Source of the DNA: Bacteroidaceae bacterium | GTDB taxonomy: Bacteria; Bacteroidota; Bacteroidia; Bacteroidales; Bacteroidaceae | Assembly (NCBI GenBank): GCA_017559845.1 | Contig: JAFYQQ010000020.1 | Location: 1 to 64,000 of the forward strand | DNA length: 64,000 bases | Direction: 5' to 3' | In this document: in pieces, positions 1 to 64,000 of the stretch | Layout: each line of letters begins with the position of its first letter | Position numbering within the stretch: position 1 is the stretch's first letter | The notes under the pieces: generated by a model | Told to the model about the DNA's origin: nothing | The model's input: only the letters and a program-made list of their open reading frames with translations | Databases searched by the model: none | Program-made: the position numbers and the translations under genes

Positions 1-60
1 AAACACATTTAGTGCTTCTTCTACGGCCAAGTTCGCCCCCTCTATGGGGAGACTTGAAAG

Positions 61-345
61 ATGAGTTGTGAGCAATGAGTTGTGAGAGATGAGTTAGAAC
101 TGAAGATTCTTTTCTCACGCAAATCTCGCCAATCCCGCCAAAGGTTTAGAACAATTTCGTGAGATTCGTGGGATTCGCGTGAGACTATAATCCCATGTGT
201 TATCTCCGGACGCTGCACGCAGACGTCCCTACCCCCTCACTACTCATCACTCATTACTCACTGCCCCAAAAACTGTTCTTATGTCAAATCTCATCGCTCA
301 CAACTCATTGCTCATAACTCAAAATCTGTCGCATTGGTGTCATCT
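61..345. repeat. Low-complexity tracts plus composite repeat, copy 1
   Basis: No credible gene is seen in 1-765. This part holds short-word tracts based on ATGAGTTGTGAG (61-98) and CTCATCACTCA (about 239-320). Between them, at about 115-240, lies the first copy of a composite repeat: AATCTCGCC, a 'GTGAGATTCG' block, then GGACGCTGCACGCAGACGTC and a CCCTACCCCC end. The same unit recurs at 550-660, inverted at 38391-38515, and partly at 38519-38560. Small reading frames here have no recognisable protein features and follow the repeat, so I do not call them genes. Confidence 0.8.
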
Positions 346-384
346 GCGTGCCATTATTAAACGGAGAGCGGTGAACGAAAAAAC

Positions 385-551
385 GCAATGCTGTGCGTGG
401 GCAAAGACAATGCGGTGCGTGAACGGATGCAATGCGGTGACTTTATCCAGACACCGCATTGGCTTTTCAGAGCAGATATACTGCATGGGCCGATGCAGAT
501 ATACTGCAACGGCTGTAGAAGATATCTAAACGGGCAACGCAGTACTACTGC
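385..551. repeat. 22/23-bp periodic palindrome array (array A)
   Basis: The words GCAATG/ACAATG start at 385, 407 and 429, exactly 22 bp apart. They end in a hairpin (CAATGCGGTG at 430-439 pairing with CACCGCATTG at 452-461). The array continues as palindromes centred near 478, 501, 523 and 545 (two GCAGATATACTGC copies, AGATATCT, GCAGTACTACTGC), spaced about 22-23 bp. The block from 460 to 485 is identical to 38771-38796, so this array is homologous to the one upstream of the GH92 gene. Confidence 0.75.
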
Positions 552-660
552 CAATCCCGCCAAAGGCTTAGAACAAATTCGTGAGATTCGCGGGATTCGC
601 GTGAGGTTATAACCCCATGTGCTCTCTTCGGACGCTGCACGCAACGTCCCTACCCCCTAA
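550..660. repeat. Composite repeat, copy 2
   Basis: Second copy of the unit at 115-240. It runs CCAATCCCGCCAAAGG, the GTGAGATTCG block, ATAACCCCATGTG, CGGACGCTGCACGC and CCCTACCCCC. Together with 669-717 it matches the reverse complement of 38335-38515, so the repeat and the adjoining REP-like hairpin form one larger mobile or amplified unit. Confidence 0.8.
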
Positions 661-668
661 TCGCTCTG

Positions 669-717
669 TTACGGCGAATATGTATTCGCTATTTCTGAGT
701 ATAAGTGTCTGTGGCCC
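669..717 (+). repeat. REP-like two-hairpin element
   Basis: A perfect stem GCGAATA (674-680) / TATTCGC (683-689) is followed by TGAGTATAAG (696-705) and a weaker second hairpin. The same layout, including TGAGTATAAG, occurs in the left REP of the RAYT gene at 57549-57602, and the inverse copy is at 38335-38384. I infer that it is a non-autonomous member of the RAYT's REP family. Confidence 0.6.
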
Positions 718-765
718 AACAACAGAAGATATGTTCTTCTTTCGAAAAAACTCACGGTTCATTGC

Positions 766-1302
766 TCAGAAACTGGGTTCGGCAGCGCCTTTCTGATATT
801 CCGTCCAACCATCATTGTTGCTGAGCATGAGGCCAAAGATGCGAAGACGGTTTTCATTGACAAAGTTGAAAAGGGCATTGTGGCTATAGGCGGTGTACTG
901 GCTGCCATTACCCTCATATCCAGCATAAAGGATGATTCTGTCATGGCCGACGCCCTGTTCGTCCCGCTCCCAACGCAGACGCCATGTGCCGGAAAACGTA
1001 CCATTGAATTCTTCCACTTCCTCCCAGTCGGTATAACGCTCTACGCCATCAATGGTGACAAGCCGTCGGGTATGCAACTTTCTCATTCCACTCAGCTTGC
1101 CATCGGGCTGGAACGTGAGACATTCGAAATAGCGCAACTTTTCGCCCAACTGTTCGACATGCCAAGTGCCGGCAAGAAGCGGGGCATAGCGTTGCTGCAG
1201 CTGTTCTGTCTTCTCATGCGCTTCCGGATCGGCATATTCCGGTTCATTGTAGCAGGACATGAAGACGATGGAAAAGAGCAGTAATAAGGTGAAATGTTTC
1301 AT
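766..1302 (-). CDS. Lipocalin-like lipoprotein, unknown function
   Basis: A 178-residue protein. The start at 1302 (MKHFTLLLLF) gives a clean lipoprotein signal peptide with a lipobox ending in Cys (FMSC). An upstream in-frame ATG at 1365 would overlap the preceding gene and bury the signal, so I reject it. After the acylated Cys the chain has the pattern 'LAGTWHVEQL... LTFQPDGKL... GTFSGTWRLRW', with repeated GTW strands typical of lipocalin-like/calycin beta-barrels in Bacteroidetes. Ligand and role cannot be read from sequence. It sits 52 bp downstream of the EnvC-like gene on the same strand, probably as the last gene of that operon, which would fit an envelope job. Confidence 0.7.
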   Translation of the reverse strand: MKHFTLLLLFSIVFMSCYNEPEYADPEAHEKTEQLQQRYAPLLAGTWHVEQLGEKLRYFECLTFQPDGKLSGMRKLHTRRLVTIDGVERYTDWEEVEEFNGTFSGTWRLRWERDEQGVGHDRIILYAGYEGNGSQYTAYSHNALFNFVNENRLRIFGLMLSNNDGWTEYQKGAAEPSF

Positions 1303-1354
1303 GATGACTTTGTGTTTATGATTTGACCAATTATGCGGAGCTGACAACGGGACA

Positions 1355-2671
1355 TCATCTTCCAATCCAATGTTCGGGGTTCAGCTTGGCGGTTTCCTTA
1401 CGCAACTGGAAGTGGAGGACATAGTTGCCCTGCCCGTCATTGGCCACGGTGCCCACTATGTCGCGGGCGCTGACGGTCTCCCCCTTGCGCACCGTTACGG
1501 AAGAGAGGTTGCAATAGACCGAAATGTAGCTGCCATGACGGATGAGCACGTTCTGGGTGCCACCAAACTGGAACACCGCCGTGACCTGACCGTCGAACAC
1601 ACAACGTGCCCGCGCCCCAGCCTGACCGACAAAGTTGGTGCCCTTGTTGTCAAGACGGACATTCTTGAGACCGCTGACCTGATAGGTGCCGAAATGGTTG
1701 CCAATCATATAGGGACCGGTGATGGGTACGGGCAAGCGTCCCTTATTCTGCACGAAGGAGCCGTTCAGCTTGCGGTCCTGGGCCGTAAGCCATGACTTGC
1801 CGTCCTTGGGCACAGGGGATTTGGAGGATGTCTCATTTTTGGCGGTTTCACCGGTCTTTCCCTTGTTCTGTTTCTTTTGCGCAGCAGCCTTCTTGCGTGC
1901 CTCTTCCTCGGCTCGTTTGCGTGCCTGCTCAATCTCGTAGGCGATGAGCGCATCAATCTGCTTGTCCAAGGAAGCCAGTTGTTTCTGCTGGTCTGCCACC
2001 TTCCCGGCCAGGCCTTTCTCCTTCTTCTTGAGTCCGTCCACGTCCTTCTGCTTCTGAATCTGCTGCATGTTCAGTTCCTTGCGCTGTTTCATCACTTCTT
2101 GCAAAAGGGTGTTCATGCGGCTCTTGGCATCAAGCAGTTTGTTCTGCGCCTCAAGCACTTCCACCTGGCGTTGGAGTATCTGCTCGCCCAGGTTCTTCTG
2201 GTAAACGGCATAGTCCTTGGCATATCGCGCACGGCGGAACATCTGCATGAAGGTTTCGGAAGAAAGTATAAAGAGCAGGGGACTGGTCTTCTGCCTGTGG
2301 TTACGCATATAACGGACAGACATGCGGAAGCGTTCCTTCTTTTCCTGCAGTCGGCGGTTCATGCGTGCGATGTCGGCCTGGAGCTTTTCTATCCGCACAG
2401 CCAATTTATCAATCTCGCCCTCCAACTTATGGATGTGCGCCACACGGTCTTCAAGCTGTTTGCCTATCTCTTGAAGGTCTTGCTGACCGGTCTTGACCTG
2501 TTTTTTTGTGGCCTGGAGGTCTTGCTGTGATTTCTTAAGGCTTTTCTGGAGTTCCGTCTTCTGACGTTTGAGTGCCTTTACCTTCTTGCTTTCCTGTCCC
2601 ATGACAAAAAGGGGACACAGAAGCAAGAGCAAAAGGAGCAACCTGTTCTTCAGAAAAGGGGACTGCATCAT
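1355..2671 (-). CDS. EnvC-like murein hydrolase activator (degenerate M23 domain)
   Basis: A 438-residue exported protein. A signal peptide (about 1-25, ending VMGQ) leads into a long charged coiled coil (about 28-260), a Lys/Ala-rich linker and a C-terminal LytM/M23 fold (about 320-438). In active M23 enzymes the zinc ligands lie in HxxxD and HxH motifs. Here the equivalents read NKGTNF and YVLHFQ, so at least the first His, the Asp and the first His of HxH are replaced. Coiled coil plus dead LytM is the EnvC architecture, whose members activate amidases at the septum rather than cut peptidoglycan. The start overlaps the stop of the DUF4292 gene by 4 bp (ATGA), implying translational coupling. 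The role is known for the family; it is inferred here. Confidence 0.85.
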   Translation of the reverse strand: MMQSPFLKNRLLLLLLLLCPLFVMGQESKKVKALKRQKTELQKSLKKSQQDLQATKKQVKTGQQDLQEIGKQLEDRVAHIHKLEGEIDKLAVRIEKLQADIARMNRRLQEKKERFRMSVRYMRNHRQKTSPLLFILSSETFMQMFRRARYAKDYAVYQKNLGEQILQRQVEVLEAQNKLLDAKSRMNTLLQEVMKQRKELNMQQIQKQKDVDGLKKKEKGLAGKVADQQKQLASLDKQIDALIAYEIEQARKRAEEEARKKAAAQKKQNKGKTGETAKNETSSKSPVPKDGKSWLTAQDRKLNGSFVQNKGRLPVPITGPYMIGNHFGTYQVSGLKNVRLDNKGTNFVGQAGARARCVFDGQVTAVFQFGGTQNVLIRHGSYISVYCNLSSVTVRKGETVSARDIVGTVANDGQGNYVLHFQLRKETAKLNPEHWIGR

Positions 2672-3516
2672 TCGGCAAGGGTCATTATCTTATTCAGAAT
2701 CAAATCCAGGGGAATCTCCTGGTACTTGTCGTTCAATCGGGTACGAGTTTCCCATCCGTCGCTCTGCTTGAGATTGTTCAACATGAGGGAAAGGGTAATG
2801 GGCTTGGAGGTAAAATGAAAGGCCATTTCCATTTTACCGGGAAACATTCCTTCCTCGAACTTCCGGAAGTTGGAATAGGTCCAGTCCATCACCTTATTGT
2901 CTGTGCCGGACAATGGAGAGACACGGGTGTGACCGACAAGCGCATCCTGGGCATTGACCACAAACGTGAGCAGCATGCGGTCGGAGTAGTCATTGAGGAG
3001 AAGAATGCGGTCATCCTGCTGCGCGGCCTTGAAGTCAGATTCGGAAGGAGCCTCACCCTTATCGCCAAAGAGAAAGAGTTCGTTCCAGAACAAGGACTGG
3101 AAGGTATAAAAATCTATGCCTGAAGTGCGGAAAAAGTCCACTTCATCATAGGTTTTCTTTACATAACGGTTGTTCATGCGGTCCAGCACAAGGAAATATT
3201 CCGGGGTGAGTTCCAGACGGCCCACCTCGAGCAAGCCCAAGGCCACCAGAGAAATCTGCACCACATCGTTGCGCTTCATCCTGAGATTACCGCTTACAGA
3301 GGCTTCCTTATCACCCATCGTGAGGGTAAGGTTTATCTTGGAAGAGACACTTTCCGCCAGCAGGCGCTGTGCATTGGTCTGGTCTACGATTCGAATGTCG
3401 GTGGGCACGGCATCAGAAGGGAAATTGCTGTCCAGCTGAGCCGTCTTGCGTGCCTTGCGGCAACCGGTCAAGGCCACAAGCACCATGATGAGAATCCATA
3501 TCTTGCTGTACTTCAT
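2668..3516 (-). CDS. DUF4292 family lipoprotein
   Basis: A 282-residue protein with a lipoprotein signal peptide (MKYSKIWILIMVLVALTGC, Cys at 19). The body is beta-rich ('LTLTMGDKEASVSGNLRMKRNDVVQISL', 'GLLEVGRLELTPEYFLVLDRMNNRYVKKTY') and matches what I know of the Bacteroidetes DUF4292 family, which resembles outer-membrane lipoprotein carrier folds such as LolA/LolB. It lies between the TPR gene (20-bp gap) and the EnvC-like gene (4-bp overlap), an arrangement common in Bacteroidales. A role in envelope assembly is likely but not shown. A LolB-like function would be inference only. Confidence 0.75.
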   Translation of the reverse strand: MKYSKIWILIMVLVALTGCRKARKTAQLDSNFPSDAVPTDIRIVDQTNAQRLLAESVSSKINLTLTMGDKEASVSGNLRMKRNDVVQISLVALGLLEVGRLELTPEYFLVLDRMNNRYVKKTYDEVDFFRTSGIDFYTFQSLFWNELFLFGDKGEAPSESDFKAAQQDDRILLLNDYSDRMLLTFVVNAQDALVGHTRVSPLSGTDNKVMDWTYSNFRKFEEGMFPGKMEMAFHFTSKPITLSLMLNNLKQSDGWETRTRLNDKYQEIPLDLILNKIMTLAE

Positions 3517-3536
3517 GTCGTATATGAGTTTCTATG

Positions 3537-5270
3537 CTATTTGATGTATTTCTTCTTTCGTATTTTCTTGGGAAGCCGCTCTGTGGTGGTATCGTCGGCT
3601 TTCATCAAAGCGATGTTCCAAAGCCAAACCGCAGTCTGGCGGTCACCGGTCATGAAATAGATGTCGCCGGCGTGTTCTATGACATTGCCCTGCAAGTCCT
3701 TGTTGTTCATGAGTTCGTCCTCGTCGCTCTCGGGACTGACCACACGGTCAATGTAGATGCGCGCGCCGTTATAGTCGCCTTTCTTGAACAAGATCCATGC
3801 ATAGGTGTCCAGGTATGTGCGGTTGGCGGGTTCTTTCTTTACGGTGCGGTAGCTCATTTCCTCTGCCTGGTCCAGACGCTCGTTGCGCAAGGACAGATAA
3901 TAGGCATAATTGTTGAGACAGGAAAGGTTGTCTTCCTTGTAGACCAAAGAAGAATCATAAGCGGCAAACGCGTCTTCTGCTCTTCCCTGCTCATAATAAA
4001 GGTCGCCAAGGATGGAGAACATCTCGGACACCTCGTCCGGATTGACATTGTCCCCCTTGATGCGTACACCCTGGTTGAAGGCGTCAATGGCTTCTGTCTT
4101 TCGGCTCTGCTGGTACAAGGAAAGCCCCAAATAGAAATGATAGGTAAGGTTGTCGGGATAATAATTGACAGCCTGACGGCAAAGGTTCTCTATTGCCCGG
4201 TAATCATTGCCGCTGGCATAATACTGAATCAGCATTGACATGGCCATACGGTCATCCGGCTCCACCTGCAACACATTCTGCAAAGCCTGCGCAATTTCCT
4301 CATCGGGGGCATTGTTCTTTATCAGATAGGCCGCCTTAAGTTCCAGAATGTTGGCTGTTTTTTGCGGAGTTGCCAGAATGCGGTCAAACGCCTTCAGTAC
4401 GTTCTGACGCAGAGAACTGTCGGACTGCGCCTCCACTATATAATCGGAAAGCAGGGTTTCCTGCAACTGAACGGAAGAAGACTCGGAAAACAAAAGAGAA
4501 TCTCGCAGAAAATGATAATATGCTTTGTCGGGCTGGGCCTTGTAATATGCGACCAAAGAAAGCTGAAGGTTCATGTTGGCGGGTTCGACACGGGCCACCT
4601 CGTCAAACAAAGCCTTGGCCTGAAGGGAGTCGCCCACCAGCAAATACTGGTTGGCCATGAGGAGTTTGCAATTCTGGTCATAAGGAAACTCCTCGCAAAG
4701 CTTGCGAAGTTCGGAGAAAGCCTCATCCTGGCGTTCCATATCCATCAGCAAGGAAAACTTCTGGGCTGCGAGTTGCGGGCTGTTGCCCTCAAGCGTTTCT
4801 ATGCGGGAAAGGGAAGCAAGAGCCGCGTCCGTGTTCCCCATAGACTTATACAAGGAGAACAGTTGGGAAAGCACATCTGAACGCTTGGTCTGGAGGGAAG
4901 CAAGACGTTCCAATGTCTTTACGGAATTGGGGACATCATTGCGCTCCAGATAAATGGCGGCCAGATATTCATAGAGCCACGGATTGCCCGATTCCTTTTC
5001 TGCCGCCTGCTGCAACAAAGACAAGCCAATGCTGTCTTCCCGCAGATGCAGATAGGACACGCCCAAATTGTAAAGGACAGAGGAGGATTCCTTCTGAATA
5101 CTCAGACAATGACGGTAAAGTTCCATTGCCGAAGCATAATCGCCACTAAGACGGCACTTTTCCGCTTCGGTATAGAAATAATCCAATTTGGTCTGTGCCG
5201 AAACAAGTGCCGGCACACACATCAAGACTGCCAGCAGGAAGGTTCTCCATATCATTGCAACCCCCATCAC
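3537..5270 (-). CDS. Exported tetratricopeptide-repeat protein
   Basis: A 577-residue protein with an N-terminal signal peptide ending VSAQ, then TPR units through most of the length, for example 'DYASAMELYRHCLSIQKESSSVLYNLGVSYLHL' and 'GRAEDAFAAYDSSLVYKEDNLSCLNNYAYYLSL'. The C-terminus is strongly basic (LPKKIRKKKYIK). TPRs form a superhelical protein-binding scaffold, and no catalytic domain is visible. The gene starts 3 bp after dut and precedes the DUF4292 and EnvC-like genes, suggesting a periplasmic or outer-membrane assembly factor. The start could also be the ATG at 5255, which gives a shorter signal peptide (MIWRTFLL). Confidence 0.8.
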   Translation of the reverse strand: MMGVAMIWRTFLLAVLMCVPALVSAQTKLDYFYTEAEKCRLSGDYASAMELYRHCLSIQKESSSVLYNLGVSYLHLREDSIGLSLLQQAAEKESGNPWLYEYLAAIYLERNDVPNSVKTLERLASLQTKRSDVLSQLFSLYKSMGNTDAALASLSRIETLEGNSPQLAAQKFSLLMDMERQDEAFSELRKLCEEFPYDQNCKLLMANQYLLVGDSLQAKALFDEVARVEPANMNLQLSLVAYYKAQPDKAYYHFLRDSLLFSESSSVQLQETLLSDYIVEAQSDSSLRQNVLKAFDRILATPQKTANILELKAAYLIKNNAPDEEIAQALQNVLQVEPDDRMAMSMLIQYYASGNDYRAIENLCRQAVNYYPDNLTYHFYLGLSLYQQSRKTEAIDAFNQGVRIKGDNVNPDEVSEMFSILGDLYYEQGRAEDAFAAYDSSLVYKEDNLSCLNNYAYYLSLRNERLDQAEEMSYRTVKKEPANRTYLDTYAWILFKKGDYNGARIYIDRVVSPESDEDELMNNKDLQGNVIEHAGDIYFMTGDRQTAVWLWNIALMKADDTTTERLPKKIRKKKYIK

Positions 5271-5273
5271 CGT

Positions 5274-5708
5274 TTATTGCATTCCGCTGTGACCGAATCC
5301 GCCTTCGCCACGTTCTGTCTGGTCAAGACTTTCAACCGCTTCAAATTCGGCCTGTTCGTAGGCTGCAATCACCAGCTGGGCAATGCGCTCGCCATCATTG
5401 ATGACAAAACTATCCTGAGACAAGTTGATCAGGATGACTCCAATCTCGCCGCGATAATCCGCATCAATTGTGCCAGGAGCGTTGAGAACCGTGATGCCGC
5501 GCTTCAATGCCAATCCGCTTCGGGGGCGAACCTGGGCCTCGTAACCCTGCGGAAGAGCTATGCGCAAACCGGTGGGGACAAGGCAGCGCTGCATGGGCTG
5601 CAGTTTGAGGGGAGCGTCCAGATTGGCTCTCAAATCCAAACCGGCAGACATGGGGGTGGCATACTCTGGAAGGGGATGATGACTGGTATTGACTATCTTG
5701 ATTTTCAT
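5274..5708 (-). CDS. dut: dUTP diphosphatase
   Basis: Hydrolyses dUTP to dUMP and diphosphate, keeping uracil out of DNA and supplying dTMP synthesis. At 144 residues it is the usual size of a trimeric dUTPase. All five motifs are present: SAGLDLRA (21-28), RPRSGLA (61-67), [15 protein letters not shown] (76-90, with the catalytic-water Asp), GERIAQLV (106-113) and the Gly-rich [10 protein letters not shown] (133-142) that closes over the active site. It lies 36 bp downstream of the dGTPase gene, so two dNTP-cleaning enzymes are adjacent and probably co-transcribed. Confidence 0.96.
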
Positions 5709-5725
5709 ATTGAAGGGTGTTTAAG

Positions 5726-5752
5726 AATTATACCTTATTATATATTATAATG
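5726..5752 (-). other. AT-rich spacer motif (TAATAAGGTATA type), copy 1
   Basis: Read in the direction of transcription, the dgt-dut junction contains ATATATAATAAGGTATAA. It includes the dgt stop codon. Closely similar sense-oriented sequence occurs in the ftsI-murE spacer (15815-15845) and just after pnp (35800-35822), with a weaker version in the ftsA-ftsZ spacer (25888-25915). The function is unknown. It may be an mRNA feature because all copies share the orientation of the genes. Confidence 0.45.
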
Positions 5753-7109
5753 TGGGAATGCTCATTCCGTTGACTTTGCGATACATGTCCATGGCATAGA
5801 CATCGGTCATACCGGAAATATAATCCAGCACAGCCATCAGGCGGCCATATAGCGTGGGAGCCTTGATGTCATACTGCGGACTGACTCTGTTTATCAGCAA
5901 CTGGGAGAAGGCTTTGTTGGAATGTGTTACGGCGTGCACCATCATATCTACCAAGGCAAGCATGACCTGGAAACCGGCAATCTCAATGTCCACAACTTCC
6001 TTGCAATGGTAGATCTTGGCAACGGCCACCTGACAGCACTTCTCATAAGCCTTTCGGGGTGTATCGCTGATATGGCGGATGAGACAACCCTCGAATGTAC
6101 CAAAAAGGATGGCTTCCTCATTGCGGACAAAGACCTGCACGCATTCGTTTTCCAAGCAATTGATGACACAAGAGCGCAGATATACAATCTGCTCGTTGAT
6201 GTCATCGAGCATGGACATACGTTCATTGATGTGATGCTGTTCCTCTGCGCTGAAGAAATCCAGCAACAGGCGCTTGGTCTCTTCTGTGGTGAGAATCTTG
6301 AGCTTATGCGCGTCTTCAATGTCCATAACCTGATAACAGATATCATCCGCTGCCTCAACCAGATAGACCAAAGGATAGCGCACATAACGATACGAACCTT
6401 CAGGGGATTCCAACGGGATTATGCCTAATTCGTTTGCAATGCGTTTAAAGATTTCCACATCATCACGAAAGAACCCGAACTTGTGCTTGTCTTTAGAAAG
6501 ATCGGATGTATAAGGATACTTCACAATGCTTGCCAACGTACTGTAAGTCATGACAAAACCACCGGGACGGCGACCCAAGAAGTGATGTGCAAGAAGACGG
6601 AACGCATTGGCATTTCCCTCAAAATTGATCAAGTCGCTCCATTGCTCGGGCGTCAGCCTGTCTCCGGTTTCCGGGCAAACGTAATCACGCAGATACAATC
6701 CTTTTCCTTCGCTGAAATATGTACCAATTGCCCGTTCTCCACTATGTCCGAAAGGAGGGTTTCCCAAATCATGAGCCAAACAGGCCGTACTGACAATGCT
6801 TCCAAGTTCAGACAAATGGGTGTCCGCCAAGTGGGGATGAAGCGCAAGCAGTTTGCGGCTTACATCATTACCCAGACTACGCCCCACGCTGCTGACTTCC
6901 AGACTATGCGTCAAACGGTTATGGACAAAAATGCTGCCGGGCAAAGGGAAAACCTGGGTCTTGTTCTGAAGACGTCTGAAAGGGGCAGAAAAGATAATAC
7001 GGTCATAATCGCGCTGAAATTCTGTACGGTCATCCTTGCTCTGCGGCTGGTTTTCCTGCCCCAGACGCTTGTTGGACAAGAGCTGCTCCCAATTCATCTT
7101 CATCTTCAA
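5745..7109 (-). CDS. dgt: HD-domain dNTP triphosphohydrolase (dGTPase-like)
   Basis: A 454-residue enzyme of the dGTPase/SAMHD1-like HD family, which splits dNTPs into deoxynucleoside and triphosphate. The N-terminus has the family pattern 'RTEFQRDYDRIIFSAPFRRLQNKTQVFPL'. The metal-binding residues are visible as H68 (HNRLTHSLEV) and H113-D114 (CLAHDLGNPPFGHSGE), with a later Asp near 'EAADDICYQVMDIEDA'. The gene is 6 bp after glsB and upstream of dut. Substrate preference (dGTP versus other dNTPs) cannot be decided from sequence. The ATG at 7097 (MNWEQLL) is a plausible alternative start. Confidence 0.88.
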   Translation of the reverse strand: MKMKMNWEQLLSNKRLGQENQPQSKDDRTEFQRDYDRIIFSAPFRRLQNKTQVFPLPGSIFVHNRLTHSLEVSSVGRSLGNDVSRKLLALHPHLADTHLSELGSIVSTACLAHDLGNPPFGHSGERAIGTYFSEGKGLYLRDYVCPETGDRLTPEQWSDLINFEGNANAFRLLAHHFLGRRPGGFVMTYSTLASIVKYPYTSDLSKDKHKFGFFRDDVEIFKRIANELGIIPLESPEGSYRYVRYPLVYLVEAADDICYQVMDIEDAHKLKILTTEETKRLLLDFFSAEEQHHINERMSMLDDINEQIVYLRSCVINCLENECVQVFVRNEEAILFGTFEGCLIRHISDTPRKAYEKCCQVAVAKIYHCKEVVDIEIAGFQVMLALVDMMVHAVTHSNKAFSQLLINRVSPQYDIKAPTLYGRLMAVLDYISGMTDVYAMDMYRKVNGMSIPTL

Positions 7110-7115
7110 AACCTT

Positions 7116-8102
7116 TTACTTTGACTTATATATCAATTTGTTGGCACCACTGGTTATCTGTACCAATTCGGGATGTTCTTCGGCAAAAGAATCGATATGG
7201 CGCACACGTTTTTCCTCAAGAATCTCATCTACTGCAATCAGGATGCCGGTTTCTTCCACATCGCCAAACTCATCATTGATTGCCGTACCGAAAAGCTTCA
7301 TTGTGGGCGAAAGTCCCATGTAGGCGTTGACCAAAGGAGGAATGTTATAACCCAGATTGCGTACCTCGCGGTTTAGTACACGGTAATCCTGCTTGAAGTC
7401 ATTTCCTGCAAAAAGTTTCTCGAAAACACATTCGTCATGCCACAGGCTAAGTGGTTTCATGGGCAGAATCAACGAATCCGGATCAGAGAAATACACTTTG
7501 AGGAAATAGAGTATCATGTCTCTGGCCAAACGGTCATAACTGGGATACATGGTGAACTTGCCAAAGAAATAACGCACATCGGGCATTATCACGGTAAGTG
7601 CGCCCAAACCGTCCCACAAGTTGTCCAAAGCGAAGAGTCCCTTTGTTCCCATTCGGCTGCTCTGATACTCCAACGTAACAAAGCTTCGGCCCAGCTCTAT
7701 GGTATAAGGCAGGTATTCCCGGACAAACTTTTCGGAAAAACGGAACATGTGGCTTGTGGCCAAAATCGGCTGGCCATTCTCATCCAATTTCACCTCGCTT
7801 CCAAGAAGATAACGATAGCCTCCCAATATTTCCTGAGCCTCGGGATCCCATACGAGGAGTTGTTTGTAAGGATTCTCCATGGTATCAAACTCATCCAGAT
7901 CCATGGACAATCCGGTTCCGCCTCCGGCAGCGCGGAAAGCAATCTCGCGAAGACGTCCCAACTCGCGGACAACATTTGGCGAATCCTGCCACGTAACAAT
8001 ATAAATCTCATTGCCACTCTTATTTGTTGTCCTGAGTTTCTTCTCGGGAGTCAACTCTGACAATAACAATTCACGCGGAATCCTTGGTATGATTTCTTCC
8101 AT
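7116..8102 (-). CDS. glsB: Glycine N-acyltransferase GlsB-like (GNAT fold)
   Basis: A 328-residue member of the OlsB/hemolysin-like N-acyltransferase family ('VRELGRLREIAFRAAGGGTGLSMDLDEFD', 'QLLVWDPEAQEILGGYRYLLG', 'YTIELGRSFVTLEYQS'). In Bacteroides, GlsB attaches a 3-hydroxy fatty acid from acyl-ACP to glycine, the first step of glycine-lipid synthesis, and GlsA then O-acylates the product. The next gene upstream is a GlsA-like acyltransferase separated by only 8 bp, which supports this assignment over an ornithine-lipid role. Cytoplasmic, membrane-associated. Substrate identity rests on known Bacteroides biology and gene pairing, not on residues I can see. Confidence 0.82.
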   Translation of the reverse strand: MEEIIPRIPRELLLSELTPEKKLRTTNKSGNEIYIVTWQDSPNVVRELGRLREIAFRAAGGGTGLSMDLDEFDTMENPYKQLLVWDPEAQEILGGYRYLLGSEVKLDENGQPILATSHMFRFSEKFVREYLPYTIELGRSFVTLEYQSSRMGTKGLFALDNLWDGLGALTVIMPDVRYFFGKFTMYPSYDRLARDMILYFLKVYFSDPDSLILPMKPLSLWHDECVFEKLFAGNDFKQDYRVLNREVRNLGYNIPPLVNAYMGLSPTMKLFGTAINDEFGDVEETGILIAVDEILEEKRVRHIDSFAEEHPELVQITSGANKLIYKSK

Positions 8103-8110
8103 AAAATTCG

Positions 8111-8932
8111 TTATACTTTATATACAGTATCCTGGACCCAACGTGCCCATTCCACCATGGTTTTTGACTTATCAAATGTCTGCCAAGAAATAGGCTTGCC
8201 AAAACGAACGGTGTAATGACCGCCTTGGCTGCGGTACATTTCATCCGGAAGCAGCGCCATGGCAAAGTTGGGCAAGTGCAAGCGTTTACACCATTGCGCC
8301 ACATTGTAAAAACGGTTGCTGTTATAACCGATAAAATGAACGGGAACGATATCCCGCTTTGTCTGTATGCTCTTTTTCAAGAAAGCCTTGTTCCAGGGAA
8401 TGTCCCGTATTGTACCATCCTTTTGCCTGCGACTGCACAGACCAGCCGGGAACATTATCACATGATTGTCTCCACCGAAAGCCTCATCAACCATTGCCGG
8501 AAAATTCCGGGACTGCTTTCCCAATTTATTGATAGGCAAGCACAAGGGAGCCAATCCTTTGAGATTCATCAACAAATCATTTACCAGATATTTTATCTTG
8601 CCGTCATAGTGTTCGCCAATCACCCACCCCAAGGTTACGCCATCAATAGCGCCCAAGGGATGATTACTGACAAAAGTACATTTACAATCTCCCGCAGGCA
8701 AATTTTCCAGTCCTTCCACATCCACCGTTACGTTAAGGTACTCCAATACGCCCTTACAGAAAGGCACACCCACAAGCCCCCGCTTCAAATAAGCGTTAAT
8801 AAAATCCTGATGAATGAACCTTTCTAAAAACTTTATCAAAAAAGAAGGGATATAACGCGCTTTCCCTTTGGCACGGGCACGTATGATTGAACCGATATCA
8901 ATAGAAGTTACAGACTGTTCGCTTACTTGCAT
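8111..8932 (-). CDS. glsA: Lysophospholipid-type O-acyltransferase GlsA-like
   Basis: A 273-residue PlsC-type acyltransferase. The catalytic HX4D motif is at 91-97 (HPLGAID, in FVSNHPLGAIDGVTLGW), followed by 'MFPAGLCSRR', the usual second block that binds the acceptor. In Bacteroides the GlsA protein adds the second, ester-linked acyl chain to N-acyl glycine. It is the first gene of the minus-strand run, with a TAnnTTTG promoter box 24 bp upstream of its start. A general 1-acylglycerol-phosphate acyltransferase is the alternative, but pairing with glsB favours glycine-lipid synthesis. Confidence 0.82.
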   Translation of the reverse strand: MQVSEQSVTSIDIGSIIRARAKGKARYIPSFLIKFLERFIHQDFINAYLKRGLVGVPFCKGVLEYLNVTVDVEGLENLPAGDCKCTFVSNHPLGAIDGVTLGWVIGEHYDGKIKYLVNDLLMNLKGLAPLCLPINKLGKQSRNFPAMVDEAFGGDNHVIMFPAGLCSRRQKDGTIRDIPWNKAFLKKSIQTKRDIVPVHFIGYNSNRFYNVAQWCKRLHLPNFAMALLPDEMYRSQGGHYTVRFGKPISWQTFDKSKTMVEWARWVQDTVYKV

Positions 8933-8955
8933 AATTTATACACTCTTATGTAATG

Positions 8956-8963
8956 CAAAAATA
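8956..8963 (-). promoter_or_regulatory. Bacteroidetes -7 box for glsA operon
   Basis: Reads TATTTTTG on the minus strand, matching TAnnTTTG, 24 bp before the glsA start. The -33 element is not clear. It would serve the eight co-directional genes down to 766. Confidence 0.5.
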
Positions 8964-9006
8964 CGACAAGTTTTTCAATTTTTCAACTTTTTTAGGATAA
9001 AAAGCA

Positions 9007-9381
9007 CTATTTGATAACTATCGGTTTATTATTGATGAAATATTGCCCGCTGGGGAGGCCATTTATCCAATTCACTCCTTTATTAAGGCGCATGACCATA
9101 TAGAACGTTCCATTTTGGCGATATATGGGCAATATCTGATTATGGTCGCTGTATACACGAAGAGAACGACGGGTTACGGTCATCTGTACCGGATAGACCG
9201 ATATGTTCATCTTGTGATGATGACCGAACTCTGAATTCCTATCACGCAAAGCGAGCGTATCCGAAACCACACTGCCACGCAAACGCTTCTGCGGACCATC
9301 CGCACTATGTATGCCTGCGCTGGCGGAAACTGCCAGTACAAAGCACACGACACTTAGTGTTTTTTTGCGTTCAAACAACAT
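9007..9381 (-). CDS. Small exported protein with T9SS-sorting-like C-terminus
   Basis: A 124-residue protein starting MLFERKKTLSVVCFVLAVSASAG, a probable signal peptide. No known domain is recognised. The last 40 residues (RLNKGVNWINGLPSGQYFINNKPIVIK region) look like the strand-turn-strand end of T9SS type A sorting domains. The pattern G-x-Y-x-x-N-x-K-x-[IV]-x-K is shared with the two largest surface proteins in this window (GLYIINGKKVLVK and GIYIKNGKKIYIK). There is almost no cargo in front of it, so it may be a bare sorting-domain-like protein or an unrelated small exported protein. It is a stand-alone gene with its own promoter box. Confidence 0.7.
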   Translation of the reverse strand: MLFERKKTLSVVCFVLAVSASAGIHSADGPQKRLRGSVVSDTLALRDRNSEFGHHHKMNISVYPVQMTVTRRSLRVYSDHNQILPIYRQNGTFYMVMRLNKGVNWINGLPSGQYFINNKPIVIK

Positions 9382-9409
9382 TAGTCTTCAGATTTAGATG
9401 TATTTTCTG

Positions 9410-9417
9410 CAAAATTA
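9410..9417 (-). promoter_or_regulatory. -7 box (TAATTTTG)
   Basis: Matches TAnnTTTG on the minus strand, 28 bp upstream of the small exported protein gene at 9381. No convincing -33 box. Confidence 0.45.
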
Positions 9418-9497
9418 GAAAATAGTTACAACTGCACAAAGAAAAAAATCATTTTTTTACTTTTTTAACACCATTTGCAAGCGTTTCCACCACTCCT

Positions 9498-10604
9498 TTA
9501 CTGCCGCTGCGTTTTCTGATTATCCAAAAATTCGTCTAAAGACATGTCTTCTATCTTCTGGAAACAAGAGCGGACAGTCTTTGACGTTCCAAAACCGGCA
9601 GCAAGACATTCATTCACCGTGGTTGCCTTTCCCGTTTGCACAAGATGCTTCAGCTCTGCAATCCTATAGCTGTTGATATAATCATGGACATTGTTAAACC
9701 CTTGACTGCGCACACTTTGCAGAACCAGATGACGGTTAAAGCCAACCGCCTCGCACAAGCGGTCGCGTCCAAAAGTATTGTCGGTCCACTCCTCTTTATG
9801 TGTCTGCATCCAATATTGGATACGATGGAAACGCTGTATGTTCGCCTCGTTGAAATCCTCTCGTTCCGCCTTCTTTATTTCTTCCTCCGATGGTTCCGAC
9901 TCAACAGCTTCAATTACCGGCTTTGGCAGATTGACAGCCATTGTCTCCAACACACGGAATGTCAAATACATATTGGCAAACGTGAACATGACCACATACA
10001 CCATCAGATGCATCGGGTCATAATAGATGGACACAAACATATAGTACAAAACGATGACACCAAGCACTGTACAATATCCGAACAGATAGTTCGGCACATC
10101 GGCACTTTTAGCCAACGAGTGCGGAAGGCGGAAGATATTAACAATGTAATATATACACAACCCAAGAGCCGCAAAACGAAGAATCAAGTCTGTCTTATAG
10201 AAATTGGCAGCCAAATCTTTGACGGACGGAACAATCAGCAATTCATCCACAAAGAGAAAAATCGGAATGTAAATGACAATCAGCACAATGGCCGGAGCCG
10301 CATATTTCCACATTCGGCCCCATTGCAAATAAGCCGGCATAGGAATGCTCAGCGGATAGATACTCTGCAAGAAACAAGCCACCACCAACGAGACCAACAT
10401 CATCGGGTGCAAGACTCCCGGCTGCCCATTTGCAATACGTGCCGAGAAGAAAGCGGCAAGCAGAAACATGGCAAAAAACAAGCCATTGACCCATGCCAGA
10501 CACAAATACTGTATCTTATGACGAGAATATATGGACATCACACAAGCAAGCACAAAATGAACCGTTGTGCAGCATGCTAAAACAAGTAGGACAATTTGTT
10601 CCAT
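9498..10604 (-). CDS. Membrane-anchored AraC-type HTH regulator
   Basis: A 368-residue protein with two halves. Residues about 1-220 contain roughly six or seven hydrophobic segments (such as 'IVLLVLACCTTVHFVLACVMSIY' and 'YAAPAIVLIVIYIPIFLFV'). Residues about 265-365 form an AraC-like helix-turn-helix pair: 'FGRDRLCEAVGFNRHLVLQSVRSQGFNNVHDYINSYRIAELKHL', then 'TTVNECLAAGFGTSKTVRSCFQKIEDMSLDEFL'. Such fusions put the DNA-binding part at the inner face of the membrane and are common in Bacteroidales. Signal and targets are unknown. A -7 box TATTTTTG lies 17 bp upstream. The first HTH is less canonical than the second. Confidence 0.8.
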   Translation of the reverse strand: MEQIVLLVLACCTTVHFVLACVMSIYSRHKIQYLCLAWVNGLFFAMFLLAAFFSARIANGQPGVLHPMMLVSLVVACFLQSIYPLSIPMPAYLQWGRMWKYAAPAIVLIVIYIPIFLFVDELLIVPSVKDLAANFYKTDLILRFAALGLCIYYIVNIFRLPHSLAKSADVPNYLFGYCTVLGVIVLYYMFVSIYYDPMHLMVYVVMFTFANMYLTFRVLETMAVNLPKPVIEAVESEPSEEEIKKAEREDFNEANIQRFHRIQYWMQTHKEEWTDNTFGRDRLCEAVGFNRHLVLQSVRSQGFNNVHDYINSYRIAELKHLVQTGKATTVNECLAAGFGTSKTVRSCFQKIEDMSLDEFLDNQKTQRQ

Positions 10605-10620
10605 CAGGTAGATTTTCTTG

Positions 10621-10628
10621 CAAAAATA
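10621..10628 (-). promoter_or_regulatory. -7 box (TATTTTTG)
   Basis: Matches TAnnTTTG on the minus strand, 17 bp before the membrane HTH regulator start. Confidence 0.45.
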
Positions 10629-10648
10629 AACTTTATTTCATTATCAGG

Positions 10649-10733
10649 CCCCAACTTTTGGGGAGAATTTCACCGCCTTACCTTTTTTTCCTCCCGAGGA
10701 AAATTTTACTACCTCCCGAGGAAAATAAAAAAG
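10649..10733. repeat. Two-unit 22-bp palindrome array (array F) between cyclophilin and regulator
   Basis: CCTCCCGAGGAAAAT occurs at 10690 and again at 10712, exactly 22 bp apart. Each lies in a 14-bp near-palindrome (TTCCTCCCGAGGAA), with the 8-bp spacer AATTTTAC between them. A separate palindrome CCCCAACTTTTGGGG lies at 10649-10663. It is located just downstream of the cyclophilin stop and may end its transcript. It has the same 14+8 architecture as the arrays at 38041 and 55966. Confidence 0.55.
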
Positions 10734-10740
10734 CGCAGTT

Positions 10741-11442
10741 TCATCGGCTGTTTTTACTTTTCTTCTCCACGACCATGCGTGTAATCACTACATCTTCCAG
10801 AGGCCGGTCTCTTTCATCTGTTTGAACGCCCTGAATCTTCTCCACAATCTCCAAGCCCTCTACAATCTCTCCGAAAACCGTATACGACCCATCCAAATGT
10901 GGAGTGCCTCCGCGCATTTCATAATCATCAATCATCTGTTGGCTCAAGCCGATTCCTTTTTCGGCCAGCTGGAACAGCACCTTATCCATTGCCGCCGGCC
11001 TGTATTTCTTTCCCCAAACAATATAGAATTGGCATCCGCTGCTATACTGATCCGGATTCACCGCATCCGGCTCGCGGGCCGCAGCCAAAGCCCCCCGCCA
11101 ATGATATAAATAAGGAAGGTCAAACTCTGGGTATATGACATAGCCATTGTTTCCCTCTCCCAACTTTACGTCTTTTCCTGCATTACGGGAAGTGGGGTCT
11201 CCCGCCTGTATCATAAAATCCTTTATGACACGATGAAACAGCAAACCGTCATAAAACTTGCTTTCTGCCAGCTTCAAGAAATTATCACGATGCAAAGGAG
11301 TGTCGTCAAACAAGGCAACCCTCATCACTCCTGCATTAGTCTCAATTCTGACGATAGACCGCTTGTCCTTCTTCTTCGCCTCCACGCCAGAAGACAACAG
11401 GACAGCAAAGAACAACAAACATAAAATCTTTCTTATCGGCAT
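10741..11442 (-). CDS. Exported cyclophilin-type peptidyl-prolyl isomerase
   Basis: A 233-residue protein with a signal peptide (MPIRKILCLLFFAVLLSSGVEA), then a cyclophilin domain catalysing cis-trans isomerisation of X-Pro bonds in envelope proteins. Family signatures are 'ALFDDTPLHRDNFLKLAESKFYDGLLFHRVIKDFMIQAGDP', containing the catalytic FHRVI Arg and MIQAGD, and 'GSYTVFGEIVEGLEIVEKIQGV'. An insertion of about 60 residues between the two blocks (105-165) is typical of Bacteroidetes members. Monocistronic, with a TAAGTTTG -7 box 26 bp upstream. Confidence 0.92.
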   Translation of the reverse strand: MPIRKILCLLFFAVLLSSGVEAKKKDKRSIVRIETNAGVMRVALFDDTPLHRDNFLKLAESKFYDGLLFHRVIKDFMIQAGDPTSRNAGKDVKLGEGNNGYVIYPEFDLPYLYHWRGALAAAREPDAVNPDQYSSGCQFYIVWGKKYRPAAMDKVLFQLAEKGIGLSQQMIDDYEMRGGTPHLDGSYTVFGEIVEGLEIVEKIQGVQTDERDRPLEDVVITRMVVEKKSKNSR

Positions 11443-11467
11443 ATATTCAATTGTTATATATTTTCTG

Positions 11468-11475
11468 CAAACTTA
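11468..11475 (-). promoter_or_regulatory. -7 box (TAAGTTTG) for cyclophilin gene
   Basis: Matches TAnnTTTG on the minus strand, 26 bp upstream of the start at 11442. The rest of the divergent gap 11476-11780 is AT-rich and holds no gene that I can support. Confidence 0.45.
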
Positions 11476-11781
11476 CAAAAAAATCAGATACCATCCAAAA
11501 CATTGCTCAAGTTTCGCAAACAGAATCCGTTCACAACATAGTTCTTTTCAACCCATCAAACACAGACTATTTTCACGAAATGGAAGCAGAGAGAGAAAAA
11601 ACAAGGAAAAATTCCCCACCAAGATTAAAAGGGCTGAAAAAAGTTATCAACAAATTTTCTTACAACCTGAAAACAAATAAAATATGCCATTTCATCGGGG
11701 ATTATCACCCCCAAGCGCACCGCCGCATTGCCCCGAGCAAAACATTATCAACAAAAGCCAGAAAAAAAAGTTTGAAAAAAG

Positions 11782-11801
11782 TGTGGGGAATTGTGGAGAA
11801 T
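11782..11801 (+). promoter_or_regulatory. Candidate MraZ operator (tandem TGTGGxxAAT)
   Basis: Two tandem 10-mers, TGTGGGGAAT and TGTGGAGAAT, sit directly upstream of the -7 box of the division cluster. This gives TGGGG, 5 nt, TGGAG, which fits the known MraZ target of TGGGN direct repeats spaced by 5 nt in mraZ promoters. MraZ autorepression of the dcw cluster is known in other bacteria. Here it is inferred from sequence and position. Confidence 0.55.
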
Positions 11802-11805
11802 TTCG

Positions 11806-11813
11806 TACCTTTG
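11806..11813 (+). promoter_or_regulatory. -7 box (TACCTTTG) of the dcw cluster
   Basis: Matches TAnnTTTG, 31 bp upstream of the mraZ ATG. It is probably the main promoter for the long plus-strand run that follows. Confidence 0.6.
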
Positions 11814-11844
11814 AACCCAAAATAGAAAAGACAAGTATTTGAGA

Positions 11845-12297
11845 ATGAGGTTCACCGGTTCTACAGACGCAAAAGTTGACGAAAAAGGTCGTGTTTTCGT
11901 CCCCAGCAACTTCCGCAAAATTTTGCAGAAGGAGGAAGTTGACGGGCTCATTTTGCGCAGGGATATCTTCCAACGATGCCTGGTACTCTTCCCAATCAAC
12001 GTCTGGGATGCTCAAGTGGATGCCATTACAGCACGGACAAACATGTTTAGCCGTGAAGGGCGTGATGCCTTGAGAAAATTTGTGGCAGGAGCAGAAAATG
12101 TTTCTATGGACAGCGGCGGGCGCATCCTTCTCCCCAAAAGGCTGCTCAAGGAAGCCGGAATAAAAAACGACGTCCGTTTTATCGGCGTGGACAACACCAT
12201 AGAAATTTGGAGCAAACATGCTGCCGAAGAGTTGCTGAATGATTATGACATTTTAGGCAACACACTGGAAACCATGATGAATGGTGAAAATGCTTAA
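11845..12297 (+). CDS. mraZ: Transcriptional regulator MraZ
   Basis: A 150-residue DNA-binding protein of the SpoVT-AbrB fold, first gene of the division and cell wall cluster. The two MraZ repeats are visible: 'STDAKVDEKGRVFVPSNFRKIL' at the N-terminus and 'AENVSMDSGGRILLPKRLLKEAGI' (about 90-112). The start is the ATG at 11845 (MRFTGSTDAKVD); an in-frame TTG two codons upstream is less likely. It probably represses its own promoter through the tandem TGTGG repeats at 11782-11801. Confidence 0.95.
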   Translation: MRFTGSTDAKVDEKGRVFVPSNFRKILQKEEVDGLILRRDIFQRCLVLFPINVWDAQVDAITARTNMFSREGRDALRKFVAGAENVSMDSGGRILLPKRLLKEAGIKNDVRFIGVDNTIEIWSKHAAEELLNDYDILGNTLETMMNGENA

Positions 12298-12317
12298 TTT
12301 AACTTTTAGTGATTGTT

Positions 12318-13232
12318 ATGAACTGTGCGACTTATCATATCCCCGTTTTATTGAATGAGACCATTGACGGTCTCAACATCCGCCCAGATGGTGTCTATGT
12401 GGATTTGACATTTGGAGGGGGCGGACATAGCCGGGCCATCCTGGAAAAATTGGGAGCAAACGGACGCCTATTCTCTTTTGACCAAGACCTGGATGCAATG
12501 GAAGGCGCATTCGAAGACACCAGATTCCAATTTGTCAGAAGTAACTTCCGTTTCGTCAAAAACTGGATGATGTACTACGGCATAGATGAGGTTGACGGCA
12601 TTTTGGCCGACTTGGGCGTCAGCAGCCACCACCTTGACACAGAAGACCGAGGCTTCAGCTTCAGATATGACGCTCCGCTCGACATGAGAATGAATCAGAA
12701 AGCGAGCCTTACCGCCGAAAAGGTGCTGAACGAATATCCGGAAGAACAACTGGCAAACATCCTTTTCCTCTATGGAGAGCTTAAGAGCAGCAGAAAACTT
12801 GCTGCCGCAATCATAAAAAACCGGAATACGCAACGCATTCAGACCACCGGTCAGCTTGCTGACATCCTGACCCCGCTTTTAAATGCCGCACATGAGAAAA
12901 AAGATCTGGCACGGGTTTTCCAGGCGTTGCGAATTGAGGTAAACGGAGAGATGAACGCATTGCGGCAAATGCTATATGCAGCATCGGAACTGTTGCGGCC
13001 CAGCGGAAGACTGGCCATACTGACCTATCACTCCCTTGAGGACAGAATGGTCAAAAACATCATACGGACCGGCAACATTGAGGGAAAGAACGAAACCGAC
13101 ATCTTCGGACACAACCATGCCCCCCTGAAAGCCGTCCATCGTGGAGTAATCACCCCAAGTGAAGAAGAACTTACCGCCAACCCGAGAAGCAGGTCGGCAA
13201 AATTAAGAATCGCGGAAAAAGCAAATGACTGA
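12318..13232 (+). CDS. rsmH: 16S rRNA m4C1402 methyltransferase RsmH
   Basis: A SAM-dependent methyltransferase that N4-methylates C1402 of 16S rRNA. The N-terminus 'YHIPVLLNETIDGL' and the SAM site 'GVYVDLTFGGGGHSRAIL' are diagnostic, as are 'ILADLGVSSHHLDTEDRGFSFRYDAPLDMRM' and 'LAILTYHSLEDRMVKNII'. The ATG at 12318 (MNCATYHIPVLL) is preferred over a GTG three codons earlier. About 304 residues, normal for the family. Follows mraZ by 20 bp and overlaps the next gene by 8 bp. Confidence 0.96.
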   Translation: MNCATYHIPVLLNETIDGLNIRPDGVYVDLTFGGGGHSRAILEKLGANGRLFSFDQDLDAMEGAFEDTRFQFVRSNFRFVKNWMMYYGIDEVDGILADLGVSSHHLDTEDRGFSFRYDAPLDMRMNQKASLTAEKVLNEYPEEQLANILFLYGELKSSRKLAAAIIKNRNTQRIQTTGQLADILTPLLNAAHEKKDLARVFQALRIEVNGEMNALRQMLYAASELLRPSGRLAILTYHSLEDRMVKNIIRTGNIEGKNETDIFGHNHAPLKAVHRGVITPSEEELTANPRSRSAKLRIAEKAND

Positions 13233-13683
13233 AAAGAAGATTGACAACCAGCCTTTGACAGAAGGCCTTGACGCCAACACGGCCCAACCGGCAAACATTG
13301 ATTCCGCCGAAAACCGTAAGGCCAAAATCATCAGTTCCCTTCTCAATGACGAGGAAGGGGAAACTGAACTGCGGAATTACCGTTGGAAAGACCTGTTAAT
13401 CATTGACGGACAATGGGTCCGCCGACAGATTGTCCTGATTCTGCTTATTGTCGGAGGTATCATTTTCTACATCACAAACCGCTATCAAGCGCAAAAGGAC
13501 ATCATAGAACTTGTCCAACTGCAAAACGAGTTAAAAGACATGAAGTTCCGTGTGCTGACACGAAGCAGCGAACTCACACTCAAAACAAGACAAAGCAAAT
13601 TAGAGCACCAGCTCAAAAACTTGGGAGACAGCACCTTGCTGCCAACCAATGAAGCGCCATTCATCATCAAGAAGAACGATTAA
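13225..13683 (+). CDS. ftsL: FtsL-like division protein
   Basis: A 152-residue single-pass membrane protein occupying the ftsL position between rsmH and ftsI. About 70 cytoplasmic residues precede one transmembrane helix (IVLILLIVGGIIFYI, about 72-87), then a short periplasmic coiled coil ('YQAQKDIIELVQLQNELKDMKFRVLTRSSELT'). FtsL sequences are poorly conserved, so the call rests on topology and gene order. It should pair with DivIC/FtsB in the divisome. The unusually long cytoplasmic tail is typical of Bacteroidetes versions. Confidence 0.8.
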   Translation: MTEKKIDNQPLTEGLDANTAQPANIDSAENRKAKIISSLLNDEEGETELRNYRWKDLLIIDGQWVRRQIVLILLIVGGIIFYITNRYQAQKDIIELVQLQNELKDMKFRVLTRSSELTLKTRQSKLEHQLKNLGDSTLLPTNEAPFIIKKND

Positions 13684-13686
13684 AAC

Positions 13687-15798
13687 ATGAAGCCCGACAA
13701 CAACTCTACCGGCAGATACCGGTTTCTCTTCATTATAATATGCCTGGCTGCCTGCTATATTTTAGGGACAGCCTTGCAGACCATGTTGTCGCCACAAAAG
13801 GACTATTGGGTATCTGTTGGCAAGCGATTCACAAAGGAGAACTTGCCCATACCAGCCAATAGAGGCAACCTTTTGGCGAGTGACGGGCAATTGTTGGCTG
13901 GTTCCATCCCCGAGTTCCGCCTGTACATGGACTACGTTATCATTGATGCTGATAGCGTTGCCCGTGCCAAAGCCCAGCATTGGAGAGACTCGGCTTTCAA
14001 ACATGACCTTGACAGCATAGCAACTGGACTGGCAAAAATTTTCCCCGACAAAAGCAAAAAATGGTTCAGGGACAAATTGGAAGAGGGCAAAAAGCGGAAA
14101 AGCCACGCCTGGCGCATTTACCCAAAAAACGCGACCTACATTCAATTGCAAGAATGTAAGAAGTTGCCGTTACTGCGAGAGACAAGCCTAAAAGGCGGTT
14201 TCTACACGGAAGAAATCATCCAACGCAAAAAGCCTTTCGGCTCCTTAGCCTCACGAACCATTGGTGATCTCTGGCGAGATTCCAATGGTGCCAAATGCGG
14301 ACTGGAGTTAAGTTTCGACAGCATTTTGCGAGGAAAGCCCGGCATTGGCCATAGCACAAAAGTGCGCAACAGAAGAATCCGTTTTATTGACAGAGAGCCT
14401 CAAAACGGCCACGACCTGGTGACCACAATTGATGTTAACATTCAAGACGTGGCAGAAAAAGCCATGCGAAAGATGCTGACCAGCCTTGACGGCACAGAAA
14501 TCGGTATAGCAATGGTTATGGAAGTTGCCACCGGAGACATAAAAGCCATTGTGAACCTAAGCAGATCCAACGACGGTAAATTCTATGAAATGAAGAACAA
14601 CGCCGTCAGCGACCTCATGGAACCGGGCTCAACCTTCAAGACGGCAAGTATAATGGTTGGACTTGAAGACGGAAAAATAAAAAAGAACGAAACAGTTGAT
14701 TGTACTGGAGGAACCTACCCCATGCATGGAAGGACCATGAGGGACCACAACTGGCGAAAAGGCGGATATGGCACCTTGACTGTAAGCGAGATTTTGGAGC
14801 AAAGTTCCAACATCGGTGTCAGTCGTCTGATTGACAGGGCCTACCACAATTCTCCACAAAAATATGTCGACGGTCTGAAAGACCTTGGCGTTGGAGTTCC
14901 ATTAGACCTCCCATTTGTAGGAAAAGGAGAGCCCATCATCCCACAGCCAAACAGCAAAAAAAGATATTGGAGCAAAACCGACCTGGCATGGATGAGTATC
15001 GGATATGTTACCCAACTTACCCCAATACATACCCTTACTTTCTATAATGGCATTGCCAATAACGGGCGTATGGTAAAACCCCGTTTTGTTAAAGCGGAAA
15101 AAGACAATGGTATCATAGTCCGCGAATTCCCGACAGAAGTCATCAGGGAAAAAATGTGCAGCCAGCACACATTGGATGACATCCATGACATTCTGGAGAA
15201 AGTCGTAAGCAAAGGTCTGGGTAAAAGAGCTGGAAATGGTGGTAAACTATTCAAAGTGAGCGGAAAAACCGGTACGGCACAGATGGCGCAAGCTGGAGGA
15301 AAAGGCTATCATAGCGGAACGCCCAGATATATGGTCAGCTTTTGCGGATATTATCCTTCCGAAGCGCCTAAATACAGTACCATTGTTTGTATTGTCAAAA
15401 AAGGCCTGCCTGCATCGGGTGGTCTGCATTGCGGCCCCGTTTTCAGCGAAATATCACAATATGTCATGTCAAAAGGTGTGCTTCGCGACCCGAAAGACGC
15501 AGCGGACAGCACCTCTGTATTCACAGCAGACATAGCTCCCGGCAATGAAGAAGGTGCAAGATTGTTGGTAGAACATCTGAATTTAAATGAAAAGAATGCC
15601 CTTACAGAGGTATCGGATTCAGTCAAGGCAAACGAAGTTCCTAATGTTATTGGCATGGGAGCAAAAAGCGCCATTCATGCGCTCAGAGCAAAAAAACTTA
15701 ATGTGAAGGTGAAAGGCACCGGAAAGGTCGTTTCACAAAGTATGGCCGCAGGCAGCACTTTCAAAGCCGGACAAACCATTAGTCTGAAACTCGAATAA
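13687..15798 (+). CDS. ftsI: Division-type class B penicillin-binding protein with PASTA domain
   Basis: A 703-residue septal transpeptidase (PBP3/FtsI type) that cross-links peptidoglycan. One N-terminal membrane anchor (FLFIIICLAACYILGTAL) is followed by the PBP dimerisation domain and the transpeptidase domain, which has all three active-site motifs: S315-T-F-K318 (EPGSTFK), S373-S-N375 and K527-T-G529 (SGKTGTAQ). The last 55 residues are one PASTA domain ('VPNVIGMGAKSAIHALRAKKLNVKV'). An extra Lys-rich segment (about 110-175) lies in the N-terminal domain. Starts 3 bp after the ftsL-like gene. Confidence 0.95.
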   Translation: MKPDNNSTGRYRFLFIIICLAACYILGTALQTMLSPQKDYWVSVGKRFTKENLPIPANRGNLLASDGQLLAGSIPEFRLYMDYVIIDADSVARAKAQHWRDSAFKHDLDSIATGLAKIFPDKSKKWFRDKLEEGKKRKSHAWRIYPKNATYIQLQECKKLPLLRETSLKGGFYTEEIIQRKKPFGSLASRTIGDLWRDSNGAKCGLELSFDSILRGKPGIGHSTKVRNRRIRFIDREPQNGHDLVTTIDVNIQDVAEKAMRKMLTSLDGTEIGIAMVMEVATGDIKAIVNLSRSNDGKFYEMKNNAVSDLMEPGSTFKTASIMVGLEDGKIKKNETVDCTGGTYPMHGRTMRDHNWRKGGYGTLTVSEILEQSSNIGVSRLIDRAYHNSPQKYVDGLKDLGVGVPLDLPFVGKGEPIIPQPNSKKRYWSKTDLAWMSIGYVTQLTPIHTLTFYNGIANNGRMVKPRFVKAEKDNGIIVREFPTEVIREKMCSQHTLDDIHDILEKVVSKGLGKRAGNGGKLFKVSGKTGTAQMAQAGGKGYHSGTPRYMVSFCGYYPSEAPKYSTIVCIVKKGLPASGGLHCGPVFSEISQYVMSKGVLRDPKDAADSTSVFTADIAPGNEEGARLLVEHLNLNEKNALTEVSDSVKANEVPNVIGMGAKSAIHALRAKKLNVKVKGTGKVVSQSMAAGSTFKAGQTISLKLE

Positions 15799-15814
15799 TC
15801 AAAAAGACGTAAGA

Positions 15815-15845
15815 GTCATATTATATAATATATAAATAAGGTATA
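15815..15845 (+). other. AT-rich spacer motif (AATAAGGTATA type), copy 2
   Basis: The ftsI-murE gap contains ATATAAATAAGGTATATATG, running straight into the murE start. It resembles the dgt-dut junction and the sequence just after pnp, in the same orientation relative to the genes. The AAGG could act as a weak ribosome-binding site here. Confidence 0.45.
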
Positions 15846-15846
15846 T

Positions 15847-17298
15847 ATGAACATTGAACAACTGATAACAAAGAGCAAACCGCTATCAATTATAGGGCAA
15901 GCCGACATTGAGATTAACGGTCTCGAGATAGATTCCCGAAAAATTCTTCCGGGCAAAGCATTCGTTGCAATCCGAGGAACCCAAACAGACGGCCACAACT
16001 TCATTTCCAAAGCCATTGAGTTAGGAGCCACGGCTATTGTCTGTGAACAACTTCCATCTGTTTTGTCAGACAATGTCGTATATATACAATACCAGTCAAC
16101 TGAAGAAGTTGTTGGACAACTGGCCACAAACTTTTATGGAAACCCCACTTCTAAAATCAAATTAGTTGGCGTAACTGGCACAAATGGAAAAACCACCATT
16201 GCCACTCTTCTATATCAGATTTTCAGAAGATTAGGATATAAATGCGGTCTGTGCAGCACCGTATGCAATTACATTGACGGCGCACCGATTCCCACAGAAT
16301 GTACTACCCCTGACCCCATTACACTGAATGCCCTACTGGGAAGAATGGCCGATGAGGGATGCGAATACGCATTCATCGAAGTCAGCAGCCATAGCGTCTC
16401 ACAACATCGTATTGGAGGTTTGACTTTTGCTGGTGGTATTTTTACAAATCTGACACAAGACCACTTGGACTACCACCAGACATTCGAGAACTATCGTGAC
16501 GCCAAAAAAGCATTCTTCGATTCACTGCCGGCAAACGCTTTCGCCATAACCAACACCGATGACAAAAACGGGTTGTTCATGACGCAAAACACAAAGGCTA
16601 GAATAAAAACCTATTCGTTGAAAAATGCTTCTGATTACAAGGCAAAAATCCTTGAAGAAAGTTTTGAGGGCATGAGTTTGGAAATTGACGGGCAAGAGGT
16701 TTTTGTCCAATTTGTTGGCCGATTCAATGCCAGCAACCTTCTTGCCGCATACGGTGCTTTATGCCAGTTAGGCATAGAACCCCGAGAGGCTTTGATACAG
16801 CTCAGTGCCGCAACTCCTGTTAACGGACGTTTTGAAGCGATACGTTCCAAAGAGGGCGTTACGGCCATCGTTGATTACGCACATACCCCTGATGCGTTAG
16901 CCAATGTGCTTTCTACAATAAATGAAGTACTGCGGAACCGCGGAAAATGTTGGACAGTATGCGGCGCTGGCGGAAATCGAGATAAAGGGAAACGCCCGTT
17001 AATGGCACAAGAAACATACAAGCATAGCGACCATGTCATCATAACAAGCGACAATCCAAGATTTGAAGATCCACAAGATATTATCAATGACATGCTTGAA
17101 GGACTTGACAAAGAGCAACGTCGTCATGTGATTTCCATCGTAGACCGAAAAGAAGCCATACGCACTGCCTGCATGATGGCAAAACCCGGCGATGTGATTC
17201 TTGTGGCAGGAAAAGGCCACGAAGATTATCAAATCATACAAGGTACAAAATATCATTTTGATGACCACGAAGTTATTTGCGAGGCTTTTAATTTGTAA
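15847..17298 (+). CDS. murE: UDP-MurNAc-tripeptide synthetase (meso-DAP type)
   Basis: An ATP-dependent ligase adding the third stem residue to UDP-MurNAc-L-Ala-D-Glu. 483 residues with the usual three domains: N-terminal UDP-binding, the ATPase loop '[14 protein letters not shown]' (about 110-123) and the C-terminal ligase domain. The motif DNPR ('[10 protein letters not shown]') that selects meso-diaminopimelate over lysine is present, so the wall should be DAP-type. '[12 protein letters not shown]' and 'GKGHEDYQ' are also family hallmarks. 11 bp before mraY. Confidence 0.97.
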
Positions 17299-17309
17299 CA
17301 TTCACCAAC

Positions 17310-18575
17310 ATGCTATACTATCTTTTTAGATATCTCGAAGAATTTGGAATTCCCGGAAGCGGAATGTGGCAATACATTTCGTTCCGTTCTTTACTCACGC
17401 TCATATTGAGTTTGCTCATATCCATGTGGTTCGGCGAACGATTTATACGCTGGATGAAAGCGCATGGAGGAAACGAAGCCCAGCGCGACGCAAGCATTGA
17501 TCCTTATGGTGTAGAGAAAAAAGGTGTGCCCACAATGGGAGGAATTATCATTGTGGTAGCAACTGTAGTACCCTGTCTTTTATTAGGGCGACTCCGCAAC
17601 ATCTACATGCTCATCATGCTGGTAACTACACTTTGGCTGGCCTTTATCGGTTTCATGGATGATTACATCAAGATGAAAAAGACCAAAGACGGCCTACGCC
17701 CCATATTCAAGCTGGCAGGACAGGCCATTTTAGGCCTCGTGGTCGGACTTACGCTTTGGCTTAGTCCAGATGCGGTTATCCGAGAAAACATCACGACAAA
17801 GAAAGTGGCCGGCACAGAAGTTGTCGTTCACAAAAGCGAACCCGTAAAGAGCACCATAACAACAATTCCGTTTGTCAAGAACAACAATCTCAGTTATGCC
17901 AACATTATGAGTTTCTGCGGCAAGTACAAGAATGCCGCAGGGTGGATTCTGTTTGTCTTTGTCACTACATTCGTTGTGATGGCGGTGAGCAACGGAAGTA
18001 ACATGAATGACGGAATGGACGGAATGTGTGCCGGGAACTCTGCAATCATCGCATTAGCCTTAGGAATACTCGCTTATGTAAGTAGCCACATCCAAATGGC
18101 CAGCTACCTCAACATCATGTTTATACCCGGTTCAGAAGAGCTTGTAATCTTCTTGTGTGCGTTTGTCGGAGCCCTCATCGGTTTTCTTTGGTACAACGCC
18201 TACCCTGCTCAAGTCTTCATGGGCGACACTGGAAGCCTTACCATTGGTGGCATTATCGCCGTTGTGGCAATCATCATACACAAAGAACTGATGCTCCCAA
18301 TTCTCTGTTTTGTGTTCTTTATTGAAAGTGTCAGCGTTATCCTGCAAACCCAATATGCGAAAATGGGAAACAAACGTGGGCAAAAATGGCGTGTATTCAA
18401 ACGGGCACCCATTCATGATGCTTTCAGAATAAAACCAGGCCAACTTCCCGCTGACTTCAAAATTCTCATAAATTGGCCACAAGGATGTTGGTTGGAATCA
18501 AAGATCACAACACGATTTTGGATAATCACCATCATGCTTGCGGCATTGGCTATTGTAACACTGAAAATAAGATAA
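17310..18575 (+). CDS. mraY: Phospho-MurNAc-pentapeptide transferase (lipid I synthase)
   Basis: A polytopic inner-membrane enzyme transferring phospho-MurNAc-pentapeptide to undecaprenyl phosphate. 421 residues, about ten membrane helices. The active-site Asp motifs are present: 'GFMDDYIKM', 'NGSNMNDGMDGMC' and 'FMGDTGSLTIGG'. The early 'YGVEKKGVPTMGG' is the nucleotide-side signature. It is longer than proteobacterial forms because of an insert of about 45 residues after the fourth helix ('ENITTKKVAGTEVVVHKSEP...'), which is usual in Bacteroidetes. Confidence 0.97.
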   Translation: MLYYLFRYLEEFGIPGSGMWQYISFRSLLTLILSLLISMWFGERFIRWMKAHGGNEAQRDASIDPYGVEKKGVPTMGGIIIVVATVVPCLLLGRLRNIYMLIMLVTTLWLAFIGFMDDYIKMKKTKDGLRPIFKLAGQAILGLVVGLTLWLSPDAVIRENITTKKVAGTEVVVHKSEPVKSTITTIPFVKNNNLSYANIMSFCGKYKNAAGWILFVFVTTFVVMAVSNGSNMNDGMDGMCAGNSAIIALALGILAYVSSHIQMASYLNIMFIPGSEELVIFLCAFVGALIGFLWYNAYPAQVFMGDTGSLTIGGIIAVVAIIIHKELMLPILCFVFFIESVSVILQTQYAKMGNKRGQKWRVFKRAPIHDAFRIKPGQLPADFKILINWPQGCWLESKITTRFWIITIMLAALAIVTLKIR

Positions 18576-18583
18576 CAAGATAT

Positions 18584-19921
18584 ATGAAGAAGAGAATCGT
18601 CGTTTTAGGTGCCGGAGAAAGTGGAGTGGGCGCAGCCATCTTGTCCTTAAAGAAAGGATTTGATGTTTTTGTCAGCGACATGGGCCCCATTAAACCCCGA
18701 TATAAAGACATGCTTAACCAGCATGGCATTACGTGGGAAGAAAAGCAACACACTCGCGAATACATTCTGAATGCCGATGAAGTGGTAAAAAGTCCGGGTA
18801 TTCCAGACAAATCCCCCATAATCGTTGAAATAAAAGCGGCAGGAATCCCTATTATCAGCGAAATTGAACTTGCCGGACGATATACGAATGCCAAAATGAT
18901 TTGTATCACCGGCTCAAACGGAAAGACCACCACAACAAGCCTCATTTACCACATCTTTAAAAATGCTGGTTACAATGTCGGACTTGCCGGAAACATCGGG
19001 CATAGTTTGGCACTACAAATAGCAGAGGGTAGAGATTACGACTACTACATCATAGAGCTTAGCAGTTTCCAACTGGATAACATGTATGAGTTCCGGGCAA
19101 ACATTGCCATTTTGCTTAACATAACGCCCGACCATTTGGACCGTTATGACTATGACATGCAGAACTATACTGATTCCAAAATGCGCATTTTGCAAAACCA
19201 GACAGAAGACGACACCCTCGTCTACTGGGCAGATGACCCCATTATCAAGAAGGAATTGGAGAAATATGGTATCAAGGCTCAAAAATGCCCATTCAGCATT
19301 TTAGAAAAAAATGGGATGATTGGCTATATTGAGGACAAACAATACGTCATTGAACGCCCCACTCCTTTCAACATGGAACAGGAAGAATTGAGTCTAACCG
19401 GCAAACATAACTTATACAATAGCCTTGCTGCCGGCATAGCTGCACATATCAGCGGCATCAAAGACGAATCGTTACGTAAAAGCCTGAGTAGTTTTGAGGG
19501 TGTTGAACACCGCTTGGAAAAAGTTGCCCGTGTGGGTGGCGTACAATATATAAATGACTCCAAGGCTACCAATGTAGATGCATGCTGGTATGCTCTTGAT
19601 AGCATGACTTCTCCAACCATTCTTATTATAGGTGGTCTGGACAAAGGGAACGATTACGATGCAATTATTCCGCTTATAAAAGAAAAATGCGCCGGACTTG
19701 TATATTTGGGAGCAGACAATAGCAAACTCCATGCCACATTTGACAAATTAGAAATTCCCGTTGCGGATACACACAGCATGGAAGAGTGTATAGAAGCCTG
19801 CCGACAAATGGCAAAGCCTGGATACAATGTATTATTAAGCCCTTGCTGTGCCAGCTTCGACTTATTCAAAAACATGGAAGACCGAGGTGAGCAGTTTAAA
19901 GATTTGGTTAGAAAGTTATAA
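18584..19921 (+). CDS. murD: UDP-MurNAc-L-alanine:D-glutamate ligase
   Basis: An ATP-dependent ligase that adds D-Glu to UDP-MurNAc-L-Ala. About 445 residues. The start at 18584 (MKKRIVVLGAGESGVGAA) gives the proper Rossmann N-terminus; an upstream in-frame start at 18473 would overlap mraY and adds unrelated residues. The P-loop is 'ITGSNGKTTTTSL'. 'IIELSSFQLDNM', 'NITPDHLDRYDYDMQNY' and 'INDSKATNVDACWYAL' are conserved Mur ligase blocks, the last with the catalytic Lys region. 8 bp after mraY. Confidence 0.97.
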   Translation: MKKRIVVLGAGESGVGAAILSLKKGFDVFVSDMGPIKPRYKDMLNQHGITWEEKQHTREYILNADEVVKSPGIPDKSPIIVEIKAAGIPIISEIELAGRYTNAKMICITGSNGKTTTTSLIYHIFKNAGYNVGLAGNIGHSLALQIAEGRDYDYYIIELSSFQLDNMYEFRANIAILLNITPDHLDRYDYDMQNYTDSKMRILQNQTEDDTLVYWADDPIIKKELEKYGIKAQKCPFSILEKNGMIGYIEDKQYVIERPTPFNMEQEELSLTGKHNLYNSLAAGIAAHISGIKDESLRKSLSSFEGVEHRLEKVARVGGVQYINDSKATNVDACWYALDSMTSPTILIIGGLDKGNDYDAIIPLIKEKCAGLVYLGADNSKLHATFDKLEIPVADTHSMEECIEACRQMAKPGYNVLLSPCCASFDLFKNMEDRGEQFKDLVRKL

Positions 19922-19951
19922 ATATTAAGAAAACAGCATAAGAAAACAAAT

Positions 19952-21223
19952 ATGACATTCAGCCGACAAACATTTGCCGAAAAAGGAATACTACAAGGCG
20001 ATACGGTAGTATGGATGATATTCATATTCCTCTGTCTCACTTCCATCATCGAAGTGTACAGTGCTTGTAGCACCATGAGCTATGAATCCGGAAGATATTG
20101 GGCACCAGTCGTAGAACACGGAGCCTATGTATTAATGGGTTTTATCTTAACATGGGTCATACACCTCATTCCTTTCAGGCATTTCAAAATCCTTTCTGTC
20201 TTAGGACTACATTTCTTTGCATACCCGTTATTGGTCATGGCTCTTTTTACTGCAAAGATCAATGACGCGGGCAGATGGGTTACCATTGGTGGAAAAACCA
20301 TTCAGCCTTCTGAGTTTGCAAAAATTGCGCTTGTTGGGTTTGTCGCATTTGTTCTTGCCAGTTTCCGCAATGAGAAAGGTGTCAGCGAAAAGGCATTCAG
20401 GCTTGTTGCTTTGGAAATACTGGTAACACTCTGTCTCATTGTAACAGAAAACGCATCAACAGCTGGCATTATATTTTTAGTGATGTTAGGCATATTGTTC
20501 TATGCACAAGCGCCTAAAAAATATCTAGCTTGGATTGTTGGTGCGATGCTGGCTGGCGGTATTGCTATTGCTACAGCACTGACGCTTATCAACGATGAAG
20601 CATTAGCGAAAATGGATGTGTCTGAAAATCCCATACTCCACCGTGTCCCCACTTGGGTAAACCGAGTAAAAGGGTATGAACGTCCAGCAGACCCAAAAGA
20701 TTACAACATACACGACAATCTTCAGGTTACCCATGCAAAAATTGCAATTGCCACTTGTGGGATAACAGGAAAAGGGCCTGGAAATTCAGTAGAGCGCGAC
20801 TATCTTCCACAAGCCTATTCCGATTTCATCTATGCCATCATCATTGAGGAAGGTGGTATATTCTTGGGTGTTTTCGTGATGTCATTATACCTGCTACTTA
20901 TGTGGCGAGCCATGAAAATCGCCAAAAACAGCAAGTCTCTTTTTGCCGCCTATCTGGTCATGGGGCTAGCTTTAATGATGGTTGTACAAGCCATGATTAA
21001 CATGGCTGTTGCCGTTGGTGCATTTCCAGTAACAGGACAGCCCCTTCCATTGATTAGCCGTGGAGGAACATCGACATTTGTTAATTGTGCATACATCGGA
21101 ATGATACTTAGCGTCAGCCATTACGGCAAAAAGAAGAAGAAAAGGAAAGACAATCCCGTCATGCCAAATGAAGCTGAACAAACAGAGGCTGTTATTTTAG
21201 TAGAAGAAAAACAAAAGTTATAA
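19952..21223 (+). CDS. ftsW: Septal peptidoglycan glycosyltransferase FtsW (SEDS)
   Basis: A SEDS-family membrane protein of 423 residues with about ten helices that polymerises lipid II at the septum together with the FtsI-type PBP encoded upstream. Signatures include 'WVTIGGKTIQPSEFAKIAL', 'GITGKGPGNSVERDYLPQAYSDFIYAIIIEEGG' (periplasmic loop) and 'TGQPLPLISRGGTSTFVNCAYIGMILSVS'. The C-terminal tail is Lys-rich then acidic. The position between murD and murG is the classical dcw order. Confidence 0.96.
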   Translation: MTFSRQTFAEKGILQGDTVVWMIFIFLCLTSIIEVYSACSTMSYESGRYWAPVVEHGAYVLMGFILTWVIHLIPFRHFKILSVLGLHFFAYPLLVMALFTAKINDAGRWVTIGGKTIQPSEFAKIALVGFVAFVLASFRNEKGVSEKAFRLVALEILVTLCLIVTENASTAGIIFLVMLGILFYAQAPKKYLAWIVGAMLAGGIAIATALTLINDEALAKMDVSENPILHRVPTWVNRVKGYERPADPKDYNIHDNLQVTHAKIAIATCGITGKGPGNSVERDYLPQAYSDFIYAIIIEEGGIFLGVFVMSLYLLLMWRAMKIAKNSKSLFAAYLVMGLALMMVVQAMINMAVAVGAFPVTGQPLPLISRGGTSTFVNCAYIGMILSVSHYGKKKKKRKDNPVMPNEAEQTEAVILVEEKQKL

Positions 21224-21237
21224 TAGGAATAATCATA

Positions 21238-22356
21238 ATGCAAGAACTGCGAGTCATCATAAGTGGAGGAGGCACGGGAGGTCACATTTTCCCTGCTATC
21301 AGCATAGCCAATGCTTTAAAAGAATTGCGCCCTAACACGCAGATTCTTTTTATCGGAGCCAAAGACCGCATGGAAATGCAACGCATTCCGGCTGCCGGTT
21401 ACGACATTGTCGGCTTACCGATTCGCGGACTTATACGTCCGTTATGGAAACCTGGCAATATCGGCATTTTGTTCGATTTCATCAAAAGTAAACATTTGGC
21501 AAAGAAATACATCAAAAAGTTCCGACCAAATGTAGCCGTTGGTGTTGGAGGTTATGCCAGTTCTGCAACATTAAATGCTGCATACGAATTAGGAATTCCT
21601 TGTCTAATACAAGAGCAAAACAGCTTTGCTGGGCTTACCAACAAATCATTGGCACAAAAGGCTAAAAAAATATGTGTGGCCTACGAAGGAATGGATCGTT
21701 TCTTTCCAAAAGAGAACATCATGCTCACGGGCAATCCAGTGCGTCAGAATTTACTCAATGGGAACCTTATTGTTGAAGAATGCCGTAAAAACTTTGGACT
21801 CAGCCCTGAGTTACCAACGCTTTTGATTATTGGCGGAAGCCTGGGAGCGCGCACAATCAATGAGAGCATACTTTCTCATTATGAAGAGATTTCACAGGCT
21901 CCTATTCAAGTCATTTGGCAAACCGGTGGTTACTATTACGAACATATAAAAAAGGAAATCAGCAAAAAATCTCCTGCCTCTAACATTGTGGTAAAAGATT
22001 TCATTTCCAATATGGATCAAGCATATAAAGCTGCGGATCTTGTCGTCTCCAGAGCCGGAGCAAGTAGTATTAGCGAACTATGCCTTTTGGGCAAACCATC
22101 CATATTAGTTCCAAGTCCTAATGTGGCAGAAGACCATCAAACGCATAACGCCATGGCATTGGTCAATCAAAATGCAGCTTTAATGGTACGCGATGTTGAA
22201 GCCAACCAAAAACTGGTTGCAATTGCCTTGGAGACTTTGCAGAACAACACATTACTCTGCACGCTTGGACAAAATGCCAGCAAAATGGCATACAAAGATT
22301 CGGCATTGACAATCGCAAAAGAAGTGATAAAATTGGCACAAGAGAACAACAAATAA
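21238..22356 (+). CDS. murG: Lipid II synthase MurG (GlcNAc transferase)
   Basis: A GT28 enzyme adding GlcNAc from UDP-GlcNAc to lipid I on the inner face of the membrane. 372 residues. N-terminal 'ISGGGTGGHIFPAISIANAL' and 'VGVGGYASSATLNAAYELGIPCLIQEQNSFAGLTNK' are the acceptor side. 'IIGGSLGARTINESI' and 'VVSRAGASSISELCLLGKPSILVPSPNVAEDHQ' form the UDP-GlcNAc site. 14 bp after ftsW. Confidence 0.97.
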   Translation: MQELRVIISGGGTGGHIFPAISIANALKELRPNTQILFIGAKDRMEMQRIPAAGYDIVGLPIRGLIRPLWKPGNIGILFDFIKSKHLAKKYIKKFRPNVAVGVGGYASSATLNAAYELGIPCLIQEQNSFAGLTNKSLAQKAKKICVAYEGMDRFFPKENIMLTGNPVRQNLLNGNLIVEECRKNFGLSPELPTLLIIGGSLGARTINESILSHYEEISQAPIQVIWQTGGYYYEHIKKEISKKSPASNIVVKDFISNMDQAYKAADLVVSRAGASSISELCLLGKPSILVPSPNVAEDHQTHNAMALVNQNAALMVRDVEANQKLVAIALETLQNNTLLCTLGQNASKMAYKDSALTIAKEVIKLAQENNK

Positions 22357-22369
22357 AAAAGGGTAAAGG

Positions 22370-23749
22370 ATGAAGTTAAAAGATATAAAGGCGGTATATT
22401 TCGTGGGTATTGGAGGTATTGGCATGAGCGCCATTGCCCGTTATTTCTTGCATAGAGGTGCAACAGTGGGCGGATACGACAAGACCCCAAGCGAACTCAC
22501 ACGGAAATTACAAGAAGAGGGAGCGCTGATTCATTACGAAGAGAACGTATCTCTAATTCCTGAAATCTGCAAGAATGCAGAAAATTGTCTCGTTATTTAT
22601 ACTCCCGCCATTCCTTCTTGTCATCAAGAATTGATATATTTTCAAGAAAATGGCTTTACCATTCAAAAAAGGGCACAGGTATTAGGTACACTTACTCAGT
22701 CTCTGCATGGACTTTGTGTTGCCGGCACACACGGAAAAACAACAACAAGCAGCATGGCGGCTCACCTTCTACACCAAAGCCATGTTGACTGTAACGCTTT
22801 TTTGGGAGGCATTACCAAAAACTATGGCACCAACTACATCCTCAGCACAAAAAGCCCATATGTCGTTATCGAAGCAGATGAATTTGACCGTTCATATCAC
22901 TGGCTTTCGCCATATGCTACCGTCATTACATCTACTGATGCAGACCATCTTGACATATATGAATCAGAAGAAGCATACCTGGAAAGTTTCCGCCATTATA
23001 CAAGCCTTATTCGCCCTGATGGTTTTTTAATCCTTCACACAGGGCTTAAGATGAAGCCTGACACCCAAGAAGGTGTAACCACCTACACTTATGGTCGTGA
23101 GGATGGCGATTTCCACGCTGAAAACATTCAAATTGGAAATGGTGAAATCACCTTTGATTTAGTTTCACCTTTGGGTAATATTCCGAATATACGTCTGGGG
23201 GTTCCGTTAAGCATCAACATTGAAAATGGAATTGCAGCAATGGCGTTGGCTCAAATTGCCGGAGCCACCACAGAAGAAATCCTGACAGGAATGGCCACTT
23301 TTAACGGAGTTGGTCGCAGATTCGATTTCCATGTCAAAACAGACCGTATAGCATACTTAAGCGACTATGCCCATCATCCAGTCGAGATTCGCCAAAGCAT
23401 ACTGAGCATCAAGGAACTTTATAAAGACAAACATATAAAGGCCATTTTCCAGCCTCATCTGTATACACGCACTCGGGATTTCTATCAGGAATTCGCCGAC
23501 GCGCTTTCACTTCTCGATGATGTTGTAATACTGGACATCTACCCTGCCCGCGAACTTCCCATTCCCGGAGTTAGCAGTGAACTTATATTCAACAATCTGA
23601 AGCCTGGCATAAAACGTCAGATGTGCCACAAGGAAGACCTGCCTGCCCTCATTGAGAACAGCACTTTTGACGTGCTTGTCACTCTTGGAGCCGGAGATAT
23701 TGAAGACTATGCCACACGCATACAGGAAATAGTGAATAAAAAAGTATGA
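22370..23749 (+). CDS. murC: UDP-MurNAc:L-alanine ligase
   Basis: An ATP-dependent ligase that puts the first stem amino acid, L-Ala, on UDP-MurNAc. 459 residues with three domains: N-terminal 'VYFVGIGGIGMSAIARYFLHRG', P-loop 'AGTHGKTTTSSMAAHLL' and C-terminal 'YLSDYAHHPVEIRQSI' with 'FQPHLYTRTRDFYQEFADAL'. Its stop overlaps the ftsQ start by 4 bp, indicating coupled translation. Confidence 0.97.
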   Translation: MKLKDIKAVYFVGIGGIGMSAIARYFLHRGATVGGYDKTPSELTRKLQEEGALIHYEENVSLIPEICKNAENCLVIYTPAIPSCHQELIYFQENGFTIQKRAQVLGTLTQSLHGLCVAGTHGKTTTSSMAAHLLHQSHVDCNAFLGGITKNYGTNYILSTKSPYVVIEADEFDRSYHWLSPYATVITSTDADHLDIYESEEAYLESFRHYTSLIRPDGFLILHTGLKMKPDTQEGVTTYTYGREDGDFHAENIQIGNGEITFDLVSPLGNIPNIRLGVPLSINIENGIAAMALAQIAGATTEEILTGMATFNGVGRRFDFHVKTDRIAYLSDYAHHPVEIRQSILSIKELYKDKHIKAIFQPHLYTRTRDFYQEFADALSLLDDVVILDIYPARELPIPGVSSELIFNNLKPGIKRQMCHKEDLPALIENSTFDVLVTLGAGDIEDYATRIQEIVNKKV

Positions 23750-24489
23750 AAACAATCATCAAAATTCTGCTTATAGGTCTTTTCATGGGCTATCTCGTCT
23801 TTGCCGTCACCAAACTACATAGTCCGGCAGAAGAACGAGTCTGCTCCGCATTGAACATCAGCATAGACAACAACTCCACATATGATTTTGTGGACAGTGA
23901 CTATGTGCAATCTGTTTTGAAAAAAGAAAAGATTTCACTTGAAGGAGAAAAGCTGGGCAATATCAATCTTGAAGAGATAGAAAATTGTCTGGAAGATAAT
24001 CCTTATATTGACAGTGCCGAATGTTATCACTCAGACCGTGGTACACTCTGCATCAATGTCACACCACAAAAGCCTATCCTGATGGTAATGGCTGAAAACG
24101 GCGAGCAATACTATCTGGACAAAGAAGGAGCGACCATGCCACTCGACAAATTCAACCTGCAATTGTGTGTGGCTACAGGCAACATCACACCACAGTTTGC
24201 CAAACAGCATCTACTTCCCCTTGCCTATTATATTTATGGTAGCCCTTTCTGGAGTGAACAAATTGAACAGATCCACGTCTTTTCTCAAGACAACATAACA
24301 CTATACCCCAGAGTCGGAAATCACACCATTGTATTAGGAGACTCCAGGAACTTTGAAGACAAGCTCAACCGTATGCTTCTCTTTTATGAGAAAGGACTCC
24401 CACAAGTGGGATGGAACCGGTATGAAAGCATAAATTTAGCATATAAAGGACAAATTGTCTGCAAAAAACGCAATAACAAAAACAAATAG
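23746..24489 (+). CDS. ftsQ: Cell division protein FtsQ (DivIB)
   Basis: A 247-residue bitopic protein with a short cytoplasmic start, one membrane helix (IIKILLIGLFMGYLVFAV, about 4-21), then a POTRA-like domain ('GNINLEEIENCLEDNPYIDSAECYHSDRGTLCINVTPQKPILMV') and the FtsQ beta domain ending near 'SINLAYKGQIVCKKR'. It links early and late divisome proteins in the periplasm. Sequence is divergent, as usual outside Proteobacteria, but position between murC and ftsA and the topology are decisive. Confidence 0.92.
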   Translation: MKTIIKILLIGLFMGYLVFAVTKLHSPAEERVCSALNISIDNNSTYDFVDSDYVQSVLKKEKISLEGEKLGNINLEEIENCLEDNPYIDSAECYHSDRGTLCINVTPQKPILMVMAENGEQYYLDKEGATMPLDKFNLQLCVATGNITPQFAKQHLLPLAYYIYGSPFWSEQIEQIHVFSQDNITLYPRVGNHTIVLGDSRNFEDKLNRMLLFYEKGLPQVGWNRYESINLAYKGQIVCKKRNNKNK

Positions 24490-24491
24490 AT

Positions 24492-25874
24492 ATGGGAGCA
24501 GCAAAAGACATTATCGTAGCCGTGGAATTGGGTTCTTCCGCCATCCGGGCTATTGCCGGCAAACGCCAGCCGGACGGGACACTGCAAATTCTGGCAGTAT
24601 CACAAGAAGAAAACAACAATTGTATCCGCAATGGTATTATAGACAATCTTGACAAGACGTCTTCAGCCATCTCTCGTGTCATAAAACAACTTGACGACAA
24701 GTTAAACATTCAAACGAAAAAGATATATATCGGACTTTCGGGACAATCGTTACACACAGTTAAGAATACGGTAATCCGCAGTTTTGAAACAAAGACGCTC
24801 ATTACCAACAGCATGATTGAGTCGCTGAAAGACATCAATAAAGGCACCATTTATCCTGATGCCAAGATGTTTGAAGCCATACCCCAAGAATACAATGTGG
24901 GTTACCGTACCACTTCCGACCCCGTAGGTCTGCAAAGCAATGTGCTTGAAGCATGCTTTGCCAATGTCATCGCACGAACGAGCCTCAGCGAAAATATTGA
25001 GCGGTGTGTACAGAATGCATCTTTGGAAGTTGCCGATATTTTCATCTCTCCAATCTGCCTATCCGAAGCATTGCTGCAAAACAACGACAAGCGTTCTGGT
25101 TGCGCTTTGGTTGACATCGGTGCAGACACCACCACCATTGTCATCTACACCAACAACATCATGCGCAGTCTTACTGTCATTCCTCTGGGAGGAAGCAATG
25201 TGACAAGCGACATCGCCAGTCAGAACATTGAACTCGATGAGGCTGAAGAGCTGAAACTAAAATACGGAAGCGCATTGCACGAAGAAGATGAGAACAAACA
25301 AAACAATCCTATTACCATCAGCCATGGCCGTCAGATTGACGAACATCTTCTGCAAGACATCATTGAGGCACGCTACGAAGAGATTCTGCTCAACGCATGG
25401 AGTCGCATAAAAGAATATAGCGACAAACTGCTTTCAGGCATCACCTTTACCGGAGGTGCTTCACGTATTGCAAATTTAAAAGAGGCATTTGAAAAACTCA
25501 CGAACTTCGAACATCAAATTCGCATTGCCAAAGGATTGCCAACCAGCATTTCCATCGCAAATGATGTTCGAATAGATACACAGGACACATTATATACACT
25601 TATGGCCTTGGCCATTTGTGGAGAACCCGTATGCGCAGGTGATCCTCCAACAGAACCTGAACCCGTACAGGCTGAGATAGATTTCGCCATCGAGCAAGAA
25701 AAGGATAACACAGACATTCAAACGCCTATTGAAGAGCCCGAAGAAACAGAGACACAGGACAAAGAGGAAGAAAAGCAAAAGAAAGAACGCAAGAAGTCAA
25801 TCTCATTTGCAGAAAAATGCAAGAAGGCTTGGGATAAAATTAATGAAATGCTTTCGGAACCCGAAGATGAATGA
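24492..25874 (+). CDS. ftsA: Cell division protein FtsA
   Basis: An actin-like ATPase that tethers FtsZ filaments to the membrane. 460 residues. The actin-fold signatures are 'IIVAVELGSSAIRAIAGKR' (phosphate 1), 'CALVDIGADTTTIVIYTNN' (phosphate 2) and 'GITFTGGASRIANLKEAFEK' (adenosine). The C-terminus is an acidic/basic linker ('EETETQDKEEEKQKKERKK') then an amphipathic segment 'FAEKCKKAWDKINEML', the likely membrane-targeting helix. 2 bp after ftsQ. Confidence 0.96.
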   Translation: MGAAKDIIVAVELGSSAIRAIAGKRQPDGTLQILAVSQEENNNCIRNGIIDNLDKTSSAISRVIKQLDDKLNIQTKKIYIGLSGQSLHTVKNTVIRSFETKTLITNSMIESLKDINKGTIYPDAKMFEAIPQEYNVGYRTTSDPVGLQSNVLEACFANVIARTSLSENIERCVQNASLEVADIFISPICLSEALLQNNDKRSGCALVDIGADTTTIVIYTNNIMRSLTVIPLGGSNVTSDIASQNIELDEAEELKLKYGSALHEEDENKQNNPITISHGRQIDEHLLQDIIEARYEEILLNAWSRIKEYSDKLLSGITFTGGASRIANLKEAFEKLTNFEHQIRIAKGLPTSISIANDVRIDTQDTLYTLMALAICGEPVCAGDPPTEPEPVQAEIDFAIEQEKDNTDIQTPIEEPEETETQDKEEEKQKKERKKSISFAEKCKKAWDKINEMLSEPEDE

Positions 25875-25939
25875 GCCTAACGTGCGTACATTATAATATA
25901 TAATAACACTTTATACGAACCCTTACAAAACAAGATACA

Positions 25940-27244
25940 ATGTCTGACAATCATAATAACTCTGGCGGTCTCTCCTTCAATCTCCCCGAAGCAAGCCCCA
26001 GTATAATCAAGGTTATTGGTGTGGGAGGAGGAGGCGGAAATGCCGTAAACCACATGTACCGCGAAGGAATACATGACGTAACCTATGTCATGTGTAACAC
26101 GGATAAAAAAGCGCTTAGTGACTCACCAGTTCCAACGCATTTACAATTGGGACGCGACGGACTGGGTGCCGGCAACCGGCCAGAGCGCGGCAAACAGGCT
26201 GCCTTGGAGAGTCTGGATGAAATTAAAGAAATGCTGAATGATGGAACCCGAATGGTGTTCATCACTGCCGGTATGGGTGGTGGAACCGGAACTGGAGCCG
26301 CCCCAATTATTGCACAATGCGCCAAAGATGCCGGAATTCTCACCGTTGGCATCGTGACCATCCCTTTCAAGTTTGAGGGTATGAAAAAAATAAACCAGGC
26401 ACTTGACGGAGTGGATGAAATCTCCAAACACGTAGATGCCTTGTTGGTGATCAACAACGAGCGCCTACGCGAAATTTACCCAGACCTGACTGTTCTCAAT
26501 GCTTTCGCCAAAGCAGATGACACTTTAAGTATTGCTGCACGCAGTATTGCAGAGATCATCACCATGCACGGTATAATGAACCTCGACTTCCAGGATGTTA
26601 CCACTGTACTTAAAGATGGCGGTGTGGCAATCATGAGTACCGGATATGGTGAAGGAGAGAATCGTGTAACAAAAGCTATTGAGCAAGCGCTCAACAGCCC
26701 CCTGCTGAACAACCGTGACATTTTCGACAGCAAGAAAGTTCTCATCAACATCAATTTCTGTGGCGACAACGAACAGAATAGCCTCATGATGGAAGAGATG
26801 AACGAGGTGAACGATTTCATGAGTCGATTCAGTCAGGACGTAGAAACCAAATGGGGACTCGCTACAGACAGCAGTCTTGGCGGAAAAGTGAAGATTACAT
26901 TATTGGCCACCGGTTTCAATCTGCTTAATGTTCCTGGCATCGAACAAGTCAAAAAAGAAAAAGACATTATTGACGAAGCCGAAAACGATGACCGTCTGGT
27001 ACGTGAAGGAGAACGCATTGCACGTTATTATGACGAAATCACACAAGCACCTCGCAAACGCCTGCACAACATTTTCATTTTCACTGATGATGATCTTGAC
27101 AACGAAGATGTCATTGCCGAAATAGATGTGCGCCCCACATATAAGCGCACTCGAGACGAAGTGAAACGTATCCGCGAAAAAGAGGCTGCGACTACTGCTC
27201 CAAGTCCTTTGGAAGATGGAGGTTTCATTATTAACCAACCCTAA
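25940..27244 (+). CDS. ftsZ: Cell division GTPase FtsZ
   Basis: A tubulin-like GTPase forming the Z ring. 434 residues. The nucleotide site is 'VGGGGGNAVNHM' and the tubulin signature 'GGGTGTGAAPIIAQ'. The T7 loop region is 'LNAFAKADDTLSIAARSIAEII', and 'MNLDFQDVTTVLKDGGVAIMSTGYGEG' follows. The C-terminal peptide 'PLEDGGFIINQP' is the partner-binding tail. The 65-bp gap after ftsA has AT-rich sequence similar to the spacer motif seen elsewhere. Confidence 0.98.
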   Translation: MSDNHNNSGGLSFNLPEASPSIIKVIGVGGGGGNAVNHMYREGIHDVTYVMCNTDKKALSDSPVPTHLQLGRDGLGAGNRPERGKQAALESLDEIKEMLNDGTRMVFITAGMGGGTGTGAAPIIAQCAKDAGILTVGIVTIPFKFEGMKKINQALDGVDEISKHVDALLVINNERLREIYPDLTVLNAFAKADDTLSIAARSIAEIITMHGIMNLDFQDVTTVLKDGGVAIMSTGYGEGENRVTKAIEQALNSPLLNNRDIFDSKKVLININFCGDNEQNSLMMEEMNEVNDFMSRFSQDVETKWGLATDSSLGGKVKITLLATGFNLLNVPGIEQVKKEKDIIDEAENDDRLVREGERIARYYDEITQAPRKRLHNIFIFTDDDLDNEDVIAEIDVRPTYKRTRDEVKRIREKEAATTAPSPLEDGGFIINQP

Positions 27245-27270
27245 CTTTAACAGACAAAAAGATTCAGTTT

Positions 27271-27717
27271 ATGCTATTTGAACAGATAAGCGCAGACATT
27301 GTGTCTGCAATGAAAGCCAAAGACAAAGTACGTCTGATGGCTCTTAGAAACGTGAAAAAATATTTCATTGAATCAAAAACCGCCCCTGGTGCCAATGATG
27401 AGCTCTCTGACGAAGATGCCATGAAAATTCTGGCAAAGCTGGCTAAACAAGGAAAAGATACCGCCTCGGTGTATGAGAGCCAAAACCGTGCGGACCTTGC
27501 AGAAGAAGAGATGAAACAAGTGCGAATCATCGAAGAATACTTACCCAAACCCCTTAGTGCGGAAGAACTCCGAACAGCCCTTTCCGCCATCATTCAAGAA
27601 GTTGGTGCGACTAGTGCAAAAGATATGGGTCGCGTCATGGGATTAGCCAGTAAACAATTGGCGGGAAAGGCCGAGGGACGTGTCATCAGCGCTACGGTAA
27701 AAGAACTCCTCGCTTGA
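27271..27717 (+). CDS. YqeY family protein (GatB/YqeY domain)
   Basis: A 148-residue all-helical protein of the YqeY family, related to the tRNA-binding tail domain of GatB. The sequence 'MLFEQISADIVSAMKAKDKVRLMALRNVKKYFIE', 'RADLAEEEMKQVRIIEEYLPKPLSAEEL' and 'MGRVMGLASKQLAGKAEGRVISATVKELL' is characteristic. The cellular role is not established; a tRNA link is by homology only. Its stop codon abuts that of recO (convergent, no gap). Confidence 0.9.
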   Translation: MLFEQISADIVSAMKAKDKVRLMALRNVKKYFIESKTAPGANDELSDEDAMKILAKLAKQGKDTASVYESQNRADLAEEEMKQVRIIEEYLPKPLSAEELRTALSAIIQEVGATSAKDMGRVMGLASKQLAGKAEGRVISATVKELLA

Positions 27718-28443
27718 TCACCCCAACACCTCACGTAATACCTGGGAAGATTTGGGTTCGGGAAAATCAGGCAAATGTAAACGATAATAACGCATTACTG
27801 CATCTATAAATTGCTGACGCTGCATACGGTTAAAGCGAAACAGATGCATGGAATTAAAGTTCATTCGTAACATAACAGGCAATATCGCAGCCTCCTCCGG
27901 GACAAGGGAAGCACCTGGTGGGGGCTGCATTTTTGTAAATTTACAAGACTGAAGATCATAGCTGGCACCAGGGAACCAATCTTCTGCATTTGGCCAGAAA
28001 CCTAAAAATCGTGTCAGTCGCATCAAAAAGACAAGGTGAAAGTTTGCCACAGCCCTTTGACAATTATCCAACCATGCCAGTCCATAACACAAATATTGAA
28101 ATAAAGGTTCATTTCTCACCTCATTTCTCAACACATAATATAATACCTCTCCAAGAAAAAGAGCTAAAGTTGCTTTCATTGGATCATAGGGTAAGGTCTT
28201 GAAGGGTTCAGACACCCTTACCTCCCCAAATTTCTGGAATTTGCTCTTTGGGCGATAATCATATGAGATATCCAAAATATTAAGTGTCCGCAAAAGGGTA
28301 GCATACGTTCCAGCACGTCGTTGTTTTGGCATTCTTGCCATAAAAGACATTGCACCTCTATTTTCTGTATAAAGCCACACCACAGCCTTATCTTCACCAC
28401 ACTTTTGCAGATGTAAGACCACAGCTCTTGTCGTTTCCTCCAT
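27718..28443 (-). CDS. recO: DNA repair protein RecO
   Basis: A recombination mediator that helps load RecA on SSB-coated single-stranded DNA in the RecFOR pathway. About 241 residues from the ATG at 28443 (MEETTRAVVLHLQKCGED), which matches the OB-fold start of the family; an in-frame ATG at 28491 would add 16 residues. 'KAVVWLYTENRGAMSFMAR', 'LNILDISYDYRPKSKFQKFGEVRVSEPF', 'ALFLGEVLYYVLRNEVRNEPLFQYL' and 'HLVFLMRLTRFLGFWPN' fit Bacteroidetes RecO. It is convergent with and directly abutting the YqeY gene. The zinc-binding Cys set of some RecO proteins is absent. Confidence 0.88.
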   Translation of the reverse strand: MEETTRAVVLHLQKCGEDKAVVWLYTENRGAMSFMARMPKQRRAGTYATLLRTLNILDISYDYRPKSKFQKFGEVRVSEPFKTLPYDPMKATLALFLGEVLYYVLRNEVRNEPLFQYLCYGLAWLDNCQRAVANFHLVFLMRLTRFLGFWPNAEDWFPGASYDLQSCKFTKMQPPPGASLVPEEAAILPVMLRMNFNSMHLFRFNRMQRQQFIDAVMRYYRLHLPDFPEPKSSQVLREVLG

Positions 28444-28539
28444 TTCTTGAATTTTTAATGCTAAGTTATGAAAAAAAGACATTTTAATCATGAAAATTCA
28501 CAAAAATGACAAAGTTTTATCATTTTTTCTTTAAAATAT

Positions 28540-28570
28540 TTTGTCAGTTTCAGAAATTGCCATACCTTTG
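28540..28570 (+). promoter_or_regulatory. Complete Bacteroidetes promoter for tRNA-Glu/rpsT
   Basis: -33 TTTG at 28540-28543, a 19-bp spacer, then -7 TACCTTTG at 28563-28570. This is the clearest two-part promoter in the window. It sits about 55 bp upstream of the tRNA. Confidence 0.75.
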
Positions 28571-28624
28571 CAGCGCAATTAAGGCAAGACACTTAAAAGC
28601 AAGGGCTGAAAAAGCCGAAGGTTT

Positions 28625-28696
28625 GGTCCCTTCGTCTATCGGTTAGGACGAGAGATTTTCATTCTCTAAAGAGGAGTTCGACTCTCCTAGGGACTA
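28625..28696 (+). tRNA. tRNA-Glu (TTC anticodon)
   Basis: A 72-nt cloverleaf: acceptor GGTCCCT pairing with AGGGACT (first pair G-U), D-arm around 'TCGTCTATCGGTTAGGACGA', anticodon stem AGAGA/TCTCT with loop TTTTCAT and anticodon TTC at 28658-28660, and T-arm GAGGAGTTCGACTCTCC. CCA is not encoded. rpsT follows only 28 bp later with no terminator between, so both are probably cut from one transcript. Confidence 0.96.
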
Positions 28697-28724
28697 CAAA
28701 ATAAATAATATCAGAAATACTAAG

Positions 28725-28979
28725 ATGGCTAACCACAAATCATCAGAAAAGAGAATCCGCCAGGAGCAGAAGAGAAGACTCCACAACAGATATTACGCCA
28801 AGACTATGCGTAATGCAGTACGCAAACTGCGTGCCACAAAGGAAAAGGAAGAGGCTTTGCAGTTGTACCCCAGCGTACAGAAGGCTTTGGACAAGTTGGC
28901 TAAGACCAATATCATCCACAAGAACAAGGCTGCTAATCTCAAGTCTAAGTTGGCGCTTTACATCAATAAGCTCAGCTAA
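28725..28979 (+). CDS. rpsT: 30S ribosomal protein S20
   Basis: An 84-residue, very basic helical protein that binds the 5' domain of 16S rRNA. '[35 protein letters not shown]' and '[30 protein letters not shown]' are diagnostic. It ends in a strong terminator at 29013-29044 and likely shares the promoter at 28540-28570 with tRNA-Glu. Confidence 0.97.
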
Positions 28980-29012
28980 TAAAGACAATATTTACCATAG
29001 CGGATACGAATT

Positions 29013-31078
<2,066 letters not shown>

Positions 31079-31100
31079 CAAGCAGATACATACGAAATAA

Positions 31101-31148
31101 GAAAGAGGGTAAAGATTAAGCTAAAAGCATTTATCTTTACCCTCTTTC
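31101..31148 (+). terminator. Terminator after gyrB
   Basis: A 16-bp perfect stem, GAAAGAGGGTAAAGAT paired with its complement at 31133-31148, with a loop of about 16 nt. There is no T-run directly after, so it may work in both directions with the next hairpin. Confidence 0.65.
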
Positions 31149-31161
31149 CTCGTTCCTAACA

Positions 31162-31194
31162 AAAAAGCATCAGAGGTTTTCTCTGATGCTTTTT
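31162..31194 (-). terminator. Terminator overlapping the 3' end of the HIT gene
   Basis: AAAAAGCATCAGAG / CTCTGATGCTTTTT with a 5-nt loop. It has A- and T-tracts on both sides, so it can end both gyrB and HIT transcripts. Its right half lies within the last codons of the HIT gene. Confidence 0.75.
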
Positions 31195-31559
31195 GCTATT
31201 TCTTCAAACTCGTCCTTGGTGAGTTCCACGCGTGGGTTGGTGAAGCGCAAATCAGCCTCCGACTGCATGGGAACCAAATGGATGTGGGCATGGGGAACCT
31301 CAAGTCCCAACACACACTGACCCACTTTCACACAAGGAATTGCCTTCTTGATGGCGATTGCCACCTTCTTTGCAAAGACTTGCATACCAGCAATTTCCTC
31401 GTCCGTCAAGTCAAAGATATAGTCCACCTCGCGCTTGGGAATTACAAGCGTATGACCTTTTGCCAAAGGGCTGATATCAAGGAACGCAAAGTAATTGTCA
31501 TCCTCTGCCACCTTGTAGCAGGGAATCTCTCCTGCAATGATTCTGCTGAAAATAGTCAT
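31170..31559 (-). CDS. HIT family nucleotide-binding protein
   Basis: A HINT-type protein of about 129 residues. The start at 31559 (MTIFSRIIAGEIPCYKV) matches the family N-terminus; an upstream in-frame ATG at 31604 would run into greA. The catalytic histidine triad is H90-A-H92-I-H94 (VPHAHIHLVP). Relatives hydrolyse nucleoside phosphoramidates or AMP-linked compounds. The true substrate is not known. Lies directly downstream of greA (7-bp gap) and is probably co-transcribed with it. Confidence 0.92.
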   Translation of the reverse strand: MTIFSRIIAGEIPCYKVAEDDNYFAFLDISPLAKGHTLVIPKREVDYIFDLTDEEIAGMQVFAKKVAIAIKKAIPCVKVGQCVLGLEVPHAHIHLVPMQSEADLRFTNPRVELTKDEFEEIAKSIRENL

Positions 31560-31566
31560 GACTTGT

Positions 31567-32037
31567 TTACTCTTCAAAACAGATGCTGACAACCTCCAGT
31601 TCAATCATACCCTGGGGAACCTTGATTGAAGCCACATCGCCCACCTTCTTGCCAAGCAGACCCTGTGCGATGGGAGTTCCCACAGAAATCTTGCCTTCGC
31701 GCAGGTTCGCTTCAGACTCACTTACGATGCGGTATTTCATCTTCATGTTATTCTTCACGTTACGCAGTTCCACGGTACACAGAATCTGCACACTGCTGGT
31801 ATCCATGTGCGTTGTGTCAATAATCTTGGCCTCAAGGATAGTCTGCTTCAGCAAGGCAATCTTTGTTTCCAGCTTACCCTGCCACTCCTTGGCTGCATCG
31901 TATTCTGCGTTCTCGCTCAAGTCACCCTTATCGCGGGCTTCAGCTATGGCAGCACTTGCGGCGGGGCGCTCCACGCTTTCCAGATGCTGCAGTTCGGCTA
32001 CCAGTTTGTCGTAGCCTTTTTGAGACATGTATGCCAT
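31567..32037 (-). CDS. greA: Transcript cleavage factor GreA
   Basis: A 156-residue factor that enters the RNA polymerase secondary channel and triggers cleavage of backtracked RNA. The N-terminal coiled coil has the tip acidic residues ('RDKGDLSENAEYDAAKEWQGKLETKIALLKQ', with the D/E pair in DLSENAEY). The C-terminal FKBP-like domain carries 'SPIAQGLLGKKVGD'-type sequence (here TPIAQGLLGKKVGDVASIKVPQGMIELEVVSI). The likely promoter box is at 32180-32187, giving a 5' leader of about 135 nt. Confidence 0.96.
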   Translation of the reverse strand: MAYMSQKGYDKLVAELQHLESVERPAASAAIAEARDKGDLSENAEYDAAKEWQGKLETKIALLKQTILEAKIIDTTHMDTSSVQILCTVELRNVKNNMKMKYRIVSESEANLREGKISVGTPIAQGLLGKKVGDVASIKVPQGMIELEVVSICFEE

Positions 32038-32179
32038 AATGTTTTGTTTTATTTTTTGTTTTTACTATTCAATATTGCTTATCTCCAGCTCTTTCAACAC
32101 ACATAAAAAACTAAAGAATCCCAGCTGAAAAGCCGGAACCCTTTTTGCTTTTTTACAATGTTTCTGCTAATTATCGCTG

Positions 32180-32187
32180 CAAAGTTA
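32180..32187 (-). promoter_or_regulatory. -7 box (TAACTTTG) for greA
   Basis: Exact TAnnTTTG match on the minus strand, about 143 bp upstream of the greA ATG. This implies an unusually long leader. Confidence 0.5.
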
Positions 32188-32240
32188 GGGATTAAAGTCC
32201 GAATCCCCAAACTTTTTAATGATTTTTAATTCACCGCGAC

Positions 32241-33383
32241 TCAAAGCAGCTTCTCAATTGCCTTACTCAAATCTTCTATATTCTCCATGCGCGCCTGCAG
32301 GTCACAGTTGCGGTCAATCAGGAAATAGTAGGGCAACGTGTACACTTGATACAAATTGATGAATGCGCTTCCTGCACCTTCTTCACAGAAGACACTCACC
32401 CAAGGCAAATGCTCGCATCTCTGGGTCCAGAAGTTGCGGTTGCCATCCAGGCTCACTTGATAGATTTCCAATCCTCTGTCATGATATTTGTTATACAATT
32501 CGCGCAACTGCATGGTGCGTTCATGACTGCCTTCCAAAGCAAAGCTTGTGAAGTCCAGCAAAACCACCTTGCCACGCAAATCGCTCAGCGTGCGTTCTTT
32601 TCCGTTTATGTCGGGCAGCGTAATGTCAATGATACCCAGTTCGCGCACCTTGCTGTTGTCCAAGTCCAGAACTATTTCCTTGGGTTTTGCCAGATTCCTG
32701 CGTCCCTGAGCCACTATGTTCGCCAGATTCTCACTGCGCGGACATCCTGGATACTGTTCGTTCCACGCATTGGCAACAGCCCGTAACCACGTCAGGTCAC
32801 TTTTATCCTGCATGGGGTCAAAGAGTCTTACCGAACCCAGAATCTGAAAACAGGCGAAATAGCTTGCGGTACTTCCATAGCGGTTGCGAATAAAATTCAT
32901 CTTCACGTCGCTCTTGTACCTCGCCACCAGCGTATCAATCTTTTCGTCGCGTTCCTGTATGGTAAAGTTGCGGTCTTCCGCCACCTGGCGCACCTGCTTT
33001 TCCAGTTCGGCCAGTTTTTGGCTGAGGATTCTGATGGTGTCACAGGTTCCGCTTCCTTCCACCGTATAGCCGAAGGACATATTCCCCAAGTCAGCCTTGA
33101 CCGTTACGGTTTCCGTGCTGTCTATGGCCAGGTTTATACCTTGCCCCCCGATACGCAGACGATAAAGTTCCGGATTCAAAGGCGCCTCACCGCTCAGCAC
33201 GAAAGCTCCGTCCTTGCCCAAGCGCACTGAGTCCACCACAACAATACCGTCACCCAATGTAATATGTTCCAGATACAAGGTGGTGTCTGCCGCTCCCGTA
33301 ATGGACCCGTCCACATGAAAACGGTCCTTCTGTGCGCAACTTGCCAACACTATCGCAACAAACAGATAAAAAAATCTTTTCAT
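32241..33383 (-). CDS. DUF4369/thioredoxin-fold lipoprotein lacking the CxxC motif
   Basis: A 380-residue lipoprotein: signal peptide with lipobox ASC (MKRFFYLFVAIVLASC), an N-terminal DUF4369 beta domain ('FHVDGSITGAADTTLYLEHITLGDGIVVVDSVRLGKDGAFVLSG'), a helical linker, then a TlpA/AhpC-like thioredoxin fold (about 250-380: 'ITLPDINGKERTLSDLRGKVVLLDFTSFALEGSHERTMQLRELYNKYHDRGLEIYQVSLD'). Where redox-active members have WCxxC this one has SFALEGS, so it cannot be a thiol oxidoreductase of the usual kind. The cis-Pro ('TLPYYFLID') is kept. Role unknown, perhaps binding or scaffolding in the periplasm. Confidence 0.85.
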   Translation of the reverse strand: MKRFFYLFVAIVLASCAQKDRFHVDGSITGAADTTLYLEHITLGDGIVVVDSVRLGKDGAFVLSGEAPLNPELYRLRIGGQGINLAIDSTETVTVKADLGNMSFGYTVEGSGTCDTIRILSQKLAELEKQVRQVAEDRNFTIQERDEKIDTLVARYKSDVKMNFIRNRYGSTASYFACFQILGSVRLFDPMQDKSDLTWLRAVANAWNEQYPGCPRSENLANIVAQGRRNLAKPKEIVLDLDNSKVRELGIIDITLPDINGKERTLSDLRGKVVLLDFTSFALEGSHERTMQLRELYNKYHDRGLEIYQVSLDGNRNFWTQRCEHLPWVSVFCEEGAGSAFINLYQVYTLPYYFLIDRNCDLQARMENIEDLSKAIEKLL

Positions 33384-33410
33384 TCGTTTCTTTTCGTTAA
33401 TTTAGGCTTG

Positions 33411-33418
33411 CAAAGGTA
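33411..33418 (-). promoter_or_regulatory. -7 box (TACCTTTG) for the DUF4369 gene
   Basis: TAnnTTTG match on the minus strand, 27 bp upstream of the start at 33383. Confidence 0.5.
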
Positions 33419-33522
33419 CGATATTTCCCCGAAAAACCACCTTATTTAATAAAAAAATACAAAAATACGCCTTTTGAACAGGAATAATGAGACGTATGAC
33501 GCAAATTCTTGATGTTTTTTTA

Positions 33523-33530
33523 TACCTTTG
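33523..33530 (+). promoter_or_regulatory. -7 box (TACCTTTG) for pnp
   Basis: TAnnTTTG match, 37 bp upstream of the pnp ATG, in an AT-rich divergent gap. Confidence 0.55.
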
Positions 33531-33567
33531 TGCGATTTTTTGACGCAATATATTTTATATCAACAAG

Positions 33568-35793
33568 ATGAACGTAATTACAAAGACTGTCGAGCTGCCT
33601 GATGGAAGAACCATCAGCATCGAGACCGGAAAGTTGGCCAAGCAGGCTGATGGCTCTGTAATGCTTCGTATGAACAATACGATGCTGCTTGCCACAGTAT
33701 GTGCTGCCAAGGATGCCGTACCTGGAACAGATTTTATGCCCCTGCAAGTAGAGTACCGCGAGAAATATGCCGCTGCCGGCCGTTTCCCCGGAGGATTCAC
33801 AAAGCGTGAGGGCAAGGCTGGTGATAATGAGATTCTGACCTGCCGACTCGTGGACCGCGCATTGCGCCCCCTTTTCCCCAGCGATTATCATGCTGAGGTG
33901 TATGTAAATGTTATTCTTTTCTCTGCCGATGGTGTGGACATGCCCGACGCTCTGGCAGGTTTTGCTGCTTCTGCCGCCCTGTCTGTCAGCGACATTCCTT
34001 TCGACGGACCCATTTCAGAGGTTCGTGTGGCTCGTATTGACGGTCAGTACGTAATCAACCCCACCTTCGAACAGCTTGAAAAAGCCGATATGGACCTGAT
34101 GGTGGGCGCCACCGAAGAGAACATCATGATGGTGGAAGGCGAAATGAAGGAAGTGAGCGAGCAGGATTTGCTGGAAGCCCTCAAGGTTGCTCACGAAGCC
34201 ATCAAGCCCATGTGCCGTCTGCAGAAAGAGCTTGCCAAGGAACTGGGCAAGGATGTAAAGCGCGAATACTGCCATGAGGTAAACGATGAGGAACTGCGCC
34301 AGCAGACCCACGACGAATGCTACCAGGCAGCTTACGATGTAACCAAGCAGGCTTTGGAAAAGCACGCCCGTGCCGAAGCGTTCGAGAAGATTCGCGAAGA
34401 CTTCAAGGTACGTTATGCCGAAGCACATACCGACCTCACCCCCGAAGAACTGGAAGAGAAGAACGGCCTGATCGACCGCTACTACCACGATGTGGAAAAG
34501 GACGCCATGCGCCGTTGCATCCTGGACGAAGGTATTCGCCTGGACGGCCGCAAGACCACAGACATCCGCCCCATCTGGTGCGAGGTTGATCCCCTGCCCG
34601 GACCTCACGGTTCAGCCATCTTCACCCGTGGTGAGACCCAGTCTTTGAGCACCACCACCCTGGGCACAAAGATGGACGAGAAGATGGTAGACGATGTGCT
34701 GGACAAGAGCTACATGCGCTTCCTCCTCCACTATAACTTCCCTCCCTTCTCAACCGGTGAAGCCAAAGCACAGCGTGGTGTAGGCCGCCGCGAAATCGGC
34801 CACGGCCATTTGGCATGGCGCGGTCTGAAGGGACAGATTCCTGCCGACTACCCCTACACCGTACGTGTAGTATCAGATATTCTGGAAAGTAACGGTTCCA
34901 GCTCAATGGCCACCGTTTGTGCGGGCTGCCTCAGCCTGATGGATGCCGGCGTGCCCATGACAAGCCCTGTGAGCGGTATCGCTATGGGTCTCATCAAGAA
35001 CCCAGGAGAAGACAAGTATGCTGTATTGAGCGATATTCTGGGCGATGAGGACCACCTGGGCGACATGGACTTCAAGACCACCGGTACACCCAACGGACTT
35101 ACCGCCACCCAGATGGACATCAAGTGCGACGGACTCAGCTTCGAGATTCTGGAAAAGGCTCTTATGCAGGCCAAGGCTGGCCGCGAGCACATCCTGGGCG
35201 AAATGATGAAGACCCTGAATGCTCCCCGTCCCGAACTCAAGCCCCACGTTCCCCGTATTGAGCAGATCATCATTCCCAAGGAATTCATCGGCGCTGTCAT
35301 CGGCCCCGGCGGAAAGATTATCCAGGGTATGCAGGAAGAGACTGGTGCCACCATTGCCATCGAGGAAGTTGACGGCGTAGGCAAGGTACAGGTTTCTGGC
35401 CCCAACAAGGACGTCATCGATGCTGCCATGAGCAAGATTCGTGCCATCGTTGCTGTACCCGAGGTGGGTCAGGTATACGAAGGAACTGTACGCTCCATCA
35501 TGCCTTACGGCTGCTTCGTGGAGTTCATGCCCGGAAAGGACGGCTTGCTCCACATCAGCGAAATCGACTGGAAGCGTCTGGAGACCGTTGAAGAAGCCGG
35601 CATCAAGGAAGATGACAAGCTGCAGGTTAAGCTGCTTGACATTGACCCCAAGACTGGTAAGTTCAAGCTTTCTCGCCGAGTACTGCTGGAGAAGCCCGAG
35701 GGATATGTAGAACGTGAACGCCGTCCCCGCCCCGAACGCGGAGAGCGTCGCGAGCGTCGTCTCCGTCCCGACCAGAACAAGGCCGAAGAGTAA
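33568..35793 (+). CDS. pnp: Polyribonucleotide nucleotidyltransferase
   Basis: A phosphorolytic 3'-5' exoribonuclease (PNPase), trimeric. 741 residues with two RNase PH domains ('[48 protein letters not shown]' and '[33 protein letters not shown]'), a helical domain between them, then KH ('[32 protein letters not shown]') and S1 ('[33 protein letters not shown]'). The C-terminus is a short Arg-rich tail ('[19 protein letters not shown]'). Codon use is markedly more GC-rich than the dcw genes, as expected for a highly expressed gene here. Confidence 0.97.
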
Positions 35794-35799
35794 AAAGTC

Positions 35800-35822
35800 T
35801 TATATTATATAAATAAGGTATA
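35800..35822 (+). other. AT-rich spacer motif (AATAAGGTATA type), copy 3
   Basis: TATTATATAAATAAGGTATA directly after the pnp stop and before its terminator. It is nearly identical to 15815-15842 and similar to the dgt-dut junction. Confidence 0.45.
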
Positions 35823-35857
35823 ACCCCGGATGCCTTCCGCATTCGGGGTTTTCTTTT
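35822..35857 (+). terminator. Rho-independent terminator after pnp
   Basis: AACCCCGGATG / CATTCGGGGTT stem (one G-T pair) with a 7-nt loop, followed by TTTTCTTTT. Confidence 0.85.
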
Positions 35858-35917
35858 AAATCCCCGGATATTCTGAATACCATCAGACACGCATTTCACT
35901 TTCTGCAACGATTCTTC

Positions 35918-36073
35918 ATGTTGGCAGGCGTATATATTATCGGCGAAAGTCTTTTTGCCAACACATTTCCAATGTTCCAGAAATCGCTAATTCCTGCCTG
36001 TATTTTCGGCTTGGCTGTTTCATTAGCTGTAACCGTGGCGGAATGTTTTAAGAACAAGGGAGCTGGAGAATAA
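35918..36073 (+). CDS. Possible small membrane protein (51 aa)
   Basis: An ORF too short for routine calling: MLAGVYIIGESLFANTFPMF, then a hydrophobic stretch (IPACIFGLAVSLAVTVAECF) and a basic end (KNKGAGE). The frame stays open upstream of the ATG for at least 18 codons and encodes a basic amphipathic segment (IRHAFHFLQRFF), so the true start may be earlier at a non-ATG codon, or this may be the remnant of a longer gene. Two hydrophobic helices suggest a small inner-membrane protein. No family recognised. A hairpin at 36100-36134 could terminate it. Evidence is coding appearance only. Confidence 0.4.
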   Translation: MLAGVYIIGESLFANTFPMFQKSLIPACIFGLAVSLAVTVAECFKNKGAGE

Positions 36074-36099
36074 TCAGAGAAGTTGACACGCCCTAATGT

Positions 36100-36140
36100 A
36101 ATAGGCTGGTTTCCAATATAGAATTCAGCCTATTTCTTAT
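36100..36140 (+). terminator. Possible terminator hairpin
   Basis: AATAGGCTG / CAGCCTATT with a 17-nt loop, followed by TTTCTTATATATA. It lies after the putative 51-aa ORF. The rest of 36141-36336 is AT-rich and holds nothing else I can name. Confidence 0.45.
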
Positions 36141-36336
36141 ATATACCCGAAAGTTTCCTCTTCATATTTTGTAACAAAAACAAAACTAATCTTAAAAGGA
36201 GTTAAATCCATTATTTGTAATTAAACCAATTTTTCTTTCTTGCGTCTATACAAATGAAGGCGCCCAAAAAGCACAATACAAAAGAAAGAATGAATAAATA
36301 GTAAAATCAATAATAACCCTTTAAAAGAATAAGAAT

Positions 36337-36780
36337 ATGAAGAAGATTATGATGACCCTGATAGCAGTAACCGTTAGTTTCTCTACTCTTTCTGCAGACA
36401 ACGACCGCCCCGTACAAACCAGCCAACTGCCCCAACTGGCACAGACATTCCTGAACAAGCACTTCAAGGACAGCAAAATTGCCATGGTAACTTCAGAGCG
36501 CGACTGGCTCATTATGGACCAGGAATACAACGTAGTTTTTGCCAACGGTGACAAGATTGAGTTTGACAGCAAGGGCAACTGGGAAAACATCGAGTGCAGA
36601 CATGCCAGCGTACCTCAGCACATCGTTCCCACCGCCATAACACAACACATCAGCCAGGCTTTCCCTGGAACAAGCATAAAGGAGATTGACCACGACAGAA
36701 GAGGTTACGATGTAGAACTCAGCAACGGAGTAGAAGTCAAGTTCGACAACAACTTCAAGGCTTACAAAATAGACGATTAA
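36337..36780 (+). CDS. Secreted PepSY-like protein (PF11396 type)
   Basis: A 147-residue protein with a signal peptide (MKKIMMTLIAVTVSFSTLSA) and two copies of the PepSY-like/beta-lactamase-inhibitor-like module found in Bacteroidetes. Each module has a helix ('LPQLAQTFLNKHFKDSKIAMV', 'ITQHISQAFPGTSIKEIDH'), then 'D..Y.V.F.NG.KIEFDSKGNWENI' or 'GYDVELSNGVEVKFDNNFKAYKI'. Such proteins are periplasmic or secreted; their function is not established. Stand-alone gene followed by a hairpin terminator. Confidence 0.8.
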   Translation: MKKIMMTLIAVTVSFSTLSADNDRPVQTSQLPQLAQTFLNKHFKDSKIAMVTSERDWLIMDQEYNVVFANGDKIEFDSKGNWENIECRHASVPQHIVPTAITQHISQAFPGTSIKEIDHDRRGYDVELSNGVEVKFDNNFKAYKIDD

Positions 36781-36812
36781 CCCACCAATTGAGAACAACC
36801 CATAAATGATGA

Positions 36813-36849
36813 AAAAATGGTCTGTCATTGATTTGGCAGGCCATTTCTT
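36813..36849 (+). terminator. Terminator after the PepSY-like gene
   Basis: AAAATGGTCTG / CAGGCCATTTC stem (one G-T pair) with a 12-nt loop and short T-rich tail. Confidence 0.6.
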
Positions 36850-36935
36850 ATTGTCCACAGTCAGTCTACCCATGAAAAATACCATCCACAAACAAATTTA
36901 CTGGCTTTGCGTGCATCAGTTTACAGAAAAAATCA

Positions 36936-36943
36936 TAAATTTG
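36936..36943 (+). promoter_or_regulatory. -7 box (TAAATTTG) of the candidate RNA
   Basis: Exact TAnnTTTG match. Transcription would start near 36950, about 400 bp upstream of the DUF975 gene and right in front of the structured segment. Confidence 0.5.
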
Positions 36944-36949
36944 CATTGT

Positions 36950-37268
36950 CTTCAATGCCCCAAAAGGCTGCGAGGGCAGACATTTTGGTAAAGGCGTATT
37001 CACGCGCTTTGGCTTTGACGGTCTGAAGTCCTGAGAAAATTTCATCAATGTTAAAAGCAAAGCAACGGAAGACGCGCGTTTAGGTATGTTTATATCTGCC
37101 CCATACCACAGATGTGCCGCTGGCATTCCATGCCTGCCCACATAAGTGTATATTGGGACTGTTTATCCATATCGGCGTGGAGTCTGAAGTTGTTCGTTTC
37201 AACATTGATTGGCAATTCTCAGGCGCCAAAGACCGTGAAGCGAGCGATGAAAGGGCTTCACGTTTTTA
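36950..37268 (+). ncRNA. Candidate structured non-coding RNA, about 320 nt
   Basis: The segment runs from a TAnnTTTG promoter box to an intrinsic terminator (CGTGAAGC / GCTTCACG then GTTTTT, about 37230-37267). No supported reading frame fills it. Local hairpins are visible: TGCCC/GGGCA, CAGAC/GTCTG enclosing GCGT-attc-ACGC, ATCTG/CAGAT, GGCAT-tcc-ATGCC and GTTG/CAAC. GTCTT at the 5' end can pair with AAGAC just before the terminator, closing the molecule. It has none of the conserved cores of tmRNA, RNase P RNA or SRP RNA that I know. It could be a regulatory RNA or a long leader for the DUF975 gene 78 bp downstream; the terminator argues for an independent RNA. Confidence 0.5.
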
Positions 37269-37345
37269 ACAATGGTCTATACTTTGAAAAAGTAAAATTA
37301 ACAAATACGGTGTGGAGTCCCACCAAATTAAAAAAAAATATTATT

Positions 37346-38008
37346 ATGGAAACAAAATTTATTGTGAAAGAAAGCGAGTGTTGGAAAGCCGGTAAGAAAG
37401 ACTTGAAAGGCCGTTGGCTTGAAGCTGCTTTACTGACATTTGTCTTAATGCTGATTACCATTTTAGTCTCTGGCATTGTAGGCGGCGGACTTGATCTCAT
37501 TTATAAGGGATTAAGAACCTTTTCATCATTGCTCCTGCTGCCTTTGTCTTGGGGTTGGTCCATGACCTTCCTTGAGTGTCATCGCGGCGAAAACGACCCG
37601 TTCAACGACCCGTTTAACATAAAGAACTTGTTCGTGGGATACAACAAAGATTTCTCACGCATCTTCACCACCCTATTCCTTCAAACACTTTACACCATAC
37701 TGTGGACGCTTCTGCTCATTGTGCCCGGAATCATCAAAAGTCTCTCTTATGCACTTACACCTTACATACTGAAGGACTATCCCGAACTCAAAAACAACCA
37801 GCCAATAGAACTGAGCATGGCCATGATGCAGGGATACAAGCTGGAATTGTTCATCTTGCAGCTCAAGTACTTCGGTCTATGCCTATTGGGCATCCTCACA
37901 CTGGGTATCGCCTACTTCTGGATTGCTCCTTTCTACAGCGCAGCCATGGTCAATTTCTATGAAGAGGTGAAGAAGGCATACAACGAAAGAAGCGGAAACA
38001 CATTTTAA
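37346..38008 (+). CDS. DUF975 family membrane protein
   Basis: A 220-residue integral membrane protein. The start at 37346 (METKFIVKESECWKAGKKDLKGRWLEAALLTF) matches the family; the longer open frame reaching back to 37112 overlaps the candidate RNA and its terminator and has no protein-like features. About four to five hydrophobic helices, with the amphipathic entry 'KDLKGRWLEAALLTFVLMLITILVSG' and 'IVPGIIKSLSYALTPYILKDYPEL', the latter a DUF975 hallmark. Function unknown. Confidence 0.85.
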   Translation: METKFIVKESECWKAGKKDLKGRWLEAALLTFVLMLITILVSGIVGGGLDLIYKGLRTFSSLLLLPLSWGWSMTFLECHRGENDPFNDPFNIKNLFVGYNKDFSRIFTTLFLQTLYTILWTLLLIVPGIIKSLSYALTPYILKDYPELKNNQPIELSMAMMQGYKLELFILQLKYFGLCLLGILTLGIAYFWIAPFYSAAMVNFYEEVKKAYNERSGNTF

Positions 38009-38040
38009 GAAAAATCTTTACATAAAAATGGCATAAAAAT

Positions 38041-38125
38041 AACACTTAAGTGTTTCTTCCGTAACAGTTAAGTGTTTTTCCAAAAAGACTTAAGTGAAAC
38101 TCCAGAAACACTTAAGTCTTTTTTT
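38041..38125 (+). repeat. 22-bp palindrome array with terminator (array B)
   Basis: TTAAGTG/TTAAGTC starts at 38046, 38068, 38090 and 38112, exactly 22 bp apart. Each sits in a 14-bp mini-palindrome such as AACACTTAAGTGTT, with 8-bp spacers (TCTTCCGT, TTTCCAAA, ACTCCAGA). The last two units pair into a perfect 15-bp stem (38082-38096 with 38109-38123) ending in seven T's, so the array also works as the DUF975 terminator. Confidence 0.8.
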
Positions 38126-38334
38126 CGTGTGTTTTAGGAGGTAATTCTTCAGATTCGCATCCGCCTGACTATAAGAAGGTTGCATTGTCCTCTATTTTAC
38201 TTCATCACTCTAAAATCCGATTTTCTTGTTTTTTGACAAAAAGAAGATGATGGCACACAGATAACACAGATACGACAGATGATCGCAGATTTATTCCTTT
38301 GACAGAAGAACATAAGAACATGTTTTTCGTTTTC

Positions 38335-38384
38335 GGGTCACAGACCCTTATACTCAGAAACAGCGAATAACATATTCGCCGTAA
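38335..38384 (-). repeat. REP-like two-hairpin element (inverse of 669-717)
   Basis: Read on the minus strand: stem GCGAATA/TATTCGC (38363-38379), then TGAGTATAAG, then a second perfect hairpin GGGTC-TGT-GACCC (38335-38347). The layout equals that of the REPs flanking the RAYT gene at 57549-58247. Confidence 0.6.
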
Positions 38385-38390
38385 CAGAGT

Positions 38391-38515
38391 AGTGACGGGG
38401 GTAGGGACGTCTGCGTGCAGCATCCGGAAAGCACATTGGGTTATAATCGCACGCTCACGAATCTCACAAAATTATATTATAGCTCTAAACCTTTGGCGAG
38501 ATTGGCGTGAGTAAA
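38391..38515 (-). repeat. Composite repeat, copy 3 (inverted)
   Basis: The reverse complement reads through the same blocks as 115-240: CTCACGCCAATCTCGCCAAAGG, GTGAGATTCGTGAG, ATAACCC, GCTGCACGCAGACGTCCCTA. It carries a few substitutions and a small AT insertion. Adjacent to the REP-like element, as in copy 2. Confidence 0.8.
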
Positions 38516-38518
38516 AAA

Positions 38519-38585
38519 CTTCGGACGCTGCACGCAGACGTCCCTACCCCCTCATCACTCACTGCTCATCACTCACTACTCATCC
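38519..38585 (+). repeat. Composite repeat, partial copy 4, with CTCA tract
   Basis: CTTCGGACGCTGCACGCAGACG, CCCTACCCCC and then CTCATCACTCACTG words and CCGCGTGCCATTA, in the same order as 205-358. Confidence 0.75.
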
Positions 38586-38603
38586 GCGTGCCATTAAAAA
38601 ATG

Positions 38604-38863
38604 AAAGGCGCTTTCTTCGCAAAGTAAAGGCGATTCATTGCGGGATGAAAGGCGATTCGTTGGCAAAGTAAAGGCGATGCATTGTATCGGTTAAGACAAT
38701 GCATTGCGTGAGCCATATCAAAGCATTGACTTGCTCCGGTCAATGCTTTGTCTTTTTGGAGAAGAAATAGTGGCTTTTCAGAGCAGATATACTGCAAGTG
38801 CAAACGAAGATATACTGCATCGGCCGTAGAAGTATATCTTAATCGCGCAATGCAGTACTACTG
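38604..38863. repeat. 22/23-bp periodic array (array C)
   Basis: AAAGGCG starts at 38604, 38626, 38648 and 38670 (22-bp steps). GCATTG follows at 38679, 38701 and 38723 (22-bp steps), closing in a 12-bp perfect hairpin (38719-38730 with 38739-38750, 8-nt loop). Then palindromes are centred at about 38789, 38812, 38835 and 38858 (23-bp steps: GCAGATATACTGC, AAGATATACTGCA, AAGTATATCTT, CAGTACTACTG). Homologous to array A, but the 38604-38670 part is diverged or replaced. Confidence 0.75.
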
Positions 38864-38966
38864 TTATTCCACGCTTAAAAAAAAGTATGCTTTTATGCTT
38901 GTGTATGAAAAAAATAACGTATATTTACACCCATAATCGTTATAAATACCTATAAACAAACAAGAA

Positions 38967-41252
38967 ATGATAAAAAAAGCATCCCTGGCACTGTGTGCCT
39001 TATGTATGTCATGGACCAGCACATCGGCCATTGACAATGCCGTAGACTACGTGAATACGCTGGTCGGAACGCACTCTTCTTTTGCACTCTCCACCGGTAA
39101 CACTTATCCGGCAATTGCCACCCCTTGGGGTATGAACTTCTGGACTCCGCAAACCGGAAAGATGGGTGACGGATGGGCATACACCTACGATGCCGAGAAA
39201 ATCCGCGGCTTCAAGCAGACCCACCAGCCCAGCCCCTGGATCAACGATTACGGAACATTCGCCATTATGCCCGTTTGCGGCGAACCCGTCTTTGACCAGG
39301 ACAAGCGTGCCAGCTGGTTCTCGCACAAGGCAGAGACCGCCACTCCCTATTATTATAAGGTATATCTGGCCGACCACGATGTGACCACGGAAATCACCCC
39401 CACAAGCCGTGCGGCCGTGTTCCGCTTCACCTTCCCCGAGAGCGAGGGAAGCTACATCGTTGTGGATGCCTATGACCGCGGTTCTTACGTGAAAATCATT
39501 CCCGAAGAGCAGAAAATCATCGGCTATACCACCCGTAACAGCGGTGGTGTGCCCCGGAATTTCCGCAATTATTTTGTGCTGAAGTTTGACAAGCCCTTTA
39601 CCTATACGGCTTCTGTGACCGAAGGCAACATCAGCACCGGTTCGTTGGAGTCGGAGAGCAAGCACTCCGGTGGTATCATCGGTTTCAGCACCAAGCGCGG
39701 CGAGCAGGTGAACGTGCGTGTGGCTTCTTCCTTCATCAGCCACGAACAGGCCGAACTGAACCTGCGCGAAGTGGGCAAGGACTCCTTTGAAAAGGTGGCA
39801 CAGAAGGCCCGCGACGAATGGAACGAGGTGTTGGGACGCTTTGACGTACAGGACATGAGCGATCAGGACCGCGTACGTACATTCTACAGCTGTCTGTACC
39901 GTTCGGTTCTCTTCCCCCGCAGCTTCTACGAGATTGACGCCAACGGCAAGCCCGTACACTATAGCCCCTGCAACGGACAGGTGCTGCCCGGATACTTCTT
40001 TACCGACACCGGTTTCTGGGATACTTTCCGTTGCCTGTTCCCCTTGGTGAACCTGGTTTATCCCAGCATGGCACAGAAGATGCAGGAAGGTTGGGCCAAC
40101 TGGTACAAGGAGAGCGGCTTCCTGCCCGAATGGAGTTCGCCCGGCCACCGCGACTGTATGGTGGGCAACAACTCGGCCAGTGTGGTGGCTGACGCTTATC
40201 TGAAGGGTATCCGCGGATATGACATCGAATCGCTGTGGCAAGCCGTTATCCACGGTGCCAATGCCGATATGCCCCGCACGTCAAGCGGTCGCGACCAGTG
40301 GGAAGCCTACAACCGTCTGGGCTACGTGCCTTACGACAAGATTCGCGAGAGTGCAGCCCGCACCCTGGAGTATGCGTTCAACGACTGGAGCATCTACAAG
40401 CTGGGTAAAGCGCTGGGCAAGCCCGAATCAGAGATTAAGGTGTATGGCGAACGTGCCATGAACTACAAGAATCTGTACGACCCCGAGCACAAACTGATGC
40501 GCGGAAAGTTGGAGAACGGACAGTGGGTTCCCAATTTCAACCCCTTCAAGTGGGGCGACGCCTTTACCGAGGGCAACAGCCTGCACTATACATGGAGCGT
40601 CTTCCACGATCCCCAGGGACTTATCGATCTGATGGGCGGAAACAAGGAATTCAATGCCATGCTGGATACCGTATTCATCCTTCCTCCCATCTTTGATGAC
40701 AGCTATTACGGCGGTGTTATCCACGAAATCCGCGAGATGCAGATCATGAACATGGGTAACTATGCCCACGGCAACCAGCCCATCCAGCACATGATCTATC
40801 TGTATAACTACAGCGGCGAACCCTGGAAGGCACAGCACTGGCTGCGCGAAACCATGAACCGCATGTACAACCCCAACCCCGACGGATACTGCGGCGACGA
40901 GGACAACGGACAGACCAGCGCATGGTATGTGTTCACCGCACTGGGATTCTATCCCGTATGCCCCGGAGCGGACGAGTACGTAATGGGCGCCCCCTATTTC
41001 CAGAAGATGACCCTGACGCTTGAAAACGGCAAGAAGGTGGTGATCAACGCTCCCGAGAACAGCGACAAGAACCGCTATGTGAAGCAGCTGAAGATGGGCG
41101 GAAAGACTTATGACAAGAACTACATCAAGCACGCCGACCTGCTGAAGGGCGCAACCCTGGACTATGTGATGGACGACAAGCCCAACACCAAGCGCGGAAC
41201 TTCGGCCGACGCTGCCCCCTATTCATTCTCAAAGGAACTGAATGCAAAGTAA
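38967..41252 (+). CDS. GH92 alpha-mannosidase
   Basis: A 761-residue exported glycosidase with a signal peptide ending STSA. GH92 enzymes are calcium-dependent exo-alpha-mannosidases acting on N-glycans or yeast mannan. The N-terminal beta-sandwich has 'VDYVNTLVGTHSSFALSTGNTYPAIATPWGMNFWTPQTG'. The (alpha/alpha)6 domain has 'TGFWDTFRCLFPLVNLVYP', 'GFLPEWSSPGHRDCMVGNNSASVVADAYLKG' and the C-terminal signature 'YCGDEDNGQTSAWYVFTALGFYPVCPGADEYVMGAPYF' with the acidic catalytic-site residues. Linkage specificity cannot be told. It lies 6 bp before the GH76 gene, so the two act together. Confidence 0.95.
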   Translation: MIKKASLALCALCMSWTSTSAIDNAVDYVNTLVGTHSSFALSTGNTYPAIATPWGMNFWTPQTGKMGDGWAYTYDAEKIRGFKQTHQPSPWINDYGTFAIMPVCGEPVFDQDKRASWFSHKAETATPYYYKVYLADHDVTTEITPTSRAAVFRFTFPESEGSYIVVDAYDRGSYVKIIPEEQKIIGYTTRNSGGVPRNFRNYFVLKFDKPFTYTASVTEGNISTGSLESESKHSGGIIGFSTKRGEQVNVRVASSFISHEQAELNLREVGKDSFEKVAQKARDEWNEVLGRFDVQDMSDQDRVRTFYSCLYRSVLFPRSFYEIDANGKPVHYSPCNGQVLPGYFFTDTGFWDTFRCLFPLVNLVYPSMAQKMQEGWANWYKESGFLPEWSSPGHRDCMVGNNSASVVADAYLKGIRGYDIESLWQAVIHGANADMPRTSSGRDQWEAYNRLGYVPYDKIRESAARTLEYAFNDWSIYKLGKALGKPESEIKVYGERAMNYKNLYDPEHKLMRGKLENGQWVPNFNPFKWGDAFTEGNSLHYTWSVFHDPQGLIDLMGGNKEFNAMLDTVFILPPIFDDSYYGGVIHEIREMQIMNMGNYAHGNQPIQHMIYLYNYSGEPWKAQHWLRETMNRMYNPNPDGYCGDEDNGQTSAWYVFTALGFYPVCPGADEYVMGAPYFQKMTLTLENGKKVVINAPENSDKNRYVKQLKMGGKTYDKNYIKHADLLKGATLDYVMDDKPNTKRGTSADAAPYSFSKELNAK

Positions 41253-41258
41253 GCGAAC

Positions 41259-42485
41259 ATGCGTAACGTCTTATTGCTTTTGACCCTTATACTTTGTGCC
41301 GGACATTCTCCGGCACAAAGCGTTTCTATATCCCGGGCAGACGACTGGGCGGCCTATGACGCCTTCAACCGCGTGTTCCTGGATTCGGCCAAGTATATCT
41401 ACAAGGACAACGTGCAGCGCCGCAATGCCGTGGACCGATGGAACGGTGCGGCCGCCATCTGGTGCCAGGCACATTTCTACGAGATGGCGCTTGCCGCCTG
41501 TCAGCGTGCCAAGACCGAGGGCGACGCCGATCGATACGGCCAGGCCTGCCGCCATGCGATGAGGCTGATGCAGGGCAACATCGGCCAGTATGCAGGATTC
41601 GACTTTGACGACTGCAATATCAATACCGGATGGTTTGTCTACGACGACATCATGTGGTGGACCATTGCTCTGGCCCGTATGCATGCCTTCCTGGGCGACG
41701 AGCAGTCCCTGGTCTTGGCCGAGAAAAGCTTTTGCCGCACCTATTACGGTTCCAAGCGCGTGGGCGATGACGGCAGTTATGCCGACCCCAAACGCGGACT
41801 GGGCGGCGGTATGTTCTGGGAATGGCAACCCATAGACAAACCCAAGCCGCACCGTCCCGGCGATTTCCGCTCGGCCTGCATTAACTTCCCCACGGTGGTG
41901 GCCGCCTGTCTGCTGAGTCAGCTGGTACCCGAAGACCGTCAGGTCCCTGCCGAAGAGACGCACCCCTCGGAGCAGACACGAGCGTTCTATCTGCAAACGG
42001 CAAAGGAGGTGTACCGCTGGGCACACGAAACCCTGGTGCAGGACGGCCGTGTGGCCGACGGTATCCACGGCGGCGGTCCCGAGTTCAACGATCATCTCTA
42101 CAACCAGGCCACCTACATAGGCGCCTCGTGCCTGCTCTACAAACTGACGGGCGAGCGCGACTATCTGCGCAATGCCGTCCTGGGTGCAAACTATGTTTTC
42201 GAGCGCATGTGCTGCGACGGCATACTGCCCTTGGAAACGGGTCCCGAACAGGGCGTCTATTGTGCCATCTTTGCCCAATACATGCGTATGCTGGTCTATG
42301 ACTGCCAGCAGAAGCAATACCTTTCCTACATCCGCAGCAACATAGCCCAGGGTTGGAAGAACCGGGACCGCAAGACGTCCGTTTCCGACGGCCGCTTCTC
42401 CGTTCCGTCCGTGGTGGAGGACAAGACCGAGGTCTATCCCGCCAGCGGACTGCCGGCCCTGATGCTGATGTTCCCGGCAGAATAA
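41259..42485 (+). CDS. GH76 alpha-1,6-mannanase-like glycosidase
   Basis: A 408-residue exported protein with a signal peptide (MRNVLLLLTLILCAGHSPAQ) and an (alpha/alpha)6 fold. The GH76 catalytic Asp pair is D129-D130 in 'WFVYDDIMWWTIALARMHAFLGD'. 'GGGMFWEWQPIDKPKP' and 'FNDHLYNQATYIGASCLLYKLTGERDYL' are further family blocks. GH76 endo-enzymes cut the alpha-1,6-mannose backbone of fungal mannan, and the paired GH92 would trim mannose from its side chains or products. No lipobox, so probably periplasmic. Ends in a bidirectional hairpin shared with the convergent GH20 gene. Confidence 0.92.
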   Translation: MRNVLLLLTLILCAGHSPAQSVSISRADDWAAYDAFNRVFLDSAKYIYKDNVQRRNAVDRWNGAAAIWCQAHFYEMALAACQRAKTEGDADRYGQACRHAMRLMQGNIGQYAGFDFDDCNINTGWFVYDDIMWWTIALARMHAFLGDEQSLVLAEKSFCRTYYGSKRVGDDGSYADPKRGLGGGMFWEWQPIDKPKPHRPGDFRSACINFPTVVAACLLSQLVPEDRQVPAEETHPSEQTRAFYLQTAKEVYRWAHETLVQDGRVADGIHGGGPEFNDHLYNQATYIGASCLLYKLTGERDYLRNAVLGANYVFERMCCDGILPLETGPEQGVYCAIFAQYMRMLVYDCQQKQYLSYIRSNIAQGWKNRDRKTSVSDGRFSVPSVVEDKTEVYPASGLPALMLMFPAE

Positions 42486-42503
42486 ATGCTTTTGGCAAAA
42501 AAA

Positions 42504-42555
42504 ACAGCGCTGCATCTTGCCTCCAAAATTAGTTTCGGCATAGGTGCAGCGCTGT
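42504..42555. terminator. Hairpin between convergent GH76 and GH20 genes
   Basis: ACAGCGCTGCA (42504-42514) pairs with TGCAGCGCTGT (42545-42555) across a 30-nt loop. It is followed by TATCTTATG on the plus strand and by TTTTTTTTGCC on the minus strand, so it fits best as the GH20 terminator. Confidence 0.6.
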
Positions 42556-42576
42556 ATCTTATGTGTCGGGACTATC

Positions 42577-44619
42577 TTACTTCAGCGTCCAGTAGTTATA
42601 AACCTTCAGGTTCGTAACCTTGCTCTTGAAGTTTCCGGCTTTCTGCAATGGGAAGACAAGGGTTCTCTGTAGGAACATCTTGGCACCATCGGTATCATAC
42701 ATGATGGGTTCGGCCGAATTCTCTGCGTTGTACATCACATGTACCTGGTTTTGGGGCTTGACAACGTAGATTGTCTTTACGTCCAGCGTTTCGCGGTGCT
42801 TTCCGTTGATGTAAAGGGCGGTCTTCTTGTTGTTGCCTTGAATGGCAATGTCCACCTTCTGGCCCACGGGGATGCGGTAGTTGAACTGGGCCAGGAAGCC
42901 GTCGCGCCAGAAGCCCAGGCGTCCGGTTTTGGGGTCGGCAATGTAGACAGTGGCGTTCTTCGACTTGAACAGCTCCGTTCCGTTGGCCTCTTCGGCTCCC
43001 TCCACGGTGAAGTTGACCGAATAGTCGTAGCCGATTTCCATGATGGGCAGCTCTTCGCCGGCCTTCACCTCGGCATCTTCCAGGACGAGTTTCTGCTCTG
43101 TACCATACAGGGCCAGTTCGTTCACGCCGGGGGCTTCGGACAGTTCAAGGCGCTTTTTGTTAAAGTCGGCATAAGGTAGAGTGGTTTCTTTTGCCGTCCA
43201 GCACTTCACGGCCAGAGTCTGCAGGGCGGGGAATACGCGGTGGTGTATGTCCTTTGTGGAAATGCCGTTCACGTGGTCGTTCCACACGGCAAACATACCG
43301 CCCAGAATGGCGGGGTCCTTCTCCTCGAATTTCTGGTTGCCGATGATGGCCGGTGTCCAGTTGTTGTACAGGTTGTTGCAGTTCAGGTAGTCATAGTAAT
43401 ATCCCGATGCCGGAACGATGTAGACCAGTCCGTCGGGGATGCTTACCAGCTTGTATCCCTGCTTCTTCATTTCTGTGGGGTCGGCATATCCGTTGTACCA
43501 GCAGTTCATGATAACGTTCTCTGCCTTTACGGGGGTGTCGCCCTTGGCATGGGTCAGTGCGCCCCATACCATGGCCTGCTTGCCAAAGCTTTCCACGTAC
43601 TTGATGTAGTGGTCGGTAAAGGCGCGGAATGCCTCAACCACTTCCTTCTTGGCGTTGGAGTACTCGTCCGTTCCGATGTGGACACGCGGACCGCGGAACA
43701 CCGGGTTCTCTCCTTCGATGTACTCCTTGAACAGTCCGTCCATAAACTTGTAGGTTTCGGGGTTGAACAGGTCCAGGTGGTCCATTCCGTATTCCTTCGA
43801 TGCAATTTCGGGCTTGTAGTGTGTGAAGGCCAGTGAGTGGGCGGGCGCGTCAATCTCAGGAATCACCTCCACATAGTTCTGCTCTGCCAGAATCTGCATG
43901 TCAATGAACTCCTGCTTGGTGTACGAACCGTCCTTGGCGGTCAGGCCGGGATAGGTTTCGCTCTCCAGACGGAAGGCCGACTGCGTCTTGGCCCAGTCGT
44001 CGCCGAAGTACTGACGGAATCCGTTGTCGTTCAGGTGCACCTGCAGGGTGTTCATCTTGTAGTAGGCCATAATCTTCACCAGGTTGCGCAGGTAATCCAT
44101 GGGGATGTACTTGCGGGCCACGTCAATCATGAATCCGCGCATGGCATAGTTGGGCACATCGGTGGTCTTTCCCTTGGGCAACTGGCAGGTCTCGTTCTGT
44201 TCGGACAGCTGCAGTACGGTACGGGTGGCCCAGAATGCACCTTGCAGGGTGGCGGCGCTCATTACGGCCTTCTCGCCAATCTCCAGGTTATAGCCTTCTG
44301 CCCCCAGGGCGGTCTGCTTCTTGTTCACTTCCAGCACAAAGTCGCCGGCCTTTCCACCGCCCTTCACAACGGAAAGTTCCTTTCCCGTAAGCAGTTTGTA
44401 GTCGGCTGCAAATTCCTGCGCAATGCGCATGAGCTCCTTGTTTCCGCCCTTCACGGCCACGCGACCCGAGGGGACGAACATTCCCTCTGCACCGGTCCAC
44501 GATGTCAGTTCGGGAATGACAAAGGGCTTGGGGTTGATTTCTGCACGCAGCGAAAAGGCATTCAGCACTAAAGCTCCCGCCAATGCGGCGCACCACTTGG
44601 TTAAATGTTGTAGTTTCAT
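42577..44619 (-). CDS. GH20 beta-N-acetylhexosaminidase
   Basis: A 680-residue exported enzyme that removes terminal beta-GlcNAc/GalNAc by substrate-assisted catalysis. Signal peptide ending LRAE; GH20b domain (about 30-150); TIM barrel (about 155-490) with 'RGFMIDVARKYIPMDYLRNLVKIMAYYKMNTLQVHLNDN', H261 ('PEIDAPAHSLAF') and the catalytic pair D318-E319 ('VHIGTDEYSN'). The C-terminal ~180 residues form a LamG-like beta domain ('GYDYSVNFTVEGAEEANGTELFKSKNATVYI...'). Convergent with the mannosidases; could act on the same N-glycans. Promoter box TATCTTTG lies at 44663-44670. Confidence 0.94.
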   Translation of the reverse strand: MKLQHLTKWCAALAGALVLNAFSLRAEINPKPFVIPELTSWTGAEGMFVPSGRVAVKGGNKELMRIAQEFAADYKLLTGKELSVVKGGGKAGDFVLEVNKKQTALGAEGYNLEIGEKAVMSAATLQGAFWATRTVLQLSEQNETCQLPKGKTTDVPNYAMRGFMIDVARKYIPMDYLRNLVKIMAYYKMNTLQVHLNDNGFRQYFGDDWAKTQSAFRLESETYPGLTAKDGSYTKQEFIDMQILAEQNYVEVIPEIDAPAHSLAFTHYKPEIASKEYGMDHLDLFNPETYKFMDGLFKEYIEGENPVFRGPRVHIGTDEYSNAKKEVVEAFRAFTDHYIKYVESFGKQAMVWGALTHAKGDTPVKAENVIMNCWYNGYADPTEMKKQGYKLVSIPDGLVYIVPASGYYYDYLNCNNLYNNWTPAIIGNQKFEEKDPAILGGMFAVWNDHVNGISTKDIHHRVFPALQTLAVKCWTAKETTLPYADFNKKRLELSEAPGVNELALYGTEQKLVLEDAEVKAGEELPIMEIGYDYSVNFTVEGAEEANGTELFKSKNATVYIADPKTGRLGFWRDGFLAQFNYRIPVGQKVDIAIQGNNKKTALYINGKHRETLDVKTIYVVKPQNQVHVMYNAENSAEPIMYDTDGAKMFLQRTLVFPLQKAGNFKSKVTNLKVYNYWTLK

Positions 44620-44662
44620 AGGTTTTATAGAATTGAAGTTGATGAAATAGTACTATTTTGTA

Positions 44663-44670
44663 CAAAGATA
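44663..44670 (-). promoter_or_regulatory. -7 box (TATCTTTG) for the GH20 gene
   Basis: TAnnTTTG match on the minus strand, 43 bp upstream of the GH20 start. 44671-44920 holds no gene that I can see. Confidence 0.5.
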
Positions 44671-44928
44671 CAACAAAGAAATGGAAATGAGGGCAAGAAA
44701 ACGCAAGAGAATCTGAAAAGAGAAGGTCTTCCGGCCATTGCGCTCAATGAAGCTGTAGGTTGGAAAGCTGTTCACGCCCAGGAAAGATTCTCAAACAAAC
44801 TCGAAATAAAATCAAAACAGATTCTGAAACGGCCAACAGTGCATGGAAATCAGTATTATTGTGGGGACATCTGTAAATTCGGCGGAACGTCATAAAAAAT
44901 CTTTACAGCGTAGTTTTTCGTAAAAATC

Positions 44929-45040
44929 CAGTTGATGGGCGGAAAATGCCCAGTTGGGAAAATATTTTTTCTCAGTTGGAAAAAAATATTTTCTCAGTTG
45001 GATAATTATTTTTTTCCAGTTGGGCAATTCTGAATGCCCT
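44929..45040. repeat. 22-bp periodic array with CAGTTGG words (array D)
   Basis: CAGTTG(G) starts at 44929, 44951, 44973, 44995 and 45017, exactly 22 bp apart. Here the 8-bp spacer (TCAGTTGG or CCAGTTGG) is constant, and the 14-bp segments between are AT-rich and often self-complementary (GAAAATATTTTTTC, AAAAAAATATTTTC). This is the reverse of arrays B and E, where the 14-mer is the constant part. It lies in the gap upstream of GH20 and beyond the end of the fasciclin gene. Confidence 0.75.
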
Positions 45041-45191
45041 TTTTGGTGTGTTTTTGTACGTTTTTACCCTTGTTTTTGTTGATTTTGAAAGTGAGGCAAA
45101 AATATGCAGATTTGAAAAATATTTACAATTGGCAAAGTTCTGTGGTGTACACAATTATAGAGACGTGCAAAGTAAGCATGCTGTTAAAACA

Positions 45192-45231
45192 AGAGAAGCA
45201 TGCTGTTTGGCACATTTCAGCATGCTTCTCT
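45192..45231 (-). terminator. Terminator-like hairpin after the fasciclin gene
   Basis: AGAGAAGCATGCT (45192-45204) pairs perfectly with AGCATGCTTCTCT (45219-45231), 14-nt loop, with a T-rich stretch beyond on the minus strand. An extra AAGCATGCTGTT copy lies at 45174-45185. Confidence 0.6.
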
Positions 45232-45297
45232 AAACAATGTTCCTCTTTTTTCTACCAATTTATAGTGTCAGGAAACAGACCACTACAAACGAGGGGT

Positions 45298-47424
45298 TTA
45301 CCAGATATTTTCCGGTTTTTCGGGGTTGTCGAAGATTTCCTTTGACACAAATTCCATGTAGTCCATATAAAGCTCCTTACGGTCGCTGTCCAGTACGGAT
45401 TTGAAACGGATGTAATATGTCTTGTCGGGATCCATCATCTGGCGTGTAACGATGCGGCGTGAACAGTTTTCCTTTTCGCGCTCGGTACGGGGAGCCACTT
45501 CATCGTTTACGCTCTTTATACCCTTCATGATCATATTGTTACGCATACGTTTGTCCACCTCGGCGTTGTAGCTGTCATCTTCCGTATCGCGTTCCCAACC
45601 GGTTGAAATGTGGTTCACCGGAATGGTAAGGTCTACGGGAATACCGGTTACAGGCAGGTTGTTGGGGTCTGAACCGAAATACATCTGACAGGTTCCGCGC
45701 ACGCTGTTGGCAAGAATCTTGTAACGCAGCTCATAGATTCCCTTGCGTGGAACGGGAGGAAGTTTCATTGTAACGTCATAGCGTCCCAGAGCTTTAATTT
45801 CATCACAAGAATAATTACACCAGTTGTATCCCCAACCATTGAAGTAGACATACATACAGTCATCATTCAGCGTCATGTTGTCAAAGTACTGATACACGCT
45901 GCTTGGCGGAATGTAGATGTGCATGTGCTTGTCTTCCTTAGACTCCTTGCGGCGCAGTTCGTTGGTCATGGCCTCGGGGAAGATGGCGAAACCGTCAAAA
46001 CGGATATGGTCTTTCATCAGATGGTTGCGCACATCATCGTTGTACGACAAAGGTTTGTCAATGGGATAGATACAGGCGTTCACAATTCCCTGCACATTGG
46101 TCAGTTCGCCGTCACGTACAACGTAACAACCTGCCTTGTCCGCATCGCATCCAATCTCCAGGCCTGTTCCTCTACGTCCGTCATCCAAGATGGGGAAACG
46201 GTTCAGGTAGACACCGTTTGACGCTCCGCTTTCGTACAGTTTCAAGAGACGTCGCTTACCCATTGTGGTATAGTATTCCACAACGGGAATGGTATATTTG
46301 GTTGGGTTATAGGGTGAATAGCCGTATTCGTTGGCGTGTATGAGCAGACGGTTCGCAGGAATGCGCATGGGCAGGATGTGATAGGTTACCCACTGGTAAA
46401 GCAGATGCTGGGGCGAATCGTAGCTTACACCGGAAGTCTTGAACACATCATCTTCCGAATACTGACGGTTCTTCAGAATCCACTGCGTAAGTTCTTCCAA
46501 CAGATTGGGGCTGTGGGGATCCAGTCCCTGCGCGCGCCAATAGTCGTCCGTCTCTGCAAAGATGGTGAAACCAATCAGTCGGTGAGGAGGCGCGTAGGCA
46601 TCAGTTCCCTTGTTTACACGAGGGTCCACAAAACCCAATGAAAGGAAGTCCTTCAAGTCTGGAATCTGACCAGTCTGGTACTTCTCTTCGTACACTTCAT
46701 CACGAACCACAGAAAGCGTATCCATCAGACCGGCTGCCTGGATTGCTCGGGAAATGACCAGCAGTCCTTCTTCACCATTGTCAAGAATGCGTTGTATGAA
46801 TTTGGATGCCGTTATGGGATTGGGTGCGACAACCTTGCTCAAGCGGTGAATCACACCGTTGGTCACGAGGATGTCTCTGTTTTTAATATCCACAGCGCAG
46901 TCTGTATTGATGCTGACACTGTCAGGATTCGTTTCAGACCAATATACCGTATACTTGTTCTCGGCCATATTCGCGATTGGGAACTCGGCATTGTTCTGAA
47001 GAGGAAATTCTGAAATCTCAAAGCGCTGGGAAGCCAGGTCGCCTCCGTCAATGATACTGTTATGTACAATCACCCTGCGGATGGAGTCAAGTTTGGTGCT
47101 GTCTGTAAAACTTTCCCAAGTGGGTTCGTCAATAAGTCCCTCTTCCACCACAGTCTGCAGATACTCACGGATAGTCTCGTTGGTATAGGCAAAACAGGTA
47201 TAGTTACCACGCGCCGCCATCAGCTGATAGACGCTTGACTCACTACGCGGGCTCACCGGCACCTGTTTAAGCAACTCCACATACTCGCTGTATTCATCGA
47301 AATGTTCCAGATAGCTGACTACCGTATTGTCCGTAAAGACATAACGCGCAGAGGTGTCGATGGTTTCCTTGCAGGCTGAGAGCAGAAGCAGAGCACCTGT
47401 TATTGAAAGCAGAAACTTTTTCAT
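45298..47424 (-). CDS. Fasciclin (FAS1) domain lipoprotein
   Basis: A 708-residue lipoprotein (MKKFLLSITGALLLLSAC, Cys at 18). The region about 35-200 is FAS1-like: 'YSEYVELLKQVPVSPRSESSVYQLMAARGNYTCFAYTNETIREYLQ', 'DSIRRVIVHNSIIDGG' and 'DILVTNGVIHRLSKVV'. A second, more divergent FAS1 region follows (about 205-400). The C-terminal half is beta-rich with no family I recognise ('GIYELRYKILANSVRGTCQMYFGSDPNNLPVTGIPVDL'). FAS1 domains mediate adhesion. It is last of three co-directional surface-protein genes, 102 bp after the 1619-residue protein, and is probably on the outer membrane. Confidence 0.8.
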   Translation of the reverse strand: MKKFLLSITGALLLLSACKETIDTSARYVFTDNTVVSYLEHFDEYSEYVELLKQVPVSPRSESSVYQLMAARGNYTCFAYTNETIREYLQTVVEEGLIDEPTWESFTDSTKLDSIRRVIVHNSIIDGGDLASQRFEISEFPLQNNAEFPIANMAENKYTVYWSETNPDSVSINTDCAVDIKNRDILVTNGVIHRLSKVVAPNPITASKFIQRILDNGEEGLLVISRAIQAAGLMDTLSVVRDEVYEEKYQTGQIPDLKDFLSLGFVDPRVNKGTDAYAPPHRLIGFTIFAETDDYWRAQGLDPHSPNLLEELTQWILKNRQYSEDDVFKTSGVSYDSPQHLLYQWVTYHILPMRIPANRLLIHANEYGYSPYNPTKYTIPVVEYYTTMGKRRLLKLYESGASNGVYLNRFPILDDGRRGTGLEIGCDADKAGCYVVRDGELTNVQGIVNACIYPIDKPLSYNDDVRNHLMKDHIRFDGFAIFPEAMTNELRRKESKEDKHMHIYIPPSSVYQYFDNMTLNDDCMYVYFNGWGYNWCNYSCDEIKALGRYDVTMKLPPVPRKGIYELRYKILANSVRGTCQMYFGSDPNNLPVTGIPVDLTIPVNHISTGWERDTEDDSYNAEVDKRMRNNMIMKGIKSVNDEVAPRTEREKENCSRRIVTRQMMDPDKTYYIRFKSVLDSDRKELYMDYMEFVSKEIFDNPEKPENIW

Positions 47425-47526
47425 AAGAATATAAATGAAAATTAGGAATTCCGGACAGACCCGGCAAACCCCGTAAGAGGCTTTTGCCCAAGGTCTGTCC
47501 AGAATTTTAGAGATGTATAGCGAATA

Positions 47527-50500
47527 TTACTTCACCAACACTTTCTTTCCATTGATGATGTAGAGACCCTTAGTGGGCTTGCTTACACGCTGTCCGGAAA
47601 GGTTGAAGATACCGTTAGCAACGCCAGTTGCAGTGCTTTCGCCAGCAACGATGCCTTCGATGCCGACAGTACCGCCGTTTGCTTCCATTTCTGCGTAGGT
47701 GATAACACGGATGTGGCGTACGTCCATAGAGAATGCACCGCCGTTTGTTACATCCCAACGCAACCAGTGGTCGGTACCATTACCCCACTTCCATTCAGAA
47801 CGAGCCTGACGGAGGTCGATGTAGTAGGGAGTCCATTCGCCGGCTGCAGCCATTGTGCCATAAGCGTTGTAGTGCTGGCTGCTCAGACTGGGAGTACCGA
47901 AGTATACTTTACCGTCGGTAACCTCACGATCCAACTTGTATTCGAATGCGAGAACATACTCTTCGTTTCCGAGAGCCTCAATCAGACCCATAAGTCCGAA
48001 GTAGCTTTCTTCACCGGTTCCTTCTACGTGGTATGTGAAGGCTGCGGTTTCTGTAACAGTGATGTTGTTGCCGTATTCTTCCTTGGGATACAGGTATGCA
48101 GGATACTTGGTCTTCAACTCTTCAATCTTGGCAATAGCATCTTCAATGCTGTAGAGACCCTCCATGAAACCAATCCAGATATCCTCATGGAAAGTAAGGT
48201 ATTCATCCTTTTCTTCGGGAGTCATGGCCATGTTGGTAGACCAGATTTCGTAATACTTCTCAGCAATGTTTACAAGGTCAAGGTAAGTTCTCTTGGCATC
48301 GTAGATTTCAACGAAGATTTCAGAGAACTTCTCAATCAGAGCCTTCTTTGATGCACCGTCAGTTGCAGTGGCCATAGCCTCGATGGTTGCGGTCAACTCT
48401 GCACGGAGGTCGTTACCGAAGTTGGGATACTTCATGTAGTCAACGATGTCGGGGTTGTAGGCCAACAGAGTCTTGGCGCGAGCGCTCTGGCTTTCCAATA
48501 CGTTGTCCATAGAAGCAGTTGCCTCTTCAACAGTACCTGCGTAAGTCAACTTCACGTTACCGAAACCGGTCCAGTCACCGGCAACACCTGTACCGAGATC
48601 CTTGATACCGAATGTCAAGGTACCATCCTCAACAACGGCAAGCACCTTGTTGATGTGACGGCCAGCCTCGATGGCTACACAAGTACTCTGGATACCGTGA
48701 AGAACGTAACCGATGGTGTCGCCCAATTCGTCAGTAACTGCGATGTCAACAACATCACCGCTCAAGTGGCAGTTTACACCGTCTTCAGCCTCGTCAACAG
48801 AAACCATGCCTTCATATACTGACATCACATAGTTGTTGATGCCGTTGGCATAGATCATAGAACTGTAGTTGGTGCTGGTGCCTTCCAATCCGCTGGGACG
48901 GTTACCGGCAGTGATGGTAATCTCATAGATACCGTTCTTCAAACCGGTAATAGTCTGGCTGATGCCGTAAGCGTTCAGACCAGTTCCTTCATTGTAGAAC
49001 TCTGCACCATAGCTGTTGCTGTACTGCAGGCTGTTGTAGCTCTTGCCTTCCCAACCTGTTACACCCTTGCTGAAGTCGGGGTTCTGCATCAGCATGGTTA
49101 CGTCAGCTCCGGGGAGGTAACCTTCACGAAGGGCGTTAACGCGCAATGTCTCTACATATTCAGTCTCGGCAATGATTGTTTCTGCGGGAAGAACATGCTC
49201 CTCATAGATGGTGGTGAACACACCGTTGGGATAAACACCTTCTTCTGCCTCTTCAGCGTTCATGTAAGTCTCGAGGAAGATTCTTGCCTCAGTCTCAGCA
49301 ATGTTGTTGCTGGCAAGGAATTCGCGGATTTCCTCAATCTTCTGCTTGTAGGCTTCGTATGCATTTACAGATTCGGTGATCTGGTTCTGCAGCACAACAA
49401 CAGCATCGTGCTTAGCAAAGAGGTCTTCCATTTCAACGGCACCGTCCAATGCTTCTACAACTCCGTCGTACTGGTCAAGCAGAGCCTGCTCGGCAACAAC
49501 GTCGGTGTCGAAGTTGTTGGCTTCTTCAACATAGCCGATAAGTACATCCTGGAAGTCTTCTTCAGAACCGAAGGTCATTTCGGTCATCTGGTGAGTAACA
49601 TCAGTTCTACCCTGGTAGTTGCTGATAAGCTCAACCTTATAGTACTGGTAAGTAACAAGACCGGTGCTCATACCGAAGTAAGAAGCGGTATTGTTGGCGG
49701 GGTTCAGACGGTTCTGGCCCACGTCGTTCTTCTCGTCAATGAGAGTCCATGCTTCTGCATCGCGCTTGGCAGCACCGTCACCTTCGAAGTTGGCACCGTA
49801 AATCTTCCAGGTACCCCAGTTACGTTCGGGGAATCTCTGGGTGTCACCACCGGTTACGAGGGTATAGAAGTAGGGAGAAACAATGTCGCAAGCCTTGAAT
49901 ACGAGATACAAGCCATCGGCAGTGTACTTACCACACCACTTGGTAGCGGGGTCACGGTCGAACAACTTTTCAGGACCTTCGTTGGTGTAACCAGATGAAC
50001 CGTGCAGGAAGATAAGACCGTCGGCCAAAGCACCGTCGATGCTGATCTGCAGGTACTGGATTTCAGCGTTCAACTGGCTGGTAGAGAGATTACGGTTCTC
50101 CATGATGTAGGGGAAAGAACCGTTGATGAACTTGTTGCCGGGAGCTTCATTCTCTTCAACGTAGCTGTTGAAGTATGCATCCAGGTTATCGCCCATGTTG
50201 CCAATGTTTTCCAACAGCAGGGCAACCTGTGCCTCATAGTTTACATAAGCTTCAACAGAAGTATTGATTTCAGACTGAAGGGCAGTCAAGCGGCTTGAAG
50301 CAGTGGCCAGCGTAGAAACGTTGGTTGCAGAGCGCAAATCGCGCAATACCTGGTTGTATTCGTCAATCAATGTCTGGTATGCAACCACGTCAAGGTTGAA
50401 TGCCTCAAACTCTTCGGTGTACTGCTGACGCATGGTGTAGAAGTTGGCCTGGTTGAGCAGAGCCATTTCTGCCATCTGGAAGCGATCACCGTTATTGTAC

Positions 50501-52386
50501 AACTCTTCAATCTCCAGCTTGTAGTACTGATAGCTTTCAGCAACTACGTTAGACAGGTAGAAGTAAGCGGTTGCGTAGTTGGCAGCGGGCAACTGGTCCT
50601 GACCGATGTTGGTCTTCACGTCAATTTCAACCCAACCTTCAGCTTCGCGTGTAGCAGCTTCGTCGCTTTCGAAGTTTGCTCCGTACAGTCTCCATGACTT
50701 GAAGTTGCGGCTGGGGTTATTGCCGGTGTCATTACCGGTAATGAACTTGTAGAATGTGGGCATGATGGGCTCTTCGGTCTTGAATACACAGAAACCGGTC
50801 TTGCCCAAAGCACACCACTTGGTTCCTTCAACACCGTCGAACATGGCCAAGGGATCTTCGTTGGTGTTGAAACCAGAAGTACCTGAAAGAACGGTGTAAG
50901 TGGTCTCGATTGCACCCTCGGTCAAGCCTTCGGCATACTGCTCCATCAAACTGGTGATATAAGCACCTTCCTTGAGAATTTCCTCGTCGTCGAGCTGGCA
51001 GTTTGCCATGATGTAGGGATAAGAACCATTGACGAAAGTTCCGTTGGGCTCGATTGTGGTCTGGATGTAAGACTCGATCAGCGCACGGCCTTCAGCGTTC
51101 ATGTCGGGGTGTTCGTCCAGATACTTCTGTACGTTGTTCACCATGCTGACGTATGTGGCATAGGCGTTAGCTGAGTTGTTGATCTTGGTCTGCAGTGCAT
51201 CCAATGTACCCTGAATTTCGAACAACTTGTCCAACTCTTCACAGGTAACGATTTCTGTCAAAGCAGTCTTGTACTCCTCAATGAGTGACTTCTGGGCAAC
51301 CACGTTCAGGTTGAATGCGCTATAGTTCTTATAGCTGTCATTGCGCATGTTAACGAAGGTGTACTTGTCACCCCAGGTGAATTCACCCATCTGCATGAAA
51401 CCGGCTCCGTTGATGCTGTTTACAACGAGCTTGAAGTACTTGTACTCTTCTGTAACGGTTTCAGAGGGAGTCAGGTAAACGTGGTAGTAGTTCTTGTTGG
51501 GAAGGATGTCAGTACCGATGTTCTCCTTCTTGTCCAACAAAACCCAAGCTTCTGACTCGTAAGTTGCGTCTTCATCATTGTCGAAGTTTGCACCGTAGAT
51601 TTCCCAATCCTTCCAGTTACGGCCGGCATTCTTCTCATTGTCGTTACCGGTAACAAGGCGGTAGTAAGTGGGCTGGATGCCTACGCTGGTCTTGAAGATC
51701 AACCAAGTGGGAAGCGTACCAGAACCCCACTTTGTGGTCAGAACGGCGTCGATAAGGCGTGATGCACCTTCACCTGCGGTCAGGTCGTGGCCGGGGATGG
51801 TTGCCAGCGGAGTGTAAGAGATGATACGGCTGTCTGCGCTGGTGCCGAATGCGAATTCACCCATCTGCATGGCAGAAGTTTCAATGGCTGCGATTTCCTC
51901 AACCTCAATCTTGAAGTGAGTGTAGGCAGTTGTGGGATTCTCAGAGAAAGTGAAGTCAGCAGGAGTGGTGTTGGCAGCGGGAAGCCAGTCATTGGCTTTC
52001 TCCTTCTTGTCAATCAGCACCCATTCGCTTGATTCACGGGTAGCATCGGCGTCGTTGCTGAAGTTTGCAGCATAGATGCTCCAGTTCTTCCAGTTACGGT
52101 CGGGGAACTTGCCGGTGTCACCACCGGTAATCAGATAGTAGTTGGTGGGCACGATTGCCTCTGAGGCCTTGAACACGATGTAGGCTTCTTCAAAGCTGCC
52201 TACACACCACTTGGTTTCGGGCTTACCGTCAACCAATGCATCAAAGTCCTCGTTTGCATATCCGGCAGTACCGGACAGCGCTGTCAAAGAAACATTCTGC
52301 GCCGTCAAGCCTGTTGCAAATGTAAGTGCAACGGCGGCAACGATGGTGCGGAAAGTACTTTTCACGAGTGAAGTAATTTTCTTCAT
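47527..52386 (-). CDS. Giant surface protein with four discoidin-like repeats and a T9SS-like tail
   Basis: 1619 residues. After the signal peptide (to about 29) come four copies of a discoidin-like (F5/8 type C-like) module of about 150 residues, near 30-185, 190-345, 495-645 and 790-945. Each has 'TKW(C/G)', 'GNDTG..P.RN(W/F)K.W.IYGANF..D..AT' and 'EAWV.ID.K'. Helical linkers ('LIEEYKTALTEIVTCEELDKL...') separate the later copies. A carbohydrate-binding-like beta domain follows (about 1100-1300, 'NPDFSKGVTGWEG'), then helices, another beta domain and a C-terminal sorting-like end, 'IFNLSGQRVSKPTKGLYIINGKKVLVK'. No catalytic domain is recognised. It is 38 bp downstream of the CotH gene, whose protein carries the same module. 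Likely a surface binding protein. Confidence 0.8.
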   Translation of the reverse strand: MKKITSLVKSTFRTIVAAVALTFATGLTAQNVSLTALSGTAGYANEDFDALVDGKPETKWCVGSFEEAYIVFKASEAIVPTNYYLITGGDTGKFPDRNWKNWSIYAANFSNDADATRESSEWVLIDKKEKANDWLPAANTTPADFTFSENPTTAYTHFKIEVEEIAAIETSAMQMGEFAFGTSADSRIISYTPLATIPGHDLTAGEGASRLIDAVLTTKWGSGTLPTWLIFKTSVGIQPTYYRLVTGNDNEKNAGRNWKDWEIYGANFDNDEDATYESEAWVLLDKKENIGTDILPNKNYYHVYLTPSETVTEEYKYFKLVVNSINGAGFMQMGEFTWGDKYTFVNMRNDSYKNYSAFNLNVVAQKSLIEEYKTALTEIVTCEELDKLFEIQGTLDALQTKINNSANAYATYVSMVNNVQKYLDEHPDMNAEGRALIESYIQTTIEPNGTFVNGSYPYIMANCQLDDEEILKEGAYITSLMEQYAEGLTEGAIETTYTVLSGTSGFNTNEDPLAMFDGVEGTKWCALGKTGFCVFKTEEPIMPTFYKFITGNDTGNNPSRNFKSWRLYGANFESDEAATREAEGWVEIDVKTNIGQDQLPAANYATAYFYLSNVVAESYQYYKLEIEELYNNGDRFQMAEMALLNQANFYTMRQQYTEEFEAFNLDVVAYQTLIDEYNQVLRDLRSATNVSTLATASSRLTALQSEINTSVEAYVNYEAQVALLLENIGNMGDNLDAYFNSYVEENEAPGNKFINGSFPYIMENRNLSTSQLNAEIQYLQISIDGALADGLIFLHGSSGYTNEGPEKLFDRDPATKWCGKYTADGLYLVFKACDIVSPYFYTLVTGGDTQRFPERNWGTWKIYGANFEGDGAAKRDAEAWTLIDEKNDVGQNRLNPANNTASYFGMSTGLVTYQYYKVELISNYQGRTDVTHQMTEMTFGSEEDFQDVLIGYVEEANNFDTDVVAEQALLDQYDGVVEALDGAVEMEDLFAKHDAVVVLQNQITESVNAYEAYKQKIEEIREFLASNNIAETEARIFLETYMNAEEAEEGVYPNGVFTTIYEEHVLPAETIIAETEYVETLRVNALREGYLPGADVTMLMQNPDFSKGVTGWEGKSYNSLQYSNSYGAEFYNEGTGLNAYGISQTITGLKNGIYEITITAGNRPSGLEGTSTNYSSMIYANGINNYVMSVYEGMVSVDEAEDGVNCHLSGDVVDIAVTDELGDTIGYVLHGIQSTCVAIEAGRHINKVLAVVEDGTLTFGIKDLGTGVAGDWTGFGNVKLTYAGTVEEATASMDNVLESQSARAKTLLAYNPDIVDYMKYPNFGNDLRAELTATIEAMATATDGASKKALIEKFSEIFVEIYDAKRTYLDLVNIAEKYYEIWSTNMAMTPEEKDEYLTFHEDIWIGFMEGLYSIEDAIAKIEELKTKYPAYLYPKEEYGNNITVTETAAFTYHVEGTGEESYFGLMGLIEALGNEEYVLAFEYKLDREVTDGKVYFGTPSLSSQHYNAYGTMAAAGEWTPYYIDLRQARSEWKWGNGTDHWLRWDVTNGGAFSMDVRHIRVITYAEMEANGGTVGIEGIVAGESTATGVANGIFNLSGQRVSKPTKGLYIINGKKVLVK

Positions 52387-52424
52387 TGCTTTTTGTTTTT
52401 GGTGAATAATTAATTGAATAAAAG

Positions 52425-55400
52425 TTATTTAATGTATATTTTCTTTCCGTTCTTTATGTAGATGCCACGGACGGGATGCTGTACGGGACGGCCCTGCAGG
52501 TCGTAAATTTGCTGCTGCTTGTCCGAAGCGTTTTCAACCTTGTCTTCAGGGATATCGGCGATGTCCACACTGACTCCTTCGAAATAGAAGTCATAGGGCG
52601 TATAATTGGTTGCACCCAAGAGGTCGTCGCCTTCGCGTTCGTCAATGAGCTTCCAGCGGACATCATTGGGGTCTGTGACAGCCGTCACGCTGCCGTAGAG
52701 CTTCCACTTGTTGGGGTTGCGCCCGGGATGCTTTTCGGTGTCGTTGGCGGTGTAAAGACGGTAGCCCGAGGCGTTGATGGAAGCCTTGGCGTCAAAGATG
52801 AAGTAGGCCGTGCCTGTGAACTGTCCGCACCACTTGGTGCTGGTCTTGTTGTCGCACAGGTTTGTCCAGCTCTCGCCATTGTAATACTGGCAAACACCCT
52901 TGGTGACGCTGAGCTTGCTGACTTCTTCTCCGTTCTGATCCAACAGGTCGAACTCTGAAATCTGGGCGGTGCTGCCGTCGGTCAGGCTCTCGACAACCCA
53001 CATATAATAGCGGTATTTAGCAATGTTGGGATTGGTGTTGGTGAATAGTCCGTCCTTTCCGCTGTATACCTTTGCGTGTGAGGAGAATGGCACGGGCCAT
53101 TCGTCCACAGCCAGCCCCTGGGCGTTACCCCAAAGATTCTGACGCCAGGTGCCGATGGCTTCGCCGTTGAGCAGCCAGCACAGCTCGCCTCCGCTCACCT
53201 GACTGTCGTCCACCTGAATGCCGGCGCCCGGCAGCAGGTCGTAACAGTTGTCAATTTCGAGTGTGGTGGCATTGGCCATGGCATATTCGTTACCATTGTT
53301 CGTGCAGGTACCGATGTTGTAACTGTTCAGGATGGTTGCCTGCTTGGCAAAACCTAGCAGTGCGCCAGCTTGCTTCTTGCTCTGTATACTGCCAGTGTTG
53401 TAACAGTTTGTCATCTTGACACTTGAACTTGGAGCAGCTCCTACTAGTCCGCCGCAGTAACTGTCTGTGCCTTCGACGGTTCCGCCAAATCCGCAGTTCT
53501 GGATTTCGATGCCGGTGCCACGAGCAGCTCCCACCAGTCCGCCAACGTATTTTGTACCCTTGAAAGTGCAGCTGGAGTCAATCAACACGTTGCTGAATTT
53601 GGCTCCGTTGGATGCCACACCGAAGAGGCCCACAAAGTTGGAACCTTCAAGCGAGAGGTTGCGTATGGTGTACCCCTTGCCGTCGAATGTGCCAGAGAAC
53701 TGGTTGTCCAGGTTGCCGATAGGCTGGAAGCCCTCTTCCTGGGCCATGTCAATGTCAGCCTTCAGTGCGATGTTGATGTTGCCCTCGCCGGCTGCAACCA
53801 AACGGCTCACCGCAGCCAGTTCGCGTGCGGTTGCCACCTGATAGGCTCCGTCGGCAAAGACGGGCTGGTTATATCCCAACTTCTTGTCCATCCAGAGGAC
53901 GCGGCCTGCCACGTAATCGCGGACAACGTCCACCTCGGCATCCCATGTTCCCCATACCTTGGGGTTGCAGTGTACCTTTTGCAGCAGGTAAGGCCAGCGG
54001 ATGAAGTTGAGCCGTTGCGAGGCGTTCACCTCGGCGCGGAGCGAATCCACATAGCCCGCAATGTCTTCGGGGTTGAAACGGCCGGCGTCTCTCAGCTCTG
54101 CCCAGATGCTGCGCAGTTGTTCCCAGGCCGCGGGGTCGGAGAGGACACGGTCCATCACCTTGTTCCACTTTCCGGCACAACGCACCTTGTACGTCCATTC
54201 GTCGCGCTCGTTGCCGGGGTATACGTTGTGGTCGTTGTCCAGGGAGAGGTCGTTGTCCCACACAGGACCAGTATAGATGAGCGGGTCTATGCGCTGCTTC
54301 CACATATAGACTTGCCAGAACATGTCCGTGTTTCCGCTGAATTCGTTGGCAAGGAAATACTTGAGGAAGGATTCGGTGTCAAGATGGGTGCGGTAACCAA
54401 GGGTTTCGCTTGTGTAGTTCTGGCCGAACAGACGGTTCTCCATCTCGTTGAAATAGGATGTAATGTAGTTGAACTGTTCGGGCTGGATGTCGCCGTCTTC
54501 GGGCTCGTGGATGGTAACGGGGTTACCGTGTCCCGAGGTGAAGTGTACGGGGTCTTGGGTGGCATAACCGTTCATTTCGAAAAGGTATCCGCCGGTCAGC
54601 AGGTCGCCTTCGATGTCAGACGGCATCATCTCGGTTATGTCAATGCGGTTGGGGTCTATTCCCACCCAGTCAGTCAGCTGATAGGTTCCGCGGTATTCGC
54701 CGTTGAGCAACAGGTCCACGTTGCGACAATAAGGAGAGAACTTCATCCCTACACGATGGCTCACTTCGTAGGCCACGTTGTTGCGGATGAGGGTTTTGTC
54801 GCCAAAGTTGTTGATTAGGGTCCATTTCTTTGCCTTTGCCGGCGATTCGTACTTCTTGCTTCCCTTGAAGAGACGGTGGCTCTTTCCGTCGTCAATCTTG
54901 AAACGGTAAGGCTTGTTTTCGTGCGAGGCCGAGAAGTTTCCTCTGACACGCACCTTGATGGGCCATTCCTGGACGAGTGTTCCTTGGTCGCACGTCAGGA
55001 AGATACGGGCATTGAAGTCCTGCTTCTTGTTTTGCGGCACCTTGTCGTCCTGGACGTGGATGCTGACGGTGGGCAAGTTGGTCACCTGATAGAAGCGGCT
55101 GTCGTCTCCTGATCCTTTATAACCATAGAAGCTGAGTTCGGCAATGGCGGAGCGGGCCTTGTCCGGTCCCACATAACGTACATAGCGTACGCCGCGGCTT
55201 ACTTCTATATTATAATAGGTTACAAAATCCTTGATGGGCGATTCCTGGATGACATACAGCGGAACGGCATCAATGAAGGTGGGGTCGTTGGCGCCTTCCA
55301 GCACACCTAATAGCATGTTGGTGTTTGAAGAGGATGTGTTGCGGGGCAGCACGCCAATCTTGGTGATGACATGTGCTTCGCCCAAATCCAAACCCACCCA

Positions 55401-55628
55401 GCCCATGCTTTGGTGTGAAGAGGCATAATAGGTCTCTTCGTTACCGTCGAATGCGCACGAAGGGTCGTTCTTTGTCGATGTCGTGCTGCTGGTCTTGAAG
55501 TCGAAGTAAGGGTAGGAACCAATAGGCGTACCCTCAAGTCGGTCGTTTTGTGCACTGACGATTTGAGAGCATGCAAAGCATATCGTAACCAATAAGGTTT
55601 TAATGACTTGCGCAGTTTTATGTATCAT
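52425..55628 (-). CDS. CotH-type protein with discoidin, GLUG and T9SS-like domains
   Basis: 1067 residues, signal peptide to about 26. Order: discoidin-like domain (about 40-165), CotH kinase-like domain (about 190-560), GLUG beta-repeats (about 620-800, 'GKGYTIRNLSLEGSNFVGLFG', 'YVGGLVGAARG'), a second discoidin-like module of the same type as in the neighbouring giant protein ('TKWCGQFTGTAYFIF', 'NDTEKHPGRNPNKWKLYGS'), and a tail 'IYDLQGRPVQHPVRGIYIKNGKKIYIK'. CotH blocks: 'KVRVRGNFSASHENKPYRFKI', 'NNFGDKTLIRNNVAYEVS', 'NVDLLLNGEYRGTYQLTDWV', 'GPVWDNDLSLDND'. CotH in Bacillus phosphorylates coat proteins; phosphorylation of surface partners here is a conjecture. Confidence 0.88.
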   Translation of the reverse strand: MIHKTAQVIKTLLVTICFACSQIVSAQNDRLEGTPIGSYPYFDFKTSSTTSTKNDPSCAFDGNEETYYASSHQSMGWVGLDLGEAHVITKIGVLPRNTSSSNTNMLLGVLEGANDPTFIDAVPLYVIQESPIKDFVTYYNIEVSRGVRYVRYVGPDKARSAIAELSFYGYKGSGDDSRFYQVTNLPTVSIHVQDDKVPQNKKQDFNARIFLTCDQGTLVQEWPIKVRVRGNFSASHENKPYRFKIDDGKSHRLFKGSKKYESPAKAKKWTLINNFGDKTLIRNNVAYEVSHRVGMKFSPYCRNVDLLLNGEYRGTYQLTDWVGIDPNRIDITEMMPSDIEGDLLTGGYLFEMNGYATQDPVHFTSGHGNPVTIHEPEDGDIQPEQFNYITSYFNEMENRLFGQNYTSETLGYRTHLDTESFLKYFLANEFSGNTDMFWQVYMWKQRIDPLIYTGPVWDNDLSLDNDHNVYPGNERDEWTYKVRCAGKWNKVMDRVLSDPAAWEQLRSIWAELRDAGRFNPEDIAGYVDSLRAEVNASQRLNFIRWPYLLQKVHCNPKVWGTWDAEVDVVRDYVAGRVLWMDKKLGYNQPVFADGAYQVATARELAAVSRLVAAGEGNINIALKADIDMAQEEGFQPIGNLDNQFSGTFDGKGYTIRNLSLEGSNFVGLFGVASNGAKFSNVLIDSSCTFKGTKYVGGLVGAARGTGIEIQNCGFGGTVEGTDSYCGGLVGAAPSSSVKMTNCYNTGSIQSKKQAGALLGFAKQATILNSYNIGTCTNNGNEYAMANATTLEIDNCYDLLPGAGIQVDDSQVSGGELCWLLNGEAIGTWRQNLWGNAQGLAVDEWPVPFSSHAKVYSGKDGLFTNTNPNIAKYRYYMWVVESLTDGSTAQISEFDLLDQNGEEVSKLSVTKGVCQYYNGESWTNLCDNKTSTKWCGQFTGTAYFIFDAKASINASGYRLYTANDTEKHPGRNPNKWKLYGSVTAVTDPNDVRWKLIDEREGDDLLGATNYTPYDFYFEGVSVDIADIPEDKVENASDKQQQIYDLQGRPVQHPVRGIYIKNGKKIYIK

Positions 55629-55668
55629 TAAATGTACCTAATTCGGGTGTAAAACTTGTATAAGTATG

Positions 55669-55676
55669 CAAAATTA
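55669..55676 (-). promoter_or_regulatory. -7 box (TAATTTTG) for the CotH operon
   Basis: TAnnTTTG match on the minus strand, 40 bp upstream of the CotH start. No other promoter box is obvious ahead of the two genes downstream. Confidence 0.5.
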
Positions 55677-55965
55677 GCAAAAAAACCACATTCCCCCAAA
55701 TATTTTTTGCCGATAAACGTCTAAAAGACAGAAAAATTACACATATTAAGCGTAGGCCCGTTATCTTCATTTTGACCGAAAAACCACAAAATGTAAAAAT
55801 AAATGAAAATCAAACAAAAACATCCACAAAATGCCAAACGGTATTCCATAAGCACTCTCCCATTTGACAATTTGGCACCATCTGTAAAACAAAACCGACA
55901 AAAACGCAAAAGTGTACGCAAATGTAACAAAATACATTAAGCACTGAGAAACAGCGTATTACATT

Positions 55966-56090
55966 TACAATTTATTTTCATTGAAATGTAAACGTGTTTA
56001 CATCGTTGTGTAAATGCGTTTACATAGTTAGGTAAATGCATTTACACAACGATGTAAATCCACTTACACTGAAATGTAAATTCGCGGTCA
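55966..56090. repeat. 22-bp palindrome array, symmetric (array E)
   Basis: GTAAAC/GTAAAT starts at 55988, 56010, 56032, 56054 and 56076, exactly 22 bp apart. The units are 14-mers GTAAACGTGTTTAC, GTAAATGCGTTTAC, GTAAATGCATTTAC and GTAAATCCACTTAC. Spacers are ATTGAAAT, ATCGTTGT, ATAGTTAG, ACAACGAT and ACTGAAAT. Spacers 2 and 4 are reverse complements, so the whole array folds as one symmetric structure with perfect 21-bp arms at 55997-56017 and 56038-56058. The rest of 55677-56183 is AT-rich without a gene. Confidence 0.85.
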
Positions 56091-56183
56091 GCGTACTGCC
56101 CCAGCAGACACACAGGCAATCAGGGAATTTTTCAGCCCAAAGTAATCTTTTGGGAGCAATGGAAGAGATTTATATGTAAAGAT

Positions 56184-57386
56184 TTATTCAGGATATATAA
56201 GGTACTTCCGACGTTGTTCTCTGAAACGGGCAGTATCCTCTTTCCAGGTTGCTTCTATCTCTTGTGCGGAATGGCCGTCCAGAATCATTTGACGGATATT
56301 CCGCTGCCCGGTAAGCAGGTCAAAGAATTTGTTCTTGAGAAAAAACTGCTCCTTATCCTTCATGCGCCGGTAGGCATCCACCACATAGCTGAGGTCTATA
56401 CGGGAAAGTTTTTGCAGCTGGAAAAGGCTGATGCCAGTCAAATCCACTCCATTACACTGTTCCCCCAAGAGCGGCGGCTTCTTGGCCCCAGGCCTGCTTT
56501 CGGGCACGAAAGAATAGGTACACCCCTGCATATCGGGATGGCCGTAAATCTGGAAGGGATGGTCGGTACCCCTACCCAGAGAAACGCAGGTTCCCTCGAA
56601 ATAGCAGGTACTGGGATAGAGATAGATTGATGCCATGTTTGGAAGATTGGGACTGGGCGCAACAGGCAATTTATAAAAAGACTGATGACTATAGCCCGAA
56701 CATGGTATAACTGTAAGTCCGCAAGGCGGCACCCAGCCTTCGCCGGTTGCCATAAAGGCCAGTTCGCCCAGCGTCATGCCATGGACAATGGGGATGGGCA
56801 GGGCACCAACGCCGCTTTTCAGACTCATGTCCAATATGGGGCCATCAACAAAATGGCCATTGGGATTGGGACGGTCCAATATGACAACTTGTGCACCCGA
56901 CTGGCTGCATCTACGCATCAGTTGCAGCATGGTTACATAATAGGTATAGAAACGAAGCCCTACATCCTGGATATCCACCACAAGCACATCAAACCTTCTC
57001 ATGGCCTCATCGCTTGGGCCGGGACGTTTGCCGTCATAAAGGGAAAGAATAGGGATTCCTGTGTCTGGATCCACACTACTTGCCACCCGTTCGCCGGCAT
57101 CGGCATTGCCACGGAAGCCGTGTTCGGGCGAGAAGAGAGTGGTGACCTCCACCTTTTCCTTTACCAACACATCAAGAATATGCGTTCCGTCGCTCAAACG
57201 GCCGGTCTGGTTGCTGAACACCGCAACCCTTTTCCCTTGTAACAAAGGCAGATATGATTCAGTTTTGTCATCGCCCAAAAGCAAACTGTCGTTAACCCAA
57301 ACCGGTTCGGCAGCACGAAGGAAGAAAAACGAAAACATCCAAAAGCAGACGCAGGAACAAAGTTTTCTCATGATGTGTTTACGCAA
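56184..57386 (-). CDS. namZ: Exo-beta-N-acetylmuramidase NamZ-like (GH171, DUF1343)
   Basis: A 400-residue exported protein (signal peptide ending LRAAE) of the DUF1343 family, shown in other Bacteroidetes and Bacillus to release MurNAc from the non-reducing end of peptidoglycan fragments. Family blocks: 'GKRVAVFSNQTGRLSDGTHILDVL', 'VTTLFSPEHGFRGNADAGERV', 'IPILSLYDGKRPGPSDEAMRRFDVLVVDIQDVGLRFYTYYVTM', 'ILDRPNPNGHFVDGPILD' and 'NLPNMASIYLYPSTCYFEGTCVSLGRGTDHPFQIYGHPD'. SPEHGFRG and the DxQDVG segment line the active site. Probably part of cell-wall recycling. The start may also be the ATG at 57371. Confidence 0.92.
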   Translation of the reverse strand: MRKHIMRKLCSCVCFWMFSFFFLRAAEPVWVNDSLLLGDDKTESYLPLLQGKRVAVFSNQTGRLSDGTHILDVLVKEKVEVTTLFSPEHGFRGNADAGERVASSVDPDTGIPILSLYDGKRPGPSDEAMRRFDVLVVDIQDVGLRFYTYYVTMLQLMRRCSQSGAQVVILDRPNPNGHFVDGPILDMSLKSGVGALPIPIVHGMTLGELAFMATGEGWVPPCGLTVIPCSGYSHQSFYKLPVAPSPNLPNMASIYLYPSTCYFEGTCVSLGRGTDHPFQIYGHPDMQGCTYSFVPESRPGAKKPPLLGEQCNGVDLTGISLFQLQKLSRIDLSYVVDAYRRMKDKEQFFLKNKFFDLLTGQRNIRQMILDGHSAQEIEATWKEDTARFREQRRKYLIYPE

Positions 57387-57397
57387 AATATTTTGTG

Positions 57398-57405
57398 CAA
57401 AAATA
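57398..57405 (-). promoter_or_regulatory. -7 box (TATTTTTG) for namZ
   Basis: TAnnTTTG match on the minus strand, 12 bp upstream of the 57386 start, which is close; it fits better with the ATG at 57371. Confidence 0.4.
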
Positions 57406-57548
57406 ATGATAAAATATGAAAACGAACCATTTAAACCACATATTTTTATATCTAATCAGAATTTATGGTACGAATTACAGAAAACGGCTATATTCTCATG
57501 GAAAAAGAATATCTTTGTCTTGTGAAAGACTGAAAATGTTTTCGCGCT

Positions 57549-57602
57549 CGTTCAGGCGAATTTCGAAATTCGCCTGCCGTGAGTATAAGAATTTACAATT
57601 CG
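57549..57602 (+). repeat. Left REP element of the RAYT gene
   Basis: A perfect 24-bp palindrome (57553-57576, core GGCGAATTTCGAAATTCGCC), then TGAGTATAAG, then a second small hairpin GAATT-tac-AATTC. It matches the reverse complement of 58195-58247 over the whole length. Differences between the two copies fall in pairs that keep both stems. Confidence 0.8.
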
Positions 57603-57646
57603 AGAAAAAAACAATTCAAAGAAGAATGTTCAAAACATAAATTCAA

Positions 57647-58186
57647 ATGGCAACCCTCACAAAACACCTATACTTCACAACATCTACCGTCATTGACTGG
57701 GTAGACATCTTCACTCGTGCCAGTTATCGCCATATTGTTGTTGATTCGCCCTCCTATTGCCAGCAGGTAAAGGGGCTTAAGATTTACGCTTGGGCACTAA
57801 TGTCGAACCACCTACACATGGTAGTAAGTACGGAGGGAGAACAAACTATCGGTGAAATTCTGTGCGATTTCAAAAAATTTACGAACAAGAAAATATTGAA
57901 GACACTGGAAGAAGACGAAAACGAAAGCCGACGGACGTGGATGCTCGACCGTTTCCGCTTTGCTGGTGCGAACGATAAAAAGATTACAAATTACCGTTTC
58001 TGGCGAGAAGGCAACTACGTGGAGGATATTTATACACCAGAGTTCCTGCGGCAAAAAATTAACTACATCCATCAGAATCCAGTAAGAGCCGAGATAGTGG
58101 CTAGGCCAGAGGATTACCTATATAGTTCGGGACTGGACTATGCGGGAGAAAAAGGACTGCTGAATGTTGAGGTCATAAGATTTTAA
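57647..58186 (+). CDS. REP-associated tyrosine transposase (RAYT, Y1/HUH family)
   Basis: A 179-residue single-domain Y1 transposase related to IS200/IS605 TnpA. The HUH metal site is H55-L-H57 ('LMSNHLHMVVS') and the catalytic Tyr is Y140 ('LRQKINYIHQNPVRAEIV'). 'YRFWREGNYVEDIYTPEFL' is also typical. Length and motifs are intact, so it may be active. RAYTs are domesticated single-copy nucleases that act on short palindromic REP sequences. Here the gene is bracketed by inverted REPs at 57549-57602 and 58195-58247. No right-hand partner gene (TnpB) is present. Confidence 0.93.
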   Translation: MATLTKHLYFTTSTVIDWVDIFTRASYRHIVVDSPSYCQQVKGLKIYAWALMSNHLHMVVSTEGEQTIGEILCDFKKFTNKKILKTLEEDENESRRTWMLDRFRFAGANDKKITNYRFWREGNYVEDIYTPEFLRQKINYIHQNPVRAEIVARPEDYLYSSGLDYAGEKGLLNVEVIRF

Positions 58187-58194
58187 TTGTTAAA

Positions 58195-58247
58195 CGCATT
58201 ACAAATGCTTATGCTCATAGCTGCCGAATTGCAAATTCGGCAGAACG
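58195..58247 (-). repeat. Right REP element of the RAYT gene (inverted)
   Basis: Read on the minus strand: stem CTGCCGAATT/AATTCGGCAG (58221-58243, 3-nt loop), then TGAGCATAAG, then GCATT-tgt-AATGC. It has the same order as the left REP with compensatory changes in both stems. It is followed on the plus strand by an AAGTCGGT/ACCGACTT pair (about 58249-58297). Confidence 0.8.
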
Positions 58248-58304
58248 AAGTCGGTATATAAAATATATAATGTATAAAGCGGAAAGAAACCGACTTAAAA
58301 CACA

Positions 58305-58332
58305 AAAAGGAATTACCGAAGTAATTCCTTTT
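58305..58332. terminator. Rho-independent terminator
   Basis: AAAAGGAATTAC / GTAATTCCTTTT with a 4-nt CGAA loop and T/A tracts on both sides. It lies just downstream of tRNA-Asn on the minus strand and after the RAYT locus on the plus strand, so it may serve both. Confidence 0.8.
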
Positions 58333-58340
58333 CTGTGCTG

Positions 58341-58414
58341 CGCTTCAGGATGGGCTTGAACCAACGACCCCATGATTAACAGTCATGTGCTCTAACCAAC
58401 TGAGCTACTGAAGC
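58341..58414 (-). tRNA. tRNA-Asn (GTT anticodon)
   Basis: A 74-nt cloverleaf on the minus strand: acceptor GCTTCAG/CTGAAGC, D-arm GCTCAGTTGGTTAGAGC, anticodon stem CATGA/TCATG with loop CTGTTAA (anticodon GTT), T-arm beginning CGTTGGTTCAAGCC. The discriminator base is G. CCA is not encoded. Confidence 0.95.
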
Positions 58415-58445
58415 AACTTTTTTGAGTTTTTCCTCAATTGCGCTG

Positions 58446-58453
58446 CAAAATTA
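58446..58453 (-). promoter_or_regulatory. -7 box (TAATTTTG) for tRNA-Asn
   Basis: TAnnTTTG match on the minus strand, 31 bp upstream of the tRNA 5' end. 58454-58664 is AT-rich spacer without a gene. Confidence 0.5.
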
Positions 58454-58664
58454 GAGCTTTTTTGCGAAATATGCAATATCTTTGCAAAAAAAATACTGAA
58501 AAATGGCAAAATAATTGGTTTTTGCAATGCGACAACGCATATTTTTACCGAATTTTGCACAAAGAAACAGCAAAACCACCACATTCCCACAAAAGCGTGG
58601 CTTAGCGGAAAAACGGTTGCTGTGCAATATATTAATATAAGTTAAGGAATATAAGAACGATAAA

Positions 58665-60329
58665 ATGACATTACGGACAAGGATGAAAAAGTTAATCTGT
58701 TTGGTCGGTCTTGTGCTGATAGGCGCAAATGCGCATGCTCAGAAAAAAGAGGGACATTTGTCGGCTGTGAGTAGAAACCTGGAAATCTTCAACGACCTGT
58801 ACAAACAGCTGGAATTGTTTTATGTGGACTCTCTGAATGCGGACACGGTGATGCAATGGTGCATTGACGGCATGTTGCGCAAAGTGGACCCCTACACCGG
58901 ATATTACCCTCAGGATGACGAGGAACTGCGCACAATGTCCACAGGAAAATATGCCGGCATAGGCAGCGTGGTGCGTTTCCATAAAAAGGAAGACCGTGTG
59001 GTCATCAGCGAGCCGTACTGGGACTCGCCGAGCCAAAAGGCCGGAGTAAAAGCCGGTGACGTAATCCTGTCCATTGACAAGAAAGACGTAAAAGGAATGC
59101 CAGTGGACAAGGTAAGCAATATGCTACGTGGCGAAGCCGGCACCACCTTTGAGTTGAAAGTAAAACGTACCGGAGAGAAAAAGCCGCTTTCCTTCAAGAT
59201 TACACGCGAAACTATCAGGGTGCCGCAAGTGCCCTACTATGGCTTGCTGCAACCCGGTGTGGGATATATCTGCCTGACCGGTTTTGCCGACGGCGCAGGC
59301 AAGGAGATGAGGCAAGCACTTTTGGAACTGAAAAAACAGGGAGCGGACAGACTGATCCTGGACTTGCGTGACAATCCAGGAGGCTCTCTGGACGAATCTG
59401 TAGATATCGCCAACCTGTTCATCCCCAAAGGGAAGAAAGTGGTATATACCAAAGGAAAAATGGCCAGCACCAACCGCGACTTCTACACCGCTGTGGAACC
59501 GGTAGACACCGTAATGCCGTTGGTTGTAATGGTAGATGGCGGGACGGCCTCCTCTGCCGAAATCGTTAGCGGAAGCCTTCAAGATATGGACCGTGCGATG
59601 ATAATAGGAACACGAACCTTCGGCAAAGGACTGGTTCAGATGATACGCGACCTCCCCTACGGCGGCAACCTGAAAATCACAACCAGCAGATACTACATTC
59701 CCAGCGGACGCTGCATCCAAGCCTATGACTACCGACATCTGAATCCGGATGGTTCAGTGGGCACGATACCCGACAGCCTGACAAAAGTATTCCATACAGC
59801 CTCGGGAAGAGAAGTGCGCGACGGAGGCGGTATAAAACCAGATATGGAAATAAAGCCGGACAGCCTGCCCACGCTCATCTATGATCTGGTATCAAGCGAC
59901 GCTTTTTTTGACTTTGCCACCCAATACGTGTTGGAGCATGAAACCATTGCCCAGCCGGGAGAGTTCGCCCTTTCAGACGAGGACTACGCCAAGTTCACGG
60001 ACTTTGTCTGCGCATCCGGTTTCAAATATAACCGCAGAAGCGACAATGTGCTGGACCTGTTCCATGACGTCGCCAAGCGAGAAGGCTATCTGGAAGCGAT
60101 TGAAAACGATCTAAAAGCACTGAGATCAAAGCTGAGCACAGACCTACGTGCCGACCTTTTGCGTTTCCGCGAAAAGATTGAGCCTTATGTATGTGACGAG
60201 CTGATGCGCCGTTATTACTACCAGAAAGGAAGCATCAGACAAATGCTGGTGAAGGATCCCTGCACAGAACGTGCGCTGGAACTGCTATCCGACCCCAAGA
60301 CCATGTGGCAAAAAGTACAGGAGAAATAA
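58665..60329 (+). CDS. S41 family C-terminal processing protease
   Basis: A 554-residue exported serine protease (CtpA/Tsp type). Signal peptide ending NAHAQ; a second ATG at 58683 (MKKLICLVGL) gives a more standard signal and may be the true start. PDZ domain about 85-165 ('GSVVRFHKKEDRVVISEPYWDSPSQKAGVKAGDVILSIDKKDVKGM'), then the S41 core: 'LILDLRDNPGGSLDESVDIANLF', catalytic Ser in 'GGTASSAEIVSG' (S296/S297) and Lys K321 in 'GTRTFGKGLVQ'. A C-terminal helical region of about 140 residues follows. Such proteases trim envelope proteins after PDZ binding of C-termini. Confidence 0.93.
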   Translation: MTLRTRMKKLICLVGLVLIGANAHAQKKEGHLSAVSRNLEIFNDLYKQLELFYVDSLNADTVMQWCIDGMLRKVDPYTGYYPQDDEELRTMSTGKYAGIGSVVRFHKKEDRVVISEPYWDSPSQKAGVKAGDVILSIDKKDVKGMPVDKVSNMLRGEAGTTFELKVKRTGEKKPLSFKITRETIRVPQVPYYGLLQPGVGYICLTGFADGAGKEMRQALLELKKQGADRLILDLRDNPGGSLDESVDIANLFIPKGKKVVYTKGKMASTNRDFYTAVEPVDTVMPLVVMVDGGTASSAEIVSGSLQDMDRAMIIGTRTFGKGLVQMIRDLPYGGNLKITTSRYYIPSGRCIQAYDYRHLNPDGSVGTIPDSLTKVFHTASGREVRDGGGIKPDMEIKPDSLPTLIYDLVSSDAFFDFATQYVLEHETIAQPGEFALSDEDYAKFTDFVCASGFKYNRRSDNVLDLFHDVAKREGYLEAIENDLKALRSKLSTDLRADLLRFREKIEPYVCDELMRRYYYQKGSIRQMLVKDPCTERALELLSDPKTMWQKVQEK

Positions 60330-60357
60330 ACGCCATAATCATAAAACGAAGTAAAAA

Positions 60358-60474
60358 ATGAGAAGAAACATCAGAAAATCGAATCAGAAATTCATGTGGG
60401 GCGTAATGGTGATGGCCATGGCTGTTTTGGTCTTGGTTTACCTGTTCCTGTCGGCATCTTTGCCCCAAAAATAA
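60358..60474 (+). CDS. Small single-pass membrane protein (38 aa)
   Basis: An ORF of 38 codons: a basic start (MRRNIRKSNQKF), one membrane helix (MWGVMVMAMAVLVLVYLFL) and a short polar tail (SASLPQK). It starts 28 bp after the S41 protease stop, so it may be co-transcribed with it. Positive-inside topology is clear. No family recognised. The coding nature is inferred from the clean topology and position. Confidence 0.6.
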   Translation: MRRNIRKSNQKFMWGVMVMAMAVLVLVYLFLSASLPQK

Positions 60475-60536
60475 CTTTTTTGCCAATTCTGCGAAAAAAA
60501 GCGGGTTCACATACCCCTTAATTCGTAAATAATCAC

Positions 60537-60544
60537 TAACTTTG
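60537..60544 (+). promoter_or_regulatory. -7 box (TAACTTTG) for rimP-nusA-infB
   Basis: Exact TAnnTTTG match, 64 bp upstream of the rimP ATG. Transcription would begin just before the hairpin at 60555-60583. Confidence 0.6.
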
Positions 60545-60554
60545 CATCGTGATG

Positions 60555-60590
60555 AAGTGAGGGGCTCGAAAAGTTCCTCACTTTTCTTTA
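60555..60590 (+). promoter_or_regulatory. Leader hairpin upstream of rimP, possible attenuator
   Basis: AAGTGAGG (60555-60562) pairs with CCTCACTT (60576-60583), followed by TTCTTTATAA. It sits inside the predicted leader between promoter and rimP. It looks like a weak intrinsic terminator, which could link NusA level to operon expression. That link is inference. Confidence 0.5.
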
Positions 60591-60608
60591 TAACACTGTT
60601 AATAAAAC

Positions 60609-61073
60609 ATGATTAGTAAGAACGCAGTACAAGAGGCCGTAAATGAATGGCTGGCAGGAAAAGAGTATTTTCTTGTTGACTTGAGTGTGAGTGCAGACGA
60701 CCGTGTCGTTGTGGTAATTGACCATGCTGATGGCGTGTGGATAGAGGACTGTGCAGACCTGAGCCGCTTTATCGAATCCCATCTCAACAGAGATGATGAG
60801 GACTATGAACTGGAAGTGGGCAGTGCCGGACTGGGACAGCCTTTCCGCGTACACCGCCAGTACGAGATTCACGTGGGCAAGCCTATAGAATCACAGACTC
60901 TTGACGGACACAAGTATCATGGGACATTGTTATCTGTGGACGACGAAGGCTTTGAAATCGGCGTTATGCAGAAAGTAAAGGAAGAGGGCAAGAAGCGCCC
61001 GGAAATGAAAGAAGTTCCAGTGCGCCTCAGCTTCAGCGAAGTGGCCTTCACCAAATATCTTATCAAAGTATAA
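60609..61073 (+). CDS. rimP: Ribosome maturation factor RimP
   Basis: A 154-residue protein needed for 30S subunit maturation. N-terminal domain with 'VVVVIDHADGVWIEDCADLSRFIESHLNRDDEDYELEVGSAGLGQPF', close to the canonical 'VSSPGLDRPL' block (here VGSAGLGQPF), then a C-terminal SH3-like barrel ('YEIHVGKPIESQTLDGHKYHGTLLSVDDEGFEI'). First gene of the conserved rimP-nusA-infB operon, 18 bp before nusA. Confidence 0.94.
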   Translation: MISKNAVQEAVNEWLAGKEYFLVDLSVSADDRVVVVIDHADGVWIEDCADLSRFIESHLNRDDEDYELEVGSAGLGQPFRVHRQYEIHVGKPIESQTLDGHKYHGTLLSVDDEGFEIGVMQKVKEEGKKRPEMKEVPVRLSFSEVAFTKYLIKV

Positions 61074-61091
61074 AAAATAAAAAAGACATAT

Positions 61092-62465
61092 ATGGCAACA
61101 AAGACAAACGGCCCCGTGAATCTGATTGACTCGTTCGCGGAATTTAAGGAAAACAAGAACATTGACCGTGCCACTCTGATGAGCGTGCTGGAGGAATGTT
61201 TCCGCAGTGTCATAGCAAAGACCTATGGCAGCGACGAAAACTACGACGTGATTGTGAACCCCGACAAGGGCGACTTTGAGATCTACCGTAACCGCACAGT
61301 TGTACCCGACGGTGAGGTGAAGGACTCCAACATGGAGATTTCTCTCTCTGAAGCACGCAGCATTGACGACGACTATGAAGTGGGTGAAGAAGTAAGCCAG
61401 TTGGTACAATTTGCCGAATTCGGCCGCCGCGCCATCCTTACCCTGAGGCAGACCCTGGCCAGCCGCATCCTGGAGTTGGAACACGACTCTTTGTACAACC
61501 AATACAAGGACCGCGTAGGCGAAGTCATCAGCGCAGAAGTGTACCAGTCATGGAAGCGCGAGGCGCTGTTGGTTGACGAGGCAAACAACGAACTGATTCT
61601 GCCCAAGACAGAACAAATTCCGGGTGACCACTTCCGCAAGGGAGAAAACGCCCGTGCCGTAATCCTGCGCGTAGACAACACCAATGGTGCGCCAAAGATT
61701 ATCCTGAGCCGTACCTCTCCCCTGTTCCTGCAGCGCTTGCTGGAGGCCGAAGTACCCGAAATCCAGGATGGCCTGATTACCATTCACAAGGTTGCCCGCA
61801 TTCCCGGCGAGCGTGCCAAGATTGCAGTTGAGAGCTACGACGACCGTGTGGATCCCGTAGGTGCATGTGTGGGTGTGAAGGGAAGCCGTGTACACGGTAT
61901 TGTGCGTGAGCTGCACAAGGAGAACATTGACGTAATCAACTGGACCAACAATACACAGTTGCTCATTGCCCGCGCGTTAAGCCCCGCCCAGGTGAACAAC
62001 GTCGTATTATACGAAGACGAGCGCAGAGCGGAAGTCTACCTGGATCCCGAACAGGTTTCACTGGCCATCGGAAAGAGCGGTCTTAACATCAAGCTGGCAA
62101 GTATGCTGACCGAATACACCATCGACGTATTCCGCGACAATGACGAGACCATCGACGACGTGAACCTGGAAGAGTTTGCAGACGTAATAGACGAATGGGT
62201 TATCGAAGAATTCAAGAAAGCCGGTTTTGGCACCGCACGCGAAGTACTTTCTGTAAGCCGTGAAGAGTTGATCAGCCGCGTTGACGTTGAAGAAGAAACC
62301 ATTGATGACGTATTGACCATCCTTGCAGCCGAGTTCAACGAAGAAATGCTTGACAGCGAGAATGAAGAAGCCGTAGAAGGTGAAGAAAAAATCGCAGAAG
62401 GCGAAGAAGAAGCCACTGAAAGCGGAACTGCTGAAGAGAATACAGAAACAGAGGAACAACTTTAA
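61092..62465 (+). CDS. nusA: Transcription termination/antitermination factor NusA
   Basis: 457 residues. N-terminal RNA polymerase-binding domain (about 1-130), S1 (about 133-200, 'KDRVGEVISAEVYQSWKREALLVDEANNELILPKTEQIPGDHF'), KH1 ('IHKVARIPGERAKIAVESYDDRVDPVGACVGVKGSRVHGIVREL') and KH2 ('LAIGKSGLNIKLASMLTEYTIDVF'). The tail beyond about 350 is a helical segment and then very acidic ('EGEEKIAEGEEEATESGTAEENTETEEQL'), lacking the AR domains of E. coli NusA. Modulates pausing and termination. Confidence 0.96.
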   Translation: MATKTNGPVNLIDSFAEFKENKNIDRATLMSVLEECFRSVIAKTYGSDENYDVIVNPDKGDFEIYRNRTVVPDGEVKDSNMEISLSEARSIDDDYEVGEEVSQLVQFAEFGRRAILTLRQTLASRILELEHDSLYNQYKDRVGEVISAEVYQSWKREALLVDEANNELILPKTEQIPGDHFRKGENARAVILRVDNTNGAPKIILSRTSPLFLQRLLEAEVPEIQDGLITIHKVARIPGERAKIAVESYDDRVDPVGACVGVKGSRVHGIVRELHKENIDVINWTNNTQLLIARALSPAQVNNVVLYEDERRAEVYLDPEQVSLAIGKSGLNIKLASMLTEYTIDVFRDNDETIDDVNLEEFADVIDEWVIEEFKKAGFGTAREVLSVSREELISRVDVEEETIDDVLTILAAEFNEEMLDSENEEAVEGEEKIAEGEEEATESGTAEENTETEEQL

Positions 62466-62483
62466 AAAAGGAGGAGGGAATAG

Positions 62484-64000
62484 ATGAGTATCAGATTAAG
62501 TAAAGTAACCAAAGAATGCAACGTGGGATTGCAGACCGTTGTGGAGTTCCTTCAGAAGAAGGGCTTCGGAGACGTGGAAGCATCCCCAAACTCCAAGATT
62601 TCCGAAGAGCAATATGAATTGCTGCTCAAAGAATTCTCTCCAGACAAAGGTCTGCGCACTCAAGCGGAAAAGCTGAGCCAGCAGCGCCAGGAGAACAAAG
62701 AGAGCAAAAAAGCCTCTTCACGCTCTGCCAAGCAACAGAAGAAGCCGGAGATGATCAAGGTTGAAGTGAAAAAAGTTGACGGTCCCAAAGTGTTGGGACA
62801 CATTGACTTGGATGCAGCCAAGAAGCCCAAGGAAAAACCCGCGCAAGAAACCGCGAAGCAGGAGGCTGTGGCAGCAACACCCGAAACCGTAAAGGAACAA
62901 ACTGTACAGAAACCCGAAACAGCCACCGCAGAAACCACTGCACCAAAGGCTGAAAAACCGGCAATCGGCACAGAGGTGGATGGTGTATTCCGTCTGAATC
63001 CCGCTCCCCAGGCTGGCCCTGGCCTTACCGTAAAGGGTCACATTGACTTGTCGGCTCTGAACCAGAGCACCCGCCCCAAGAAGAAGAGTAAGGAGGAAAA
63101 GCGCCGTGAACGCGAGGAAAAGAACCGACCCAACGGCCAGCAGGGACAAGGAGACCGCAAGAAGAGAACACGCATTGGAAAAGAGCGCGTTGACGTAAAT
63201 GCCGTAGCCAACCAGATTCAAAACAATAATGGCAATAGTGGCGGACAGAAGAAGAACAACAACGCCAACAACAACCATGCAAACGCCAACAACAATGGCG
63301 GAAAGAACAAGCAACGCCAAAAGAACCAGCCCAAGCAGGCTCCTGTTCAGGCGGAAGTTAGTGATGAGGAAGTAGCAAAGCAGGTACGCGAAACCCTGGC
63401 TCGTCTCACAAACAAGAACAACAAGATGGGCAAGGGCGCCAAGTATCGCCGCGAAAAGCGTGATGCCATCCGCGCCGGAATCGAAGAGGAAATACAGGCA
63501 GAAGCAGCAGAAAGCAAGATTCTGAAACTTACAGAATTTGTTACTGCCAACGAATTGGCCACCATGATGAATGTGCCTGTAACACAGGTTATCGCCACTT
63601 GCATGAGCATTGGTATCATGGTCAGCATCAACCAGCGTATGGACGCCGAAACCATTAACATTGTCGCTGAGGAGTTCGGCTTCCAGACAGAATATGTCAG
63701 CACCGAGGTTAGCGAGGCCGTTAATGTGGTTGAAGACGACGAGGAAGACCTGTTGCCCCGCGCTCCTATTGTAACGGTTATGGGTCACGTAGACCATGGT
63801 AAGACCTCTTTGCTGGACTACATCCGCCAGACCAACGTGATTGCCGGTGAAGCCGGAGGTATTACACAGCACATCGGTGCGTACAACGTGGAACTGCAGG
63901 ATGGACGCCACGTTACATTCCTCGACACTCCCGGTCACGAAGCGTTTACCGCCATGCGTGCCCGCGGTGCACAGGTAACGGACATTGCCATCATTATCAT
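62484..64000 (+). CDS. infB: Translation initiation factor IF-2 (5' part, runs off window)
   Basis: The start ATG at 62484 follows an unusually strong Shine-Dalgarno sequence (AAAGGAGGAGGG, 62468-62479) for this phylum. It reads [20 protein letters not shown], the IF2 N-terminal domain, then a long Lys/Glu/Ala/Asn-rich linker (about 70-300) with a poly-Asn stretch. A second IF2_N-like block follows ('[39 protein letters not shown]'), then the G domain: G1 '[18 protein letters not shown]', G2 '[13 protein letters not shown]', G3 'DTPGHEAF'. 505 codons are visible and the gene is cut by the window end. IF-2 delivers fMet-tRNA to the 30S subunit. Confidence 0.97.

Follow-up and report, generated by a model that had tools for sequence, protein, structure and literature searches.

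The 3' end of a DUF975 gene (Pfam match) in the window, i.e. the whole 64,000-nt stretch of Bacteroidaceae DNA analysed here, is followed by an array of short palindromic words (array B, Table 1). The locus raises the question of whether a fixed 22-bp period combined with changing words is a general rule in these bacteria and, if so, at which level it is read. The first-pass annotation had placed TTAAGTG at 38046, 38068 and 38090 and TTAAGTC at 38112. Direct reading gives the same exact 22-bp steps, and TRF independently reports period 22 at 38040–38123. The 14-bp mini-palindrome assigned to every unit is perfect in unit 1 (AACACTTAAGTGTT); unit 2 has one mismatched pair, and units 3 and 4 are imperfect when taken alone. 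The palindromicity of the array exceeds a column-permutation null (p<0.01). Units 3 and 4 are exact mutual reverse complements and form a perfect 10-bp stem followed by seven Ts, so that a stable stem and a T-run are found 3' of a same-strand gene, as in intrinsic terminators. This anatomy supports the earlier proposal that the last two units act as a terminator. The predicted RNA fold of 38009–38135 has a minimum free energy of -32.5 kcal/mol (z -5.1), and a strong fold of the array is predicted on both strands. An Rfam search of the window matched only two tRNAs and no known RNA family at the arrays.

Table 1 Features of array B and of the other period-22 loci (positions in the window)
Feature	Position	Strand	Description	Basis
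Whole array B	38041–38125	+	four 22-bp units, joined by 12-bp linkers	lag-22 scan and TRF
Word 1, CACTTAAGTG	38043–38052	.	centre of the perfect 14-bp palindrome 38041–38054	direct reading; gapless alignment of copies
Word 2, CAGTTAAGTG	38065–38074	.	starts 22 bp past word 1	direct reading; alignment of copies
Word 3, GACTTAAGTG	38087–38096	.	arm 1 of terminator-like hairpin	direct reading; alignment of copies
Word 4, CACTTAAGTC	38109–38118	.	arm 2 of hairpin, exact reverse complement of word 3	direct reading; alignment of copies
7-T run	38119–38125	+	adjoins word 4; intrinsic-terminator-like end	direct reading
Leader, AAAAATCTTTACATAAAAAT	38010–38029	+	1 nt past the stop codon of the DUF975 gene (38006–38008); common to family A	
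Tail of dispersed B element	38126–38239	+	ends TTTTTTGACA; conservation lower between copies	alignment of 23 copies
Family D array, word AAAGGCGATTCATTCGC	38603–38707	+	continues into words of family F (CAATGCATTG) and a hairpin with a T tail	
Family A array, words CCAGTTGG / AAAATATTTT	44941–45033	+	ends in a GGGC..GCCC hairpin and T-run	
Family C array, words GTAAATGCATTTAC	55968–56090	.		
Family F-like array, words GCAATGCGGTG	367–445	.	22-bp period	
Two-unit 22-bp repeat CTCCCGAGGAA	10680–10734	.	weakest of the six loci	

The same period had been claimed for five other intergenic loci of the window. All five were recovered with a looser scan, giving six in total, of which 10680–10734 holds only two units; TRF reports array B and three more period-22 arrays. 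Like array B, the other arrays are members of dispersed families. In the sister genome RGIG211, a family A element stands in place of the array at 38603–38707. Two gaps of the window, 38380–38584 and 61–321, are mosaics of a ~170-bp inverted-repeat element (GTAGGGACGTCTGCGTGCAGC...) and 7-bp tandem repeats (CTCATCACTCACTA); other 7-mers, e.g. GAAGAAT and AAAGTTT, occur in the genus sample. A GH20-family gene (42577–44619) and, with it, the family A array are missing at this place from the sister genome (window 42577–45285 compared with L149).

Beyond the window, 110 arrays are found at lag 22 in the intergenic DNA of five Bacteroidaceae-type samples, compared with 0–7 at each of the other lags. 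Exceptions are values of up to about 16, mainly at multiples of the 7-bp repeats, which also account for part of the excess at lags 14 and 21, and the 44-bp harmonic with 60 arrays. The genome-wide excess expected from the first-pass annotation is present in the sampled intergenic DNA when compared with shuffles: dinucleotide-preserving shuffles gave no lag-22 array in any trial, whereas the real 51 kb hold 28. Over 464 kb sampled from the genome that contains the window, lag 22 is the sole peak in non-coding DNA. A second scan counted 30 lag-22 arrays in this genome, 27 in the sister, 23 in the genus and nine in other genera of the family, and a single one across twenty other families of the order. 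Twenty other species of the genus, none of which carries family B, show the lag-22 peak as well, with unrelated words such as GACGCGTC, CCCCTAGGGG, GGTTAACC and TTCACGTGTGAA. The closed genome of another genus, G068, holds 21 arrays at lag 22 versus 0–4 at neighbouring lags; these rates derive from samples of about 13–15% of the genome with the window and 11% of G068. G068 has four or more word families, one of which recurs in at least 12 places, and their copies have the array alone in common, not the flanks. Against a permutation null that keeps the period, palindromicity is elevated in 25 of 37 arrays, and in G068 in 17 of 21. Words are wholly different between arrays, between genera and inside one closed genome. 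A fixed period with changing palindromic words is thus real across the genus and the family.

Families with a period of 21 or 23 bp are rare. Since they exist, the rule is better stated as two helical turns, which means 22 bp in nearly all cases. The window's own genome has a period-21 palindromic family GGAACGTACGTTCC (L091 12810–12973, L094 16866–16960, L105 70–182), a period-23 family GCAGATATACTGCA (L098 13929, L102 17380) and a period-18 array CTAGANNNTCTAGA (L105 7683). The CTAAGTATTATACTTAG-family arrays of G068 (L237 109–194, L238 227–310, L244 8285–8428) begin in GGACCAAAGTAT and finish in ATACTTTGGTCC; the two caps are complementary and would fold each whole array into one closed structure.

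The other expectation of the first-pass annotation, that corresponding gaps in sister strains stay periodic, had a mixed outcome behind the DUF975 gene. The array recurs unchanged in kind in two close sisters, and one distant homologue (G207) carries a 22-bp array built from different words; most of the 27 more distant homologous gaps hold no array. The further claim that selection is blind to sequence is not supported. In family B, copies agree in their words, in the order of these and in their linkers, and arrays at orthologous loci have changed less than the coding DNA beside them. Seven orthologous B arrays are 98.8% identical without gap columns, and the stretch upstream of them, mostly coding, is 87.6% identical. 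In the comparison with RGIG9105, the array matches at 82 of 83 positions, the gene at 81% and its four-fold sites at 76%. The tails (87.1% and 66% identity, respectively) would mislead if taken alone, because some tails were apparently swapped between copies; the coding comparison stands. Orthologues carry locus-specific linkers in common, which argues against homogenisation between copies. These alignments show purifying selection on B arrays at orthologous loci. Words therefore differ between families and not freely at one site.

Arrays concentrate at gene 3' ends. Their pooled density is 0.84/kb in convergent, 0.43/kb in co-directional and 0.22/kb in divergent gaps, as classed by a home-made dicodon-based gene caller (chi-square p 8e-5, only indicative, since neither the copies nor the sister genomes are independent observations). 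Divergent gaps hold 10 of 106 arrays. Copies of family B are usually located 4–250 bp 3' of a same-strand stop codon.

Family B is found in at least 17 places of its own genome at 80–97% identity (106-bp query). Its copies consist of a common leader AAAAATCTTTACAC directly before the array, four words in one order, the T-run and a tail ending in TTTTTTGACA. The full element of the window spans 38010–38239, its tail being weakly conserved. The leader is kept in nearly all B copies; it is identical in RGIG211 and, with neighbouring bases counted, matches RGIG9105 at 32 of 34 positions. Family A has a leader (AAAAATCTTTTACA) and a tail in the style of family B, with different words. Full family B copies were found in only two other genomes among those tried, RGIG211 and G155 (probably RGIG9105), both close relatives.

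This distribution brings MITE-like or REP-like selfish repeats into consideration, i.e. short non-coding elements that are spread by a transposase in trans, with the array as the transposase-binding part and gene ends as harmless insertion sites. Families A, B and C are indeed dispersed, multi-copy, non-coding and restricted to few close relatives, with defined common ends. One gap holds a family A element in one species and lacks it in the sister, and a MITE with a 23-nt tandem repeat, BrickBuilt of P. gingivalis, is documented (PMC4596501). We nevertheless consider selfish repeats an unlikely explanation. Terminal inverted repeats were not seen, the ends of A and B being alike in direct orientation. 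No clean target duplication was seen either, at the sole gain or loss site examined, where the breakpoints are ragged and lie in 7-bp repeats. Copies in G068 have no common flanks, and orthologous B arrays that outconserve coding DNA are not predicted by selfishness. An origin from RAYT/REP systems was rejected: the three Y1/RAYT genes of the genome (Y1_Tnp genes at C23, at C60 and at window 57647–58186) are flanked by REP palindromes of their own, not by the array words. One family A array lies ~0.4 kb from the Y1_Tnp gene match at C23, within other REPs. The window ORF at 57647–58186 encodes a Y1/IS200-like RAYT transposase (PF01797) and is located between its own REP-like palindromes GGCGAATTTCGAAATTCGCC and GCCGAATTGCAAATTCGGC.

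Purely mutational processes could also build such arrays, with units gained by slippage and palindromes maintained by template switches from one inverted repeat to another, in the absence of any function. In L077 (sister G032:C45) the third linker is TTTCCGGAGTTT, the reverse complement of the usual AAACTCCAGAAA or similar, with the words unchanged, which suggests a hairpin-templated inversion. The spacers of family A flip likewise (AGTT/AACT), and both cases resemble template-switch or inversion events. A by-product of this kind leaves unexplained the 22-bp period that unrelated words and genera have in common, the restriction to one family, the bias towards gene 3' ends and the purifying selection. 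Already weakened on these grounds, it is very improbable.

The palindromes might act in the transcript. In such an RNA-level element, transcribed tandem stem-loops would stop transcription and shield the 3' ends of mRNAs, in gaps between convergent genes on either strand, and 22 nt would be the size of a hairpin module. The location at gene 3' ends, the strong folds on both strands and the T-runs 3' of families A, B and F are consistent with this. So are the compensatory changes of family B: five both-side changes were found, all in the pairings of units 1-2 and 3-4. Covariation was rejected as a source of a pairing scheme, with only these five changes in family B and a broader scan of dyad centres that gave too much noise where arrays are A/T-rich. 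The T-run, however, is not a class-wide feature. It is present in 6 of 24 arrays of the genus, compared with 32% of random intergenic sites, and in 5 of 21 arrays of G068; most arrays outside this species pair are without it. The sense strand of co-directional arrays has no G-U bias either (33 G.T and 45 A.C among mismatched pairs). Hairpins need no fixed mutual spacing, yet units 2 and 3, which do not pair, also keep a constant distance, with zero indels among 30 aligned B copies. Strand-specific selection for RNA hairpins was rejected for lack of a G-U bias and of a general T-run, and a primary role of the arrays in RNA appears rather doubtful to us.

Because T-runs are not enriched, G-U pairs are not preferred and the spacing is fixed between units that need not pair, the DNA level is taken as the common denominator, with termination as a further function that some families have. 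Our tentative reading, to which we give somewhat less than an even chance, is that the array is a helically phased DNA-level gene-end element that often doubles as a terminator, one member of a class widespread in the Bacteroidaceae-type family. Such an element consists of 3–8 palindromic words with dyad centres two helical turns apart (22 bp, in rare cases 21 or 23), which places inverted half-sites about once per turn on the same face. The phase would be read on DNA by one-face dimers of a candidate DNA-binding protein, or by a topology-sensing enzyme, and the end of the transcription unit would become a punctuation or boundary site. At this locus and in families A, B and F, a hairpin and T-run may have been acquired or kept, and the element would then also terminate transcription of the upstream gene. 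Words could differ if each new element gave rise to a family of its own that then spread as a unit by some copying route. That the rare alternative periods sit nearby, at 21 and 23, supports a DNA-level reading. Many unrelated words per genome are hard to square with one sequence-specific protein. Some arrays lie in divergent gaps, the compensatory changes of family B fit hairpins of RNA or single-stranded DNA, and the dispersal of whole elements looks like that of a mobile element.

A broader version of the DNA-level reading is possible, although we hold it with more reserve. Here, arrays across Bacteroidaceae gene ends would form a repeat class defined by geometry, with dyads at exactly two turns, in which a factor reads spacing and self-complementarity (or paralogous dimers do so, one per word family) and the arrays serve as transcription or chromosome boundary elements. 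If the rule holds, an abundant family of gut bacteria marks its gene ends with a fixed rhythm and free letters, and offers a natural system to ask what in the cell measures exactly 22 bp. Such a class would escape homology-based searches for repeats and RNAs. No description of a fixed 22-bp period with changing palindromic words was found in the open-access literature searched, which did yield BrickBuilt and surveys of REP elements.

Among known systems, intrinsic terminators resemble the end of array B; the difference is a phased array where one hairpin suffices. Plasmid iterons are direct repeats of about 22 bp of one sequence, arranged in helical phase at the replication origin. The arrays share this repeat length and helical phasing. 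Unlike iterons, they are chromosomal, palindromic and variable in their words, and tens of copies are located at gene ends between ordinary genes. Two representative array queries had no match in a plasmid collection, and a plasmid, phage or viral origin was rejected, as the queries tried gave no match.

REP/BIME elements with their RAYT (Y1 transposase), for which GTAG/CGTC tags are described (PMC3733652), are likewise palindromic and intergenic, with tens of dispersed copies and lineage-specific words. In contrast to these, the arrays comprise 3–8 units in a rigid tandem 22-bp register and several unrelated word families per genome. A GTAG or CGTC tag was not noticed in the array units that were read. 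The nearest described element in Bacteroidales is BrickBuilt, an intergenic MITE of Porphyromonas gingivalis with about 19 copies, a 23-nt tandem unit, a leader and a tail (PMC4596501). It has one sequence in one species group, 1–23 units and terminal inverted repeats, and the text of the paper contains no word beginning with 'palindrom' (PMC4596501). Both systems belong to Bacteroidales, are intergenic, have tandem units of nearly equal length and are bordered by a leader and a tail. BrickBuilt, however, follows one 23-nt consensus, whereas the arrays described here have a period of 22 bp, are built from many unrelated words and occur family-wide.
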